Below the pieces are notes generated by a model, which was given only the letters and a program-made list of their open reading frames with translations, made no database searches and was not told the origin of the DNA. From IMG/VR virus record IMGVR_UViG_3300034159_000140, positions 1-40,692 of that record: a DNA stretch of 40,692 bases, one strand, 5' to 3'. Each line of letters begins with the position of its first letter. The stretch's first letter is position 1. This DNA comes from a virus. The position numbers and the translations under genes were made by a program. Below, one piece after another: positions 1 through 40,692 of the stretch.

Positions 1-123
1 AAAACAGATTCCCTTGCATCTGCTCGTCCATCAACTTCTTTTTCTCTTCTTCAGTCCATTCAGGATGACGCGCCTTCCGTATTTCAAGTCCGAGTATTTT
101 CTTAGGACGCAATAGCGCTAATG
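1..123. repeat. Terminal direct repeat, left copy (circular junction)
   Basis: Bases 1-123 are repeated at 40570-40692 with a single difference (C at 101, T at 40670). One minus-strand reading frame continues through the join, so the overlap marks closure of a circular molecule, not two separate coding ends. The simplest reading is assembly redundancy of a circular or circularly permuted genome. A true short terminal repeat of the packaged DNA is less likely because it would cut a gene. Confidence 0.9.
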
Positions 124-499
124 ACACCTCTTTATTGATTCGACTCTCGTCAAGATCATCGAAGTTGGCGAACGTCGGAATTTTGTCAAGCCACTCCCGC
201 CGGGCTAACCACTCTTTCTTGGTGTCTATCGTGGCTCCACATGAAAGAGTGTCAACATAGAGCTTGTAACTTTCAGGTCGATGATCTTTATTGGATTTTT
301 CGATACGGACATCAATCCACTGCCATTTTTTAAATTGCGACCTTTCCTCGATCATGCGGAAGGGCACGGGATATAGGCGTCTCATTTCTCCCAGTTCGTT
401 GATTCCAGCTACGCAGGAGGTCTCAACGTATTGCGCGCTGGGCGACGGATAGGTTTTCGCTAAAACGAGAATGCGCTCCCTGCGTACCTTTTCCATCAT
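1..499 (-). CDS. DUF488-partner protein, N-terminal part (continues at 40692)
   Basis: This is the first part of a 277-residue protein that starts at ATG 499 (a second ATG is at 496) and runs off the left edge; it continues at 40692-40235 in the same frame. I recognise the sequence type as a family often annotated only as hypothetical; no function is claimed. Visible conserved-looking segments are YPSPSAQYVETSCVAGINE near residues 17-35, RLYPVPFR near 44-51 and a charged stretch containing KWQWIDVRIEKSN. There is no signal peptide or membrane segment. The gene is convergent with a DUF488 gene and overlaps its 3' end, which suggests the two form one module. The region is visibly richer in A+T than the phage structural genes, consistent with acquisition as a separate cassette. 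Confidence 0.8.
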   Translation of the reverse strand, partial: MMEKVRRERILVLAKTYPSPSAQYVETSCVAGINELGEMRRLYPVPFRMIEERSQFKKWQWIDVRIEKSNKDHRPESYKLYVDTLSCGATIDTKKEWLARREWLDKIPTFANFDDLDESRINKEVSLALLRPKKILGLEIRKARHPEWTEEEKKKLMDEQMQGNLF

Positions 500-606
500 G
501 TATCACCGGATAGTGATTAACAAATCAAGCCACCGAAACCTTCGAGCAAGACGAGGGGCGCGAGGCGGTTTCAGCGACATCCTCTTCTAAGCCTACGGCG
601 GCTCAT

Positions 607-762
607 CTATGTGGGCTTGGGTGTGGGGGGTGACGACGGTGACGGTTTTTTGGACGGGGGTTTGACGGTCTCAACCCCCGATCCTTTCTTCCGTTTGTTC
701 GCCTCTTCTTTTGCGGATCTGTACTGCCCCGTTCCAGCGCCCCTACCAACCTGCTTGGTCAT
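607..762 (-). CDS. Small basic Lys/Pro-rich protein, 51 aa
   Basis: ATG at 762 is preceded by a good ribosome site (AAGGGA about 7 nt upstream) and is followed by 51 codons to TAG at 607. The N-terminal half is Gly/Gln/Lys-rich (begins MTKQVGRGAGTGQYRSAKEE) and the C-terminal third is a Pro/Ser/Lys tail ending KPT. It is strongly basic and probably unstructured, so nucleic-acid binding is possible but unproven. It lies just past the terminator of the repressor gene and upstream of the DUF488-partner gene on the same strand, with about 107 bases between them. I do not recognise a family. Its small size and low complexity keep confidence moderate. Confidence 0.5.
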   Translation of the reverse strand: MTKQVGRGAGTGQYRSAKEEANKRKKGSGVETVKPPSKKPSPSSPPTPKPT

Positions 763-813
763 GATGAGTCCCTTAAATCGTGCCCCTGCGGGCAGGTTTC
801 TATTCTCTGAAAA

Positions 814-846
814 CCTTAAGTTACCGCGTTGCGAGGTAACTTAAGG
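814..846 (-). terminator. Rho-independent terminator of the repressor gene
   Basis: A perfect 12-bp inverted repeat (CCTTAAGTTACC / GGTAACTTAAGG) with a 9-base loop lies 8 bases past the repressor stop codon. On the minus strand it is followed by TTTT. On the plus strand it is preceded by AAAA, so it may work in both directions. The stem contains AACTTAA, resembling the operator half-site of this phage, so a second role in binding is possible. Confidence 0.8.
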
Positions 847-853
847 CAAAACT

Positions 854-1261
854 CTACCCCGTTCGCCGTTCCGGGGATGGACTTGAGGGGAAAAATTTGA
901 CCGGCGGGCGCCGCCCGATTTTGCAAAGAGGTTCTTGAGCTTGAGCTTGAGCTTGGGCTTGTCTACGCAAAACCAAGACGCGGATCGCTTCCTGCTCCTC
1001 TTCCGGCATGGATTCAAACGCCCGGTAGAATTCCTGATTCTTGGGATGGACGACAGGTTCTTTCGGCCCTACCCCGTCTACCAGCCATTCCTGAGTGGTC
1101 TTGAGCGCGCTGATCAGTTCAGGAAGTCGGGTGGTCCGCTTCGTGAGTCCCACCAATAACTTGTGGATGGCCGGCTGGGTGACCCCCATCGCCTGTGCCA
1201 ACGCTTCCTGTGTGATATCCAGTTCCAGCATCCGCTGTTTGATTCTGTCGATCATGTTCAT
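854..1261 (-). CDS. CI-like phage repressor, short form without peptidase domain
   Basis: A 135-residue HTH protein of the XRE/CI class. The helix-turn-helix occupies about residues 15-40 (TQEALAQAMGVTQPAIHKLL), which fits operator recognition. The protein is too short for the S24/LexA-like self-cleavage domain of lambda-type repressors. Residues 101-110 contain a Gln-Ala run encoded by a hexanucleotide repeat (934-961), and the tail is basic and Pro-rich. The start ATG at 1261 lies only about two bases from the expected transcription start (see the promoter at 1270-1296), so the mRNA is probably leaderless. It diverges from the Cro-like gene, the classic lysogeny arrangement. Family and placement are clear; its role as the lysogenic repressor is inferred from placement, the operators and the terminator. 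Confidence 0.85.
   Translation of the reverse strand: MNMIDRIKQRMLELDITQEALAQAMGVTQPAIHKLLVGLTKRTTRLPELISALKTTQEWLVDGVGPKEPVVHPKNQEFYRAFESMPEEEQEAIRVLVLRRQAQAQAQAQEPLCKIGRRPPVKFFPSSPSPERRTG
934..961. repeat. Hexanucleotide tandem repeat inside repressor gene
   Basis: About four and a half copies of CTTGAG (one variant CTTGGG) encode the Gln-Ala run near the repressor C-terminus. Because the unit is six bases, copy-number slippage would change length without shifting frame. Confidence 0.85.
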
Positions 1262-1269
1262 GAAGCCAA

Positions 1270-1296
1270 ATTATAACTTGGGTTATGGACTGTCAA
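1270..1296 (-). promoter_or_regulatory. Repressor promoter (leaderless)
   Basis: On the minus strand TTGACA (1296-1291) and TATAAT (1275-1270) are separated by 15 bases. The expected start is around 1263-1264, two or three bases before the repressor ATG at 1261, and no ribosome site is present, so a leaderless message is likely. Operator O1 overlaps the -10 box. Confidence 0.75.
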
Positions 1297-1334
1297 AGAC
1301 TTAAAGTTATTGACTTAATGATGACTAAAGTTAT
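1273..1334. promoter_or_regulatory. Three phased operators O1-O3
   Basis: Three 14-bp sites begin exactly 24 bp apart: ATAACTTGGGTTAT at 1273, AGACTTAAAGTTAT at 1297 and ATGACTAAAGTTAT at 1321. O1 overlaps the repressor -10 and O3 overlaps the cro -10. O2 has only its right half well conserved. Matching sites recur at the replication promoter (39542 and 39565). The layout resembles lambda OR1-OR3; binding by the adjacent repressor or Cro is inferred. Confidence 0.75.
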
Positions 1335-1337
1335 AAT
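1310..1337 (+). promoter_or_regulatory. Early rightward (cro) promoter
   Basis: TTGACT (1310-1315), a 16-base spacer and a perfect TATAAT (1332-1337). The expected start is at about 1344-1345, where the ATG of the Cro-like gene begins. It should drive the early plus-strand operon. Confidence 0.8.
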
Positions 1338-1344
1338 TTTGGAC

Positions 1345-1683
1345 ATGAACATGATCGATCTACTCAAAGAATCGTTGCCTAAAACCCAAGCGGAAGCGGG
1401 GCGGCTGCTCCAAGTCAGCCAGACCACCATTCATAAATGGATGACCGGAAAGGCCAAGCCCTCTGCAAAATCAGCCATCCGTATCGAGAAATTGACCCAT
1501 GGCAAAGTGACTCGGAACGCACTGCGCCCCGATATCTTCGGGCCAGCGCCCGATTCGTCCGCGAAGAGCAAGCGGTGCAACTTACCCAAAAGCGAGCGGC
1601 GCAACGTAGCGCGGCGGAGTTGCGACCGGACCTCGACCCACGAGCGCCCCCTGTGTCCCCTCATCCTTAACCCCAAACCCTGA
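1345..1683 (+). CDS. Cro/YdaS-like regulator
   Basis: A 112-residue protein starting at ATG 1345. Residues 12-35 (TQAEAGRLLQVSQTTIHKWM) form a Cro/YdaS-type helix-turn-helix, followed by a basic tail rich in Arg and Lys. The upstream in-frame start at 1285 would place the promoter inside the gene, so 1345 is preferred. It faces the repressor gene across a shared operator region, and its message appears leaderless. As the first gene of the early operon it probably represses the repressor promoter, as Cro does in lambdoid phages. The C-terminal half has no recognisable domain. Confidence 0.75.
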   Translation: MNMIDLLKESLPKTQAEAGRLLQVSQTTIHKWMTGKAKPSAKSAIRIEKLTHGKVTRNALRPDIFGPAPDSSAKSKRCNLPKSERRNVARRSCDRTSTHERPLCPLILNPKP

Positions 1684-1692
1684 GATCCCCCC

Positions 1693-1890
1693 ATGGCTTA
1701 CGAAGACCCCGCCCACCGCAACGACTGTGAAAAAAAGGTCCGCTTTACCGCTGCGGATTACGCCGTGATTGTGTGGTGGGCCAGGCAACTGAAAAAGCAG
1801 CCTGCGGTGCTGATCCGCGAACTGGTGCTGGAGCGGATGGCCGAGATCGCAGTGTCCACAGAAAGGAGTGGCGAAGGAAGGGCGGCTTGA
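1693..1890 (+). CDS. Small ribbon-helix-helix-like early protein
   Basis: A 65-residue protein. Residues 13-49 (KKVRFTAADYAVIVWWARQ and following) look like a short strand followed by two helices, as in ribbon-helix-helix DNA-binding proteins; this is pattern-based. It lies 9 bases after the Cro-like gene in the early operon and its stop codon overlaps the start of the next gene (TTGA). Function not known; a transcription regulator is the most natural guess. Confidence 0.6.
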   Translation: MAYEDPAHRNDCEKKVRFTAADYAVIVWWARQLKKQPAVLIRELVLERMAEIAVSTERSGEGRAA

Positions 1891-2096
1891 GGGCCTCAGA
1901 GGAGGACCCGCCCCCGGAGGTCGAGGTGCTTTGGTCCGCCGAAGAGCAAGCGGCCCTCCAGGCGGAAGCCGACCGACGCGGCGTCACTCCCGATCACCTG
2001 GTGGCGATGTTGACGATGGAAGCGCTGGCCGAACGAGCTCAGTCGGTCCGCCGCCCGCCAGCGCTCAAACCCAAATTCACGGTCGTGAAGAAGTAG
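1887..2096 (+). CDS. Small early protein, TTG start, 69 aa
   Basis: The best start is TTG 1887, which overlaps the previous stop in a TTGA junction and follows a purine-rich stretch (GAAGGAAGGG); a longer in-frame start at 1773 would lie inside the upstream gene. The protein is acidic at the front and ends in a basic tail. A helical middle (SAEEQAALQAEADRRGVTPD) resembles the helix-turn region of ribbon-helix-helix proteins, like its neighbour. No family recognised. Translational coupling to the upstream gene is likely. Confidence 0.6.
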   Translation: MRASEEDPPPEVEVLWSAEEQAALQAEADRRGVTPDHLVAMLTMEALAERAQSVRRPPALKPKFTVVKK

Positions 2097-2159
2097 CCGC
2101 CCCTGTTCACGCCAATGACGTGCTAGACTTGAGGAAATCCCACACAAAAGGAGTGTTTG

Positions 2160-2705
2160 ATGAAGCGTGTCGCCCTGATTTTGTTGGTGGCCCTCGCCGC
2201 GCCGGCGTGGGGACTGGATTTTGACGCCAACGGGAAGCGGCTTGACCCGGAACCGGATCGGCAACGAGAGTATCAATGGAAAGACCCGCGCACCGGTGAG
2301 ACTGTCACAAAAACCTATCCGCCCGCCAATCTCAAGATGCGCCAGACCGGACGCAGCGCCGATGGATGGATCACTTATCTTGAGGTTGAAGGGAAAGCCA
2401 AGTTTGAAGACGCGGTTAATTTGAGTACGCCACAATCTACAGAGAACGCCGATCAATCCGAATCGGCTTTATCAGCGCAGTGCCTGTCTGAGCTTGCAGG
2501 CCATAGGCACTACAAAGACCCCAATAGCCTCCGCATTGAAGGGACTCCCCACTTAGGATTCAGCACGGCAACCGGAGAAGTTCGTAGAAGCGTTACGATG
2601 CTAGTGAATGGTAAAAACAGCTACGGCGCGTATGCTGGCGCAAAACATGTCACCTGTGTTTTTGCTGCTGACAACAAAAAAGTCCTGCTTTCTGTCAGCC
2701 CGTAA
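2160..2705 (+). CDS. Secreted protein with signal peptide (DUF4124-like look)
   Basis: ATG 2160 follows AAAGGAG at a proper distance; an in-frame TTG at 2157 is less likely. The N-terminus is a clear cleavable signal peptide (basic MKR, hydrophobic core, A-P-A-W-G before LDFDA), with no lipobox Cys. The mature part begins with a YQWKDPRTGETVTKTYPP segment resembling DUF4124-type periplasmic proteins, and carries two Cys residues that could form a disulfide. The location in the early operon suggests an envelope function during lysogeny or early infection, such as superinfection exclusion, but the sequence does not prove this. Length 181 residues. Confidence 0.65.
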   Translation: MKRVALILLVALAAPAWGLDFDANGKRLDPEPDRQREYQWKDPRTGETVTKTYPPANLKMRQTGRSADGWITYLEVEGKAKFEDAVNLSTPQSTENADQSESALSAQCLSELAGHRHYKDPNSLRIEGTPHLGFSTATGEVRRSVTMLVNGKNSYGAYAGAKHVTCVFAADNKKVLLSVSP

Positions 2706-2732
2706 CTTATCCACAAACTTATTCATAATCGC

Positions 2733-2762
2733 TTGACCCCCGCGCCCGTCCCGGCTTACTCT
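2733..2762 (+). promoter_or_regulatory. Promoter of C4-like RNA 1
   Basis: TTGACC (2733-2738) and TACTCT (2757-2762) with an 18-base spacer. The 11 bases CGCTTGACCCC at 2730-2740 are identical to those of the second C4-like locus (25509-25519, opposite strand), which supports a shared promoter design. Confidence 0.55.
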
Positions 2763-2768
2763 GATCTC

Positions 2769-2844
2769 GCTCCCGCAAAAAACGGGAGTCGGGATTAGCC
2801 TCCCGGAACTACGGCGCACCAGCGCCACCAGAGGCGCTTTTTTT
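2769..2844 (+). ncRNA. c4: C4-like antisense RNA 1
   Basis: A short RNA of about 75 nt is predicted between the promoter and an intrinsic terminator. It has two perfect hairpins (CTCCCG/CGGGAG at 2770-2788 and CGGGA/TCCCG at 2790-2805). Its boxes TTAGCCT (2795-2801), CCGG (2803-2806) and CTACGG (2809-2814) are complementary, in order, to AGGCTAA (2902-2908), CCGG (2896-2899) and CCGTAG (2890-2895) in the leader downstream. C4 RNAs of P1 and P7 control antirepressor genes from the same position. Assignment to that family is by architecture, not by a model search. Confidence 0.65.
2821..2844 (+). terminator. Intrinsic terminator ending C4-like RNA 1
   Basis: AGCGCC and GGCGCT form a perfect 6-bp stem with a 6-base loop, followed by seven T. 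It separates the small RNA from the KilA-N leader, so the antirepressor is read only by transcripts that pass it. Confidence 0.9.
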
Positions 2845-2853
2845 GTGCCCAAT

Positions 2854-2972
2854 GGTGGGTTGTACGAGGGACTCGAAAGGGTCGCCGGTCCGTAGCCGGT
2901 AAGGCTAACCTCGTACAGCCCGCCACCCTTCTGGTTAGCCTCAGTGTTGGCGGTCTCCAACTTTCTACGGAG
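2854..2972 (+). promoter_or_regulatory. Structured leader of the KilA-N gene
   Basis: A 16-bp stem (2854-2869 with 2909-2924, two G-U pairs) encloses 39 bases that hold the segment complementary to the small RNA. The same segment can instead pair downstream: AGGCTAACC (2902-2910) with GGTTAGCCT (2933-2941), and CCGTAG (2890-2895) with CTACGG (2965-2970), which overlaps the ribosome site CGGAG. The leader therefore has at least two exclusive folds, one hiding the ribosome site. Confidence 0.7.
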
Positions 2973-2980
2973 TCCGTGTA

Positions 2981-3523
2981 ATGCCTGCCGATTTGATCCT
3001 GCGTACCTACGAATCCGAATCCTTCAGTATCGATGTTGCTTTCACCAGCGACGCCTTTTTCAACGCGACCGCAGCCGCCGAACCGTTCGGGAAGCGGACC
3101 AATGATTGGCTATCGCTCGATAGCACCAAAGCCTACATTTCCGCTCTCTGCGATGTTCTTAGAAACCAGGAATCCCGGTTTCTAAACGTCGTTCGCGGAG
3201 GTCGCGGTCGGGCCGACACCACCTGGATGCACCCCGATCTGGCGGTGCCATTTTGTCGCTGGCTCGACATGCGCTTCGCAGTCTGGTGCGACCAGCAGAT
3301 TAAGGACATCGTGCAGGGTCGAAACCCGGCGTCCGCCAACGACACCTATCGCTACCACAGCCTGTTGTTACGGTCCTTGCGGGACCTGGCGCGGGCCGAT
3401 GATGGGTTTGGCCGAACCTTGCTGATCGATCAGATTCGCTTCCTGTGCGGGCGGCTGGGATTGCCCATGCCCGATCCGTCCCTGATCGGAAAGTCCACCC
3501 GCCAGACGCAGATGGAGGTGTGA
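2981..3523 (+). CDS. KilA-N domain protein, probable antirepressor
   Basis: A 180-residue protein with a KilA-N domain over roughly residues 8-115: the F-F-N-A-T-A segment near 26-31, the W-L-S-L-D region, the G-R-G-G-R-A-D-T-T-W-M-H-P-D-L-A motif at about 74-88 and the C-R-W-L-D-M-R-F motif are typical. KilA-N proteins of phages bind DNA or repressors and often act as antirepressors. The remaining C-terminal part is helical. It is preceded by a C4-like RNA and a leader that can hide its ribosome site, which supports the antirepressor role. The stop is one base before the next start codon. Confidence 0.85.
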   Translation: MPADLILRTYESESFSIDVAFTSDAFFNATAAAEPFGKRTNDWLSLDSTKAYISALCDVLRNQESRFLNVVRGGRGRADTTWMHPDLAVPFCRWLDMRFAVWCDQQIKDIVQGRNPASANDTYRYHSLLLRSLRDLARADDGFGRTLLIDQIRFLCGRLGLPMPDPSLIGKSTRQTQMEV

Positions 3524-3524
3524 G

Positions 3525-3755
3525 ATGCCCGCACTCACTTACACCGACCGGCTGGAACGGGAAAACCGGATGTTGCGCAGTGAACTGATGCGGTTGCGGC
3601 TGCCGCTGACGCCCACTGAAGCCCCGCCCGACCCATTGATCCTTCCCCGCGACATTTGGCGGTTTCTGGTGCAATGGGCGCACCCGGATCGGCATCCGCC
3701 GCACAGTCCGGCGGCGCACCGGGTGACGCAATGGTTGATGGAGCATCGGCCATGA
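3525..3755 (+). CDS. Small phage protein with J-like HPDRH motif
   Basis: A 76-residue protein beginning two bases after the KilA-N stop. Residues 5-30 form a Leu/Arg/Glu-rich helix (probable coiled coil). Residues 53-57 (HPDRH) recall the His-Pro-Asp signature of J-domains, here in the order W-A-H-P-D-R-H followed by a helix ending TQWLMEHR. Small phage proteins with this motif are common and their function is not established; interaction with host Hsp70 is possible. Its stop overlaps the next ATG (ATGA). Confidence 0.65.
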   Translation: MPALTYTDRLERENRMLRSELMRLRLPLTPTEAPPDPLILPRDIWRFLVQWAHPDRHPPHSPAAHRVTQWLMEHRP

Positions 3756-3952
3756 ACCCCGCGGCCCACGTGCCCGGGATCGACACCGAGCAATTGATCG
3801 CCCACATCCGCCAGGGGCAAGTGGACCTGAGCATTCTGGCGGAATGGCTGGCGCGGGATTCCAACCCGGAGATTCCCGAAATCTTCCTCTTAGCCTTGGG
3901 AGTGCTGCACTGGCACGCGGGGCGCTGCGCCCCCAGTCATTCCCGGCATTAA
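3752..3952 (+). CDS. Hypothetical early protein, 66 aa
   Basis: ATG 3752 overlaps the stop of the upstream gene (ATGA), which fixes the start over the longer in-frame start at 3656. The protein is mostly helical, with a TEQLIAHIRQ segment near residues 12-21 and a short hydrophobic stretch (IFLLALGVLHW) near the C-terminus. No family recognised. It ends the tight early cluster; about 110 bases separate it from the next gene. Confidence 0.55.
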   Translation: MNPAAHVPGIDTEQLIAHIRQGQVDLSILAEWLARDSNPEIPEIFLLALGVLHWHAGRCAPSHSRH

Positions 3953-4065
3953 CCGCACGGCGCCAGGGACGGCGCTCAAGCAGACTTTTTGACCAAGGCG
4001 TAATAACGGCAGAAATCCAGACTAAACTATGGGAACGCTATCAAACATCAGTCGGTAAGAAAAAT
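3953..4065. other. Intergenic gap before the TIGR04255 cassette
   Basis: This 113-base gap marks a break in an otherwise tight operon. It holds a short inverted repeat (GCGCC / GGCGC near 3961-3977) and a TTGACC at about 3990, but I see no convincing -10 box at the right distance. Confidence 0.5.
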
Positions 4066-4881
4066 ATGCGGCTAAAGCAAGTTGATCGGGTGCGTTATAC
4101 CCAAAACCCCTTGGTCGAAGTGGTGGCACAGCTACGCTTTCCTCGCGTTCTTGAAATCGACGATCAACTTCCCTCGGAGTTCCAGCGGGCGCTTCGCGAG
4201 GATTACCCGCTTCTTGAAGCTCATGAAGAAGCCTTTTCAATCATGATCGGGCACGGCCCCACCCAGAGCATGGCCGATGATTTACCCAAGCGCACGACGG
4301 TCTACCATTTCATGACGCCGGATCAAGTATGGAGAATTTCCCTTTCCAGCGAGTTCGTCGCCCTGACGTGCAACAAATATGAAAAATGGGAAGACTTCCA
4401 GCCGCGTCTGATCACTGCGCTCGAAACCGTGAAGACCCTCTATTCAATTACCCACTGGACGCGCTTAGGATTGCGTTATCGCGACCTCATTATCCGTGAA
4501 GACATTGGGTTAAAAGAGGTTTCGTGGCGAGAGCTTCTCGCGCCGCCCCTACTAGGAGCCAGTATTGCCGATAGCCTGGCTGAAGACAGCAGCATTTCCG
4601 AAACCGACATCCTCGCGGCACAGTCTCATGTGATTTTCCAATTGGAGGATTGTGCGCTTGGCTTGCGGTACGGCATCGTCAAGAAAGAACAGACGGGCGA
4701 TCAAGCGTACATGATCGATGCGGATTTCTACCTCGACCACCAGACACAAGTAGCGAGGCTTGATTTCGATGCTATCAAACAACACCTGGAAAGATTTCAT
4801 GCTCATTCCGGCGCAGTATTCAGAGGCTGCATACAGCCCCGTCTGCACAAAGTACTGGGACCGCGATCCATCCCCTGGTAA
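4066..4881 (+). CDS. TIGR04255 family protein
   Basis: A 271-residue protein starting at ATG 4066 (an upstream open stretch from 3844 has no better ribosome site). It opens with the family signature NPLVEVVAQLRFP, and a hallmark segment THWTRLGLRYRDLI lies around residues 125-140. The family is known as sporadically distributed and of unknown function. The C-terminal helix (FHAHSGAVFRGCIQPRLHKV) has the expected position but the last residues look divergent, and the next gene begins in another frame inside this one. It heads a three-gene cassette with a helical protein and a papain-like protein. Base composition is more A+T-rich than the virion genes, suggesting independent acquisition. Confidence 0.75.
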   Translation: MRLKQVDRVRYTQNPLVEVVAQLRFPRVLEIDDQLPSEFQRALREDYPLLEAHEEAFSIMIGHGPTQSMADDLPKRTTVYHFMTPDQVWRISLSSEFVALTCNKYEKWEDFQPRLITALETVKTLYSITHWTRLGLRYRDLIIREDIGLKEVSWRELLAPPLLGASIADSLAEDSSISETDILAAQSHVIFQLEDCALGLRYGIVKKEQTGDQAYMIDADFYLDHQTQVARLDFDAIKQHLERFHAHSGAVFRGCIQPRLHKVLGPRSIPW

Positions 4882-5320
4882 GGAAAAGCCCAGGATTACG
4901 TTACGGCTAACTACAGCGGGAGAGACTTTCAGCGAGAGGCTGAAAGTATGGTTTTATGGGACTGATGAACAACCTGAGAACAACAGAGAATCGAAAACGC
5001 AGATTCCGCCCGTCGATCTGTCGTGGATTCACCGCGTGGCGGAACCCGCCAGCGAACCCCTCAAGCCTGCTGACATCATGCCCGTGATGGCCGGCCTCAC
5101 TCAACTGCTGGAAGCGAATCGCTTTGAAGATGTTGACCGCTTGCTTAAATCAGTCAAAGTCAGCCATGCCGCTCCAGAAATAATGGTAGCGCTGTTGCGG
5201 ATCACCTACCCCGTGCGCGGTAAGCGACTTCGCCATTGGTCGAAGCTGTTGAGGGACGTTCGCGCCGAACTTTCCGCCCGACACCTCGATACCGAAAGAA
5301 TCCTGCGCGGTCTGGCCTGA
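4799..5320 (+). CDS. Hypothetical helical protein of the TIGR04255 cassette
   Basis: The frame open to TGA 5320 encodes up to 186 residues. ATG 4799 is the last usable ATG before a long stretch without one, and it overlaps the TIGR04255 gene by about 80 bases; a non-ATG start nearer 4890 is possible. The conserved-looking core starts at IPPVDLSWIHRVAEPASEPL and continues with predicted helices (DIMPVMAGLTQLLEANRFED). No catalytic motif seen. It may be a small partner subunit. Its stop overlaps the start of the next gene (TGATG), so the three genes are probably translated together. Start confidence is low, gene confidence fair. Confidence 0.6.
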   Translation: MLIPAQYSEAAYSPVCTKYWDRDPSPGKEKPRITLRLTTAGETFSERLKVWFYGTDEQPENNRESKTQIPPVDLSWIHRVAEPASEPLKPADIMPVMAGLTQLLEANRFEDVDRLLKSVKVSHAAPEIMVALLRITYPVRGKRLRHWSKLLRDVRAELSARHLDTERILRGLA

Positions 5321-6003
5321 TGACGATGGTGGTTTATCAACAGAACACCTTGCCATTCGCGCCCGACGAAGTCCTTGGAGTAGCCATCGGCACTCCAAAT
5401 CTTGACGATTTGCAGCAGCGCCATGTGGGCTTCATTTATCAGATTGATGATTCTGGCCCGCGCTTTTGCCACCTTGCCTGGCACTACACGCTGAAAGACG
5501 AACCTCTGCCCCCGGACTATTGTTGGGGACCCTCCGGCCTTGATGGGGTGAATAAAACGGTCATGGCGGCCTATGTGGCCTTGCTCAAGCAGAACGCCCG
5601 CGACGTACCCTACAGCATCGACTACGACGACGAGGTTTGCTATTTCGATCACAACGGACGCTATATCGCCCAGCCCATCGGGCGAGGATTGACCTGTGCT
5701 ACGTTCATTCTCACCGTCTTTTCTCAGCTTGGGTTCAAGCTCATCGAAGCGCCTAGCTGGCCGAAACGTCCTGATGACGCCCAGTGGCAACAACAAATCA
5801 TCAGCGTATTGACTCAATGTGTTTACGCATCGCCGGAACACATCGAAGCCGTCAAGCAGCAGGTTGGAGCCCAACGATTTCGGCCTGAAGAAGCGGCTGC
5901 AGGGGTGATCTCTGAAGACATCCCCCTCGATTTTTCTGCGGCTCATGCCTTGGCGCAAGAAATTCTTCGAGACATCAACGGCAATCCCGCCAACAGCAAT
6001 TAG
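5320..6003 (+). CDS. Papain-like/NlpC-type protein of the TIGR04255 cassette
   Basis: A 227-residue protein whose ATG at 5320 overlaps the preceding stop. The segment PIGRGLTCATFILTVFSQLG, around residues 120-139, looks like the helix carrying the nucleophile of papain-fold (NlpC/P60-like) enzymes, with Cys at about 127. His in HLAWHYTLK and Asp/His in YFDHNGRYI could complete the site. No signal peptide, so a cytoplasmic target is more likely than cell wall. Enzyme class and substrate are inferred from pattern only. Its place in the cassette suggests it is the effector, with the other two proteins as sensor or partner. Confidence 0.6.
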   Translation: MTMVVYQQNTLPFAPDEVLGVAIGTPNLDDLQQRHVGFIYQIDDSGPRFCHLAWHYTLKDEPLPPDYCWGPSGLDGVNKTVMAAYVALLKQNARDVPYSIDYDDEVCYFDHNGRYIAQPIGRGLTCATFILTVFSQLGFKLIEAPSWPKRPDDAQWQQQIISVLTQCVYASPEHIEAVKQQVGAQRFRPEEAAAGVISEDIPLDFSAAHALAQEILRDINGNPANSN

Positions 6004-6014
6004 AGGAGATCGCC

Positions 6015-6245
6015 ATGACCGATAATGTAGAGAATCTAGTTCTTGAGCACCTGCGCGCCATTCGCGCCACGCAGGCTCAACACGGCGAACGATTGACGCA
6101 GATTGAGGTTCAGCAAACAGCGGTAGGCCAGCAACTCGCGGGATTAGCGGTTGCGGTTTACGGAGGACAGGGGCGGCTCGACAAGATCGAGCAGCGCCTG
6201 GAACGCATCGAACGGCGGCTGGACTTGATCGACACGCAAGCCTAA
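6015..6245 (+). CDS. Small coiled-coil protein, 76 aa
   Basis: A strong ribosome site (GAGGAGA) precedes ATG 6015. The protein is nearly all heptad-like helix (ERLTQIEVQQ, RLDKIEQRLERIERRLD), interrupted by a short Gly-rich turn in the middle, so an antiparallel hairpin or dimer is likely. Similar small coiled coils are widespread and mostly uncharacterised. It closes the early operon and its stop overlaps by 4 bases the 3' end of the convergent tail operon. Confidence 0.65.
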   Translation: MTDNVENLVLEHLRAIRATQAQHGERLTQIEVQQTAVGQQLAGLAVAVYGGQGRLDKIEQRLERIERRLDLIDTQA

Positions 6246-8323
6246 ACCTCCACGTTCGCGCCGGTCAGCGCGGGCGCTTCGCCCTGAATCTTTCCGCCCT
6301 GCACGTAGACCCGCGCCCCTTCCGCCACACTATCGCCGCTCACCCGCATCTCGCCGCCGCCCGGCAATTCAACCGTACTCGTTCCATCGGGCCACACCGC
6401 AATGACCGTCCCCACGAGGAGCGGATCGGTCGGCAAGAGTTTCTGCATCCGCACGAAGTCATTACCGCGCCCCTCGCCAAAGCCCAGGGTCTGCCGGACT
6501 TCGCCGAACTTCACGTCGATACTGCAACTCATCACCTCATCCAGCCAGCGCGCCGTGCCGACGACCAGTTCAATCAGCGTTCCCGGCTCCAACACGCCCG
6601 GCGGACTGCCCAGCGTATTTAGGATCGTCTCCACGCTCAGGCTCTTCCGGTTCGCCGCCGAGGCCAGCACCTGCCGCCCACGCTCCCGACACGCCAGAAT
6701 CTCGGTCAAATACGGATCGGTCACGGTCGCGGCGGGGCGCTCCCCGGCGGTTCCTTCGCGGGTCACTTTTACCAAATAGCCGCTTTCCGTACCGCCCACA
6801 AAAACGCAGTCCTCCAAGGCGACCTCGGCCAATCCCAATTCCGCACTTGTGATCAGTGCGCCGTCCAACACCACAGCGGGCACGTGCCCCGCCAGTTCCC
6901 ACGGGGCCAGAATCCGGCGGGGCGTTACGATCAAAGTATCCGCCGCTCGCGCCGATTGCAGGGTCGCGCCCAGCGCTTCCGCGATGGCCCGCACCCGCAT
7001 TTTCGGCGTCGCATCGCGCCACGTCACCCGCCCTGCCGGCAACGCCGGATCCACCGGACAATCCCATTGCAGCGCAAACCCGGTCCCCGTCAGCGCCGCC
7101 TCTGCGATTTGCCGCGCCGTGAGCGATGCCGTTACGGTTCCGGTCGTCGCCTCCGCGAAGGGCGCATCCAGCAGCGCCGTGCGGCTGTTGCAGGTGATCG
7201 TGTAACTCCATTGCCCGAACGACACCGCCTGTCGCCAGATTTGCGGCTGCACATGCCAGGTATGCCCATTGACGATAGCCGCAAACGATTCGGGCGGATC
7301 GCTGGAAAACAGCGCGTCCAGGGTCGTTTCTGAGGAGGTGGTCAGCGTTGCTGCCCAGCCGTAGCTATCGCGGTCGGCGCGAAGGTTCAGCGTCTCTCCT
7401 TCTAGCGGCAAGTTGTCGGACAGGCGGTAGAGGAGGCAGGTCGGTTGCATCAGCAGGCTTCTTTTTGTCGTCACCAGAAACGGACCGCCCAGGCGCAGGC
7501 GGAAATCGCGCACGGTCGGATTGCGGCGCAGATACAGCCGGAAGGTATCCGCCACGTGCGGCGGAATCGGCGGCGGTTGCCAGGGTGGAATCTCCGGGCG
7601 CGGCCAGACCCACGGCGGCGCAATCAGCCGCCCCCAGCGAATCCGCTCCCGAACCCACGGCGTGATCAGGCGGCGCCACGTCGCCCGAACCGGCGCTGAC
7701 GGCGCGGAATTCAAATCCGGCCACGGGACGCGGGCGATCCTAAATTGGGTCTGAAGGGTCGGCCAACCGGCGCGAACGGGAGCCGACGGGAGCGAGTGAA
7801 CGTCGCCCCAACAAACCCGGCTCAGAATCTCTCGGCGTGGCAATCCGGGCCAGCGGGCGCGAACCGGAGACGATGGCAAGGCGGCGCTTTCGCCCCAGCG
7901 AACCCGATCCCGCTTTTCAAGGTGCGGCAACCCCGGCCAGCGAGCGTGAACGAGGGTCGGGGTAGACGCGACCGCCGCCCAGCGACTCCGAATCAGCGGC
8001 GTGAACGGCGTCAGATCCACCCAGGGCGCGCGGGCCATCACGGATTGAGAAGCGGTATCGGCCCAGGGAACCCGCGCCGTCACCGTCAAGAACCGGCGAA
8101 TCTCGACCGCGCCTAACGCCACGCCCGCCGAGGCTTGCGCGGTTCCGCTGACGGTGACGGTAAAGCTGGCGGTGATCGACCCGCTGGCGAATCCTGCCGG
8201 GGCTTGCGCCGTTCCGCCGACCGTAATCCCGGCGTCCGCTGCGCCGCTGTAGCCGGGAAACAGCCGAAAATCGCGCCCACTGCCCGGCGTTCTCGGCGCG
8301 GGGAACAGGCGAAAGTCGCTCAC
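6242..8323 (-). CDS. Tail tip/hub-type structural protein with Trp repeats
   Basis: A 693-residue protein starting at GTG 8323 (GTGA overlap with the upstream gene). Residues 84-232 hold eleven copies of a 14-15 residue unit built around Arg-x-Trp (Trp at 87, 101, 115, 129, 143, 158, 172, 187, 201, 216, 230), followed by a Pro-rich linker. DFRL/FRL motifs occur at 3-6, 18-21, 261-263 and 273-276. The C-terminal part resembles tail hub proteins, ending in a small beta domain (VIAVWPDGTSTVELPGGG). It is the last gene of the virion operon, a usual place for tip or baseplate components. The repeat domain may be a trimeric or extended adhesion element; exact role unknown. Confidence 0.65.
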   Translation of the reverse strand: MSDFRLFPAPRTPGSGRDFRLFPGYSGAADAGITVGGTAQAPAGFASGSITASFTVTVSGTAQASAGVALGAVEIRRFLTVTARVPWADTASQSVMARAPWVDLTPFTPLIRSRWAAVASTPTLVHARWPGLPHLEKRDRVRWGESAALPSSPVRARWPGLPRREILSRVCWGDVHSLPSAPVRAGWPTLQTQFRIARVPWPDLNSAPSAPVRATWRRLITPWVRERIRWGRLIAPPWVWPRPEIPPWQPPPIPPHVADTFRLYLRRNPTVRDFRLRLGGPFLVTTKRSLLMQPTCLLYRLSDNLPLEGETLNLRADRDSYGWAATLTTSSETTLDALFSSDPPESFAAIVNGHTWHVQPQIWRQAVSFGQWSYTITCNSRTALLDAPFAEATTGTVTASLTARQIAEAALTGTGFALQWDCPVDPALPAGRVTWRDATPKMRVRAIAEALGATLQSARAADTLIVTPRRILAPWELAGHVPAVVLDGALITSAELGLAEVALEDCVFVGGTESGYLVKVTREGTAGERPAATVTDPYLTEILACRERGRQVLASAANRKSLSVETILNTLGSPPGVLEPGTLIELVVGTARWLDEVMSCSIDVKFGEVRQTLGFGEGRGNDFVRMQKLLPTDPLLVGTVIAVWPDGTSTVELPGGGEMRVSGDSVAEGARVYVQGGKIQGEAPALTGANVEV

Positions 8324-8727
8324 GGATCGGCCTTGGGTTCCTGATACTCAAACGTGCCGGTCAGCACTTGCCCATCGGCCAAGGTCAGCGTCGATAGCGC
8401 CAGCCCGCCGATCATCACCGTGCCGCCCGCTTCATAAACCGGCCCGTCCAGGATCACCGTGCCGCCCGAGGTCTTCGCCCGCCACCAGCCCACGTCCCCG
8501 TCGGCCTGCACCGCGACGGCGGTAAACTCGAACGTGATCAGACCGTTCACTGCCGGGTCAAACCCGGACAGCGTAATGCTGGACAGCAGGGTTTCAGAGG
8601 TGCTGTTTTCCGGCTGCGCCGGGCGACTGCCGGTCAGAAACTCCAATTCACCGCCGGTCAGCAGGGCCGCGATGGCGTCGGCGGCAGCATTGACAGCGGT
8701 CGTACTGCGGCGCGTGGCAGTGGTCAT
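8320..8727 (-). CDS. Tail-tip associated protein, 135 aa
   Basis: Starts at ATG 8727 in an ATGA overlap and ends in a GTGA overlap with the next gene, so it is translated with its neighbours. The N-terminal 35 residues are helical (AVNAAADAIAALLTGGELEF). The rest is beta-rich with repeated Gly/Val/Thr strands, and WWRAKTSGG near the middle. No family recognised. A structural part of the tail tip is inferred from position only. Confidence 0.65.
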   Translation of the reverse strand: MTTATRRSTTAVNAAADAIAALLTGGELEFLTGSRPAQPENSTSETLLSSITLSGFDPAVNGLITFEFTAVAVQADGDVGWWRAKTSGGTVILDGPVYEAGGTVMIGGLALSTLTLADGQVLTGTFEYQEPKADP

Positions 8728-9053
8728 GGCATCGGACTCGGAAACAATCGATCCCAGTAATCCCCGATCACGTAGCTGTCATCCGGCAATTTCGCGGCGC
8801 GAGTAAAGGCGGCGAATTCATGGCCTTCCAACAGCCAGTCAAAGGTGACCACGCCATCGGCATCGGTCACCGCTTCCGCACAAAGGACTTTTTCGGGCAG
8901 CGCCATGAGATAGACCGGCATGTTGGATAAAAATAGATCGCCACTGCCCGCCGGATCGCCCGCCACCCGCGCCCGCACCACATCGCCGGTCAAGCGCCCG
9001 TGACCGCCAAAGAGCAGATCGCGATGAATCGTTAAACCCGTAATTCCGCTCAT
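8724..9053 (-). CDS. Tail-associated small protein, 109 aa
   Basis: ATG 9053 overlaps the stop of the upstream gene (ATGA); a GTG at 9059 is in frame but less likely. The protein begins MSGITGLTIHRDLLFGGHGR and contains an Ig-like looking beta segment (AVTDADGVVTFDWLLEGHEF), as seen in phage decoration or tail-fibre proteins. It ends near DYWDRLFPSP. Function is inferred from operon position. Confidence 0.6.
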   Translation of the reverse strand: MSGITGLTIHRDLLFGGHGRLTGDVVRARVAGDPAGSGDLFLSNMPVYLMALPEKVLCAEAVTDADGVVTFDWLLEGHEFAAFTRAAKLPDDSYVIGDYWDRLFPSPMP

Positions 9054-10192
9054 CGCCACGGCCCGGTAATATCCAGCGCGATTCGAGAAGTACTCACCAG
9101 ATTTTGAATGAAAAGGGTTCGCCCGCTGAGTTCAGGCACTGAGGTAATCAAGGTTCGGTCACTCGGGTAGGCGGCGTGAAGCGGGTTATAAGCGCCGGGA
9201 AGTCGGCCCCGCAGAACGGTAGATCCCTCCCAAATGTCAATCGGGGCGGCCCAAAATCCGTTATCGGCGGGGTTATTGGCCGTCATCCCGCCCGCCCCCA
9301 TATTCCCCAGGTTGCCGCAAGAGTATCGAGCCACCACCACCGCGCCGCCGATTTGGGTATGACTGCGCGCCAAGACGGCATTGCTGGCCGTATTCAGGAC
9401 GTGCAGTACGCTGTTGCCATAACTCGAAGAGGTGATGTGGGCGCACAAAAAGGACTGAAACACATCCCCCGCTTTCACCGACTGGATGTCGCCGAAAGTG
9501 GAATTATCCCAATACGAATCAGTGGCTGCGCGGATAAAGAGATAGAACAGCCGACCGTCGGCCACGAGGCGCCAATCCCGCGCCGTGCTGTTCGCGGTCG
9601 TGCTTTTAATCACGTACCAATAAGTTCCTGCCACCGGAAACAAGAGCGCACCCGCCGAGGCGGTATCCACATCATCCATGCCTTCATACCCGCGAACTGC
9701 CGCGTAGGTCGTGGTCGTATCGTCCACCCTCAGATAGCGCCGTGCCCCCACCGGATCATCCGCTCGATACGCGGCCTTGTTCGTGCCCGAAAACACCTTG
9801 GAAAATCCCGCCGGGGCGCGCTTTGCGGTAATCGTGCCGGTCGCGGTCTGATCCGCGATTCCCGTGGTCGCAAAGGTAAAGGTGGTGGCGCTGGTGATCG
9901 TGACCCGCCAATCACCGTTCAGGCCCGCCGGCGTAGTCACTCCAGCAATCCGAATCACCGGATGCACTTGTTTGCTGCTGTCATTCGGATCGGTGACTGC
10001 GGTGAACCCGTGCGCATTTTTAGTGCCTGTCGCGACGTTTCCGGACACCACCAGGCTATCCAGGGTCACGTCGCCGTAGCCGTTCACCAGGCACTTATCC
10101 AGGATCATCGCAATCAGCGATCCCGCTTGGCCGGTCACTCCGCCCGCGCCGGCATCCGTGCTCTGAAAGACCTTTACTGAGGTATCGGTCAT
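9050..10192 (-). CDS. Tail structural protein, possible fibre or tip component
   Basis: A 380-residue beta-rich protein. The start is ATG 10192, which overlaps the stop of the 1165-residue gene (ATGA); the longer open frame upstream is only read-through. Thr/Ala/Gly-rich strands dominate (TFTFATTGIADQTATGTIT), as in fibre or receptor-binding proteins, with an SSYGNSVLHVLN segment in the middle. No enzyme motif seen. Lying between the giant tail protein and the Trp-repeat protein, it is probably exposed at the tail tip. Confidence 0.65.
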   Translation of the reverse strand: MTDTSVKVFQSTDAGAGGVTGQAGSLIAMILDKCLVNGYGDVTLDSLVVSGNVATGTKNAHGFTAVTDPNDSSKQVHPVIRIAGVTTPAGLNGDWRVTITSATTFTFATTGIADQTATGTITAKRAPAGFSKVFSGTNKAAYRADDPVGARRYLRVDDTTTTYAAVRGYEGMDDVDTASAGALLFPVAGTYWYVIKSTTANSTARDWRLVADGRLFYLFIRAATDSYWDNSTFGDIQSVKAGDVFQSFLCAHITSSSYGNSVLHVLNTASNAVLARSHTQIGGAVVVARYSCGNLGNMGAGGMTANNPADNGFWAAPIDIWEGSTVLRGRLPGAYNPLHAAYPSDRTLITSVPELSGRTLFIQNLVSTSRIALDITGPWR

Positions 10193-13100
10193 GGGTCGAC
10201 TTCTCCAAGAGATTGAAAGGCGTAGACATCGCCGCCGCCGATCCAGTCGTGGGGCTGAGTACAGCGGATGTGCCAGTGCTGGAACGAGGCGGCGATCGTC
10301 GGGAAGCGCAGGGCGTTGCCGTAGGCGTAGCCCGAACCCCAACCGCCGGGCGCGATGCTGAAATAGGCTTTTCCGGTCAGGGCGCTGGTGGGTGCAATCG
10401 TGCCGGAGATGTTGAGGCCGCTGGCGATTTGCCCGACCCGTGAACCAATGACTTTGACGGTGGTGGTCGTCTCGAACACCACCGCCCAGTCTTCCTCAAT
10501 ACAACCCTCGTTGGTGACGACGATGGGGAAATCGGTATCGTTGTAATCGGCGACCGCCAAGCTGCCGTCTACGGTGAAGCTGCCTTGCCAACTGGCGATG
10601 ACTCGCAGGTTCGTGTAGCGGGCGTAGCGGTCGCCCGCGGTAAGCACGGTGGACAGGTAGCCGTCCGCCGGAAAGGTTTTGGTCAGCGGGCGGGCGAGTT
10701 GAATTTGCCCGGAGATTTCCACATCGGCGACACGGGCCATTTCGCGCAAGGTGTGATGCGCCGCCAGCGGCTGAAGGTAAGTCGATAGGTCCAGCGGGTT
10801 CGCCATCGTGACCACGCCGGTCGTGAGGTTCACGCTGTACTTGGTCGTCGCCACTTGGGTTCCTGCCGTGTCCAGCAGAATCACTTGGCTCAGATTGCCG
10901 CGCGGTAGATTGACGACTTGCGCCGCCGTCAGCGGGTTGGGCATCGTGAATACGCCGGTGTGATGCAATACGGCGGTATCGCCGGGCTTGATGACCTGGA
11001 CCCGGCCATCGGCGGGCAGCCGTGCGGTGTCAATCCCGATCAGACTGGAATCAACCGGGGCGTAGGTGTAGGTGACGGCGTTGTAGACAATCGTGGTCGG
11101 CCATACCGGGTCCGGGACGATGACCTTGAGATCGGCGTCGATCAGATCGGCGTCGTACCATGGCTCCGCTTTCTGATCGCCGCTCAAGGCGCTGTCGAGG
11201 GTGCGGGTTCCGAAATAGACGAGATAAATCCCCGATTGCCAGTCGATGACTCCGACGAGGCCCGCCGTGTCGATCACCCCTTGGGTATTGGCCGTCGCCT
11301 GCACGTCCACGCCGGCCATCGTGGTGGCGCGAATCTGGAAGCTGCCGGGGCGAACCGGCGCGCCGGGAATCCGCCCAAACACCTGCGGCGTCGCCCAGGC
11401 CCGGCGCACCGTCGCCAGCGCCTGAACGTCCAGGGTGGTGCTGCTAAGACCGGTCCAGTCGCTCAGGGTGGCGATGCCGGTGGCGTGGTTGAGCACCCCG
11501 ACCGCCGTGCCACTATTGGTGGTCGGCGACACCGCGCGGTAGATCGTGCCGCTGCGCTCAATATGCACCTGCCCGCCCAGCAGGAACCGGGTCGAGCCGG
11601 GCAAAATCGGGTCGAGGGTGGTCGGAGTCAGGTCCAAGGTCAGGTCAGGGACCGGGATCAGTTCGGTTTGGGCGTCGGTCCCGTCGCTGGCTTTGCGCAC
11701 CCGGTAGTTAAAGGTCGTCGCCGGAACGCTGACCGCGCAGGCGGTGGCGGTGAATCCCATCACCCAACCGCGAAACGCGGCATCGTAGACGATGCCCCAG
11801 ACGTTTTGGGTGAGGGTGCTGACCAGGGTCAGGATGATCTCGCCGGTGGTGGCGTTGAAACTGCCGGACGCCAGCCCGTCGCCGACCATCCCGCCTGCGC
11901 CGTTGTCGGTGAACAGCAAGGTCAGGTCGCCCACGGTCGCGACCGGGAAGGTCGCGGACACCGCCAGCGTTCCCGGCGAGCAGGGAAAGGTTCCGGCGGG
12001 CAATTGCAGGGTGTAGGTGCGTCCGGCGGGGCTGAGGCCGACCAGCGCCCCGGTGTAGGCCAGCAGGCGGGTGTAGTTCACCGTCACTACGCTGGCGGCG
12101 TCGGGATAGGCATTGGCATTCGGGGTCAACCACAACGCCGGCACGGTGTGATGCACCTGGCCCACGCCATCGCCGCTTAAGACTCCCGCACTATTGTCCG
12201 TGGCGGTCTTGGTCACGCCGCCGGAGATCCACGACACGCTGAGGCTGTCGGGAGACACGTCGTGCAACAGCGTCATCGCCAGCCGGGGCGCGGGAATGGA
12301 TACCTCCCCATCCCGGCGCTCGGCCAGTTGCGGCGTGGTCCAGGAAAACAGCACCGAGGACGCCAGATCGGGCAGCACTTGCAGCGAAAGCTGCACGGTG
12401 CCGGTGGCGAAGTTCAGGGTGCCGCTGCCGTGGGCGGAACTGGCTCCGGCCAGAACGCCGCTGCCGGTCTCGCTGAGCCGATACCAGCGGCCAAACGCCA
12501 GATAATCCACCACCAGAGTGCCAGGCGCGGGAATCGGGGCGAGGGTGGTGACGTAGACGAGAGCGCGGGTCTGGTCGTCAATCGGCAAGGCGCGGGTGAA
12601 GGCCGGGCCAATCAGGGGCGCGGCGGGTTGCGCGGTGACGGTCCAGGTTCCCGAAGTGGGGAAGGTGATCGCGCCGGCGACGTAGTCGATTTCAGCGACC
12701 GCGCCGCCGCTGCTGGTCAGCGTGCCGTCGGCGTTGTCGGCAAAGGTCTGTGTGCCCGTGACCGCCACCGTGCCGGGCATCACCCCGCCGCCCAAGTAGA
12801 CCGTGGTCCCGATCACGGCGCTGGCGAGCAAGAGGGCATCGCCGCCGGGAACCATCTGTTGCGGCAAACTTTGCGCGGCCTGATCCGCTTGGGCGTGTTC
12901 CGCCTGCGTGGACGGCACCAGTTGTTCGAGAACCCGGCTCACGCTCACCGAGGCCGACGCGGCATTGGCTTGCGCCGCCAGCGGCAACAGGCCGTAGTAG
13001 CGCGCGGCGTCGGCGACCGTGGTCATCCGAATCTTGGTCGGCGACCCGCTGACGCTAAGCCGGGTCGGGTATTCGATGCCGGCGAAGTCTTCGCGCAGCG

Positions 13101-13686
13101 GTTCGGCCAAATACAGGGTCAACACCCGCCGCTCAAAGTCGCCGTTGCCGTCGGTAAAGGTGGCGCTGGAGTCGGTGACGCGAGTGAGGCGCACGTACTG
13201 CGACACCGCCGGGTAACCCGCTTTCTCTTGACTGAGCAACACGGTTTGCCCGGCTTCGGGGAGTTCGGCGTTCAGCGTCTGATAGGCCATGATCGCCCGC
13301 TGGCCCACGACCGCGTTGCTGTAAAACGTCATCGGGGTGGCGGGACCTTGAGTCAGGTAGGATTCAATGCGAGTCACCAGCGCCGCCCGCTCTTCGCCGA
13401 AGGTGGCGGCACGGGCCAGCAAGGCGCTGATCGCGGCATTGGCCGGCGGCTGGCTGATATAAATCCCGGCGCCGTAGTACCACAGCACATTGGCCGAGGC
13501 GATGCCCAAGTACAGGGCGCGGGCGCTCAGCCGTCCGTTCACGGCGTCCATGTTGCTGACGCCCGGAAACAGGTTGTTGCTGACGTTATCCGGCAGCACG
13601 ACGGAGGTGATTTGCCCGCCGCCGTCGCTTTGATCGGTCAGGCGTTCGGGTTGCAGCAGGACGATATGAGTGCTGTCGAGAGGCAT
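10189..13686 (-). CDS. Giant tail protein (1165 aa), beta-repeat
   Basis: A 1165-residue protein encoded directly after the tape measure gene. The N-terminal ~270 residues are mixed helical (LLARAATFGEERAALVTRIE). The rest is a long run of beta domains in which a short motif of the form hydrophobic-x-Ala/Thr-Thr-Gly-x-hydrophobic recurs (LNFATGTVQL, FNATTGEIIL, LNHATGIATL, VNLTTGVVTM). Such proteins in phages of this kind form the tail tip or central fibre. Position supports a tip role. It has no visible catalytic motif and no signal peptide. Confidence 0.7.
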   Translation of the reverse strand: MPLDSTHIVLLQPERLTDQSDGGGQITSVVLPDNVSNNLFPGVSNMDAVNGRLSARALYLGIASANVLWYYGAGIYISQPPANAAISALLARAATFGEERAALVTRIESYLTQGPATPMTFYSNAVVGQRAIMAYQTLNAELPEAGQTVLLSQEKAGYPAVSQYVRLTRVTDSSATFTDGNGDFERRVLTLYLAEPLREDFAGIEYPTRLSVSGSPTKIRMTTVADAARYYGLLPLAAQANAASASVSVSRVLEQLVPSTQAEHAQADQAAQSLPQQMVPGGDALLLASAVIGTTVYLGGGVMPGTVAVTGTQTFADNADGTLTSSGGAVAEIDYVAGAITFPTSGTWTVTAQPAAPLIGPAFTRALPIDDQTRALVYVTTLAPIPAPGTLVVDYLAFGRWYRLSETGSGVLAGASSAHGSGTLNFATGTVQLSLQVLPDLASSVLFSWTTPQLAERRDGEVSIPAPRLAMTLLHDVSPDSLSVSWISGGVTKTATDNSAGVLSGDGVGQVHHTVPALWLTPNANAYPDAASVVTVNYTRLLAYTGALVGLSPAGRTYTLQLPAGTFPCSPGTLAVSATFPVATVGDLTLLFTDNGAGGMVGDGLASGSFNATTGEIILTLVSTLTQNVWGIVYDAAFRGWVMGFTATACAVSVPATTFNYRVRKASDGTDAQTELIPVPDLTLDLTPTTLDPILPGSTRFLLGGQVHIERSGTIYRAVSPTTNSGTAVGVLNHATGIATLSDWTGLSSTTLDVQALATVRRAWATPQVFGRIPGAPVRPGSFQIRATTMAGVDVQATANTQGVIDTAGLVGVIDWQSGIYLVYFGTRTLDSALSGDQKAEPWYDADLIDADLKVIVPDPVWPTTIVYNAVTYTYAPVDSSLIGIDTARLPADGRVQVIKPGDTAVLHHTGVFTMPNPLTAAQVVNLPRGNLSQVILLDTAGTQVATTKYSVNLTTGVVTMANPLDLSTYLQPLAAHHTLREMARVADVEISGQIQLARPLTKTFPADGYLSTVLTAGDRYARYTNLRVIASWQGSFTVDGSLAVADYNDTDFPIVVTNEGCIEEDWAVVFETTTTVKVIGSRVGQIASGLNISGTIAPTSALTGKAYFSIAPGGWGSGYAYGNALRFPTIAASFQHWHIRCTQPHDWIGGGDVYAFQSLGEVDP

Positions 13687-16600
13687 TAGGCGTTCCGTTT
13701 CGCAGTTTCGAGCGCGGAGAGGAAATCAGCGGGATTTTGAGTGGTGGTGGTTTGTAAGGTCTTGCCGGCCACGTTCAGATTGAGGGCGTAGGTGCGTTCC
13801 GGCGAAGCCAGACCGCCGCTGCTGTTGGAGGAGGAGGTCGGCGTTCGCGAGGTGGAGGGCGTGTTATTGGCTTGGGCGTCCGCTTCCGCTTTCTTCAGTT
13901 TGATTTGATAGGCTTGCTGTTCCAGCGAGAGGGCGGTTTGTAGGTTGTTGATCGCCTCGCGGTCGCCCGCCGCTTTCGCCTCGTTAATCTGGTTCTGCAA
14001 TTCCAGTTCTTTTTGTTTTTGTTGCAACCGGAGAACGCCCGCCGTGTCGCCTTGCTCTTGCAAGAGGGTTTGCTGCGCCGCCGCCAAGGCTTCTTCGCTG
14101 GCTTGGCGCAAGTCGTCCATCTTGCCCTTGGCTTCATCAATCGCATCCTGGAGCCGGGATAAATCGGCATCGTTCAGCAGGTCAAACGAGGTGCGAGTGT
14201 CGCGGGTCGCCAGTTGCAAGGCTTGCTGGGTTTGGGCAGTGAATTGGCCGGTTTGGGTATAGGCGTCCAGGGCCGCGACGGCATTTTCGACTGCGCTCTT
14301 TTGATCCTTGAAGGATTGAACCACTTGATCGGCGGCGGCGGCTGTGCCTGCTGCCCATTGAATCCATCGATCCGAAGACAGGGCGTTTCCGGTTCGAGTG
14401 AATTCCTCTTGCAGTTTAATAAACGCCTTTTGGAGGGCCTCGGCATTGCCGCCCGTTTCCGCCAGCACCTGGTGAGCGGCATCCCAGTTCGAGTTGACCG
14501 CATCGCCTGCTGCGGCGAGTTGCGCGGCGGCTTCGGCGGCGGCAGCAGCAGCCTTTTTTGCCGCTTCTTCCGCTTCTTCCGCCGCCTTTTTGGCGGCTTC
14601 ATCCGCTTCCTTTTTCTTTTTCTTCGCCTCTGCCAGATCGAGGGTGCTTTGAGTGGTTTGCTCTAACCCCTGCTGTTCCAGTTCCAGCGCCGTCAAGGTA
14701 TCGGCCATCGTGGCGAGTTGCTCCTGATCGCGGGCGTCCAGTTCGCCGTCCGCCGCCAGCTTGAGTCGAGTGGCTTCAATCAGGTCCGTATAGGCGGCGA
14801 TTTCATCGGCTTTGTGGTCGGTCGCTGCGCTCAGCTTTTCAATTTGCAGATCAAGTTCGTCATTTTCGGCCTGCATCACCCCGACGCTATCCCCTTTGAT
14901 CTGCGCCAATTCGCCCTCCGTGCGAACTTGTTGAAGCTTCAAATCAATGCTGGACTGATCCAGTTCATTGGCGCGCTGGGCGCTGGCGACTTTGCGTTCC
15001 TGCTGATCAATGTTTTCGCTCAGAGCGATGTTGTAGCGATTGAGTGCGGCATTGGCTGCCGCCGTGGCCTGGGCGATTTCCTTATCCGCATTGGGTAGCG
15101 TCGCTTTAATGGATTGGAGGTAGGCCAGCTTGTCGGCGGTGGCTTGGGCGGCATCACGCAGCCCCAACAGCATCACCCCGTTTAACTTCATCCCTGAGTT
15201 CCATTCCGCCGCGTTGTCATTGCCGGCCTTGATCTGGCGGTTATATTCAGCGGTCTTTTCGGCGACGCTGGTAAGGGGGGCAACGATCAGCGTTAAGTTA
15301 TCCCCTAGCTGGGTCGTTCCCTCATGGGCTTTGACCAGAATCCCATTCCAGTCTTTCATCCCCTCCGTAGATTGGGCAACGGCGGGCTTGAGTTCTGAGA
15401 CTTTTGCGGTCAGCGCCGAGGTCTTTTTTTCCGCTTCAGGAACGCTTCGCAGCGTGTCTTGCAGGGATTGGTTATAGCGGCCTTGCTCTAAATTCAACTG
15501 AGCCTGAGCCAAGGCTTGCCGCTCATTGGCGGTGACGACCCGTTGTGCCGCTGCGGCATAGCCTGTTTGCCCGATCTCCATGCGGCTCAAGACGTTCAAT
15601 GCTTTCGCTTGTTCCGCGTTCGCCTCTTCCAGGGCCTTGCGATATTTCCCCAGAGCCGCCTCGGCGGCTATCGTGGCCGGATTCGCCGCATCCTGCTTGG
15701 CCTTGAGTTCGTCCACAATGAGCGCCCGGCGCTTTTCCGCTTCTACCAAGTCGGCCGTGGCCTTTTCCAGCGCCAGCCTTTTTTCGAGCAGCGTTTGTTC
15801 AGTGACCGCCACCAGCTTGGCGACCCCGCTCACCTCATCGTAGACGATGACGGTTTCGCCGATTTTGCCGTTCATCCGGTCGTAAGCGGCGGTGGTTTTC
15901 GTCAACCCCTCTTGCAGCGCGGCCAGTCCCTCATCCAGCTTAATCAACGCCAGCTTGTTGGCGGTCTCGGTTTGTTCTTTGAGCTTCTTCGTGTATTCCT
16001 CAGTCGAACCGGTCAGCGCATCCGTAACTTCTTTGGTTTTATCCTGTTCCTTCCAAAGTAACGTCAGCGCGGCGACGCCCGCCAACACCCATCCCGCCGG
16101 CCCCATCAAAACCGCCATGACCCGCGAGAACCCTGCGGCGGCGATTTGTGCGGCGGTCATGGATCGCGCCAGCGCCAGTTTGGCCGTCACCAGCGCGTAG
16201 GTTTCGACGGCCAGCGTTCTGATCTGCAAGCCCATCGGGATCAGCGCCGCCGCCACCAGCCCCCCGGCAATGGCTTGCAAGTTGTTCATCGCCTGGCTGA
16301 GCACATTCACTGCGCCCGCCACAAAGCTATTCACCCCCTCGCCAATGGCCTTGAAGTCAAACGCCTTGATGAAGACCGTGGCCGCATTCCCGGCGACCGT
16401 CGCCATATCCTTAATCGCATCGGTTAAGCCCGAAAACGCTCCGCCTTGCACCGCGCCGATAAAGGAGTCGCTGAGCGCCTTGGCGGCTTTCGCGAGAGGT
16501 TCGAGTAACGGTTCTGCTAGGGTCTCTTTGACCGTATCCCATGAGGCATTCAGCGCCTCTACGGCCGTCTTGAAGTTGCCGCCCATGGCATCGGCGGCTT

Positions 16601-17498
16601 GTTGCGCTGCGCCGCTGGCGTCCCGAAGCTGGGTCGTAAAGTCCGTGACCCCGGCGCTGCCCTCGCCGATCAAGGCCCGCAAACCCGGCCCCGCCGTTTC
16701 GCCAAAAGCGATGATCGCGGTTTCCGAACTCGCACCGGCTGCTTTCAGCCCATCGAGAACGCCACCCAGGTCGCGCGTGGTAATCCCCAGCCCGTCCAGC
16801 GCCTTGCTGGCGGTGCTGGCCGGGTTTTGCAGTTGGGTCAGAATCGCCGCCAGGGACGTGCCCGCCGCGGCGCCCTTGATCCCATTCTTGGCGAGCAGGT
16901 CGAGGACGGCGACGGTCTGCTCCAAATCCAGCCCAAAGGCTTTGGCCAGCCCGCCCGCATTGGCGAGCGCGTCGGCCAGTTCCGCCGCTGAGGTGGTGGA
17001 CAGGTTCGCGCCCTTGGCGAGCACATCGGCCATCCGCCCGGCCTGGTCAAAGCCCAGCCCCATGATCGACAGCGAGTCGCTGAGCTTGGTCGCGGCGCTG
17101 TCCAGACTGATCCCTTCCGATTTTGCCAGCGACAGCACCACCGGCAAGGTCGCAATGGCGTCCTTGGCGCTGAGGCCGGCTGCGGCCAAAATCTCCAGCC
17201 CTTGCGCCGCCTCAGTGCCGGTGACGCCAAACTGCGCCGCCACCTTGCGGGCTTCCTCGGTCAGCCCTTTCATTTCATCGGCGGTATAGCCGCCCTTGGC
17301 GGCCACCTTGTCGAGTTGGGCCTCAAACTCCGCTGCGCCGGTCAAGCCGCCGCCGAACAGGTTGCCGAACTGTTCGCGGATCAGGTTGGCGGTGGCGCTG
17401 GTGGTTTTGTCGAGGAAGCCGAAGATTTTGCCAAAGGCGGCGCTGGCTTCATCCCTGGCCGTAATCAGCAGTTGCAGAACAAGGTTATTCGAGGCCAT
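13686..17498 (-). CDS. Tail tape measure protein
   Basis: A 1270-residue protein and the longest gene in the window. Residues ~55-260 match the core of phage tape measure proteins (TEEARKVAAQFGVTGTEAAQ, then Ala/Gly-rich helices). Hydrophobic helices follow near residues 400-480 (GLVAAALIPMGLQI, VLMGPAGWVLAGVAAL), and the C-terminal half is long charged coiled coil including a Lys/Ala/Glu-only stretch. Tape measures set tail length inside the tail tube, and this length implies a tail of roughly 190 nm by the usual ~1.5 angstrom per residue rule. The start overlaps the upstream stop (TGATG). Confidence 0.95.
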   Translation of the reverse strand: MASNNLVLQLLITARDEASAAFGKIFGFLDKTTSATANLIREQFGNLFGGGLTGAAEFEAQLDKVAAKGGYTADEMKGLTEEARKVAAQFGVTGTEAAQGLEILAAAGLSAKDAIATLPVVLSLAKSEGISLDSAATKLSDSLSIMGLGFDQAGRMADVLAKGANLSTTSAAELADALANAGGLAKAFGLDLEQTVAVLDLLAKNGIKGAAAGTSLAAILTQLQNPASTASKALDGLGITTRDLGGVLDGLKAAGASSETAIIAFGETAGPGLRALIGEGSAGVTDFTTQLRDASGAAQQAADAMGGNFKTAVEALNASWDTVKETLAEPLLEPLAKAAKALSDSFIGAVQGGAFSGLTDAIKDMATVAGNAATVFIKAFDFKAIGEGVNSFVAGAVNVLSQAMNNLQAIAGGLVAAALIPMGLQIRTLAVETYALVTAKLALARSMTAAQIAAAGFSRVMAVLMGPAGWVLAGVAALTLLWKEQDKTKEVTDALTGSTEEYTKKLKEQTETANKLALIKLDEGLAALQEGLTKTTAAYDRMNGKIGETVIVYDEVSGVAKLVAVTEQTLLEKRLALEKATADLVEAEKRRALIVDELKAKQDAANPATIAAEAALGKYRKALEEANAEQAKALNVLSRMEIGQTGYAAAAQRVVTANERQALAQAQLNLEQGRYNQSLQDTLRSVPEAEKKTSALTAKVSELKPAVAQSTEGMKDWNGILVKAHEGTTQLGDNLTLIVAPLTSVAEKTAEYNRQIKAGNDNAAEWNSGMKLNGVMLLGLRDAAQATADKLAYLQSIKATLPNADKEIAQATAAANAALNRYNIALSENIDQQERKVASAQRANELDQSSIDLKLQQVRTEGELAQIKGDSVGVMQAENDELDLQIEKLSAATDHKADEIAAYTDLIEATRLKLAADGELDARDQEQLATMADTLTALELEQQGLEQTTQSTLDLAEAKKKKKEADEAAKKAAEEAEEAAKKAAAAAAEAAAQLAAAGDAVNSNWDAAHQVLAETGGNAEALQKAFIKLQEEFTRTGNALSSDRWIQWAAGTAAAADQVVQSFKDQKSAVENAVAALDAYTQTGQFTAQTQQALQLATRDTRTSFDLLNDADLSRLQDAIDEAKGKMDDLRQASEEALAAAQQTLLQEQGDTAGVLRLQQKQKELELQNQINEAKAAGDREAINNLQTALSLEQQAYQIKLKKAEADAQANNTPSTSRTPTSSSNSSGGLASPERTYALNLNVAGKTLQTTTTQNPADFLSALETAKRNA

Positions 17499-17902
17499 CA
17501 GACGGTGATCAACTTGAGGGAATGAATGACATACCAGGCGCTCGCGCCGGGATTGGCATATCCAGAATCTTGAATCACCGATTTGGGCGTAGCGTCCAAC
17601 GGCCCGTCGCCCTCGTAAACCGGGGTGACGGTGAAGCTGCGGGCATCATGCAACACCAGGGTGAGCGAAGCGGCGTAGGTATTGAGCAGGGTTTGCAGCG
17701 AGAGCACATTAGCGCGGGTCATCCACGCCCAGCGCTCGCCGCCGATCAGGGTGATCGGGCGTCCGGCCAGCCGTTCAGCGGGTTGCAGAATCAGCGCGCC
17801 GGACAGGGAGTAGTTGCGGGCGGTCTGGATCGGCGACCAGGTGAACTCATCACTCCAACGCATCCCATTTGGAATAGAGACCCCGTTGAGAGTGATCGCC
17901 AT
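17498..17902 (-). CDS. Tail protein preceding the tape measure gene
   Basis: A 134-residue beta-rich protein between tail tube and tape measure genes, where lambda-type phages keep the frameshifted G/GT chaperones. No slippery frameshift arrangement or second overlapping frame is seen, and the sequence (MRWSDEFTWSPIQTA, then PITLIGGERWAWM) looks more like a structural tail domain than a helical chaperone. The class of the tail assembly chaperone in this phage is therefore unclear. The stop overlaps the tape measure start. Confidence 0.65.
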   Translation of the reverse strand: MAITLNGVSIPNGMRWSDEFTWSPIQTARNYSLSGALILQPAERLAGRPITLIGGERWAWMTRANVLSLQTLLNTYAASLTLVLHDARSFTVTPVYEGDGPLDATPKSVIQDSGYANPGASAWYVIHSLKLITV

Positions 17903-17904
17903 GA

Positions 17905-18675
17905 TTACGCCGCCAGATCTAGGAATTCATATTGCCACGGCGACGTTTCCCCGAGCGGAGTCAACAGATTCCCGGCGAACGCGCCATTGACATAGGTTCC
18001 CGTCACCGGATCAAACGTGCCGCTGGCGGCGAGATTGGCCTTGTGTAGAACCAGCCGACAGCGCCGTTGCGACACTTTTTCTGTGCCGGTGCCCAGGAAT
18101 TGGATGTACTCGGACTTGGCCTTGCCGGCCTTGTAAATTTCACCGGTTCGGGTGGACTTGGTGTAACTGATCTTGGCGACAGTGACGCCGGTGGCGTCCA
18201 GCGCCTTGAACAGGCCGTTGATGGGATCGACTTCATAGTGAGTGGCCGCGACCGCCGCATCCGCAGAGGTCTTCGCCGAAAACCCGGTGGTTTCGATGTA
18301 CTTGTTGCCGGAGGTGAACGGCACCCACAGCCCCAGCGCCGGGGTAATCGCCTCATCGGTGACGCCCGCCGTGGTCTGGGCGAGATCGGTAATGTCGGCG
18401 CCCAACAGCAACCCAAACATCACCGGCGGCATGTAATTGGCTTCCGCCGCCAAACTGGCGGGCGCGGTGGACTTCTGGACGCTGGCGAGGGTTTCGCCGA
18501 CGCTGCCCTCAATATTGGAGATCAGGGGATCCGATTCCTGGGTTTGGCTGGAGATTTCCAGTTTGGTGAAATTGCACGGATCGTAGTAGTGGGTGGGCGC
18601 GGTGTCGCCGCTCCAGAACCCGATCTTGAACGCGCAGTTGAGGTAGATGGAACGGGGAGCAACGGGAATCGTCAT
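17905..18675 (-). CDS. Major tail tube protein
   Basis: A 256-residue protein with ATG 18675 behind a strong AGGAG site; the open frame extends further upstream to 18705 without support. Composition and order (a beta-rich body with Thr/Gly segments and an ACKIG-free N-terminus) fit tail tube subunits, and it lies two genes upstream of the tape measure gene. It has its own strong ribosome site, fitting high expression. Assignment is by gene order and general appearance. Confidence 0.7.
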   Translation of the reverse strand: MTIPVAPRSIYLNCAFKIGFWSGDTAPTHYYDPCNFTKLEISSQTQESDPLISNIEGSVGETLASVQKSTAPASLAAEANYMPPVMFGLLLGADITDLAQTTAGVTDEAITPALGLWVPFTSGNKYIETTGFSAKTSADAAVAATHYEVDPINGLFKALDATGVTVAKISYTKSTRTGEIYKAGKAKSEYIQFLGTGTEKVSQRRCRLVLHKANLAASGTFDPVTGTYVNGAFAGNLLTPLGETSPWQYEFLDLAA

Positions 18676-18683
18676 GACAACTC

Positions 18684-19073
18684 CTAGACGGGTAATGCCC
18701 GCCAATTGAGGGTGAGGTAGATTCTTGACCCGACGTTGGGGCGGAACAAATCCCCGTCCGGCTCAATACTGGTGAACGACAGGCTCACAATCGGGCCAGA
18801 GTGCGGCAACACCCGCAGCGCGGCCACGACGTTGTTTTCCAAGGTTTGCAGTTTTAGATCAGCGGTTGCAGGGACGGTATCGCGGGTCCAACATTCCAGA
18901 ATCAGATTCTCGACGCCGCGCTCCGTAAACAACGACGGTTCCACCGATCCGGCGCGCAGCACGTACACGGTGTCCTCATCGGGAGCGGGCGCATCGAAAT
19001 ACGCGAGCACGATCACCGTCGGCAACGCGGTTCGTAGCGTGGTCGCCACGGTCTGAATCAGCGTCGCCCACAT
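18684..19073 (-). CDS. Tail completion/terminator-like protein, 129 aa
   Basis: The start is ATG 19073, overlapping the upstream stop (TGATG); the long upstream open frame is read-through of another gene. The protein starts MWATLIQTVATTLRTALPTV and contains LILECWTRDTVPATADLKLQ, a pattern of helix-strand alternation as in tail terminator (gpU-like) proteins. It lies between the HK97 gp10-like gene and the tail tube gene, which is the expected location. Moderately confident. Confidence 0.65.
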   Translation of the reverse strand: MWATLIQTVATTLRTALPTVIVLAYFDAPAPDEDTVYVLRAGSVEPSLFTERGVENLILECWTRDTVPATADLKLQTLENNVVAALRVLPHSGPIVSLSFTSIEPDGDLFRPNVGSRIYLTLNWRALPV

Positions 19074-19540
19074 CAGCCGGTCGCCTCGATCACCGCCGCG
19101 GCGCCCAAGTCCGCCAGCCGCGCGCGGGCGCGGTCCACCACCGGCGTCACATAATCCCGCCCGCGAATTCCCCGTCGCTGAATCGCCCGCGCGATGGCCC
19201 AGGCCGTGCCGCCATCCGATCCGATCTGTCGATCTTTCGCCCACTGCTGAATTGCCTGCCAGGGCGGCATTCTCCCCCCCGGCTTGCGGCCTTCAAACAC
19301 CGCGCGGGCATAGCTGACGTGCGGCCCGAGGGTCCAGGTCAGGTCATCCACTTTGTCGGCTTTGACGCTGTCGATGAGCGTGGAACGAGCGGAAATCCGT
19401 TGCCGAGCCAGTTCCTGCTTCATATCGACGGCGCCTTTTTCCGCCACCGTCCACACTGCTCGCGCCAGCGCCCAATGCAGCTTTTTCGGCATCGCCTCCA
19501 GCCGGGGTAATTCAGAGGTGTCGAACCGGATTTCCATCAT
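19073..19540 (-). CDS. HK97 gp10-like head-tail protein
   Basis: A 155-residue protein starting at ATG 19540 in an ATGA overlap. The first half is helical (LHWALARAVWTVAEKGAVDM) and the middle contains SYARAVFEGRKPGGRMPP, the Tyr-Ala-x-x-x-Glu-x-Gly type signature of HK97 gp10-like neck or tail-completion proteins. The C-terminal helix RDYVTPVVDRARARLADLG fits as well. Position between connector and tail terminator agrees. Confidence 0.75.
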   Translation of the reverse strand: MMEIRFDTSELPRLEAMPKKLHWALARAVWTVAEKGAVDMKQELARQRISARSTLIDSVKADKVDDLTWTLGPHVSYARAVFEGRKPGGRMPPWQAIQQWAKDRQIGSDGGTAWAIARAIQRRGIRGRDYVTPVVDRARARLADLGAAAVIEATG

Positions 19541-20130
19541 GCCAATGCGAACTCCTGTAACAGGCGCTCGTACAGATAGGCCGGGGTGCCAGCGGTCGGT
19601 AGCCCGGTCAGCCCTTTGTGCAATTGCACCACGGCGGTTTCGATCGACAGATCGCGCAGCGCTTCAATCAGCGCCGCCAGCAGCACCAGCGGACGATCCG
19701 AATCCGGCGGCGTGACCCGCAGCTCGCTGATCTCATGCGCCACTTGATAGCGGACGGGAAGCGTCGCGCCCCACGCCGCGATCTGGTTCGCGGTCGGCCG
19801 GGCGGAGAGTCGCCAGCGCGGGCCGTCGTCGCTGTCGATCTGCCGAATCAGCGGCGGAAGGCCGATAAAATCCCCGTCCCAGGGCTGACGCACCGAACCT
19901 TGGCCCCACTCGTGCGTGAAAATCGCCAGCGATCCGGTCGCCGCCGGGTAGTCCACTTCGCCGGCCGTGACCGCCAACATCGACAGCCGCTCGCGGGGCC
20001 GCTTGCCGTCCAGCCGCCGCGCCGCCAAGGCCAAATGGCGAATGAAATCGGCGTCGTCCAGCGCCCGAAACCGCTCGACCGCTTTGCCGAGTTGGGCTTT
20101 GTGATCGACGATCAGATCATCGAGGGTCAT
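19537..20130 (-). CDS. Head-tail connector-type protein, 197 aa
   Basis: A 197-residue protein following the EP-repeat gene with a 14-base overlap and overlapping the next start by 4. It begins with helices (MTLDDLIVDHKAQLGKAVER) and has DRPLVLLAALIEALRDLSIE before the end. Order after the capsid gene and before the gp10-like gene suggests an adaptor or head completion protein. No catalytic motif is seen and I cannot assign a precise family. Confidence 0.6.
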   Translation of the reverse strand: MTLDDLIVDHKAQLGKAVERFRALDDADFIRHLALAARRLDGKRPRERLSMLAVTAGEVDYPAATGSLAIFTHEWGQGSVRQPWDGDFIGLPPLIRQIDSDDGPRWRLSARPTANQIAAWGATLPVRYQVAHEISELRVTPPDSDRPLVLLAALIEALRDLSIETAVVQLHKGLTGLPTAGTPAYLYERLLQEFALA

Positions 20131-20368
20131 AGCCGCGCCCTTTAGGGCGGGGTAAGTGACGGTCGACCGGCGGCTCCGGCTCGGGTTCGGGTTCCGGCTC
20201 GGGTTCCGGCTCGGGTTCCGGCTCGGGTTCCGGCTCGGGTTCCGGCTCGGAGGGCGGCGCAGGAATCAGCCCCACATCGTCCACATCGCGGGTTTCGCCC
20301 GGCAGGATGAGCTTGCCGCCGATGGATCGCGGATGCGGGCCGGGATTGGTGTACGACACAATAGCCAT
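20117..20368 (-). CDS. Small head-associated protein with Glu-Pro repeat tail
   Basis: An 83-residue protein starting at ATG 20368 behind AGGAG. Residues 1-36 form a small folded unit (MAIVSYTNPGPHPRSIGGKL, then LPGETRDVDDVG). Residues 41-66 are an almost pure Glu-Pro run, followed by a short basic end. Glu-Pro runs form stiff extended chains, as in TonB-type linkers. Encoded directly after the capsid gene, it could be a head decoration or fibre-like protein. The repeat is length-variable by nature (see 20190-20249). Confidence 0.65.
   Translation of the reverse strand: MAIVSYTNPGPHPRSIGGKLILPGETRDVDDVGLIPAPPSEPEPEPEPEPEPEPEPEPEPEPEPEPPVDRHLPRPKGRGYDPR
20190..20249. repeat. 12-bp tandem repeat encoding (EP)n
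   Basis: Five perfect tandem copies of GGTTCCGGCTCG, bordered by a partial unit and a variant unit (from about 20172). The unit is a multiple of three, so copy changes keep the frame and only lengthen or shorten the Glu-Pro arm. Confidence 0.9.
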
Positions 20369-20410
20369 GGGAAGCTCCTGAACAAGGAGAGGGAGAAACT
20401 AAAGGGGGGA

Positions 20411-22939
20411 TTAGGTCGCGGCGGTGCGGGCGTCCGAGTCGTAAACGATGACCGATGTGAGCTTGTAGCGAACCGGCGCCGGCACCCAGATCGCGTTGTA
20501 CTCTTCGCCATACGCCACCTTTTCGCCGATGGGCAGTCCGTTGGAATCCACAGCTTCAAACGGCGTTCCGGTGACAAACGGCTTGACCACCGCATAAGTC
20601 AGCGTCCCGCGCTCGCCCATCAATATCCGCTCATCGCCCAGGTCGATGCCCGGTCCATTGGTGCCGTAGGTGGGGATGCCCTTGACCGCCTCCAGATCGC
20701 CCACCCCATCCACGTTGGCCCCTCTCACGGTGGCCAGCGTGGCGTTACTCAGCACGTCGTTCAGTACCGGAGACATCAGCGCGAAATTCGGCAGCAGGTA
20801 GCGGTCGGCATTCAGCACCGCTTTGCGCGCCCCCACCGCCCGCAAGGCGCCGTTGAGATGAGCTTCCAGTGCCGTGCTGGCCGGGAGTTTCAGATCAAAT
20901 TTGCTGACGTTGCTGGCCGCGGAATAGGCGATGGTGCAGGTGGTCGAGGCGGTGGGCGTGGCCGCGACCCCGGCTTCTGTCACCAATCGCACAAAGCCCA
21001 AATTGGCGTTCTCCAGCATCCAATAGGTTCCCGCCGCCTGCGTCCCCGATCCGTTGTATTCGGCCAGGGTCGTATTGTTGACGATCACGGTGATCGGGTT
21101 TTGCACGGAGCCGACGTTGTTCCCCTGTAGATCCCGCACCTGCAACGGACGCACCACCGGCCAGCTTGCGGTTTTGACCAGCGAGTTCGATCCGGTCAGT
21201 TGCGCCGAAATGCTGGTCGCGGTCACCGCCGTGGGGTTGTAAGCATCGGCGGAGCGTTGCAGCTCATTGGCGATGCGCCGCGCCACCAGTTCCTCCATCA
21301 GTCGGGCATTGCTGGAGACGTTGCGGGCGTAGGCATCCCAGTCGATCAGCGAAGTTCGCGAGAAGTGCATCACCTCGTTGCTGATTTTCATCGACAACTT
21401 CATGGCGTTGACGTAGGCGGTATCCATCCGCTGTTGCACCGACGCGCGCGGGATGCCCTGGCCTTCGTAGACGATGCCGTCGTTGACCACCGTTCCCGGT
21501 AATCGGGTTTCGTAGGGAATCTGGGTGGTGGCCTGCGCGCCGGGGTCGCTGATGACCTGCACCACGTCCAGGATGTTCAAATCGCTCAGCGCCTCACGAA
21601 TCACGGTGCGCTGATACCCGGCCGGTACCGCGAAGTTGCCCACCGTGGTCACGCCGCCATCGGCCAGTTGCTTGGCCTCCGCGTCCAGTTGCGCGGCATG
21701 GATGCGGTCGAATTCCGCCAGAATCCGGCGCACGGCGGGTTTCAGTTTGGCGGCTTCCGTCAATCGAAGCTGGCCGTTGCCGAAACTCGCGGACTCTCTC
21801 AGGTGTTTGTCGATGCCTTCCTGGAGCTGCATCGGCCCGCGATCTTCGCCCAGGGTGATCCGGGTTGAACCGACCATCCGACCCGGATAGCCCATTCGCG
21901 CCAGTTGGGCGCTGACCCCCAGTTGACGGCCCACGGCGATCTGCTGTTCCGCCAGCGCCTTGATCTGTTCGGGCGTACTGTCGGCGCGAACCAGCGCTAC
22001 GGCATCGTGCAGCAGCTTCTTAACCGGCTCGCTCAGGGTTTTCAGTCCTTCATCGGCCTCCAGCGCATCGGTGAACTGCTTTTGCCGGGTGGTCAGCGAT
22101 TCGGCCAAGGTCTTGTTCTGGGCTTCCAGCGCGGCCCGATCGTCCGCCAGCAGCCGCTTCACATCGGCTTCACTCAGCATCTTTTGTCCGGAATCCGCGG
22201 GCGGAACCGTCAGATGGATGACCGCCGGCTTGTCGCCCAGCGTCTCCGCCAGCTTCTTGCCGGTGTCTATCATCCGCTGGGTTAATTCGGCCAAAGCCTT
22301 TTCGTCTTCGCCCACGGTCTTGGCCGCAGCGCTGAACGCTTCCCCCAGTTGATCGATAACCGGCTGCGCGAGTTTGGCTTCCGCCAGGGCTTTTTTCAGG
22401 GTAAGAAGATGACCGTTCATATCATTATATGCCTCACGGGTGAATTGGTTTTTCAGGTCGCGATGCAATGCAACCGGTTCGGAAAGTTGAATGGGATCGA
22501 GGCGTTTGATCGCCGGGCGAATGGTCAGGGCCGCGCCGATCAGCAACGCGCCGTGCGGCTGGCGTTTTTCGTTGTCGATCCAGTCGTCGTGATATTCCGC
22601 CGACAGGTATTGGTAGCCGCGCTCTCGAATCGCAGCCAGGCCATAAGGGGTCCATTCGACCGCTGCCAACAGCTTGTCGCCGTCCACCCACAACTTCGTC
22701 ATCGTGCCGGCTGCGCCCTGGTCGGGGTTGTGGGCCACGTCCACGAAGATATTTTGGCCGTAGGTGTGGGCGTTGAAGTTCAGCACCATCTCCGAAAGCA
22801 TCTGGCGCGTGATTTCAAAATCGCCGTAGCGCGGATCGTGAAACTGCCCGGCCCGGGTAATCGTGACCGGCGCGCCCGGATTCTCCGCCAGCGTTTTGGG
22901 GTCGAGGAACGCGGTAATGGCGCGATGCGGGGTCTTCAT
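20411..22939 (-). CDS. Fused prohead protease-scaffold-major capsid protein
   Basis: An 842-residue protein. Residues ~1-150 resemble the Mu I-like prohead protease: YGDFEITRQMLSEMVLNFNA, then FVDVAHNPDQGAAGT and YQYLSAEYHDD, with a conserved His in the VAH segment. Residues ~165-350 are helical and charged, fitting a scaffold (ALAELTQRMIDTGKKLAETL). Residues ~380-842 look like an HK97-fold major capsid protein (RTVIREALSDLNILDVVQVI, then an ALEAHLNGALRAVGARKAVL helix). In Mu-like and many other phages these are separate genes; here one frame holds all three, so the capsid precursor would carry its own protease. The start overlaps the upstream stop (ATGA). Confidence 0.85.
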   Translation of the reverse strand: MKTPHRAITAFLDPKTLAENPGAPVTITRAGQFHDPRYGDFEITRQMLSEMVLNFNAHTYGQNIFVDVAHNPDQGAAGTMTKLWVDGDKLLAAVEWTPYGLAAIRERGYQYLSAEYHDDWIDNEKRQPHGALLIGAALTIRPAIKRLDPIQLSEPVALHRDLKNQFTREAYNDMNGHLLTLKKALAEAKLAQPVIDQLGEAFSAAAKTVGEDEKALAELTQRMIDTGKKLAETLGDKPAVIHLTVPPADSGQKMLSEADVKRLLADDRAALEAQNKTLAESLTTRQKQFTDALEADEGLKTLSEPVKKLLHDAVALVRADSTPEQIKALAEQQIAVGRQLGVSAQLARMGYPGRMVGSTRITLGEDRGPMQLQEGIDKHLRESASFGNGQLRLTEAAKLKPAVRRILAEFDRIHAAQLDAEAKQLADGGVTTVGNFAVPAGYQRTVIREALSDLNILDVVQVISDPGAQATTQIPYETRLPGTVVNDGIVYEGQGIPRASVQQRMDTAYVNAMKLSMKISNEVMHFSRTSLIDWDAYARNVSSNARLMEELVARRIANELQRSADAYNPTAVTATSISAQLTGSNSLVKTASWPVVRPLQVRDLQGNNVGSVQNPITVIVNNTTLAEYNGSGTQAAGTYWMLENANLGFVRLVTEAGVAATPTASTTCTIAYSAASNVSKFDLKLPASTALEAHLNGALRAVGARKAVLNADRYLLPNFALMSPVLNDVLSNATLATVRGANVDGVGDLEAVKGIPTYGTNGPGIDLGDERILMGERGTLTYAVVKPFVTGTPFEAVDSNGLPIGEKVAYGEEYNAIWVPAPVRYKLTSVIVYDSDARTAAT

Positions 22940-23397
22940 CGATCGGACGCTCCCGGCTTCAGCCCGGCCAGCGCCAGCCCCTCGCGGAGGGTGGCCTTGT
23001 TATAGGGGTTGTCGCCGTTTTCGTGGGTGATGATCGCCGTCACCAGGGCCCGCATCGTGGGGTAGTCGTGAACATCGATCTTGGCGTCGGGATCGCGCCC
23101 GATGAGCCGGGAAACGTGATTCACGTAGTTCGTGGTGTGGTTTTCCACCGGCGGCGCCCAACGCTGGATGATCTCGCGCACGGTGTCGATGCGAGAGCCA
23201 TTGGCGGCGCGGCGATGGTCCTGGTAGGTGCACAACGTGCAGGCCAGGGCGCGGATGCCCCACGGCGCAGACTCGAACACAACAAAGCGGGAATCGCTGG
23301 ATTGATCCGCGGCCATGCCTTGCCATTTCACGCCGTCCTGACGCTCGATATTGCCGGGATTGTGGTTGCGAACTCCGCGCGGAACGGGTTGAGGCAT
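22936..23397 (-). CDS. Lysozyme-like/P5-type peptidoglycan enzyme
   Basis: A 153-residue protein with the RGVRNHNPGNIE motif near residues 7-18, typical of the P5-like virion-associated muramidase/structural protein family. YVNHVSRLIGRDP near residue 92 is also typical of that family. It would cleave cell wall either for entry or release. No signal peptide, so export would need a holin or virion placement. A palindrome-centred promoter lies about 30 bases upstream. Its stop overlaps the capsid-fusion start. Confidence 0.75.
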   Translation of the reverse strand: MPQPVPRGVRNHNPGNIERQDGVKWQGMAADQSSDSRFVVFESAPWGIRALACTLCTYQDHRRAANGSRIDTVREIIQRWAPPVENHTTNYVNHVSRLIGRDPDAKIDVHDYPTMRALVTAIITHENGDNPYNKATLREGLALAGLKPGASDR

Positions 23398-23411
23398 GGC
23401 GTGATCTCTGG

Positions 23412-23460
23412 TCTATATTAGTTATTCAGAATATTCTAATTTACTAATATATCAAGCGAA
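23412..23460 (-). promoter_or_regulatory. Probable late promoter 1 with palindrome
   Basis: TTGATA (23455-23450) and TATTCT (23433-23428) on the minus strand, 16 bases apart. The -10 lies in the palindrome AGAATATTCT (23428-23437). Almost the same ~48-base element occurs at 24462-24510. It sits about 15-60 bases before the lysozyme-like gene and could also drive the capsid and tail genes. Confidence 0.65.
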
Positions 23461-23474
23461 AAAAAGGGGGAAAA

Positions 23475-23723
23475 TCACGGCGGCGACTCCACGGAGTCTC
23501 GATGTTTGATTTCCGCTCTCAACTCTTTCAGCTCGGCCCGTAACTGGCGGTTTTCGGCCATGAGCAGGTCCACAAACGACTGCTGAGTATTCTCTTCAGC
23601 CCCGGTGTTACGAATCTCCTTGATCCAGCGCCAGGCGCCCGTGACCCCCACGAGAAAGAGCGCTCCTTTTTCGGGGTTTTCGAGCAGCCATCGGACGAAA
23701 GCGATCCCGGTTTCACCGTCCAC
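23475..23723 (-). CDS. Small membrane/coiled-coil protein, possible lysis accessory
   Basis: 82 residues from GTG 23723, which overlaps the upstream gene by 11 bases; a longer open frame upstream belongs to the neighbour's shadow. Residues ~18-27 (ALFLVGVTGAW) form a short membrane-like segment and residues ~45-72 are a charged coiled coil (LLMAENRQLRAELKELRAEI). This is the layout of small inner-membrane lysis proteins such as i-spanins, though no outer-membrane partner is visible. Position next to a holin-like gene and a lysozyme gene supports a lysis role. Confidence 0.5.
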   Translation of the reverse strand: MDGETGIAFVRWLLENPEKGALFLVGVTGAWRWIKEIRNTGAEENTQQSFVDLLMAENRQLRAELKELRAEIKHRDSVESPP

Positions 23724-24186
23724 TGGTCTTCGTCCGCCCGATGCTCCATAGCGACGAAACCGCCAACACCCCATTGGTAATGGAGGACAGCAACGGCGGA
23801 TCATGCAAGGCCCCACTGGCCGCCAGCGAAAGAAGACAGAAGGTCACTCCCATTCGCGACCCCAAGCGCATTACGAAGCTCGGCTTGCTCGGCCATAGCG
23901 TCATCCCGATCCCGACCAGTCCACATCCGATAAAGGCCCCGATCCACGCGAGCATCCACCCGTGGAGCGGCATCGTTGCCGAAAATTCACTCACCGATTC
24001 AGGAGAAAGGCTCCAATAGATCCCAATCCAGAACACCACAGACCCTGAAAGGAGGTCCAACGACGACCACGGAGCCATCCACAGGATTTCCCGTAATCGC
24101 GCATAAACTCTCCGCGCAAAGGAAAGCGACGGGGGGACCCCGCCCAGCGGACGAGCACTCTTCGGTTCTTCAAGTCGTTGGGTCAC
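23713..24186 (-). CDS. Holin-like multi-pass membrane protein
   Basis: 157 residues from GTG 24186, which has GGAG at a good distance; the ORF could extend to 24216 but without a site. After a basic N-terminal ~35 residues there are four hydrophobic segments (LLSGSVVFWIGIYWSL; WMLAWIGAFIGCGLVGIGMT; GVTFCLLSLAASGAL; SSITNGVLAVSSLW). A phage gene of this size beside a lysozyme-like gene is most naturally a holin or holin-like protein, but it lacks a family signature I can name. Confidence 0.6.
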   Translation of the reverse strand: MTQRLEEPKSARPLGGVPPSLSFARRVYARLREILWMAPWSSLDLLSGSVVFWIGIYWSLSPESVSEFSATMPLHGWMLAWIGAFIGCGLVGIGMTLWPSKPSFVMRLGSRMGVTFCLLSLAASGALHDPPLLSSITNGVLAVSSLWSIGRTKTSGR

Positions 24187-24439
24187 CCGGATTCTCCGCG
24201 AGAGGTCCCGCCCCACCGGGCGAGGTCATTGAGGGGGGACCGTGCTCTGCACACGGGATCGGTTGGCGAATTCCACACCACACGCAATGTAAATGGCTCG
24301 GTTTTAAATCCCGGTCTCTCCTCTGGGCCTCAAATCCTTGAATGGCCCAACGACCGTTGCAATCCGTACACTGAAAGTGCATCAACTTCGTTTCTGTCCA
24401 CGCCGTCGTTTCATGCGTTGTAAACACTTCGTCGTTCAT
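24170..24439 (-). CDS. Small zinc-ribbon protein, 89 aa
   Basis: 89 residues from ATG 24439 (an in-frame TTG lies at 24448). Two CxxC pairs, C-T-D-C near residues 24-27 and C-V-W-C near 52-55, make a zinc ribbon. The C-terminal part is Pro/Gly-rich. Similar short zinc ribbons are common in phages as regulators of late transcription or of unknown role. It is the first gene after the second palindrome promoter, which fits a regulator or the head of the lysis cluster. The end overlaps the next gene by 17 bases. Confidence 0.55.
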   Translation of the reverse strand: MNDEVFTTHETTAWTETKLMHFQCTDCNGRWAIQGFEAQRRDRDLKPSHLHCVWCGIRQPIPCAEHGPPSMTSPGGAGPLAENPGDPTT

Positions 24440-24461
24440 CGCACCCAAGGGGAATCCGTTT

Positions 24462-24510
24462 TTATATTGGCAATTCAGAATATTCTAATTAACTAATATT
24501 TCAAGCAGAA
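24462..24510 (-). promoter_or_regulatory. Probable late promoter 2 with palindrome
   Basis: TTGAAA (24504-24499) and TATTCT (24482-24477) on the minus strand, 16 bases apart, with the palindrome AGAATATTCT at 24477-24486. Predicted leader of about 30 bases to the zinc-ribbon gene. Near-identical to 23412-23460, so both are probably controlled by the same factor. Confidence 0.65.
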
Positions 24511-24575
24511 ATTGGGGCGGATTCGGGGGGATTGAGGGGTCGAGCGCCGTCCCTGGCGGGGGGCGGTTCAGGCGC

Positions 24576-25292
24576 TTAATAGCTCAAAAGGGGTTGCTTA
24601 GCCTGCTTTTTCGCCATCGCCCGAACTTTGCGAATCGAGATCGGCGGGCGGATGACGGCGGTGATAAATTCGTGGTCCAGGGCGACCAGTTGGTCTCGGT
24701 GATGTGCCGCCAGCACGTGCAAGCCTTCCAAGTCCGCCTTCGCTTCCTCGAAATGTTCCGGGCGCAGTTCGCTGGAGCTGCGTAGCCCAAACTGAAACCG
24801 AAGCCGTTCGTTGACCGCAAAACCGGCTCGTTCGCTAAATTTGCAGCAGATGGAAATGAGGTGAATCAGATCGTGGAGGACGATCCACTGTTCGGTGGTC
24901 AGGCCAGGCTGCGCGGGCTGTTCAACTATCTCCTTCACCCGGAAGTACAGCTTGACCAACTGGCGCTGGATTTGCCAACTCAGATTATCGGTGAACGATT
25001 TGACCAGCATCAGATAGCCGGATTCGGTGATGAAGGTAATTTCCCGTGCGCCGTCCTTCAATACGCCAGAATGGCTAGTACGAAATTCGTCCAAGCTTTT
25101 AGAATCAGTGACATAGAAGAAGTCTTCACTGTCAATGAACCGTTTGCGGTTGGTAGCAAAATTCCGCTTTGCGGTCCCTTCGACCCGGTTATGTACCTTA
25201 TCGATTAAGGCGAAAGTGAGGACGGGTTGGCCTTGATAGGTCAGGTAGGGAATTTCAACTTCATTGGAAATGCGGACAAGCTGCGTAGACAT
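24576..25292 (-). CDS. ORF6N domain antirepressor-type protein
   Basis: 238 residues from ATG 25292, with AGGAAAG at a good distance; the TTG-based longer start at 25325 is not supported. The ORF6N domain spans residues ~5-105: the VLTFALIDKVHNRVEGTAKR segment, then NRKRFIDSEDFFYV and ITESGYLMLVKSFTDNLSWQ. The C-terminal part is a helical domain with Leu/His-rich stretches. ORF6N proteins occur with KilA-N and Ant domains in phage antirepressors. This gene lies on the minus strand in the middle of head genes, under a C4-like leader, and so is separately regulated from the KilA-N gene. Confidence 0.85.
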   Translation of the reverse strand: MSTQLVRISNEVEIPYLTYQGQPVLTFALIDKVHNRVEGTAKRNFATNRKRFIDSEDFFYVTDSKSLDEFRTSHSGVLKDGAREITFITESGYLMLVKSFTDNLSWQIQRQLVKLYFRVKEIVEQPAQPGLTTEQWIVLHDLIHLISICCKFSERAGFAVNERLRFQFGLRSSSELRPEHFEEAKADLEGLHVLAAHHRDQLVALDHEFITAVIRPPISIRKVRAMAKKQAKQPLLSY

Positions 25293-25380
25293 GATGACTT
25301 TCCTGTACGACTCTAAGTTACCCAAAGCGGAAGGGTGCCGGGAGGCTTAGAACCGCGTACAGACGGCGGGCGCTATTCAA
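25293..25380 (-). promoter_or_regulatory. Structured leader of the ORF6N gene
   Basis: On the minus strand the segment CTGTACG (25362-25356) plus GGTTCTAAG (25354-25346) can pair with CTTAGA (25317-25312) plus CGTACAG (25309-25303), just upstream of and overlapping the ribosome site. It can equally pair with the upstream small RNA, which carries the same CTTAGA and CGTACAG boxes. The two folds exclude each other, as in the KilA-N leader. Confidence 0.65.
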
Positions 25381-25417
25381 CATATTCACGCCCCCTCCCG
25401 ACGTTGATCGGGCGGGC

Positions 25418-25447
25418 AAAAAAATACCGCAGGGCTTTCGGGTGCGG
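25418..25447 (-). terminator. Intrinsic terminator ending C4-like RNA 2
   Basis: On the minus strand CCGCA and TGCGG form the stem, followed by TA and seven T (A-run at 25418-25424 on plus). It separates the small RNA from the ORF6N leader, matching the first locus. Confidence 0.8.
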
Positions 25448-25482
25448 ATTCCGCTGTACGATGGAGGTTCTAAGGCTCCGAT
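25418..25482 (-). ncRNA. c4: C4-like antisense RNA 2
   Basis: A predicted RNA of about 65 nt between the promoter at 25516-25489 and the terminator at 25418. Its boxes CTTAGAACC (25474-25466) and CGTACAG (25460-25454) are perfectly complementary to GGTTCTAAG (25354-25346) and CTGTACG (25362-25356) in the ORF6N leader. A small GCGGAATCCGC hairpin lies between the boxes and the terminator. The order promoter, small RNA, terminator, target, antirepressor gene is that of P1/P7 C4. Confidence 0.65.
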
Positions 25483-25488
25483 GTCAAG

Positions 25489-25516
25489 CGTATATCCACT
25501 AGGGCGAAGGGGTCAA
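25489..25516 (-). promoter_or_regulatory. Promoter of C4-like RNA 2
   Basis: TTGACC (25516-25511) and TATACG (25494-25489) with a 16-base spacer. The -35 context CGCTTGACCCC is the same as in C4 locus 1. It lies back to back with the HigA promoter, so the two regulators may influence each other. Confidence 0.55.
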
Positions 25517-25535
25517 GCGGATAGGGGTTGCAATC

Positions 25536-25553
25536 ATAGCAAATTGGCTATAT
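25536..25553 (+). promoter_or_regulatory. HigA promoter and palindromic operator
   Basis: ATAGC-A-AATT-G-GCTAT (14 of 16 bases symmetric) overlaps a TATATA box at about 25549-25554, which lies 8 bases before the ATG at 25562. The gene is therefore probably leaderless and autoregulated by binding at its own -10, as antitoxins of the HigA type are. Confidence 0.5.
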
Positions 25554-25561
25554 ATAAGGCC

Positions 25562-25855
25562 ATGACCAAAGTTCGTGATTTACACGCGGGCTGGATGAAA
25601 GACCCCGAGTATCGGGCGGAGTACGAACGACTGGGACCGGAATTTGATCTGGCCCTCGCGCTCATCAAAGCCCGGTCTCAGGCCGGGTTGACTCAGGAAG
25701 AACTCGCCGCGCGAATGAAAACCACCCAATCGGTGGTCGCTCGGCTGGAAGGAGGGCACGGGAAGCCGTCTACTCGGACGCTGGAAAAAGTGGCCAAAGC
25801 CACTGGCATGCGGTTGAGGATCAGCTTTGAACGTGACGAGTTTGCTGCTGCTTGA
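25562..25855 (+). CDS. Solitary HigA-like antitoxin/XRE regulator
   Basis: 97 residues from ATG 25562. An XRE helix-turn-helix occupies residues ~43-75 (TQEELAARMKTTQSVVARLE, with the following KPSTRTLEKVAKATG) and the end LRISFERDEF is typical of HigA antitoxins. HigA normally follows a HigB toxin gene; none lies upstream here, and the downstream gene is convergent. It may be an orphan antitoxin that counters a host toxin, or a plain regulator. Its 3' end overlaps the head morphogenesis gene on the other strand by 35 bases. Confidence 0.75.
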   Translation: MTKVRDLHAGWMKDPEYRAEYERLGPEFDLALALIKARSQAGLTQEELAARMKTTQSVVARLEGGHGKPSTRTLEKVAKATGMRLRISFERDEFAAA

Positions 25856-26717
25856 CCTCCTCCCGAAACACCGCCACCAGATAACTCATGGTGTTCGGGT
25901 GCGCCGGCCACGGGGTTTGTCCGACCGGATACACGCCGGGGCCTAGCCCATGCGCATCCTGCACCGCCAAGCTATCGCAAATGTCGCGCACTTTATGGTT
26001 CGGGCTGAGCACAAACCGCATCCCCACCACATCGGGATGGGCGCCCGCCCCGATTTGATACGCCTCACCGTGCGCCCGGTTAATCTCGGTACGGAACACC
26101 CGCAATGCCTGGGAGTAGGCCGCGCCCGGCCCTTTCAGCAACTGCTCTTCGACCACGCCCGCCAGCTTCTTCACGCCATCCTGGCCCAGATTCGCCCGCA
26201 GTTCCAACGGCAACGCCTCTTGTCGCGCCATGAACTCCAGTGCTGCGCGGCTGGCATCCCGACCCAGCACCACATTGCGCCGCAACGTCTCGCTGATCGC
26301 CGCCATCGTGCCGCTGTTCAGCCGCCACAGCCGATCCGACAATTTCAGGCCATCGGCGGCGATGAAGTTCTCTACGAACCGCGCCGCGTGATCCGCCAAC
26401 TGCGTCAACGAAATCCCCAGCCCGGCCCAAGGGGTTGCGCCTAACTCCGCAGCGATAGACAACTGGTGGTGGAGTAAGCCGCGCAACTCCCGATCCAGCA
26501 CCGCCAGATTGCGCCGCGCCTGGTGCAAATAGTCGGTCAGCACCTCCAGCCGCAACGCCCCGCGGGCATCGCCGTAGCGAGTCAGTTCCTCCTGCAACTG
26601 AGCAATCACGGTTTGGTACAGCGACCGCAACCGGTCGGCGGTTTCCGCGTCCAGGGCGTTGGTTTTCGCCTGAACCTGCTGGGTGGCGCGGCGAATCGCG
26701 GCGGCGGTATCGGTCAC
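25821..26717 (-). CDS. Mu gpF/SPP1 gp7-like minor head protein
   Basis: 298 residues from GTG 26717 (GTGA overlap with the upstream stop); the frame open to 26834 is not needed. The long N-terminal part is helical (AAIRRATQQVQAKTNALDAE). The C-terminal part carries RTEINRAHGEAYQIGAG and then the family-type ending with DICDSLAVQDAHGLGPGVYP and TPWPAHPNTMSY, as in head morphogenesis proteins of the Mu F / SPP1 gp7 group. The His-Pro motif is present but the usual following cysteines are not. Confidence 0.75.
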   Translation of the reverse strand: MTDTAAAIRRATQQVQAKTNALDAETADRLRSLYQTVIAQLQEELTRYGDARGALRLEVLTDYLHQARRNLAVLDRELRGLLHHQLSIAAELGATPWAGLGISLTQLADHAARFVENFIAADGLKLSDRLWRLNSGTMAAISETLRRNVVLGRDASRAALEFMARQEALPLELRANLGQDGVKKLAGVVEEQLLKGPGAAYSQALRVFRTEINRAHGEAYQIGAGAHPDVVGMRFVLSPNHKVRDICDSLAVQDAHGLGPGVYPVGQTPWPAHPNTMSYLVAVFREEVKQQQTRHVQS

Positions 26718-26989
26718 AGCAACCGGCTCTGCGGTTGCGGGCGCACCGGGATAAACTCCGCTTGTTGCGGTCGAGCGGCGGGCAACGCAAAGTTCACGGT
26801 GCCGCCCAGCGCTTTCCGATAATGCCAGCAGCACAGTTCCAGCAAATACTTTTCCTTCCGGCTGAGGGGCGCGGCAGGTTCGTTCTCTATCCGCCAGCGC
26901 AGATTCTTAATCAGCACGGCGCCAAACCCGATGTCGGGAATCCTGAGCAGCTCCAGCGCCGCCACCTTGTCGCGTTCAGTGGCGTTCAT
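26714..26989 (-). CDS. Small head-gene-cluster protein, 91 aa
   Basis: 91 residues from ATG 26989, in ATGA overlap with the portal stop, and GTGA overlap with the next gene. Predicted helical with RWRIENEPAAPLSRKEKYLL and ending in a Pro/Gln-rich tail. No family recognised; tight coupling between portal and head morphogenesis genes suggests an assembly role. Confidence 0.65.
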   Translation of the reverse strand: MNATERDKVAALELLRIPDIGFGAVLIKNLRWRIENEPAAPLSRKEKYLLELCCWHYRKALGGTVNFALPAARPQQAEFIPVRPQPQSRLL

Positions 26990-28350
26990 GGGGCGTTGCT
27001 GATGCTGGTGGCGCTTTCCCCCTTCGGCGCGTTGCCCGGAGTAATCGACACCTTGGGTTGATTCGCCGCCGGAGTAATCGCGTTCGGGTCCGGGTACGGA
27101 TCCGCCTCTTTCCGCTGCGCTTCCTGTTCCGCTTTGACCACGGCCGGATCCAGCCCCGCCGTCTCCCACAGCAGTTCCGGCGGCACCCCCAGCGCCTGAT
27201 ATTTCAGCGCCCGATCCGCCGCTTGATTCGGGGTTTCGGTGCGGCGCTCCACAAAGCGGATGTAGAACCGTTCCGCGTCCGGGTTAATCCCGGCCAGCAG
27301 CAATTCCAGCCGAAACCCCTGCTCGTACACCCACGATAGCGTGTCCTGTAGGGTATCGATTTCCTCGTAGTAATCGCGCTTGAGGTCTTCGAGGATGTCG
27401 CGATTCAGCCCAGCAGCATAGCCAAACAGCGCCTTAGGCGCGGGCGATCCGGTGAAGAAGGTATCGAGCAAATGCACCACATCGGCCACTTGATCCAGAT
27501 TGGCGTCGCCCTGGAGCGCGGTGACGCCGCCTTTGCGATTGAGGTAGAAATCGGTACAGACGCTATCGACGCGCTGGTTATGCTCCACTTCGCTTTTATA
27601 CGTCGCCAAGTCGGCAGCGGTCGCTCCTTCCAGGATGTGCGCAAACCGCAACGGGGCGCGTTGCCGACGGCGAATCACCAAATCTTCCTCGGTCATCCGC
27701 AATTGCCGCCAGCAGGTGCGGGTGGCGTCGAGATACGGTCTTCCCAACGCGCCCTGGTCATCCACGCTGTCCGGGCTGAGCCGCTCCCAGGTCAGTTGCC
27801 ACAGCCCGAACACCGCGATCTGGCGCGACTGGTTCAAGTCGTACTGGGCATACGCCGCCGCTGGATTCGTAAACCGCCCCGACTCATCGACCAGTACTTG
27901 CAGGGTTTCAGTCGGCATCCTCAGCCCGGCAGTCACTTCGCCAGCGTCGTTCAATACCCACTGCATCGGCAGGTTGCCTTCCATCACGAAGCCCCGGGCG
28001 TCGCTTTCGAGCTTCGCTTGCCGGTCCAATCCCAACCGCCGCTCGAAAGTTTCCCAGCGCCGCCGAATTCTTGGGTTTTCGCTCGACGACCATTCCAGCC
28101 GCAACCCGCCTTTGGTCACGGTCTTCGCCATCCGGTCGTGAATTTTTTTCACCCGAGGATCGAGTTTATCCATGCGCCGGATTTCGAGGATGACGTAGCG
28201 CAGCGCATAGTCCGGTTGCATTTGCCGGTATTGATAGCGCAGCGCGTTTTCGTCGGTGGCGCGGCGCCCAATTTCGGTTTCATTGCGGCGCGACAGCCCC
28301 GGCCAAGAGACGGTCGGGAGGAGATTACGTAGCCGGGGCAAAAGGGGCAT
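26986..28350 (-). CDS. Portal protein
   Basis: 454 residues from ATG 28350 with GGAG 8 bases upstream; the TTG at 28368 is not preferred. The body carries portal-like features: YVILEIRRMDKLDPRVKKIH, an MPTETLQVLVDESGRF strand region, then VVHLLDTFFTGSPAPKALFG and the helical DILEDLKRDYYEEIDTLQDT segment. The C-terminal tail is Pro/Asn-rich. Portals form the dodecameric ring through which terminase packs DNA. Placement directly after the large terminase and its small neighbour agrees. Confidence 0.85.
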   Translation of the reverse strand: MPLLPRLRNLLPTVSWPGLSRRNETEIGRRATDENALRYQYRQMQPDYALRYVILEIRRMDKLDPRVKKIHDRMAKTVTKGGLRLEWSSSENPRIRRRWETFERRLGLDRQAKLESDARGFVMEGNLPMQWVLNDAGEVTAGLRMPTETLQVLVDESGRFTNPAAAYAQYDLNQSRQIAVFGLWQLTWERLSPDSVDDQGALGRPYLDATRTCWRQLRMTEEDLVIRRRQRAPLRFAHILEGATAADLATYKSEVEHNQRVDSVCTDFYLNRKGGVTALQGDANLDQVADVVHLLDTFFTGSPAPKALFGYAAGLNRDILEDLKRDYYEEIDTLQDTLSWVYEQGFRLELLLAGINPDAERFYIRFVERRTETPNQAADRALKYQALGVPPELLWETAGLDPAVVKAEQEAQRKEADPYPDPNAITPAANQPKVSITPGNAPKGESATSISNAP

Positions 28351-28546
28351 GATCGGAACTCCGTTCAATGCGGGATAGCACGGGGAAGGTCCACGTCAGA
28401 ATAACTGCCGCGATTTTTTCGGCATCTTCGGCGGTAAACTGCACTCCGTTGATCTCGACCAGATCGCCGACCGGACGCAGCATAAACTCAGTGGTCAAGC
28501 GGTTGTGTTTGATCCCGGTGAAATAGACGGGCTTATTTTCACTCAC
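28325..28546 (-). CDS. Small protein between terminase and portal, 73 aa
   Basis: GTG 28546 follows AGGAGG at an ideal distance; GTG 28552 overlaps that site and is less likely. The protein is beta-rich in the first half (YFTGIKHNRLTTEFMLRPVG) and has a hydrophobic helix later (IAAVILTWTFPVLSRIE). It overlaps the portal start by 26 bases. Function unknown; head-tail joining or packaging accessory is possible. Confidence 0.65.
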   Translation of the reverse strand: MSENKPVYFTGIKHNRLTTEFMLRPVGDLVEINGVQFTAEDAEKIAAVILTWTFPVLSRIERSSDHAPFAPAT

Positions 28547-28555
28547 AGCCACCTC

Positions 28556-30121
28556 CTATCCACTCAAAAGTTCTTCCCGCGAACGGGAGCGGGTCAAAAT
28601 CGCGGTCGGAGCCGACGCCGCCCCACGGGTCACCAGGCCCCACACCGCGGCCATCATCGCGTCGAACAAGTCATCGCCCAGTTTTGGATCCGCCATTTTG
28701 TAGCTGGCGTAGCTGGTCTTGGTGGGCACGGGCTTGATGTTCGCCAATTGCCGCGCCAACAGCCGCAAATCCGCCGTCGCCGGATCGGTCAAGTTAAAAT
28801 CATCCAGGTACGGCAACGCCGCCTGGCCGTTGTGGAAAATCGAGCGAACCGCCGTCGCCATGCTGTGCTTGGTCATGCCCTCAAACCGCAACGGCGCAAA
28901 CGGCCATTCGCCCCACGTTGTCGCCGTACTGTTGCCATCGCCGACCGTGCGCCGGTCAATGTGGGTCAGCCCCTGCCCGAACAGCTCGTCATTCAACTGC
29001 GTCAGCATCCCCACGCCGTAGGCGTCGCCGATGGCGTAGTCGGGCCGGAAGTAATCCCAGAATCCGATCAAGTCTCGCTTCACTACCTGATCATCCGCGC
29101 CCGGCGCCCACGTTTTGGCGAAGATCACGACGGTATAGTTGCCGAGCTGTTCCACCACCACCAAGGCATGTTTCGAGCTATGTACCGCCTCGCCGTGGCC
29201 GCTGGCGTCATAACCAAAGGCGAGCATCCCGCGTTTCTTGTAGCGATGCCCCGGCAACGGATCGGCCAGTTGCAGGTTGGCTTTAAGCCCGACGGTCATC
29301 GCCTCGCGAATCTTCGATTCCCAGATCAGGTTACGGCTGGAGACATTCCGGCACAACAGTTGCCGCAGATATTCATCCGGTGACAACTGGGTTCGCATCA
29401 GTTCGATGAATTGCTCGTTGATGATCCCGAGTTCAATGCCTAAGTAGGCGTCTACAATCGGAATCACCCGGTATTCGCCCGATTCCACCATGCCGCTCAA
29501 AGTATCCGCGCCTTTGAACACCCCGGTAATCCGGATTTGCGGATCGTTCTTGCTGGCCGCGCTCGCGCCCATCCGCCGCGTGGAACCCAACATCAGCAGG
29601 AAGCGGGCATACAGCCGGTCTTGCGGCATATCGTCCACTTCTTCCAGCGAAGCGGTGGTCAAGTCGCCGCCGTCCACTTGCGCCATGATGCCGTAGGCTC
29701 TGGCAACAGATCGGTTGTGAAACTGGTAATAGGTGTCGGCCAGTTGCACCCGCCCCTGCTTGCAGGACAGCCACGCGGTAAGAATCGGGCTGCGCCGGAT
29801 CGCGTCCAGGTGATAACCGAGATTGACGAGGCTTTGCGCTTCCCGTGGCGCCACGATGCCCTCTTCCTGATCGGGGTTCGTGGCGTTGTGCTTGAGCAGG
29901 AACATTTCCTTGACCGCCGTCTTGCCGGTGCGCCGACAGGAAAAATCCAAGGTGCGCGGATGCTGGTCCATCTCCAGGCACTTCAAAATCTGCATCGAAT
30001 CCAGTTCGACGTTGTGAATATGCTTGTGCCACAGCGCATGATCACCGGCATAGCGCATTACTTCGATTTCAGCGCGGTTTTGCAGCACCAGGCGCTGCGT
30101 GGCGGAAATGCGATCAGCCAT
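28556..30121 (-). CDS. terL: Large terminase subunit
   Basis: 521 residues from ATG 30121, overlapping the upstream zinc-finger gene. ATPase: Walker A SCRRTGKT at 61-68 and an acidic Walker B-like SLEEVDDM at 158-165. Nuclease: FGYDASGHG with Asp305, AIGDAYG with Asp366 and DDLFDAMMAAVWG near the C-terminus supply the metal-binding acidic residues. This is the packaging motor and headful/site nuclease. The upstream gene order (small terminase, zinc finger, large terminase, portal) is canonical. Confidence 0.95.
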   Translation of the reverse strand: MADRISATQRLVLQNRAEIEVMRYAGDHALWHKHIHNVELDSMQILKCLEMDQHPRTLDFSCRRTGKTAVKEMFLLKHNATNPDQEEGIVAPREAQSLVNLGYHLDAIRRSPILTAWLSCKQGRVQLADTYYQFHNRSVARAYGIMAQVDGGDLTTASLEEVDDMPQDRLYARFLLMLGSTRRMGASAASKNDPQIRITGVFKGADTLSGMVESGEYRVIPIVDAYLGIELGIINEQFIELMRTQLSPDEYLRQLLCRNVSSRNLIWESKIREAMTVGLKANLQLADPLPGHRYKKRGMLAFGYDASGHGEAVHSSKHALVVVEQLGNYTVVIFAKTWAPGADDQVVKRDLIGFWDYFRPDYAIGDAYGVGMLTQLNDELFGQGLTHIDRRTVGDGNSTATTWGEWPFAPLRFEGMTKHSMATAVRSIFHNGQAALPYLDDFNLTDPATADLRLLARQLANIKPVPTKTSYASYKMADPKLGDDLFDAMMAAVWGLVTRGAASAPTAILTRSRSREELLSG

Positions 30122-30365
30122 GGGCCTGCCAACCTTCCAACTTGATAAATTGGTGGAACTCGCAAGGAGGGCGGCAAACTACGCTTGGAGACACCGTTCC
30201 ATCAGCGGCTACGATATGCGGGTCCAGGTGGAGTTTATCCCCGCAGTTTGGGCAGATGACAATAGCGGTTCGACGCCCTCCTTCGGCACTGCACGGTTTG
30301 TAGGTTCCGCGTTCTCGGTGTTCGCTGTAGACAAATGCTTTAGGCAATCGCATATCAGGCATCAT
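30114..30365 (-). CDS. Small zinc-finger protein in terminase cluster
   Basis: About 83 residues; ATG 30365 is used here, but ATG 30362 and 30353 are also in frame. It has the pattern CPNCGDKLHLDPH followed by CRPPC, a treble-clef or zinc-ribbon type site. Overlaps both neighbours. Its location between the two terminase genes suggests a packaging accessory, as HNH or zinc proteins do in other phages, but it lacks an HNH core. Confidence 0.6.
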   Translation of the reverse strand: MMPDMRLPKAFVYSEHRERGTYKPCSAEGGRRTAIVICPNCGDKLHLDPHIVAADGTVSPSVVCRPPCEFHQFIKLEGWQAHG

Positions 30366-31302
30366 CCCCTTCCCGCTGATGCTCAATCAGCACCGGATCG
30401 CGGGCTTGCCGGGTCCGGCTGTTCTCAATCAGTCCCTTCAACGATTCCAGGGCCAAGGTTTGCCGTTCCGCAAACCCGGACAGCACCTCCTCCTGCTGTT
30501 CCTTATGCGCGATAAACCCCGCCAGTTCCTGATCTTCTTCCTTCGCTTTCGGCGTCATCCGCATATCGCCCAGCGACAGGTTGTTGCGGGTGAGCAATTC
30601 AAACAAGGGCTTAAGCAGCGGATGGGCGCTGATCTCCTCAATCAGCCGTAGATTCCCCTCCGAATCGGTGTATTCCGCCAAGCAGAAATTGCCGTCTTTG
30701 TCGGTGTACCACTTCGGCGAACGAATCTCGACTCCGGTCCTGACGATCGCCAGGATGATGTCATCGACAATCGCCTGGATATTGGCTTGCAGGTCGGCCC
30801 GTAGATTCACCAGCCCCTTCGGATCGCCCTGCTGAAACGCGATCCGATGCCGCATATAGAGTTCAGTGCGATGCAGACACGCGCCATGATCCCACGTTCC
30901 ACAGCCCTGATTGAGGTACGGACAGCCGTTGCAATGGGGATAGCCACCCGGTCGTTGCGGAAAGAACACCGCCACTTTCGCCGTAAGGCCGTGTTTCATA
31001 CGGTTAAAGCGAGTGCGCCGGGTCATCTCCGGCGTGTGTTCCATCTTGCGGAACCGTTCGGCGCTGGCCGCGCGCGCTTCCGGGCTGGGCGTGGGAACGC
31101 CCTTCGCCCACATCGCCATTAACCCCTGCTCCCAATGCACCTGTCCGCACTCCGCCCCACACTGCGGGCATAGGCCAAAGTAGCGCCACGGGTGATGCTC
31201 ACGGTCCGGCGCATCCTCCACCCGACCGGGCTTGGCCTTCCAGATCTGATTGCAGGGCTTGCAGCGGAAAGTGATCTCATCGAACGGCGCGTCGGCTTTC
31301 AT
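30355..31302 (-). CDS. Probable small terminase subunit with Cys-rich clusters
   Basis: 315 residues from ATG 31302, in ATGA overlap with the serine recombinase stop. Two Cys clusters are visible: a zinc ribbon (C-K-P-C near 14-17 with C-P-Q-C-G-A-E-C near 45-52), and HCNGCPYLNQGCGTWDHGAC around residues 123-142, which could bind a metal or an iron-sulfur cluster. The rest is helical. RFNRMKHGLTAK resembles segments found in phage terminase small subunits. It lies directly upstream of the large terminase cluster. The family assignment is moderate; the Cys clusters are unusual for a small terminase. Confidence 0.5.
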   Translation of the reverse strand: MKADAPFDEITFRCKPCNQIWKAKPGRVEDAPDREHHPWRYFGLCPQCGAECGQVHWEQGLMAMWAKGVPTPSPEARAASAERFRKMEHTPEMTRRTRFNRMKHGLTAKVAVFFPQRPGGYPHCNGCPYLNQGCGTWDHGACLHRTELYMRHRIAFQQGDPKGLVNLRADLQANIQAIVDDIILAIVRTGVEIRSPKWYTDKDGNFCLAEYTDSEGNLRLIEEISAHPLLKPLFELLTRNNLSLGDMRMTPKAKEEDQELAGFIAHKEQQEEVLSGFAERQTLALESLKGLIENSRTRQARDPVLIEHQREGDDA

Positions 31303-32939
31303 CGGCGCGCTCTTTTCCGCAACCGATCAGGCAGTGGACGAACCAGCGTGACAGTTCCTAGACAGTCCGGTTTTGGGAGCCAACTCAATGATCTAGGAAC
31401 CGCCTGTTTTACCAGGCGGTTCGGGTCATATTCAATCCGAATCGAATCTGCTTCCACGGTAATGTCCTTGATGAAGCTCGCAAAAAGCGCCCGCGCTTTT
31501 GAGGGATTATAGTCTGATTTGATCGTGGTAACGAGCGCATCCATCAACGATTTTGCATCAATATCAAACAGTTCTACCTGCGGCGGTTGTTCCGCGTCAA
31601 TCCTGACTAATTCGCTCTCGAATTTCTTCAATTGCCCGTTATTTTCACGTAATCTGGCCGCTAAATCGCCTAAATGGGGCGCCTCTCGGCCCAATTCTTC
31701 CAGTACCTCATAGAGCTTGGCGTTGCGCCGCGCCACGGCTTGGCGTTGCGCCTCCACCGCCAGCCGTCGCGCTTGGCGTTCTTCGTGCCAGCGCCCCGCT
31801 AACTCTTGCAAGTCGCTGACCAGCCCGCGCAGGTTCTGCGGAGTGAACAGATCTTCGCACAGCAAATCGACCAGCCAATCATCCATCTCTCGAGCCGGTA
31901 ACCGCCGAGTCACGCACGCGCCGCCCTGTTGCGCGGTCCGGCAGTTGTAATAGCTGTAGCGTTTTGACCGGCCCTTGGCGGTTTCGATCAGCAACGCCGC
32001 ACCACAACGGCCACATTTCAGCAATCCGGTGAAAAAATGGCGGCTGATCGGCGAACCACCGACCGCATACTCGCCCGGCGTCGTGTTCAGCGCATCGCGA
32101 TCTAGCAGCCGTTGCACGGTCTCCCAGAGCGCCCGATCAATCAGCGGCGGGTGAGCTTCCACGATCACGCAATCCGCATCGGGCATCGTGCGCCGTACCC
32201 CGTCCAGGCGCAGCCGTCTCCCAAACACAATCTGGCCGATCATCGCCCGATTCCGCAACAACGCCAGCACCGAGCTTTTATGCCAACGATGCTGACGGTT
32301 CATCAGCCCGTCGGCATTCAGCGCCACGGCAATCGCCCGGGCGCCCTGACCTTGCGCCCGTTGCTGAAAGATGCGCTTCACCGTGGCCGCTTCTTCCGCG
32401 ACCCCCTCCAGCCGTCGCCGCCGAGGCTCTTCTGGCGCGGGCGCAGCCCGGTAGCCAAAGGGCGGACAGCCCCCCGCCCAAAACCCGCCTTGCGCCGCTC
32501 GCATCATGGAGCGCCGCGTATCCGCCGAGATTTGACGTGAATAGAACTCGTCGAACAGCTCCATCACTCCTTCAGTCAGCCAACCGCCGTCGCTGGATCG
32601 GTCAATATCCATCGACACAAAGAGCAACTCGGTTCCTGTTTTCGATAAGCGCCGCTTGTAAAGCTGAGCATCTAACCGGTTTCGCGCAAACCGTGAGGTA
32701 GACCAAGTGATGAAATAGGTCGGCGTGTGCGCTTCGCAAAAGAGAATCGCCGCCTGGAACGCGGGCCGGCCGTCATGCTGTCCGCTGATGCCTTCATCGG
32801 CGAACACCCGCAACACCTCCGCGCCCAATTGCGTCGCTCGCTCCTCGCAGCGCTGGCGTTGCGAAGCAATCGGCAGTTCATCTTCGGCTTGCCGCGCCGT
32901 GCTCACCCGGCAGTAAATCACCGCCGTTTTATCGGCCAT
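31299..32939 (-). CDS. Large serine recombinase/integrase
   Basis: 546 residues from ATG 32939 with GGAG upstream. Resolvase domain with catalytic Ser13 in YCRVSTARQ, the SRFARNRLDAQ motif near 82-92, and the recombinase domain (GGFWAGGCPPFGYR at 151-164). A zinc ribbon is formed by Cys309, Cys312, Cys333 and Cys342. A long coiled-coil follows (RLAVEAQRQAVARRNAKLYE). All parts of an active large serine integrase are present, with no frame break. Unusually it is coupled by ATGA to the terminase cluster and coexists with a tyrosine recombinase. Confidence 0.9.
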   Translation of the reverse strand: MADKTAVIYCRVSTARQAEDELPIASQRQRCEERATQLGAEVLRVFADEGISGQHDGRPAFQAAILFCEAHTPTYFITWSTSRFARNRLDAQLYKRRLSKTGTELLFVSMDIDRSSDGGWLTEGVMELFDEFYSRQISADTRRSMMRAAQGGFWAGGCPPFGYRAAPAPEEPRRRRLEGVAEEAATVKRIFQQRAQGQGARAIAVALNADGLMNRQHRWHKSSVLALLRNRAMIGQIVFGRRLRLDGVRRTMPDADCVIVEAHPPLIDRALWETVQRLLDRDALNTTPGEYAVGGSPISRHFFTGLLKCGRCGAALLIETAKGRSKRYSYYNCRTAQQGGACVTRRLPAREMDDWLVDLLCEDLFTPQNLRGLVSDLQELAGRWHEERQARRLAVEAQRQAVARRNAKLYEVLEELGREAPHLGDLAARLRENNGQLKKFESELVRIDAEQPPQVELFDIDAKSLMDALVTTIKSDYNPSKARALFASFIKDITVEADSIRIEYDPNRLVKQAVPRSLSWLPKPDCLGTVTLVRPLPDRLRKRARR

Positions 32940-33291
32940 TTTGCCGCTCCAAAGTTGGGTTTGTGTGCAGACATTCAGGTAACCACCTACCTATCCGGCT
33001 CTTTCCGATCCTATCGCCGAACCCCCACCCCTACCCTCAATCCGTTGTTTGCTCGCAACAGAATCAACGGAAATTCAAGATTATCAGTGAAGTCTTGAGT
33101 CTTATAGCCATAATCAGTTATGGCTATAAGAATTAAAGTGTATGGAAATAGTGCGCTATTTCGACTAGCCCTATAAAGATTCGCTTGCATCATCTATTGC
33201 TGTCCTAACTACCTTGGGGCGGCCAACCGATGAGCGGTTAGGTTATCGAACACAGACGGGACATGTCTTTGCTGTATATCAAAGCTTCCGA
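32940..33291. other. Non-coding region between the two recombinase genes
   Basis: 352 bases without a convincing gene. Visible elements are the perfect 14-bp inverted repeat at 33100-33131, a 5-bp hairpin AACCG/CGGTT near 33218, and the palindrome ATTAACGGGTTAAT at 33292-33305 at the 3' end of the tyrosine recombinase gene. I see no good promoter for the serine recombinase gene. It is the most natural place for attP. Confidence 0.6.
33100..33131. other. Candidate attP core or recombinase site (perfect inverted repeat)
   Basis: TCTTATAGCCATAA and TTATGGCTATAAGA are perfect 14-bp inverted arms around TCAG. No T-run follows on either strand, so it is not a terminator. It lies 160 bases upstream of the serine recombinase start and 160 bases past the tyrosine recombinase stop. 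Symmetric arms of this length suit a serine integrase attP, or the core of a Xer-type site, or a regulator binding site; which one is not decided by sequence. Confidence 0.45.
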
Positions 33292-34392
33292 TTAACGGGT
33301 TAATGGGCGCGTCATTGCTCGCATTTGCTTCGCTAAATCGCTAACTGGAAGGTTCATCTTGCCCAGCGGGTTAGCTCTATCCACCACCTCAGCCATCTTG
33401 CGCATCGCCAGGTGGGTATAAGCCTCCGTGGTTTCCGCTTTGGCATGGCCTAACAGGGCCTTACGCATCAACAGATCAACGTCTTCTTCCGCCAGTTCTG
33501 TCCCATACAGATGACGTAGCGCATGGGCATGACACACGTTGGCGGGAACACCGGCTTGTTTGCCGTAGTTCCGAATAATGTTGTGGATGTTATGCCGGCT
33601 CAGGCGGCGATACTCCCCATAGTGCTCGTGGGCCATAACCCGACTGTTCCGCAAATTGACGAACAGCACCTGGTCCCCGTTTGGCAACACCCGATTGATC
33701 TCATCAAGGGCGCTATGGCCCAGATAAGCCCGGATCATCAGCGCTGCTTCGTTCGGCGCGGGCACCATCCGCTCCTTTTTTCCTTTCTCGGTCAGGCGAA
33801 TCGTGAGCCGTTCAGTGCCCGCCTTGCCCTCAGTCCAAATCAGATCACCCTCGTTCAGGCCGGTTAATCCACTAACCCGGCACCCCGTGCCCGTCAAGAC
33901 AAACAGCATCGCTGCATCGCGCAGCCCGATGAAGGTGTTGAGGTCGGGTTGCATCAATATCTTTTCCGCATCCCGTAATTGAGCGGGTCGAGGTAAGCGG
34001 GTGGCGGATCGTGGGGTGGGCAGGTCGCGGGCCGGGTCTTCTGCGATCAAGTGCATTCGCTTGCACCAGAAATAGAAATGACGGATCGCGGTGACGTTCA
34101 CCTTACGAGTGGGCGGGCGCTGCTTGCGCTGGTGAAGAACCAGCCCGGTGTAGCGTTCCAGTTGTTCCGGGGTAGCGGCCAGCAGATCGACTCCATGCGG
34201 CGGTTGTTCGGCCAGCCATGCGGCCAATCGATCCAGGTACAGCCGATACAGGGCGACGGTGTTTTTGCTGCGCCCCTCGTTGAATTCCTTGTACTGAATC
34301 CAGCGCTCCACCAACGGATGAGGGGGAGACGGTGGAGCGTCCTCGTTCCGGCAGAGGGTTGGTTTCGGGGGGGCATTCACTGTCACATCCAT
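33292..34392 (-). CDS. Tyrosine recombinase (XerC/D-like)
   Basis: 366 residues from ATG 34392 behind GGAG. The N-terminal core-binding domain covers ~25-120 (RWIQYKEFNEGRSKNTVALY). The catalytic domain has Arg172 in GCRVSGL, a Lys in TEKGKKER near 203-206, His290 and Arg293 in HALRH, His316 in LGHAKAE and nucleophile Tyr325 in EAYTHLA; all catalytic residues are present. Xer-like size and motifs suggest either integration or multimer resolution of a circular form. The promoter region directly upstream contains the start of the iteron array. Confidence 0.9.
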   Translation of the reverse strand: MDVTVNAPPKPTLCRNEDAPPSPPHPLVERWIQYKEFNEGRSKNTVALYRLYLDRLAAWLAEQPPHGVDLLAATPEQLERYTGLVLHQRKQRPPTRKVNVTAIRHFYFWCKRMHLIAEDPARDLPTPRSATRLPRPAQLRDAEKILMQPDLNTFIGLRDAAMLFVLTGTGCRVSGLTGLNEGDLIWTEGKAGTERLTIRLTEKGKKERMVPAPNEAALMIRAYLGHSALDEINRVLPNGDQVLFVNLRNSRVMAHEHYGEYRRLSRHNIHNIIRNYGKQAGVPANVCHAHALRHLYGTELAEEDVDLLMRKALLGHAKAETTEAYTHLAMRKMAEVVDRANPLGKMNLPVSDLAKQMRAMTRPLTR

Positions 34393-34429
34393 AGCATTTG
34401 GCTCCGGCTAGGGGGGGACACGCAGCGCA

Positions 34430-34866
34430 AACCCGCGCACCCGCGCTTCACCCCTGCTTATTTGCAGATAACCAACTGATTAATATCGAGTTATAGCTAA
34501 AATTTGATGCGCGGGTTCGTTTTTGCAACCCGCGCATCGTTTCACTTTACGCCAATAAATCAAAAGGTTGCAACTAAAGCCTAGCGCGGGTTTATGGGTT
34601 TGCTGCACTGCAACCCGCGCGTCTGATTTTCCGCCGATTTCCAACCCGCGCATTTTTTGCCCCAACCCGCGCGTTGCGGTTTTCGCGCTTCCTTCTCTCT
34701 TCTTCTTCTATTTCACAAGAGAAAGAGAGAGAAGAAGAGGAAAAGTGAAAAATACCAACCCGCGCATATTTCGACCCAACCCGCGCATATTTCGACCCAA
34801 CCCGCACAAGCTACCGCTTAGGAGAATAAGGAAATTTTGATATTGAACAGTGTTAAAGCGCGGGTT
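34430..34866. repeat. Iteron array, candidate replication origin
   Basis: Eleven copies of AACCCGCGCR (one with one mismatch): forward at 34430, 34527, 34612, 34643, 34664, 34757, 34778, 34799 and inverted at 34508-34517, 34583-34592 and 34857-34866. Copies at 34643/34664 and 34757/34778/34799 are exactly 21 bases apart, two helical turns. An A+T-rich stretch (34478-34507) and a polypyrimidine/polypurine tract (34690-34740) lie in or beside the array. This is the classic make-up of an iteron origin; a partition or recombinase arm-site role is possible. Confidence 0.7.
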
Positions 34867-34928
34867 TTTGCGAACTCCCCCTATCCCTAGCCGTAGCCCT
34901 TGCATTCGCCTCCTGTAAAGCGTCCATA

Positions 34929-34957
34929 AAAAAGCCCGCAAGGGCGGCGGGCGGTTT
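34929..34957 (-). terminator. Terminator of the replication operon
   Basis: On the minus strand GCCCGC and GCGGGC form the stem around CGCCCTT, followed by TTTTTT. It lies about 105 bases past the last clear gene of the operon (stop at 35062), inside the weak reading frame 34853-35071, which argues that this frame is not translated. Confidence 0.8.
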
Positions 34958-35061
34958 GAGGAAAAATCGGTTTATAGCATCGTTGATGCTGGGGTGCCGG
35001 AAGCGGGTCAATCCTTGGATCACTATGTCCCCAAAAGTGGGAGCGTTAAACGGGAGAACAA

Positions 35062-35286
35062 TCAGGTCCAATCCTCGTCAATTTCCTCGTCGTCATCAGG
35101 CCACAGCCTCACCAGTTCCGGGTTATCGAACGCCGGCCAGCGAGCGACCGGGTTAAACATATCCACTCTTCCCGGCCAGCGCTGGCGAGCCAGCGTCAGA
35201 ATCTGCTCAGCACTGATCCCGTCCTGGACTTTCACATGCCGCATAGCGACGTACTGATCCGTAGCGAGCATTACCGACGCAATCAT
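35062..35286 (-). CDS. Small replication-operon protein, 74 aa
   Basis: ATG 35286 overlaps the upstream stop (ATGA) and is preferred over 35298. The protein begins MIASVMLATDQYVAMRHVKV and ends with a very acidic tail (DDDEEIDEDW), typical of small DNA-mimic or inhibitor-like proteins, though no such function is claimed. Last clear gene of the operon. Confidence 0.65.
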   Translation of the reverse strand: MIASVMLATDQYVAMRHVKVQDGISAEQILTLARQRWPGRVDMFNPVARWPAFDNPELVRLWPDDDEEIDEDWT

Positions 35287-35513
35287 GCCGCGCTCCAATC
35301 CGGGGTATAGGGAGAGTCATTCACCACGGCGCTCCGCATCGGTGTGATGTTGCCGTGCTCCAGGCAGTGATGGGTTTCGTTGACGAACTCACCGGTGTGA
35401 AACCGATGCACTGTTGCTGAGCGCTTGCACTTTGGGCAAACGAGGTACACCGGACGCTCAGATTTCGGCGGTTGGCCCTGGACGGGATAAGGCGCACGAA
35501 TCGGTAGGTTCAT
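35283..35513 (-). CDS. Small zinc-ribbon protein of the replication operon
   Basis: 76 residues from ATG 35513, three bases past the primase-helicase stop. Two metal-binding pairs, CPKCKRS near 26-32 and HHCLEHGN near 48-55, form a zinc ribbon. Such a protein beside a primase gene could help in DNA binding. No family recognised. Confidence 0.65.
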   Translation of the reverse strand: MNLPIRAPYPVQGQPPKSERPVYLVCPKCKRSATVHRFHTGEFVNETHHCLEHGNITPMRSAVVNDSPYTPDWSAA

Positions 35514-35515
35514 GG

Positions 35516-38221
35516 TTAGCCCTCGGGATAGTGGGATTCGGACAGGTACAGGCCGTACTCGGCCAACTTGCTCAGGCTCAGGGCGACCATGTGGCCCACC
35601 CGTTGCCCGTTAATCGTGGGATCGGCGCGGTCGGAGAGCACCACGCCGGATTCCTTCAACTGCTTCTTGAACACCCGATCCGACTTGACCGGCAAGCCGT
35701 CGTAGATCGGCTTCAGGCCGGACTTGGTGGCGAGGTGGTGCATGACGTGGGCGGTGCGCAGGTACAGCACCTCTTCGCCGTTCAGTGTGTCTACCCGCCA
35801 CGGGTACGGATACGCCTTGGCGGCGATCTCGTTCATGATCACTTCAAGAATCCACACCCACGGCTCGCGCTCGGCTCCGGTTTCGGCGATGTGCGCGTTC
35901 ATTTCTTCAATCAGCGACGGGACGAAGTTGAACTCGGCTTCATGGAGGCCGGAGAAATCGAGCAGCAACTTCCACGCGATGAGCACCGCTGCGTAGTTGC
36001 GGACCATCCGCTGCGCGCCGTCGTCATGAGCCGGGGCGCGACAAAACTTCTGGCAGTAGGCGACCGCCGCGTCGTGCATCTCCAGGGTCTTGGCCGGGTC
36101 GAGCTTGGCCAGATAGTCCAGCCATTGCCGGACCGGAAACGCGGGCAAATCGGGCGGCATCAACGGGCCTTTTTCTTTGATTTGCACCCGAACTACCTTA
36201 CCCAGCAGCGAGCGCACCGGCATGTCTTCGCCCGCCAGAAGTACCGGCGCGCACAGCAGGAACTCGGTAAGGTCGGAACCGCGCCGGTTGATGGTGAACT
36301 TGTAGGATTCTTGCAGCAGGGCGACGGCGCGGTCGATGATTTCCACCCGGCGCCCGGACAGTTCTTCCCAGCCGACCGGGTGCGTGGTGGAACTGATCGA
36401 GGTCACCAAGCGGAACTCGGTTTGCAGCGATTGGCCCGAGAACATGGTGAAGCCGATGGTGCGCGACAGCCGCTCCAACACCGTGCTTTTGCCCGATCCC
36501 TTGCGGGCCTGCAACGTCAGGTGCGGCCAGAACGACAACAACACCTTGAGGCTCCCGCCCAAGGACCATACCAGCAGTTGGAGTCCGGCGTTGTGGCTCA
36601 GGGTTTGGGAGTAGGCCCGGATCACCGTCGCCGCGTGGCGGGAATCGCCGGAAGGGAACGCTAGATTGTGGTACGGACACTGTTGTTCGGGGTTGGTGAA
36701 ATAGCAGTCTGCGCCCTCGTTGACCCGCAGCTTTTTGTTTTTGTAGCAGAGGCCGACAAAGTTGACGGCATCGCGCTGGCCTAAATGGGTCGCGCGGCCC
36801 CAGATATTCACCAGGCGCATGAACTGCGCCGGCAGCCAAACGGTACCGAGCTTGCGCCACCATTCCGGCTGATTCATCTTCTCGTACGTGGTGACTGCGC
36901 GGATCAGCTCATGGCCGTGGTATGCGGTTTGAGCGGTGACGGCGAACAGGACGGTAGGCTGGTGATCGGCATCGCCGGTCATGGTGCTGATGCTGCTGGC
37001 GACACTGACCTTGGATACTCCCGCCAACCGAAAACTGCACAGATCCTTGGTTTTGGTTTGCTCGTTGCCTTCGGCGTCTTCGCTGATTTCCACCCAATTG
37101 CTAAAGTCTTCCCGAACTCGAAACAGGTAATAGGCGTTGTAGTCGGCGCTGGGCAGGAACACCCGCGCCCGTCCTTTCTTCATCTTGCCCGGGACGCCGG
37201 GAATGGCCCACGGCTCCCAGCGGTTCAGCGCTCGGGCCACATCGCCCAGCGGAACCGCCTGCAACAGATCATTGAGATCGTTCACCGCCCAATCGTCTTG
37301 ATCGACCAGGTGACAGGCGATGTTGTCGGCGGTCATCTTTTCGTGCAGTTTCCAGGCGGCTTCGCGACCCGGACATTTACCGTGGCGATCCGGCGGGTCA
37401 TTGTCCATGCACACCACCACCCGCTTGCCGCGCAGCCAGCGCCAGTCGCCGCCGTCAATCGTGGCGGTGCCCCGGGTGGCCAGCGCCGCCCAGCCCTTGA
37501 GGAACTCCGCTTTCTCTATCGCTGTTTCCGCCGACAGCGCATTGATCGCGCTTTCGACGATCAGCACGGTATGGGCGCGCTGCACGGCTGCCCAGTCGCT
37601 GGCCCACGGATAGCCGACCTTTTCGCCCTGGCTCTTGGTCTTCACGTCGCCGTTCAGCGCCGGGTCGTGGTAGCGCAGATCGACGGCCACGATCCGACCG
37701 GGGTTCATCGTTTTCACGATGAACACGGTGGCGGGTCCGCCATGGCCGAGCGTTCCGGCGGGCTTGCTGGGGGAGGTCCAGTCGTTGGCGCCGACCGTTC
37801 CGGATCGAATCACGCGGTCAATGACTTCCGGGGCGATGCCGCGCCCGGCCAGATACTCCCGCGCCGGGTCCGGGTGGCGCCGCGATTGGTCGGCGATGAA
37901 CTCGACCAGGCTCTTTTCGCGCGGAACGGTCAGCGCGTGGGGGGCGTCGTTCATCCCGTACTGATCTTTGAGCCAGCGAATCGCGGCGGCGGTGTCCAAC
38001 CCCAAGCAGAATTGGGCGAGATCAATGCAATCGCCGCCTTGGCTGCTGCTGTGGTCATACCAGCCGTCCGGGTATTTCTTGCCGCCGATTTGCAGCGACG
38101 GCGCTTTGTCGGGATGGTGCGGGCTGCGGTAGTTGCCGGTTTTATCGGGGCGTTCCAGCCCCAAGCGTCCGGCCAGATCGTGAATGTCGATGCAGCGTTT
38201 GAGGTCTTCAATGGTGGCCAT
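35516..38221 (-). CDS. Primase-helicase replication protein
   Basis: 901 residues. N-terminus: a primase zinc-finger-like fold (HHPDKAPSLQIGGKKYPDGW) that has lost most zinc ligands. Toprim: VLIVESAINAL with Glu223, ALATRGTATI, and VVVCMDNDPP with Asp273 and Asp275. Helicase: Walker A RKGSGKST at 573-580, GQSLQTEFRLVTSISSTTHP and VGWEELSGRRVEIIDRAVAL. It would prime and unwind DNA at the origin; the iteron array lies just past the operon. Length is large for a phage primase-helicase. It has no DNA polymerase in the window, so the host polymerase must be used. Confidence 0.9.
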   Translation of the reverse strand: MATIEDLKRCIDIHDLAGRLGLERPDKTGNYRSPHHPDKAPSLQIGGKKYPDGWYDHSSSQGGDCIDLAQFCLGLDTAAAIRWLKDQYGMNDAPHALTVPREKSLVEFIADQSRRHPDPAREYLAGRGIAPEVIDRVIRSGTVGANDWTSPSKPAGTLGHGGPATVFIVKTMNPGRIVAVDLRYHDPALNGDVKTKSQGEKVGYPWASDWAAVQRAHTVLIVESAINALSAETAIEKAEFLKGWAALATRGTATIDGGDWRWLRGKRVVVCMDNDPPDRHGKCPGREAAWKLHEKMTADNIACHLVDQDDWAVNDLNDLLQAVPLGDVARALNRWEPWAIPGVPGKMKKGRARVFLPSADYNAYYLFRVREDFSNWVEISEDAEGNEQTKTKDLCSFRLAGVSKVSVASSISTMTGDADHQPTVLFAVTAQTAYHGHELIRAVTTYEKMNQPEWWRKLGTVWLPAQFMRLVNIWGRATHLGQRDAVNFVGLCYKNKKLRVNEGADCYFTNPEQQCPYHNLAFPSGDSRHAATVIRAYSQTLSHNAGLQLLVWSLGGSLKVLLSFWPHLTLQARKGSGKSTVLERLSRTIGFTMFSGQSLQTEFRLVTSISSTTHPVGWEELSGRRVEIIDRAVALLQESYKFTINRRGSDLTEFLLCAPVLLAGEDMPVRSLLGKVVRVQIKEKGPLMPPDLPAFPVRQWLDYLAKLDPAKTLEMHDAAVAYCQKFCRAPAHDDGAQRMVRNYAAVLIAWKLLLDFSGLHEAEFNFVPSLIEEMNAHIAETGAEREPWVWILEVIMNEIAAKAYPYPWRVDTLNGEEVLYLRTAHVMHHLATKSGLKPIYDGLPVKSDRVFKKQLKESGVVLSDRADPTINGQRVGHMVALSLSKLAEYGLYLSESHYPEG

Positions 38222-38486
38222 ACAGTGCCTCGCGCACCTTGTCGGCGGGCAACTGAATCGTGGCGTCGAACTGGTGGATCAGGGTTTGGAGTTCCGGCTG
38301 TTTCAGCAGCGCCGCCAGTTCGGGGTGATGGCGCTTGAGGTGCGCCCACACCTGGCGCTTGTCAGCGGGGGTCAGGATGGACAGGTTCAGCCGGGGCTGA
38401 GGGATCGGCGGTGGATGGCGGCGCAGGATTTCATCCGCTTGGGGATCGCCGCCGGGGTAAATCGTCAGATCGCGGAAATTTTCCAT
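38208..38486 (-). CDS. Small replication-operon protein, 92 aa
   Basis: 92 residues from ATG 38486 (ATGA overlap upstream), overlapping the primase start by 14. Contains helical segment ADKRQVWAHLKRHHPELAAL and a hydrophobic/charged end. No family recognised; possibly a loader or accessory for the primase-helicase. Confidence 0.65.
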   Translation of the reverse strand: MENFRDLTIYPGGDPQADEILRRHPPPIPQPRLNLSILTPADKRQVWAHLKRHHPELAALLKQPELQTLIHQFDATIQLPADKVREALYGHH

Positions 38487-38674
38487 CAGATGGATTTCCG
38501 CTGAAGGCCAAACCCGCGGAGCGGGCGCCGTTGCCGCCGACGCTGGTAAGCGCGTGCTTGAATCAACCCTATTCGCCGCAGTCGCCGCCGGGAGCGAGTG
38601 ACCTCATCCGGGCCGGTCGAAAAAAAAAGACCGGGCCAATACTTCCAGTTCCAAAACCAGCCGAAGAAGCTCAT
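38486..38674 (-). CDS. Trp-rich then Arg-rich small protein, 62 aa
   Basis: ATG 38674 and the stop both overlap neighbours by ATGA. The first 20 residues are aromatic (MSFFGWFWNWKYWPGLFFST) and could sit at a membrane; residues 28-60 are extremely Arg-rich. No family recognised. The perfect overlap with both genes supports translation. Confidence 0.5.
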   Translation of the reverse strand: MSFFGWFWNWKYWPGLFFSTGPDEVTRSRRRLRRIGLIQARAYQRRRQRRPLRGFGLQRKSI

Positions 38675-38847
38675 TCGGGGTTCTCCTGAGGGGAACGGGA
38701 GCGGGGGAGGTGCTCAATCAGGGCTTCGAGGTACAGCGTGCTCAGCAAGCCCTCGGGGAGCACGACTTCGGTATCCGCCGGGCGGTTGCGGACGGCTTGG
38801 CGGAGGCCACAGCGATGCAGTGGGGGTGGGGCAGGATGGACGGTCAT
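38671..38847 (-). CDS. Small replication-operon protein, 58 aa
   Basis: 58 residues from ATG 38847 (ATGA overlap with the upstream stop). Begins MTVHPAPPPLHRCGLRQAV and ends with a helical segment (LLSTLYLEALIEHLPRSRSP). No family recognised. Too short for usual ORF cut-offs, but the overlaps on both sides support it. Confidence 0.5.
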   Translation of the reverse strand: MTVHPAPPPLHRCGLRQAVRNRPADTEVVLPEGLLSTLYLEALIEHLPRSRSPQENPE

Positions 38848-39092
38848 GGGGTCACCCGTTCCAGGTAATGAACGCCGCACAAGAGGTGTTGCCCGCCCAT
38901 GTCGGCGAATACGTACTCGGTTCCCCACGGCCGCAGCACGGCGCCGATTTTCCCAGCGGCCTGGGCTTGTGCGGAGTGCGGGCCAAAAGCGCCTTCTGGC
39001 GGCAGCCATTGCACCCGGTCGCCGGGATAAAACAGGCGAGAGGTTTGCCGCGGCTGGTCGTTTTGAGGGTTCTTTTTCCAGGCGATCCTCAT
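38844..39092 (-). CDS. Small SH3/KOW-like protein, 82 aa
   Basis: ATG 39092 overlaps the upstream stop (TGATG). The motif FYPGDRVQWLPPEG followed by KIGAVLRPWGTEYVFADMGG is the pattern of a small beta-barrel (SH3/KOW-like) domain. Basic N-terminus (MRIAWKKNPQ). It could bind nucleic acid or polymerase; function unknown. Confidence 0.6.
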   Translation of the reverse strand: MRIAWKKNPQNDQPRQTSRLFYPGDRVQWLPPEGAFGPHSAQAQAAGKIGAVLRPWGTEYVFADMGGQHLLCGVHYLERVTP

Positions 39093-39406
39093 CACAGGTC
39101 CCTCACGATGCGATAAAGGCCAATCCCAAACTCCAACATTCCCACCCCGATCAGAGCCTGAAAAATCCTGGACGGGATTTCGTGAGCCAGGGGCGGCAGG
39201 AACGCCGCCGGCGGGGTGATGGTGTAGCTCCGATTCGAGAGCGAGTCGTGCAGCGGAACCGGTTCGTCGTGGTCGAGGATTTCCAACGCCAGCCGGGGCG
39301 GTTGGGTGGGGTTTTTCAGCGGCATCGGGCGATTGAGGCCGGGCTTGCGGGGGATGCGCTGCGGTAGGCGGCGTTTCTGGATGTGGATAACCGAATGGCG
39401 AGTCAT
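39092..39406 (-). CDS. First gene of the replication operon, 104 aa
   Basis: ATG 39406 follows CGGAG at about 8 bases. The protein is basic at the front (RRLPQRIPRKPGLNRPMPL) and has a hydrophobic helix near the end (IFQALIGVGMLEFGIGLYRI). No family recognised. A terminator-like hairpin immediately upstream means its expression may need read-through. Confidence 0.55.
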   Translation of the reverse strand: MTRHSVIHIQKRRLPQRIPRKPGLNRPMPLKNPTQPPRLALEILDHDEPVPLHDSLSNRSYTITPPAAFLPPLAHEIPSRIFQALIGVGMLEFGIGLYRIVRDL

Positions 39407-39418
39407 GGGGATGCTCCG

Positions 39419-39445
39419 AAAAAAGCCCCGGCCTTGCGACCGGGC
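39419..39445 (-). terminator. Terminator-like hairpin in the replication leader
   Basis: On the minus strand GCCCGG and CCGGGGC form an imperfect stem around a short loop, followed by six T. It lies between the replication promoter (39544-39565) and the first gene (ATG 39406), so it could be an attenuator or antitermination site. Confidence 0.65.
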
Positions 39446-39536
39446 AAACCAAAGGAGGTGTTAACCCGCCGCCCCAACCGTGCCTGGCCTACGGGCGCTA
39501 CTCGTTTGCGAGAGGTTGGGGAGGCGAGTGGGGGAC

Positions 39537-39578
39537 AAATTATAACTTTAGTTTGTAACCGTCAATAACTTTAGTTAT
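39537..39578 (-). promoter_or_regulatory. Replication promoter with two repressor operators
   Basis: On the minus strand TTGACG (39565-39560) and TATAAT (39544-39539) are 15 bases apart, the same spacing as the repressor promoter. Operators ATAACTTTAGTTTG (39542-39555) and the palindrome ATAACTTTAGTTAT (39565-39578) overlap the -10 and -35. Sixteen bases (39537-39552) are identical to the inverse of 1324-1339 in the immunity region. A ~126-base leader follows. Confidence 0.8.
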
Positions 39579-39588
39579 ATTTTTAAGC

Positions 39589-39795
39589 AATAAAAAACCC
39601 GCCAGCGGCGAGAGGGTATAAAATTCAGTAGCGAGACGCTATTGAATGCGGGCGTGTCGTACCTGCTACTAAATAAAAAACCTGTGTGGACGGGTTGGAG
39701 ATTCGGAAAGGTTAGAATGGTCTAAACTCAGTGATCATCCCAAAAATAAGCTGATCGCTGTCTTCAAATATGACGCAACACGAGGGGTCACATCA
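39589..39795. other. Intergenic region upstream of DUF488 gene
   Basis: Contains an 11-bp inverted repeat with one mismatch (ATTCAGTAGCG at 39623-39633, CGCTATTGAAT at 39637-39647) and two AATAAAAAACC motifs (about 39589 and 39674) that read as T-runs on the minus strand and could end transcription of the DUF488-partner gene. A GAGGGG site precedes the DUF488 ATG. I see no unambiguous -35/-10 pair for DUF488. Confidence 0.5.
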
Positions 39796-40290
39796 ATGAC
39801 CGTTTTCACCATTGGTTATGAAAGACTTAGCCCCGCTGCGTTCCTGTCGCTGCTGGCCGCACACGGCATCGAGACGGTTGTTGACATCCGCGAGGTGGCC
39901 TTATCCCGTAAACCCGGATTTTCTAAAACGGCTTTGGCGAATCTGCTGAGCGTATCCGGTTTTGAATACGTCCACATGATGGAACTGGGCTGTCCGAAAC
40001 CGGTGCGCGATAGGTATCGAGAGGATGGCGACTGGAAGCGCTATACCAAGGGCTTCATGAAACATATGAAAACGCAGGATTTAGCGATTGCTCAGCTGTC
40101 GAACCTTGTCATGCAGTCAAGCTGCGCGTTGCTCTGTTACGAGGCCGACCCTAACGTATGCCACCGTTCAATCGTGGCGCATGCCGTTCGGGATCATTGT
40201 GGTGCCCAAGTCCAACACATCAAGGCGGTTGACGCTACAATAGCGAGGCCTGCATTGCATCCGCCTTCTTTCGCCTTGGCGGGTAGATAA
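39796..40290 (+). CDS. DUF488 family protein
   Basis: 164 residues. DUF488 signature: FTIGYERLSP at 4-13, DIREVALSRKPGFSK at 30-44, and LLCYEADPNVCHRSIVA at 112-128 with Cys114, Cys122, His123 and Arg124. DUF488 proteins are small and uncharacterised, with conserved Cys/His/Arg that could bind metal or act catalytically. No signal peptide. It is convergent with, and overlaps by 56 bases, the gene that continues across the circular junction. Similar paired arrangements suggest a functional module; the function is not known. Confidence 0.85.
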   Translation: MTVFTIGYERLSPAAFLSLLAAHGIETVVDIREVALSRKPGFSKTALANLLSVSGFEYVHMMELGCPKPVRDRYREDGDWKRYTKGFMKHMKTQDLAIAQLSNLVMQSSCALLCYEADPNVCHRSIVAHAVRDHCGAQVQHIKAVDATIARPALHPPSFALAGR

Positions 40291-40692
40291 GGCTTACGAT
40301 GATCCACTGGTTTTGAAACCGATGGAGATTTCCCATTATAAACATTAAATCTTTTCCACTGAGTTCATTTTCAAGCTTGGCCCTAAAAGGCGGTTCCCAA
40401 TTCCTATCATGGGATTGACGACAGTTCCAGAACAATGCTCCTGCTTCCCAATCCGCAATCTTGTGACGAAACTTTTTTTCTCCATTAAGAGTATCGCATA
40501 CATAGTAGTAGTAGAAATCGAACGGTATTTTTCGTAACGTGTTGATCTGTCTCTTGGCCTCCTCCTCAGAAAACAGATTCCCTTGCATCTGCTCGTCCAT
40601 CAACTTCTTTTTCTCTTCTTCAGTCCATTCAGGATGACGCGCCTTCCGTATTTCAAGTCCGAGTATTTTTTTAGGACGCAATAGCGCTAATG
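40235..40692 (-). CDS. DUF488-partner protein, C-terminal part (continues at 1-499)
   Basis: C-terminal 148 residues (from 40681) of the 277-residue protein that begins at 499. Contains KKILGLEIRKARHPEWTEEE, IPFDFYYYYVCDTLNGEKKF, WEAGALFWNCRQSHDRNWEP and a hydrophobic end (WIIVSLIYPPRRKKAD). Bases 40682-40692 repeat the junction. The stop lies inside the 3' end of the convergent DUF488 gene. The aromatic and basic composition suggests nucleic-acid contact but no family name can be given. Confidence 0.8.
   Translation of the reverse strand, partial: LALLRPKKILGLEIRKARHPEWTEEEKKKLMDEQMQGNLFSEEEAKRQINTLRKIPFDFYYYYVCDTLNGEKKFRHKIADWEAGALFWNCRQSHDRNWEPPFRAKLENELSGKDLMFIMGNLHRFQNQWIIVSLIYPPRRKKADAMQASLL
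40570..40692. repeat. Terminal direct repeat, right copy
   Basis: Copy of bases 1-123, differing at 40670 (T) versus 101 (C). The difference is the third base of a Lys codon (AAG/AAA on the minus strand) and silent. Confidence 0.9.

Follow-up and report, generated by a model that had tools for sequence, protein, structure and literature searches.

A putative three-part C4-type RNA switch with an sRNA-Xcc1-like antisense RNA upstream of an ORF6N gene in a viral genome

We analysed a stretch of viral DNA of 40,692 nucleotides (the window) and conclude that the region preceding its ORF6N-domain gene, locus 2, is very probably an RNA switch of C4 kind, built of three parts, by which the ORF6N antirepressor is silenced in the prophage. 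On the minus strand this locus contains, from 5' to 3', a promoter, a terminated small RNA, a three-stem RNA, a ribosome-binding site (RBS) and the ORF6N gene, and one pair of boxes occurs in it three times: in sense in the small terminated RNA (the decoy), in antisense in the three-stem RNA, and again in sense over the Shine-Dalgarno sequence. An earlier note on this DNA had described a small RNA, a terminator, a leader and two box sets at the ORF6N gene, all of which we found in place on the minus strand; the set over the Shine-Dalgarno sequence is added here.

Parts of locus 2 and their antisense RNA

The features of locus 2 are as follows.

25493..25516, minus: predicted promoter read from the sequence, TTGACC (-35) and candidate -10 TACGCT with an 18-base spacer
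25418..25484, minus: decoy, a small terminated RNA of ~65 nt and IsrK/a1b1-like target mimic, made of a hairpin, box B and a terminator
25474-25466, minus: decoy box A, CTTAGAACC, in the hairpin loop, 9/9 complementary to 25354-25346
25460-25454, minus: decoy box B, CGTACAG, followed by GCGG, 7/7 complementary to 25362-25356
25418..25447, minus: intrinsic terminator, CCGCAcccgaaagcccTGCGG plus TATTTTTTT, with stem CCGCA/TGCGG (25447-25443/25431-25427) followed by TATTTTTTT
25402-25329, minus: C4-like antisense RNA of sRNA-Xcc1 type with three stems, from the RF02221 match and predicted fold
25362-25356, minus: antisense box B', CTGTACG, in the third-stem loop, complementary to box B of decoy and target
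25354-25346, minus: antisense box A', GGTTCTAAG, in a single-stranded linker, complementary to box A of decoy and target
25298..25317, minus: target, CTTAGAG (25317-25311) and CGTACAG (25309-25303) over the Shine-Dalgarno sequence AGGAAAG, from the sequence
24576..25292, minus: gene of the 238-aa ORF6N-domain protein, ATG at 25292-25290 (Pfam ORF6N 4.2e-13; PHROG anti-repressor 2.4e-41)

The transcript is expected to start at about 25483, and the protein is probably an antirepressor, as its PHROG annotation suggests. A small HTH_3 regulator gene (25562-25855, plus strand) lies divergently ~45 bases from the locus 2 promoter and could regulate it. The decoy hairpin reads GGAG-ccttagaac-CTCC. 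The terminator is weak, with a predicted energy of -5.4 kcal/mol that is equalled by an alternative hairpin (likewise -5.4 kcal/mol), and its arm CCGC has two possible partners, the GCGG beside decoy box B and the GCGG of the terminator itself. It fits the motif CCGCACCCGNNAGN{3,5}GCGG, for which shuffles gave an expectation of 0. The terminator loop (25433-25442, minus) keeps CACCCGNNAG, as do the terminators of most related loci; this conservation goes well beyond what a terminator needs, and the loop looks able to pair with the outer stem of the antisense RNA on its 5' strand. When the region was shuffled 20,000 times with dinucleotides preserved, the box order a-b ... b'-a' ... a-b never arose, a statistic picked after inspection of the sequence, and the comparative tests given below therefore weigh more.

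It is the middle hairpin (25402-25329) that represents the C4-like antisense RNA, and this hairpin lies inside what the earlier note had called the leader. That note was right about the C4-like design and mistaken in casting the terminated small RNA as the C4-like repressor, since this RNA carries the target sequence, and so resembles a1b1/IsrK. The middle hairpin is predicted to fold at -33.3 kcal/mol into stems P1, P2 and P3, and it matches sRNA-Xcc1 (RF02221) over the full length with 41.5 bits (E 3.3e-6), under the curated cut-off of 53. No match to C4 (RF01695) was obtained at locus 2 at E<=10 within 25250-25560, nor window-wide at E<=0.5, and a covariance-model search gave no isrK (RF01394) match at 25418-25484. 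Two traits of C4 are present at locus 2 nevertheless: three stems with an antisense loop b' and a linker a' in the predicted fold, and boxes that pair around the RBS of a putative antirepressor gene. In the second stem of the antisense RNA (25391-25366, minus), two AATA motifs persist, possibly as a protein or RNA contact; the short Competibacteraceae type, from which the distal helix has been lost, still has them.

Covariation and recurrence in related loci

The two closest relatives of the ORF6N protein, 57 and 60% identical to it, are encoded in the Competibacteraceae genomes UBA6584 and UBA2788, and both have the same RNA upstream, recognized by RF02221 at 39.5 bits with the whole model covered. 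Going from the window to UBA6584 and then to UBA2788, box B is CGTACAG, CACGTAG and CGCAAAG, the antisense loop B' is CTGTACG, CTACGTG and CTTTGCG, and box A is CTTAGA, CTAGAA and CTAGTA. Each change occurs in all three copies and every pair is kept, so that the search for compensatory changes proposed in the earlier note, run on these two relatives, revealed strong covariation. The -10 position reads TATGCT and TAAGCT in the relatives versus TACGCT at locus 2. A scan of viral contigs with the ORF6N protein found no relatives.

RNAs of this type recur in bacterial genomes: RF02221 matched 26 of the 369 genomes sampled from the class, and within the family it matched 8 of 39. In a set of 44 bacterial loci with 41 distinct B' loops, most of which share the decoy layout of locus 2, exact 6-mer complements were present in all four places for 21 of the 44 own pairs versus 0.05% of swapped ones, the swapped controls taking in related loci. 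A first version of this comparison, with the conserved outer stem counted in, was weak; it was repeated on the boxes. A covariance model, R1, built from a MAFFT alignment, had the outer stem misaligned and only 4 pairs, and was left unused.

A second, independent route used the terminator motif alone and yielded at least 120 viral stretches, giving 107 distinct units among the matches listed. Of these 107 listed units, 84 carry all three kinds of box (decoy, antisense and target) at a length of 6 bases or more versus 2.9% after swapping, with 57 distinct boxes, and 66 carry them at 7 bases or more versus 1.0%. RF02221 was present in all 50 viral records tested from the listed terminator-motif matches, in 43 of them above the cut-off; a loose pattern, AATAN{2,6}CCCGCCGTCT, was dropped, RF02221 being found in 0 of 50 records tested with it. 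Across the 44 bacterial and 107 listed viral loci, sRNA-Xcc1-type RNAs mostly show the decoy-antisense-target layout. The genes behind them chiefly encode Bro-N, KilA-N, P22 antirepressor, Rha and AntA proteins and sometimes SymE toxins; domain matches in 49 downstream proteins comprised Bro-N (14), KilA-N (12), P22_AR_C (11) and Rha (9). SymE-like genes lie directly behind four loci in two genomes (L010, L012, L035 and L036; Pfam SymE confirmed for L010), each an sRNA-Xcc1 switch with decoy and target boxes; a search for SymE loci on plasmids found none. Aggregatibacter phage S1249 and Pasteurella Pmp1 and Pmp14 have RF02221 above the cut-off, with matching boxes, before Ant or hypothetical genes. 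Some related loci (L029-L031) are without certain parts. At L003 (3610-3685, the same as L008) a second sRNA-Xcc1-like switch, apparently without a gene of its own, lies just upstream of the ORF6N switch, and Xylella may have orphans of this sort in its five copies with a spacing of ~380 bases (PMC12189769). The present data place the sRNA-Xcc1 group with the phage immunity RNAs of C4 type.

Proposed switch and competing explanations

We propose that a single promoter gives rise to a short terminated decoy and, by read-through, to a long mRNA, the middle of which would fold into the sRNA-Xcc1-type antisense RNA and probably be cut out. The antisense loop CTGTACG and the linker GGTTCTAAG would then pair with CTTAGAG...CGTACAG at the RBS and block translation, much as the b' loop of P1 C4 is reported in PMC5320573 to block an RBS. 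Abundant decoy, carrying both boxes, would bind the antisense RNA and release the antirepressor, much as short IsrK acts on anrP by activating the read-through mRNA from which it derives (PMC4825925). A further layer of control is possible if the antisense RNA meets the decoy during its synthesis and tips the balance from the alternative hairpin to the terminator. In Xanthomonas, sRNA-Xcc1 is a discrete 88-nt RNA (PMC2996969). Transcription of the locus, processing of the RNA, the direction of its effect and the antirepressor activity of the product are what we infer. The 5' end of C4 RNA is made by RNase P at GG; excision by RNase P at locus 2 is putative, and the match there begins with GTC versus this usual GG. 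Two further findings stand against the proposed switch, namely the RF02221 score under the curated cut-off and the failure of duplex energy to single out the native partners. In the predicted fold of the free read-through leader the antisense stems are intact and the Shine-Dalgarno sequence is about half open, so silencing would need trans pairing or refolding.

Refolding within one mRNA is the essence of a purely cis-acting leader, in which the middle hairpin and the RBS would rearrange without any trans RNA. The antisense and target boxes are indeed only 29 nt apart (25346 to 25317), with a cis pairing of about -14.6 kcal/mol, but such a leader leaves unexplained the terminated third copy that covaries with the others, and its sRNA-Xcc1 and C4 relatives are separate RNAs (PMC2996969, PMC5320573); we regard it as quite improbable. 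The locus might instead be mainly a transcription attenuator, where antisense RNA on the nascent decoy would bring about early termination as with P4 CI RNA and seqA. Consistent with this, the terminator and the alternative hairpin are equal in energy, and with the boxes blocked the terminator is the fold that is predicted; however, loci L037 and L039 retain the decoy without the alternative pairing, and the boxes over the Shine-Dalgarno sequence point to translation too, which makes attenuation as the main mode doubtful.

It is very unlikely that the terminated upstream RNA is itself the C4-like repressor acting on the leader, although the earlier note is most simply read in this way. The RNA has the outward features of one, being small, ending at a terminator and matching the leader boxes with full complementarity. 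Its boxes, however, share the sense of those in the target, and because of this it can pair with the middle hairpin only and not with the Shine-Dalgarno sequence; moreover, the antisense boxes and the sRNA-Xcc1/C4-type fold belong to the middle hairpin, and short IsrK, which occupies the same position, is an activator (PMC4825925). An arrangement that is decayed or due to chance and devoid of function would fit the sub-threshold RF02221 score and the loss of parts in L029-L031, but with the shuffle result and with covariation intact in the relatives it is scarcely credible.

Known systems and a second switch in the same phage

The plan of the switch itself is known. P1/P7 C4 (RF01695) with a1b1 (RF03163) has the same order, a1b1 - antisense - a2b2, the same three-stem fold with loop b' and linker a', and the same pairing over the RBS of an antirepressor gene; locus 2 differs from it in having no C4-model match, a second stem of sRNA-Xcc1 type and an ORF6N gene versus P1 ant. 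Salmonella Gifsy-1 IsrK - orf45' (STnc1160) - anrP shares with locus 2 one promoter, a short terminated RNA with a leaky terminator, and a complementary RNA downstream followed by the antirepressor gene, whereas locus 2 lacks an isrK match and has its target directly on the ORF6N Shine-Dalgarno sequence; the reported Gifsy-1 mechanism works via a small upstream ORF with translational coupling for orf45, and the comparison with locus 2 concerns layout alone. P4 seqA - CI RNA - seqC also has a processed antisense RNA between two complementary sites, a likeness by layout alone; P4 CI differs in acting via antisense-dependent transcription termination on replication genes, of which locus 2 shows just the two competing hairpins. 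The closest covariance-model family is sRNA-Xcc1 (RF02221) of Xanthomonas and Xylella, with the same three-stem fold and 3' CACCC tail, although the distal second stem is lost at locus 2; full-score members of this family and locus 2 have the decoy, terminator and target layout in common.

What may be new is the link between sRNA-Xcc1 and C4. Rfam holds c4-a1b1 and C4 in one clan and sRNA-Xcc1 without a clan, and we found no such link in the Rfam clans or the open-access sRNA-Xcc1 literature, although an earlier statement of it is possible. In Xanthomonas and Xylella, sRNA-Xcc1 has been described as integron-borne, virulence-regulated or present in vesicles, with no target established (PMC2996969, PMC12444791, PMC12189769). 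We lean towards the view that the family as a whole forms another widespread lineage of C4-type switches, beside C4 itself, with which phages silence antirepressors. The Xanthomonas integron and Xylella vesicle copies would then be orphan immunity RNAs or C4-type repressors of the adjacent gene (e.g. the SymE toxin), and regulation of virulence would not be their main role. A family without a known role would thereby gain a concrete, testable function tied to the control of prophage induction. This role would offer a possible explanation for the position of sRNA-Xcc1 before symE in integron cassettes, a question open in PMC12444791, and for the Xylella copies a simpler candidate target than the plant genes predicted in PMC12189769.

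The same design with unrelated sequence had been noticed at another place in the window, and locus 1, before a KilA-N gene, indeed has the identical three parts with boxes of its own.

2769..2844, plus: decoy (isrK; RF01394, 51.2 bits), boxes TTAGCCT (2795-2801) and CTACGG (2809-2814)
2848..2930, plus: C4 antisense RNA (RF01695, 63.5 bits), boxes TCCGTAG (2889-2895) and AAGGCTAACC (2901-2910)
2933..2972, plus: target, GGTTAGCCT (2933-2941) and CTACGGAG (2965-2972) over the Shine-Dalgarno sequence, from the sequence
2981, plus: ATG of the KilA-N gene (KilA-N 1.8e-16)

A weak c4-a1b1 (RF03163) match also lies at 2756-2809. The -35 context common to both loci is real, as CGCTTGACCCC occurs exactly twice in the window (25519-25509, minus; 2730-2740, plus), but not distinctive, since it extends scarcely beyond the TTGACC hexamer found at other such loci. 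Nor are two C4 circuits in one phage as unusual as had been supposed: among 50 viral records from the matches listed, all selected for having one switch, so that the share is no rate for all phages, two or more C4-type elements were counted in 27 at E<=0.001 and in 21 by curated cut-offs alone. Of the same 50 records, 20 have at least two RF02221 matches and 13 have sRNA-Xcc1 plus C4. In another contig C4 and sRNA-Xcc1 lie 12 kb apart, and Acinetobacter baumannii has many C4-like RNAs (PMC5320573). This suggests that several switches, each with a box pair of its own, may operate side by side in many phages, and this would account for the separation of their antirepressors.

With their own partners the antisense boxes of locus 2 form 7/7 and 9/9 pairs, whereas with sites of locus 1 no more than 6 consecutive pairs are possible, G-U pairs allowed. 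Raw duplex energies separate the pairs less clearly: this antisense RNA has -18.3 kcal/mol with its own target versus -16.3 kcal/mol with that of locus 1. Genome-wide duplex energy was rejected as evidence, GC-rich sites elsewhere scoring like native partners. A difference of 4 nt suffices against cross-reaction between P1 and P7, according to work cited in PMC5320573. Since contiguous pairing favours the own partners, and given the P1/P7 precedent, the absence of cross-talk that the earlier note had expected from the differing boxes is plausible. CGTACAG, identical to box B of locus 2, also occurs at 2912-2918 (plus) in the outer stem of the locus 1 C4 RNA, where it is probably buried, a contact between the two antisense RNAs being possible. 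Elsewhere in the window, a large serine recombinase gene lies near a tyrosine integrase gene (31299-34392, minus).
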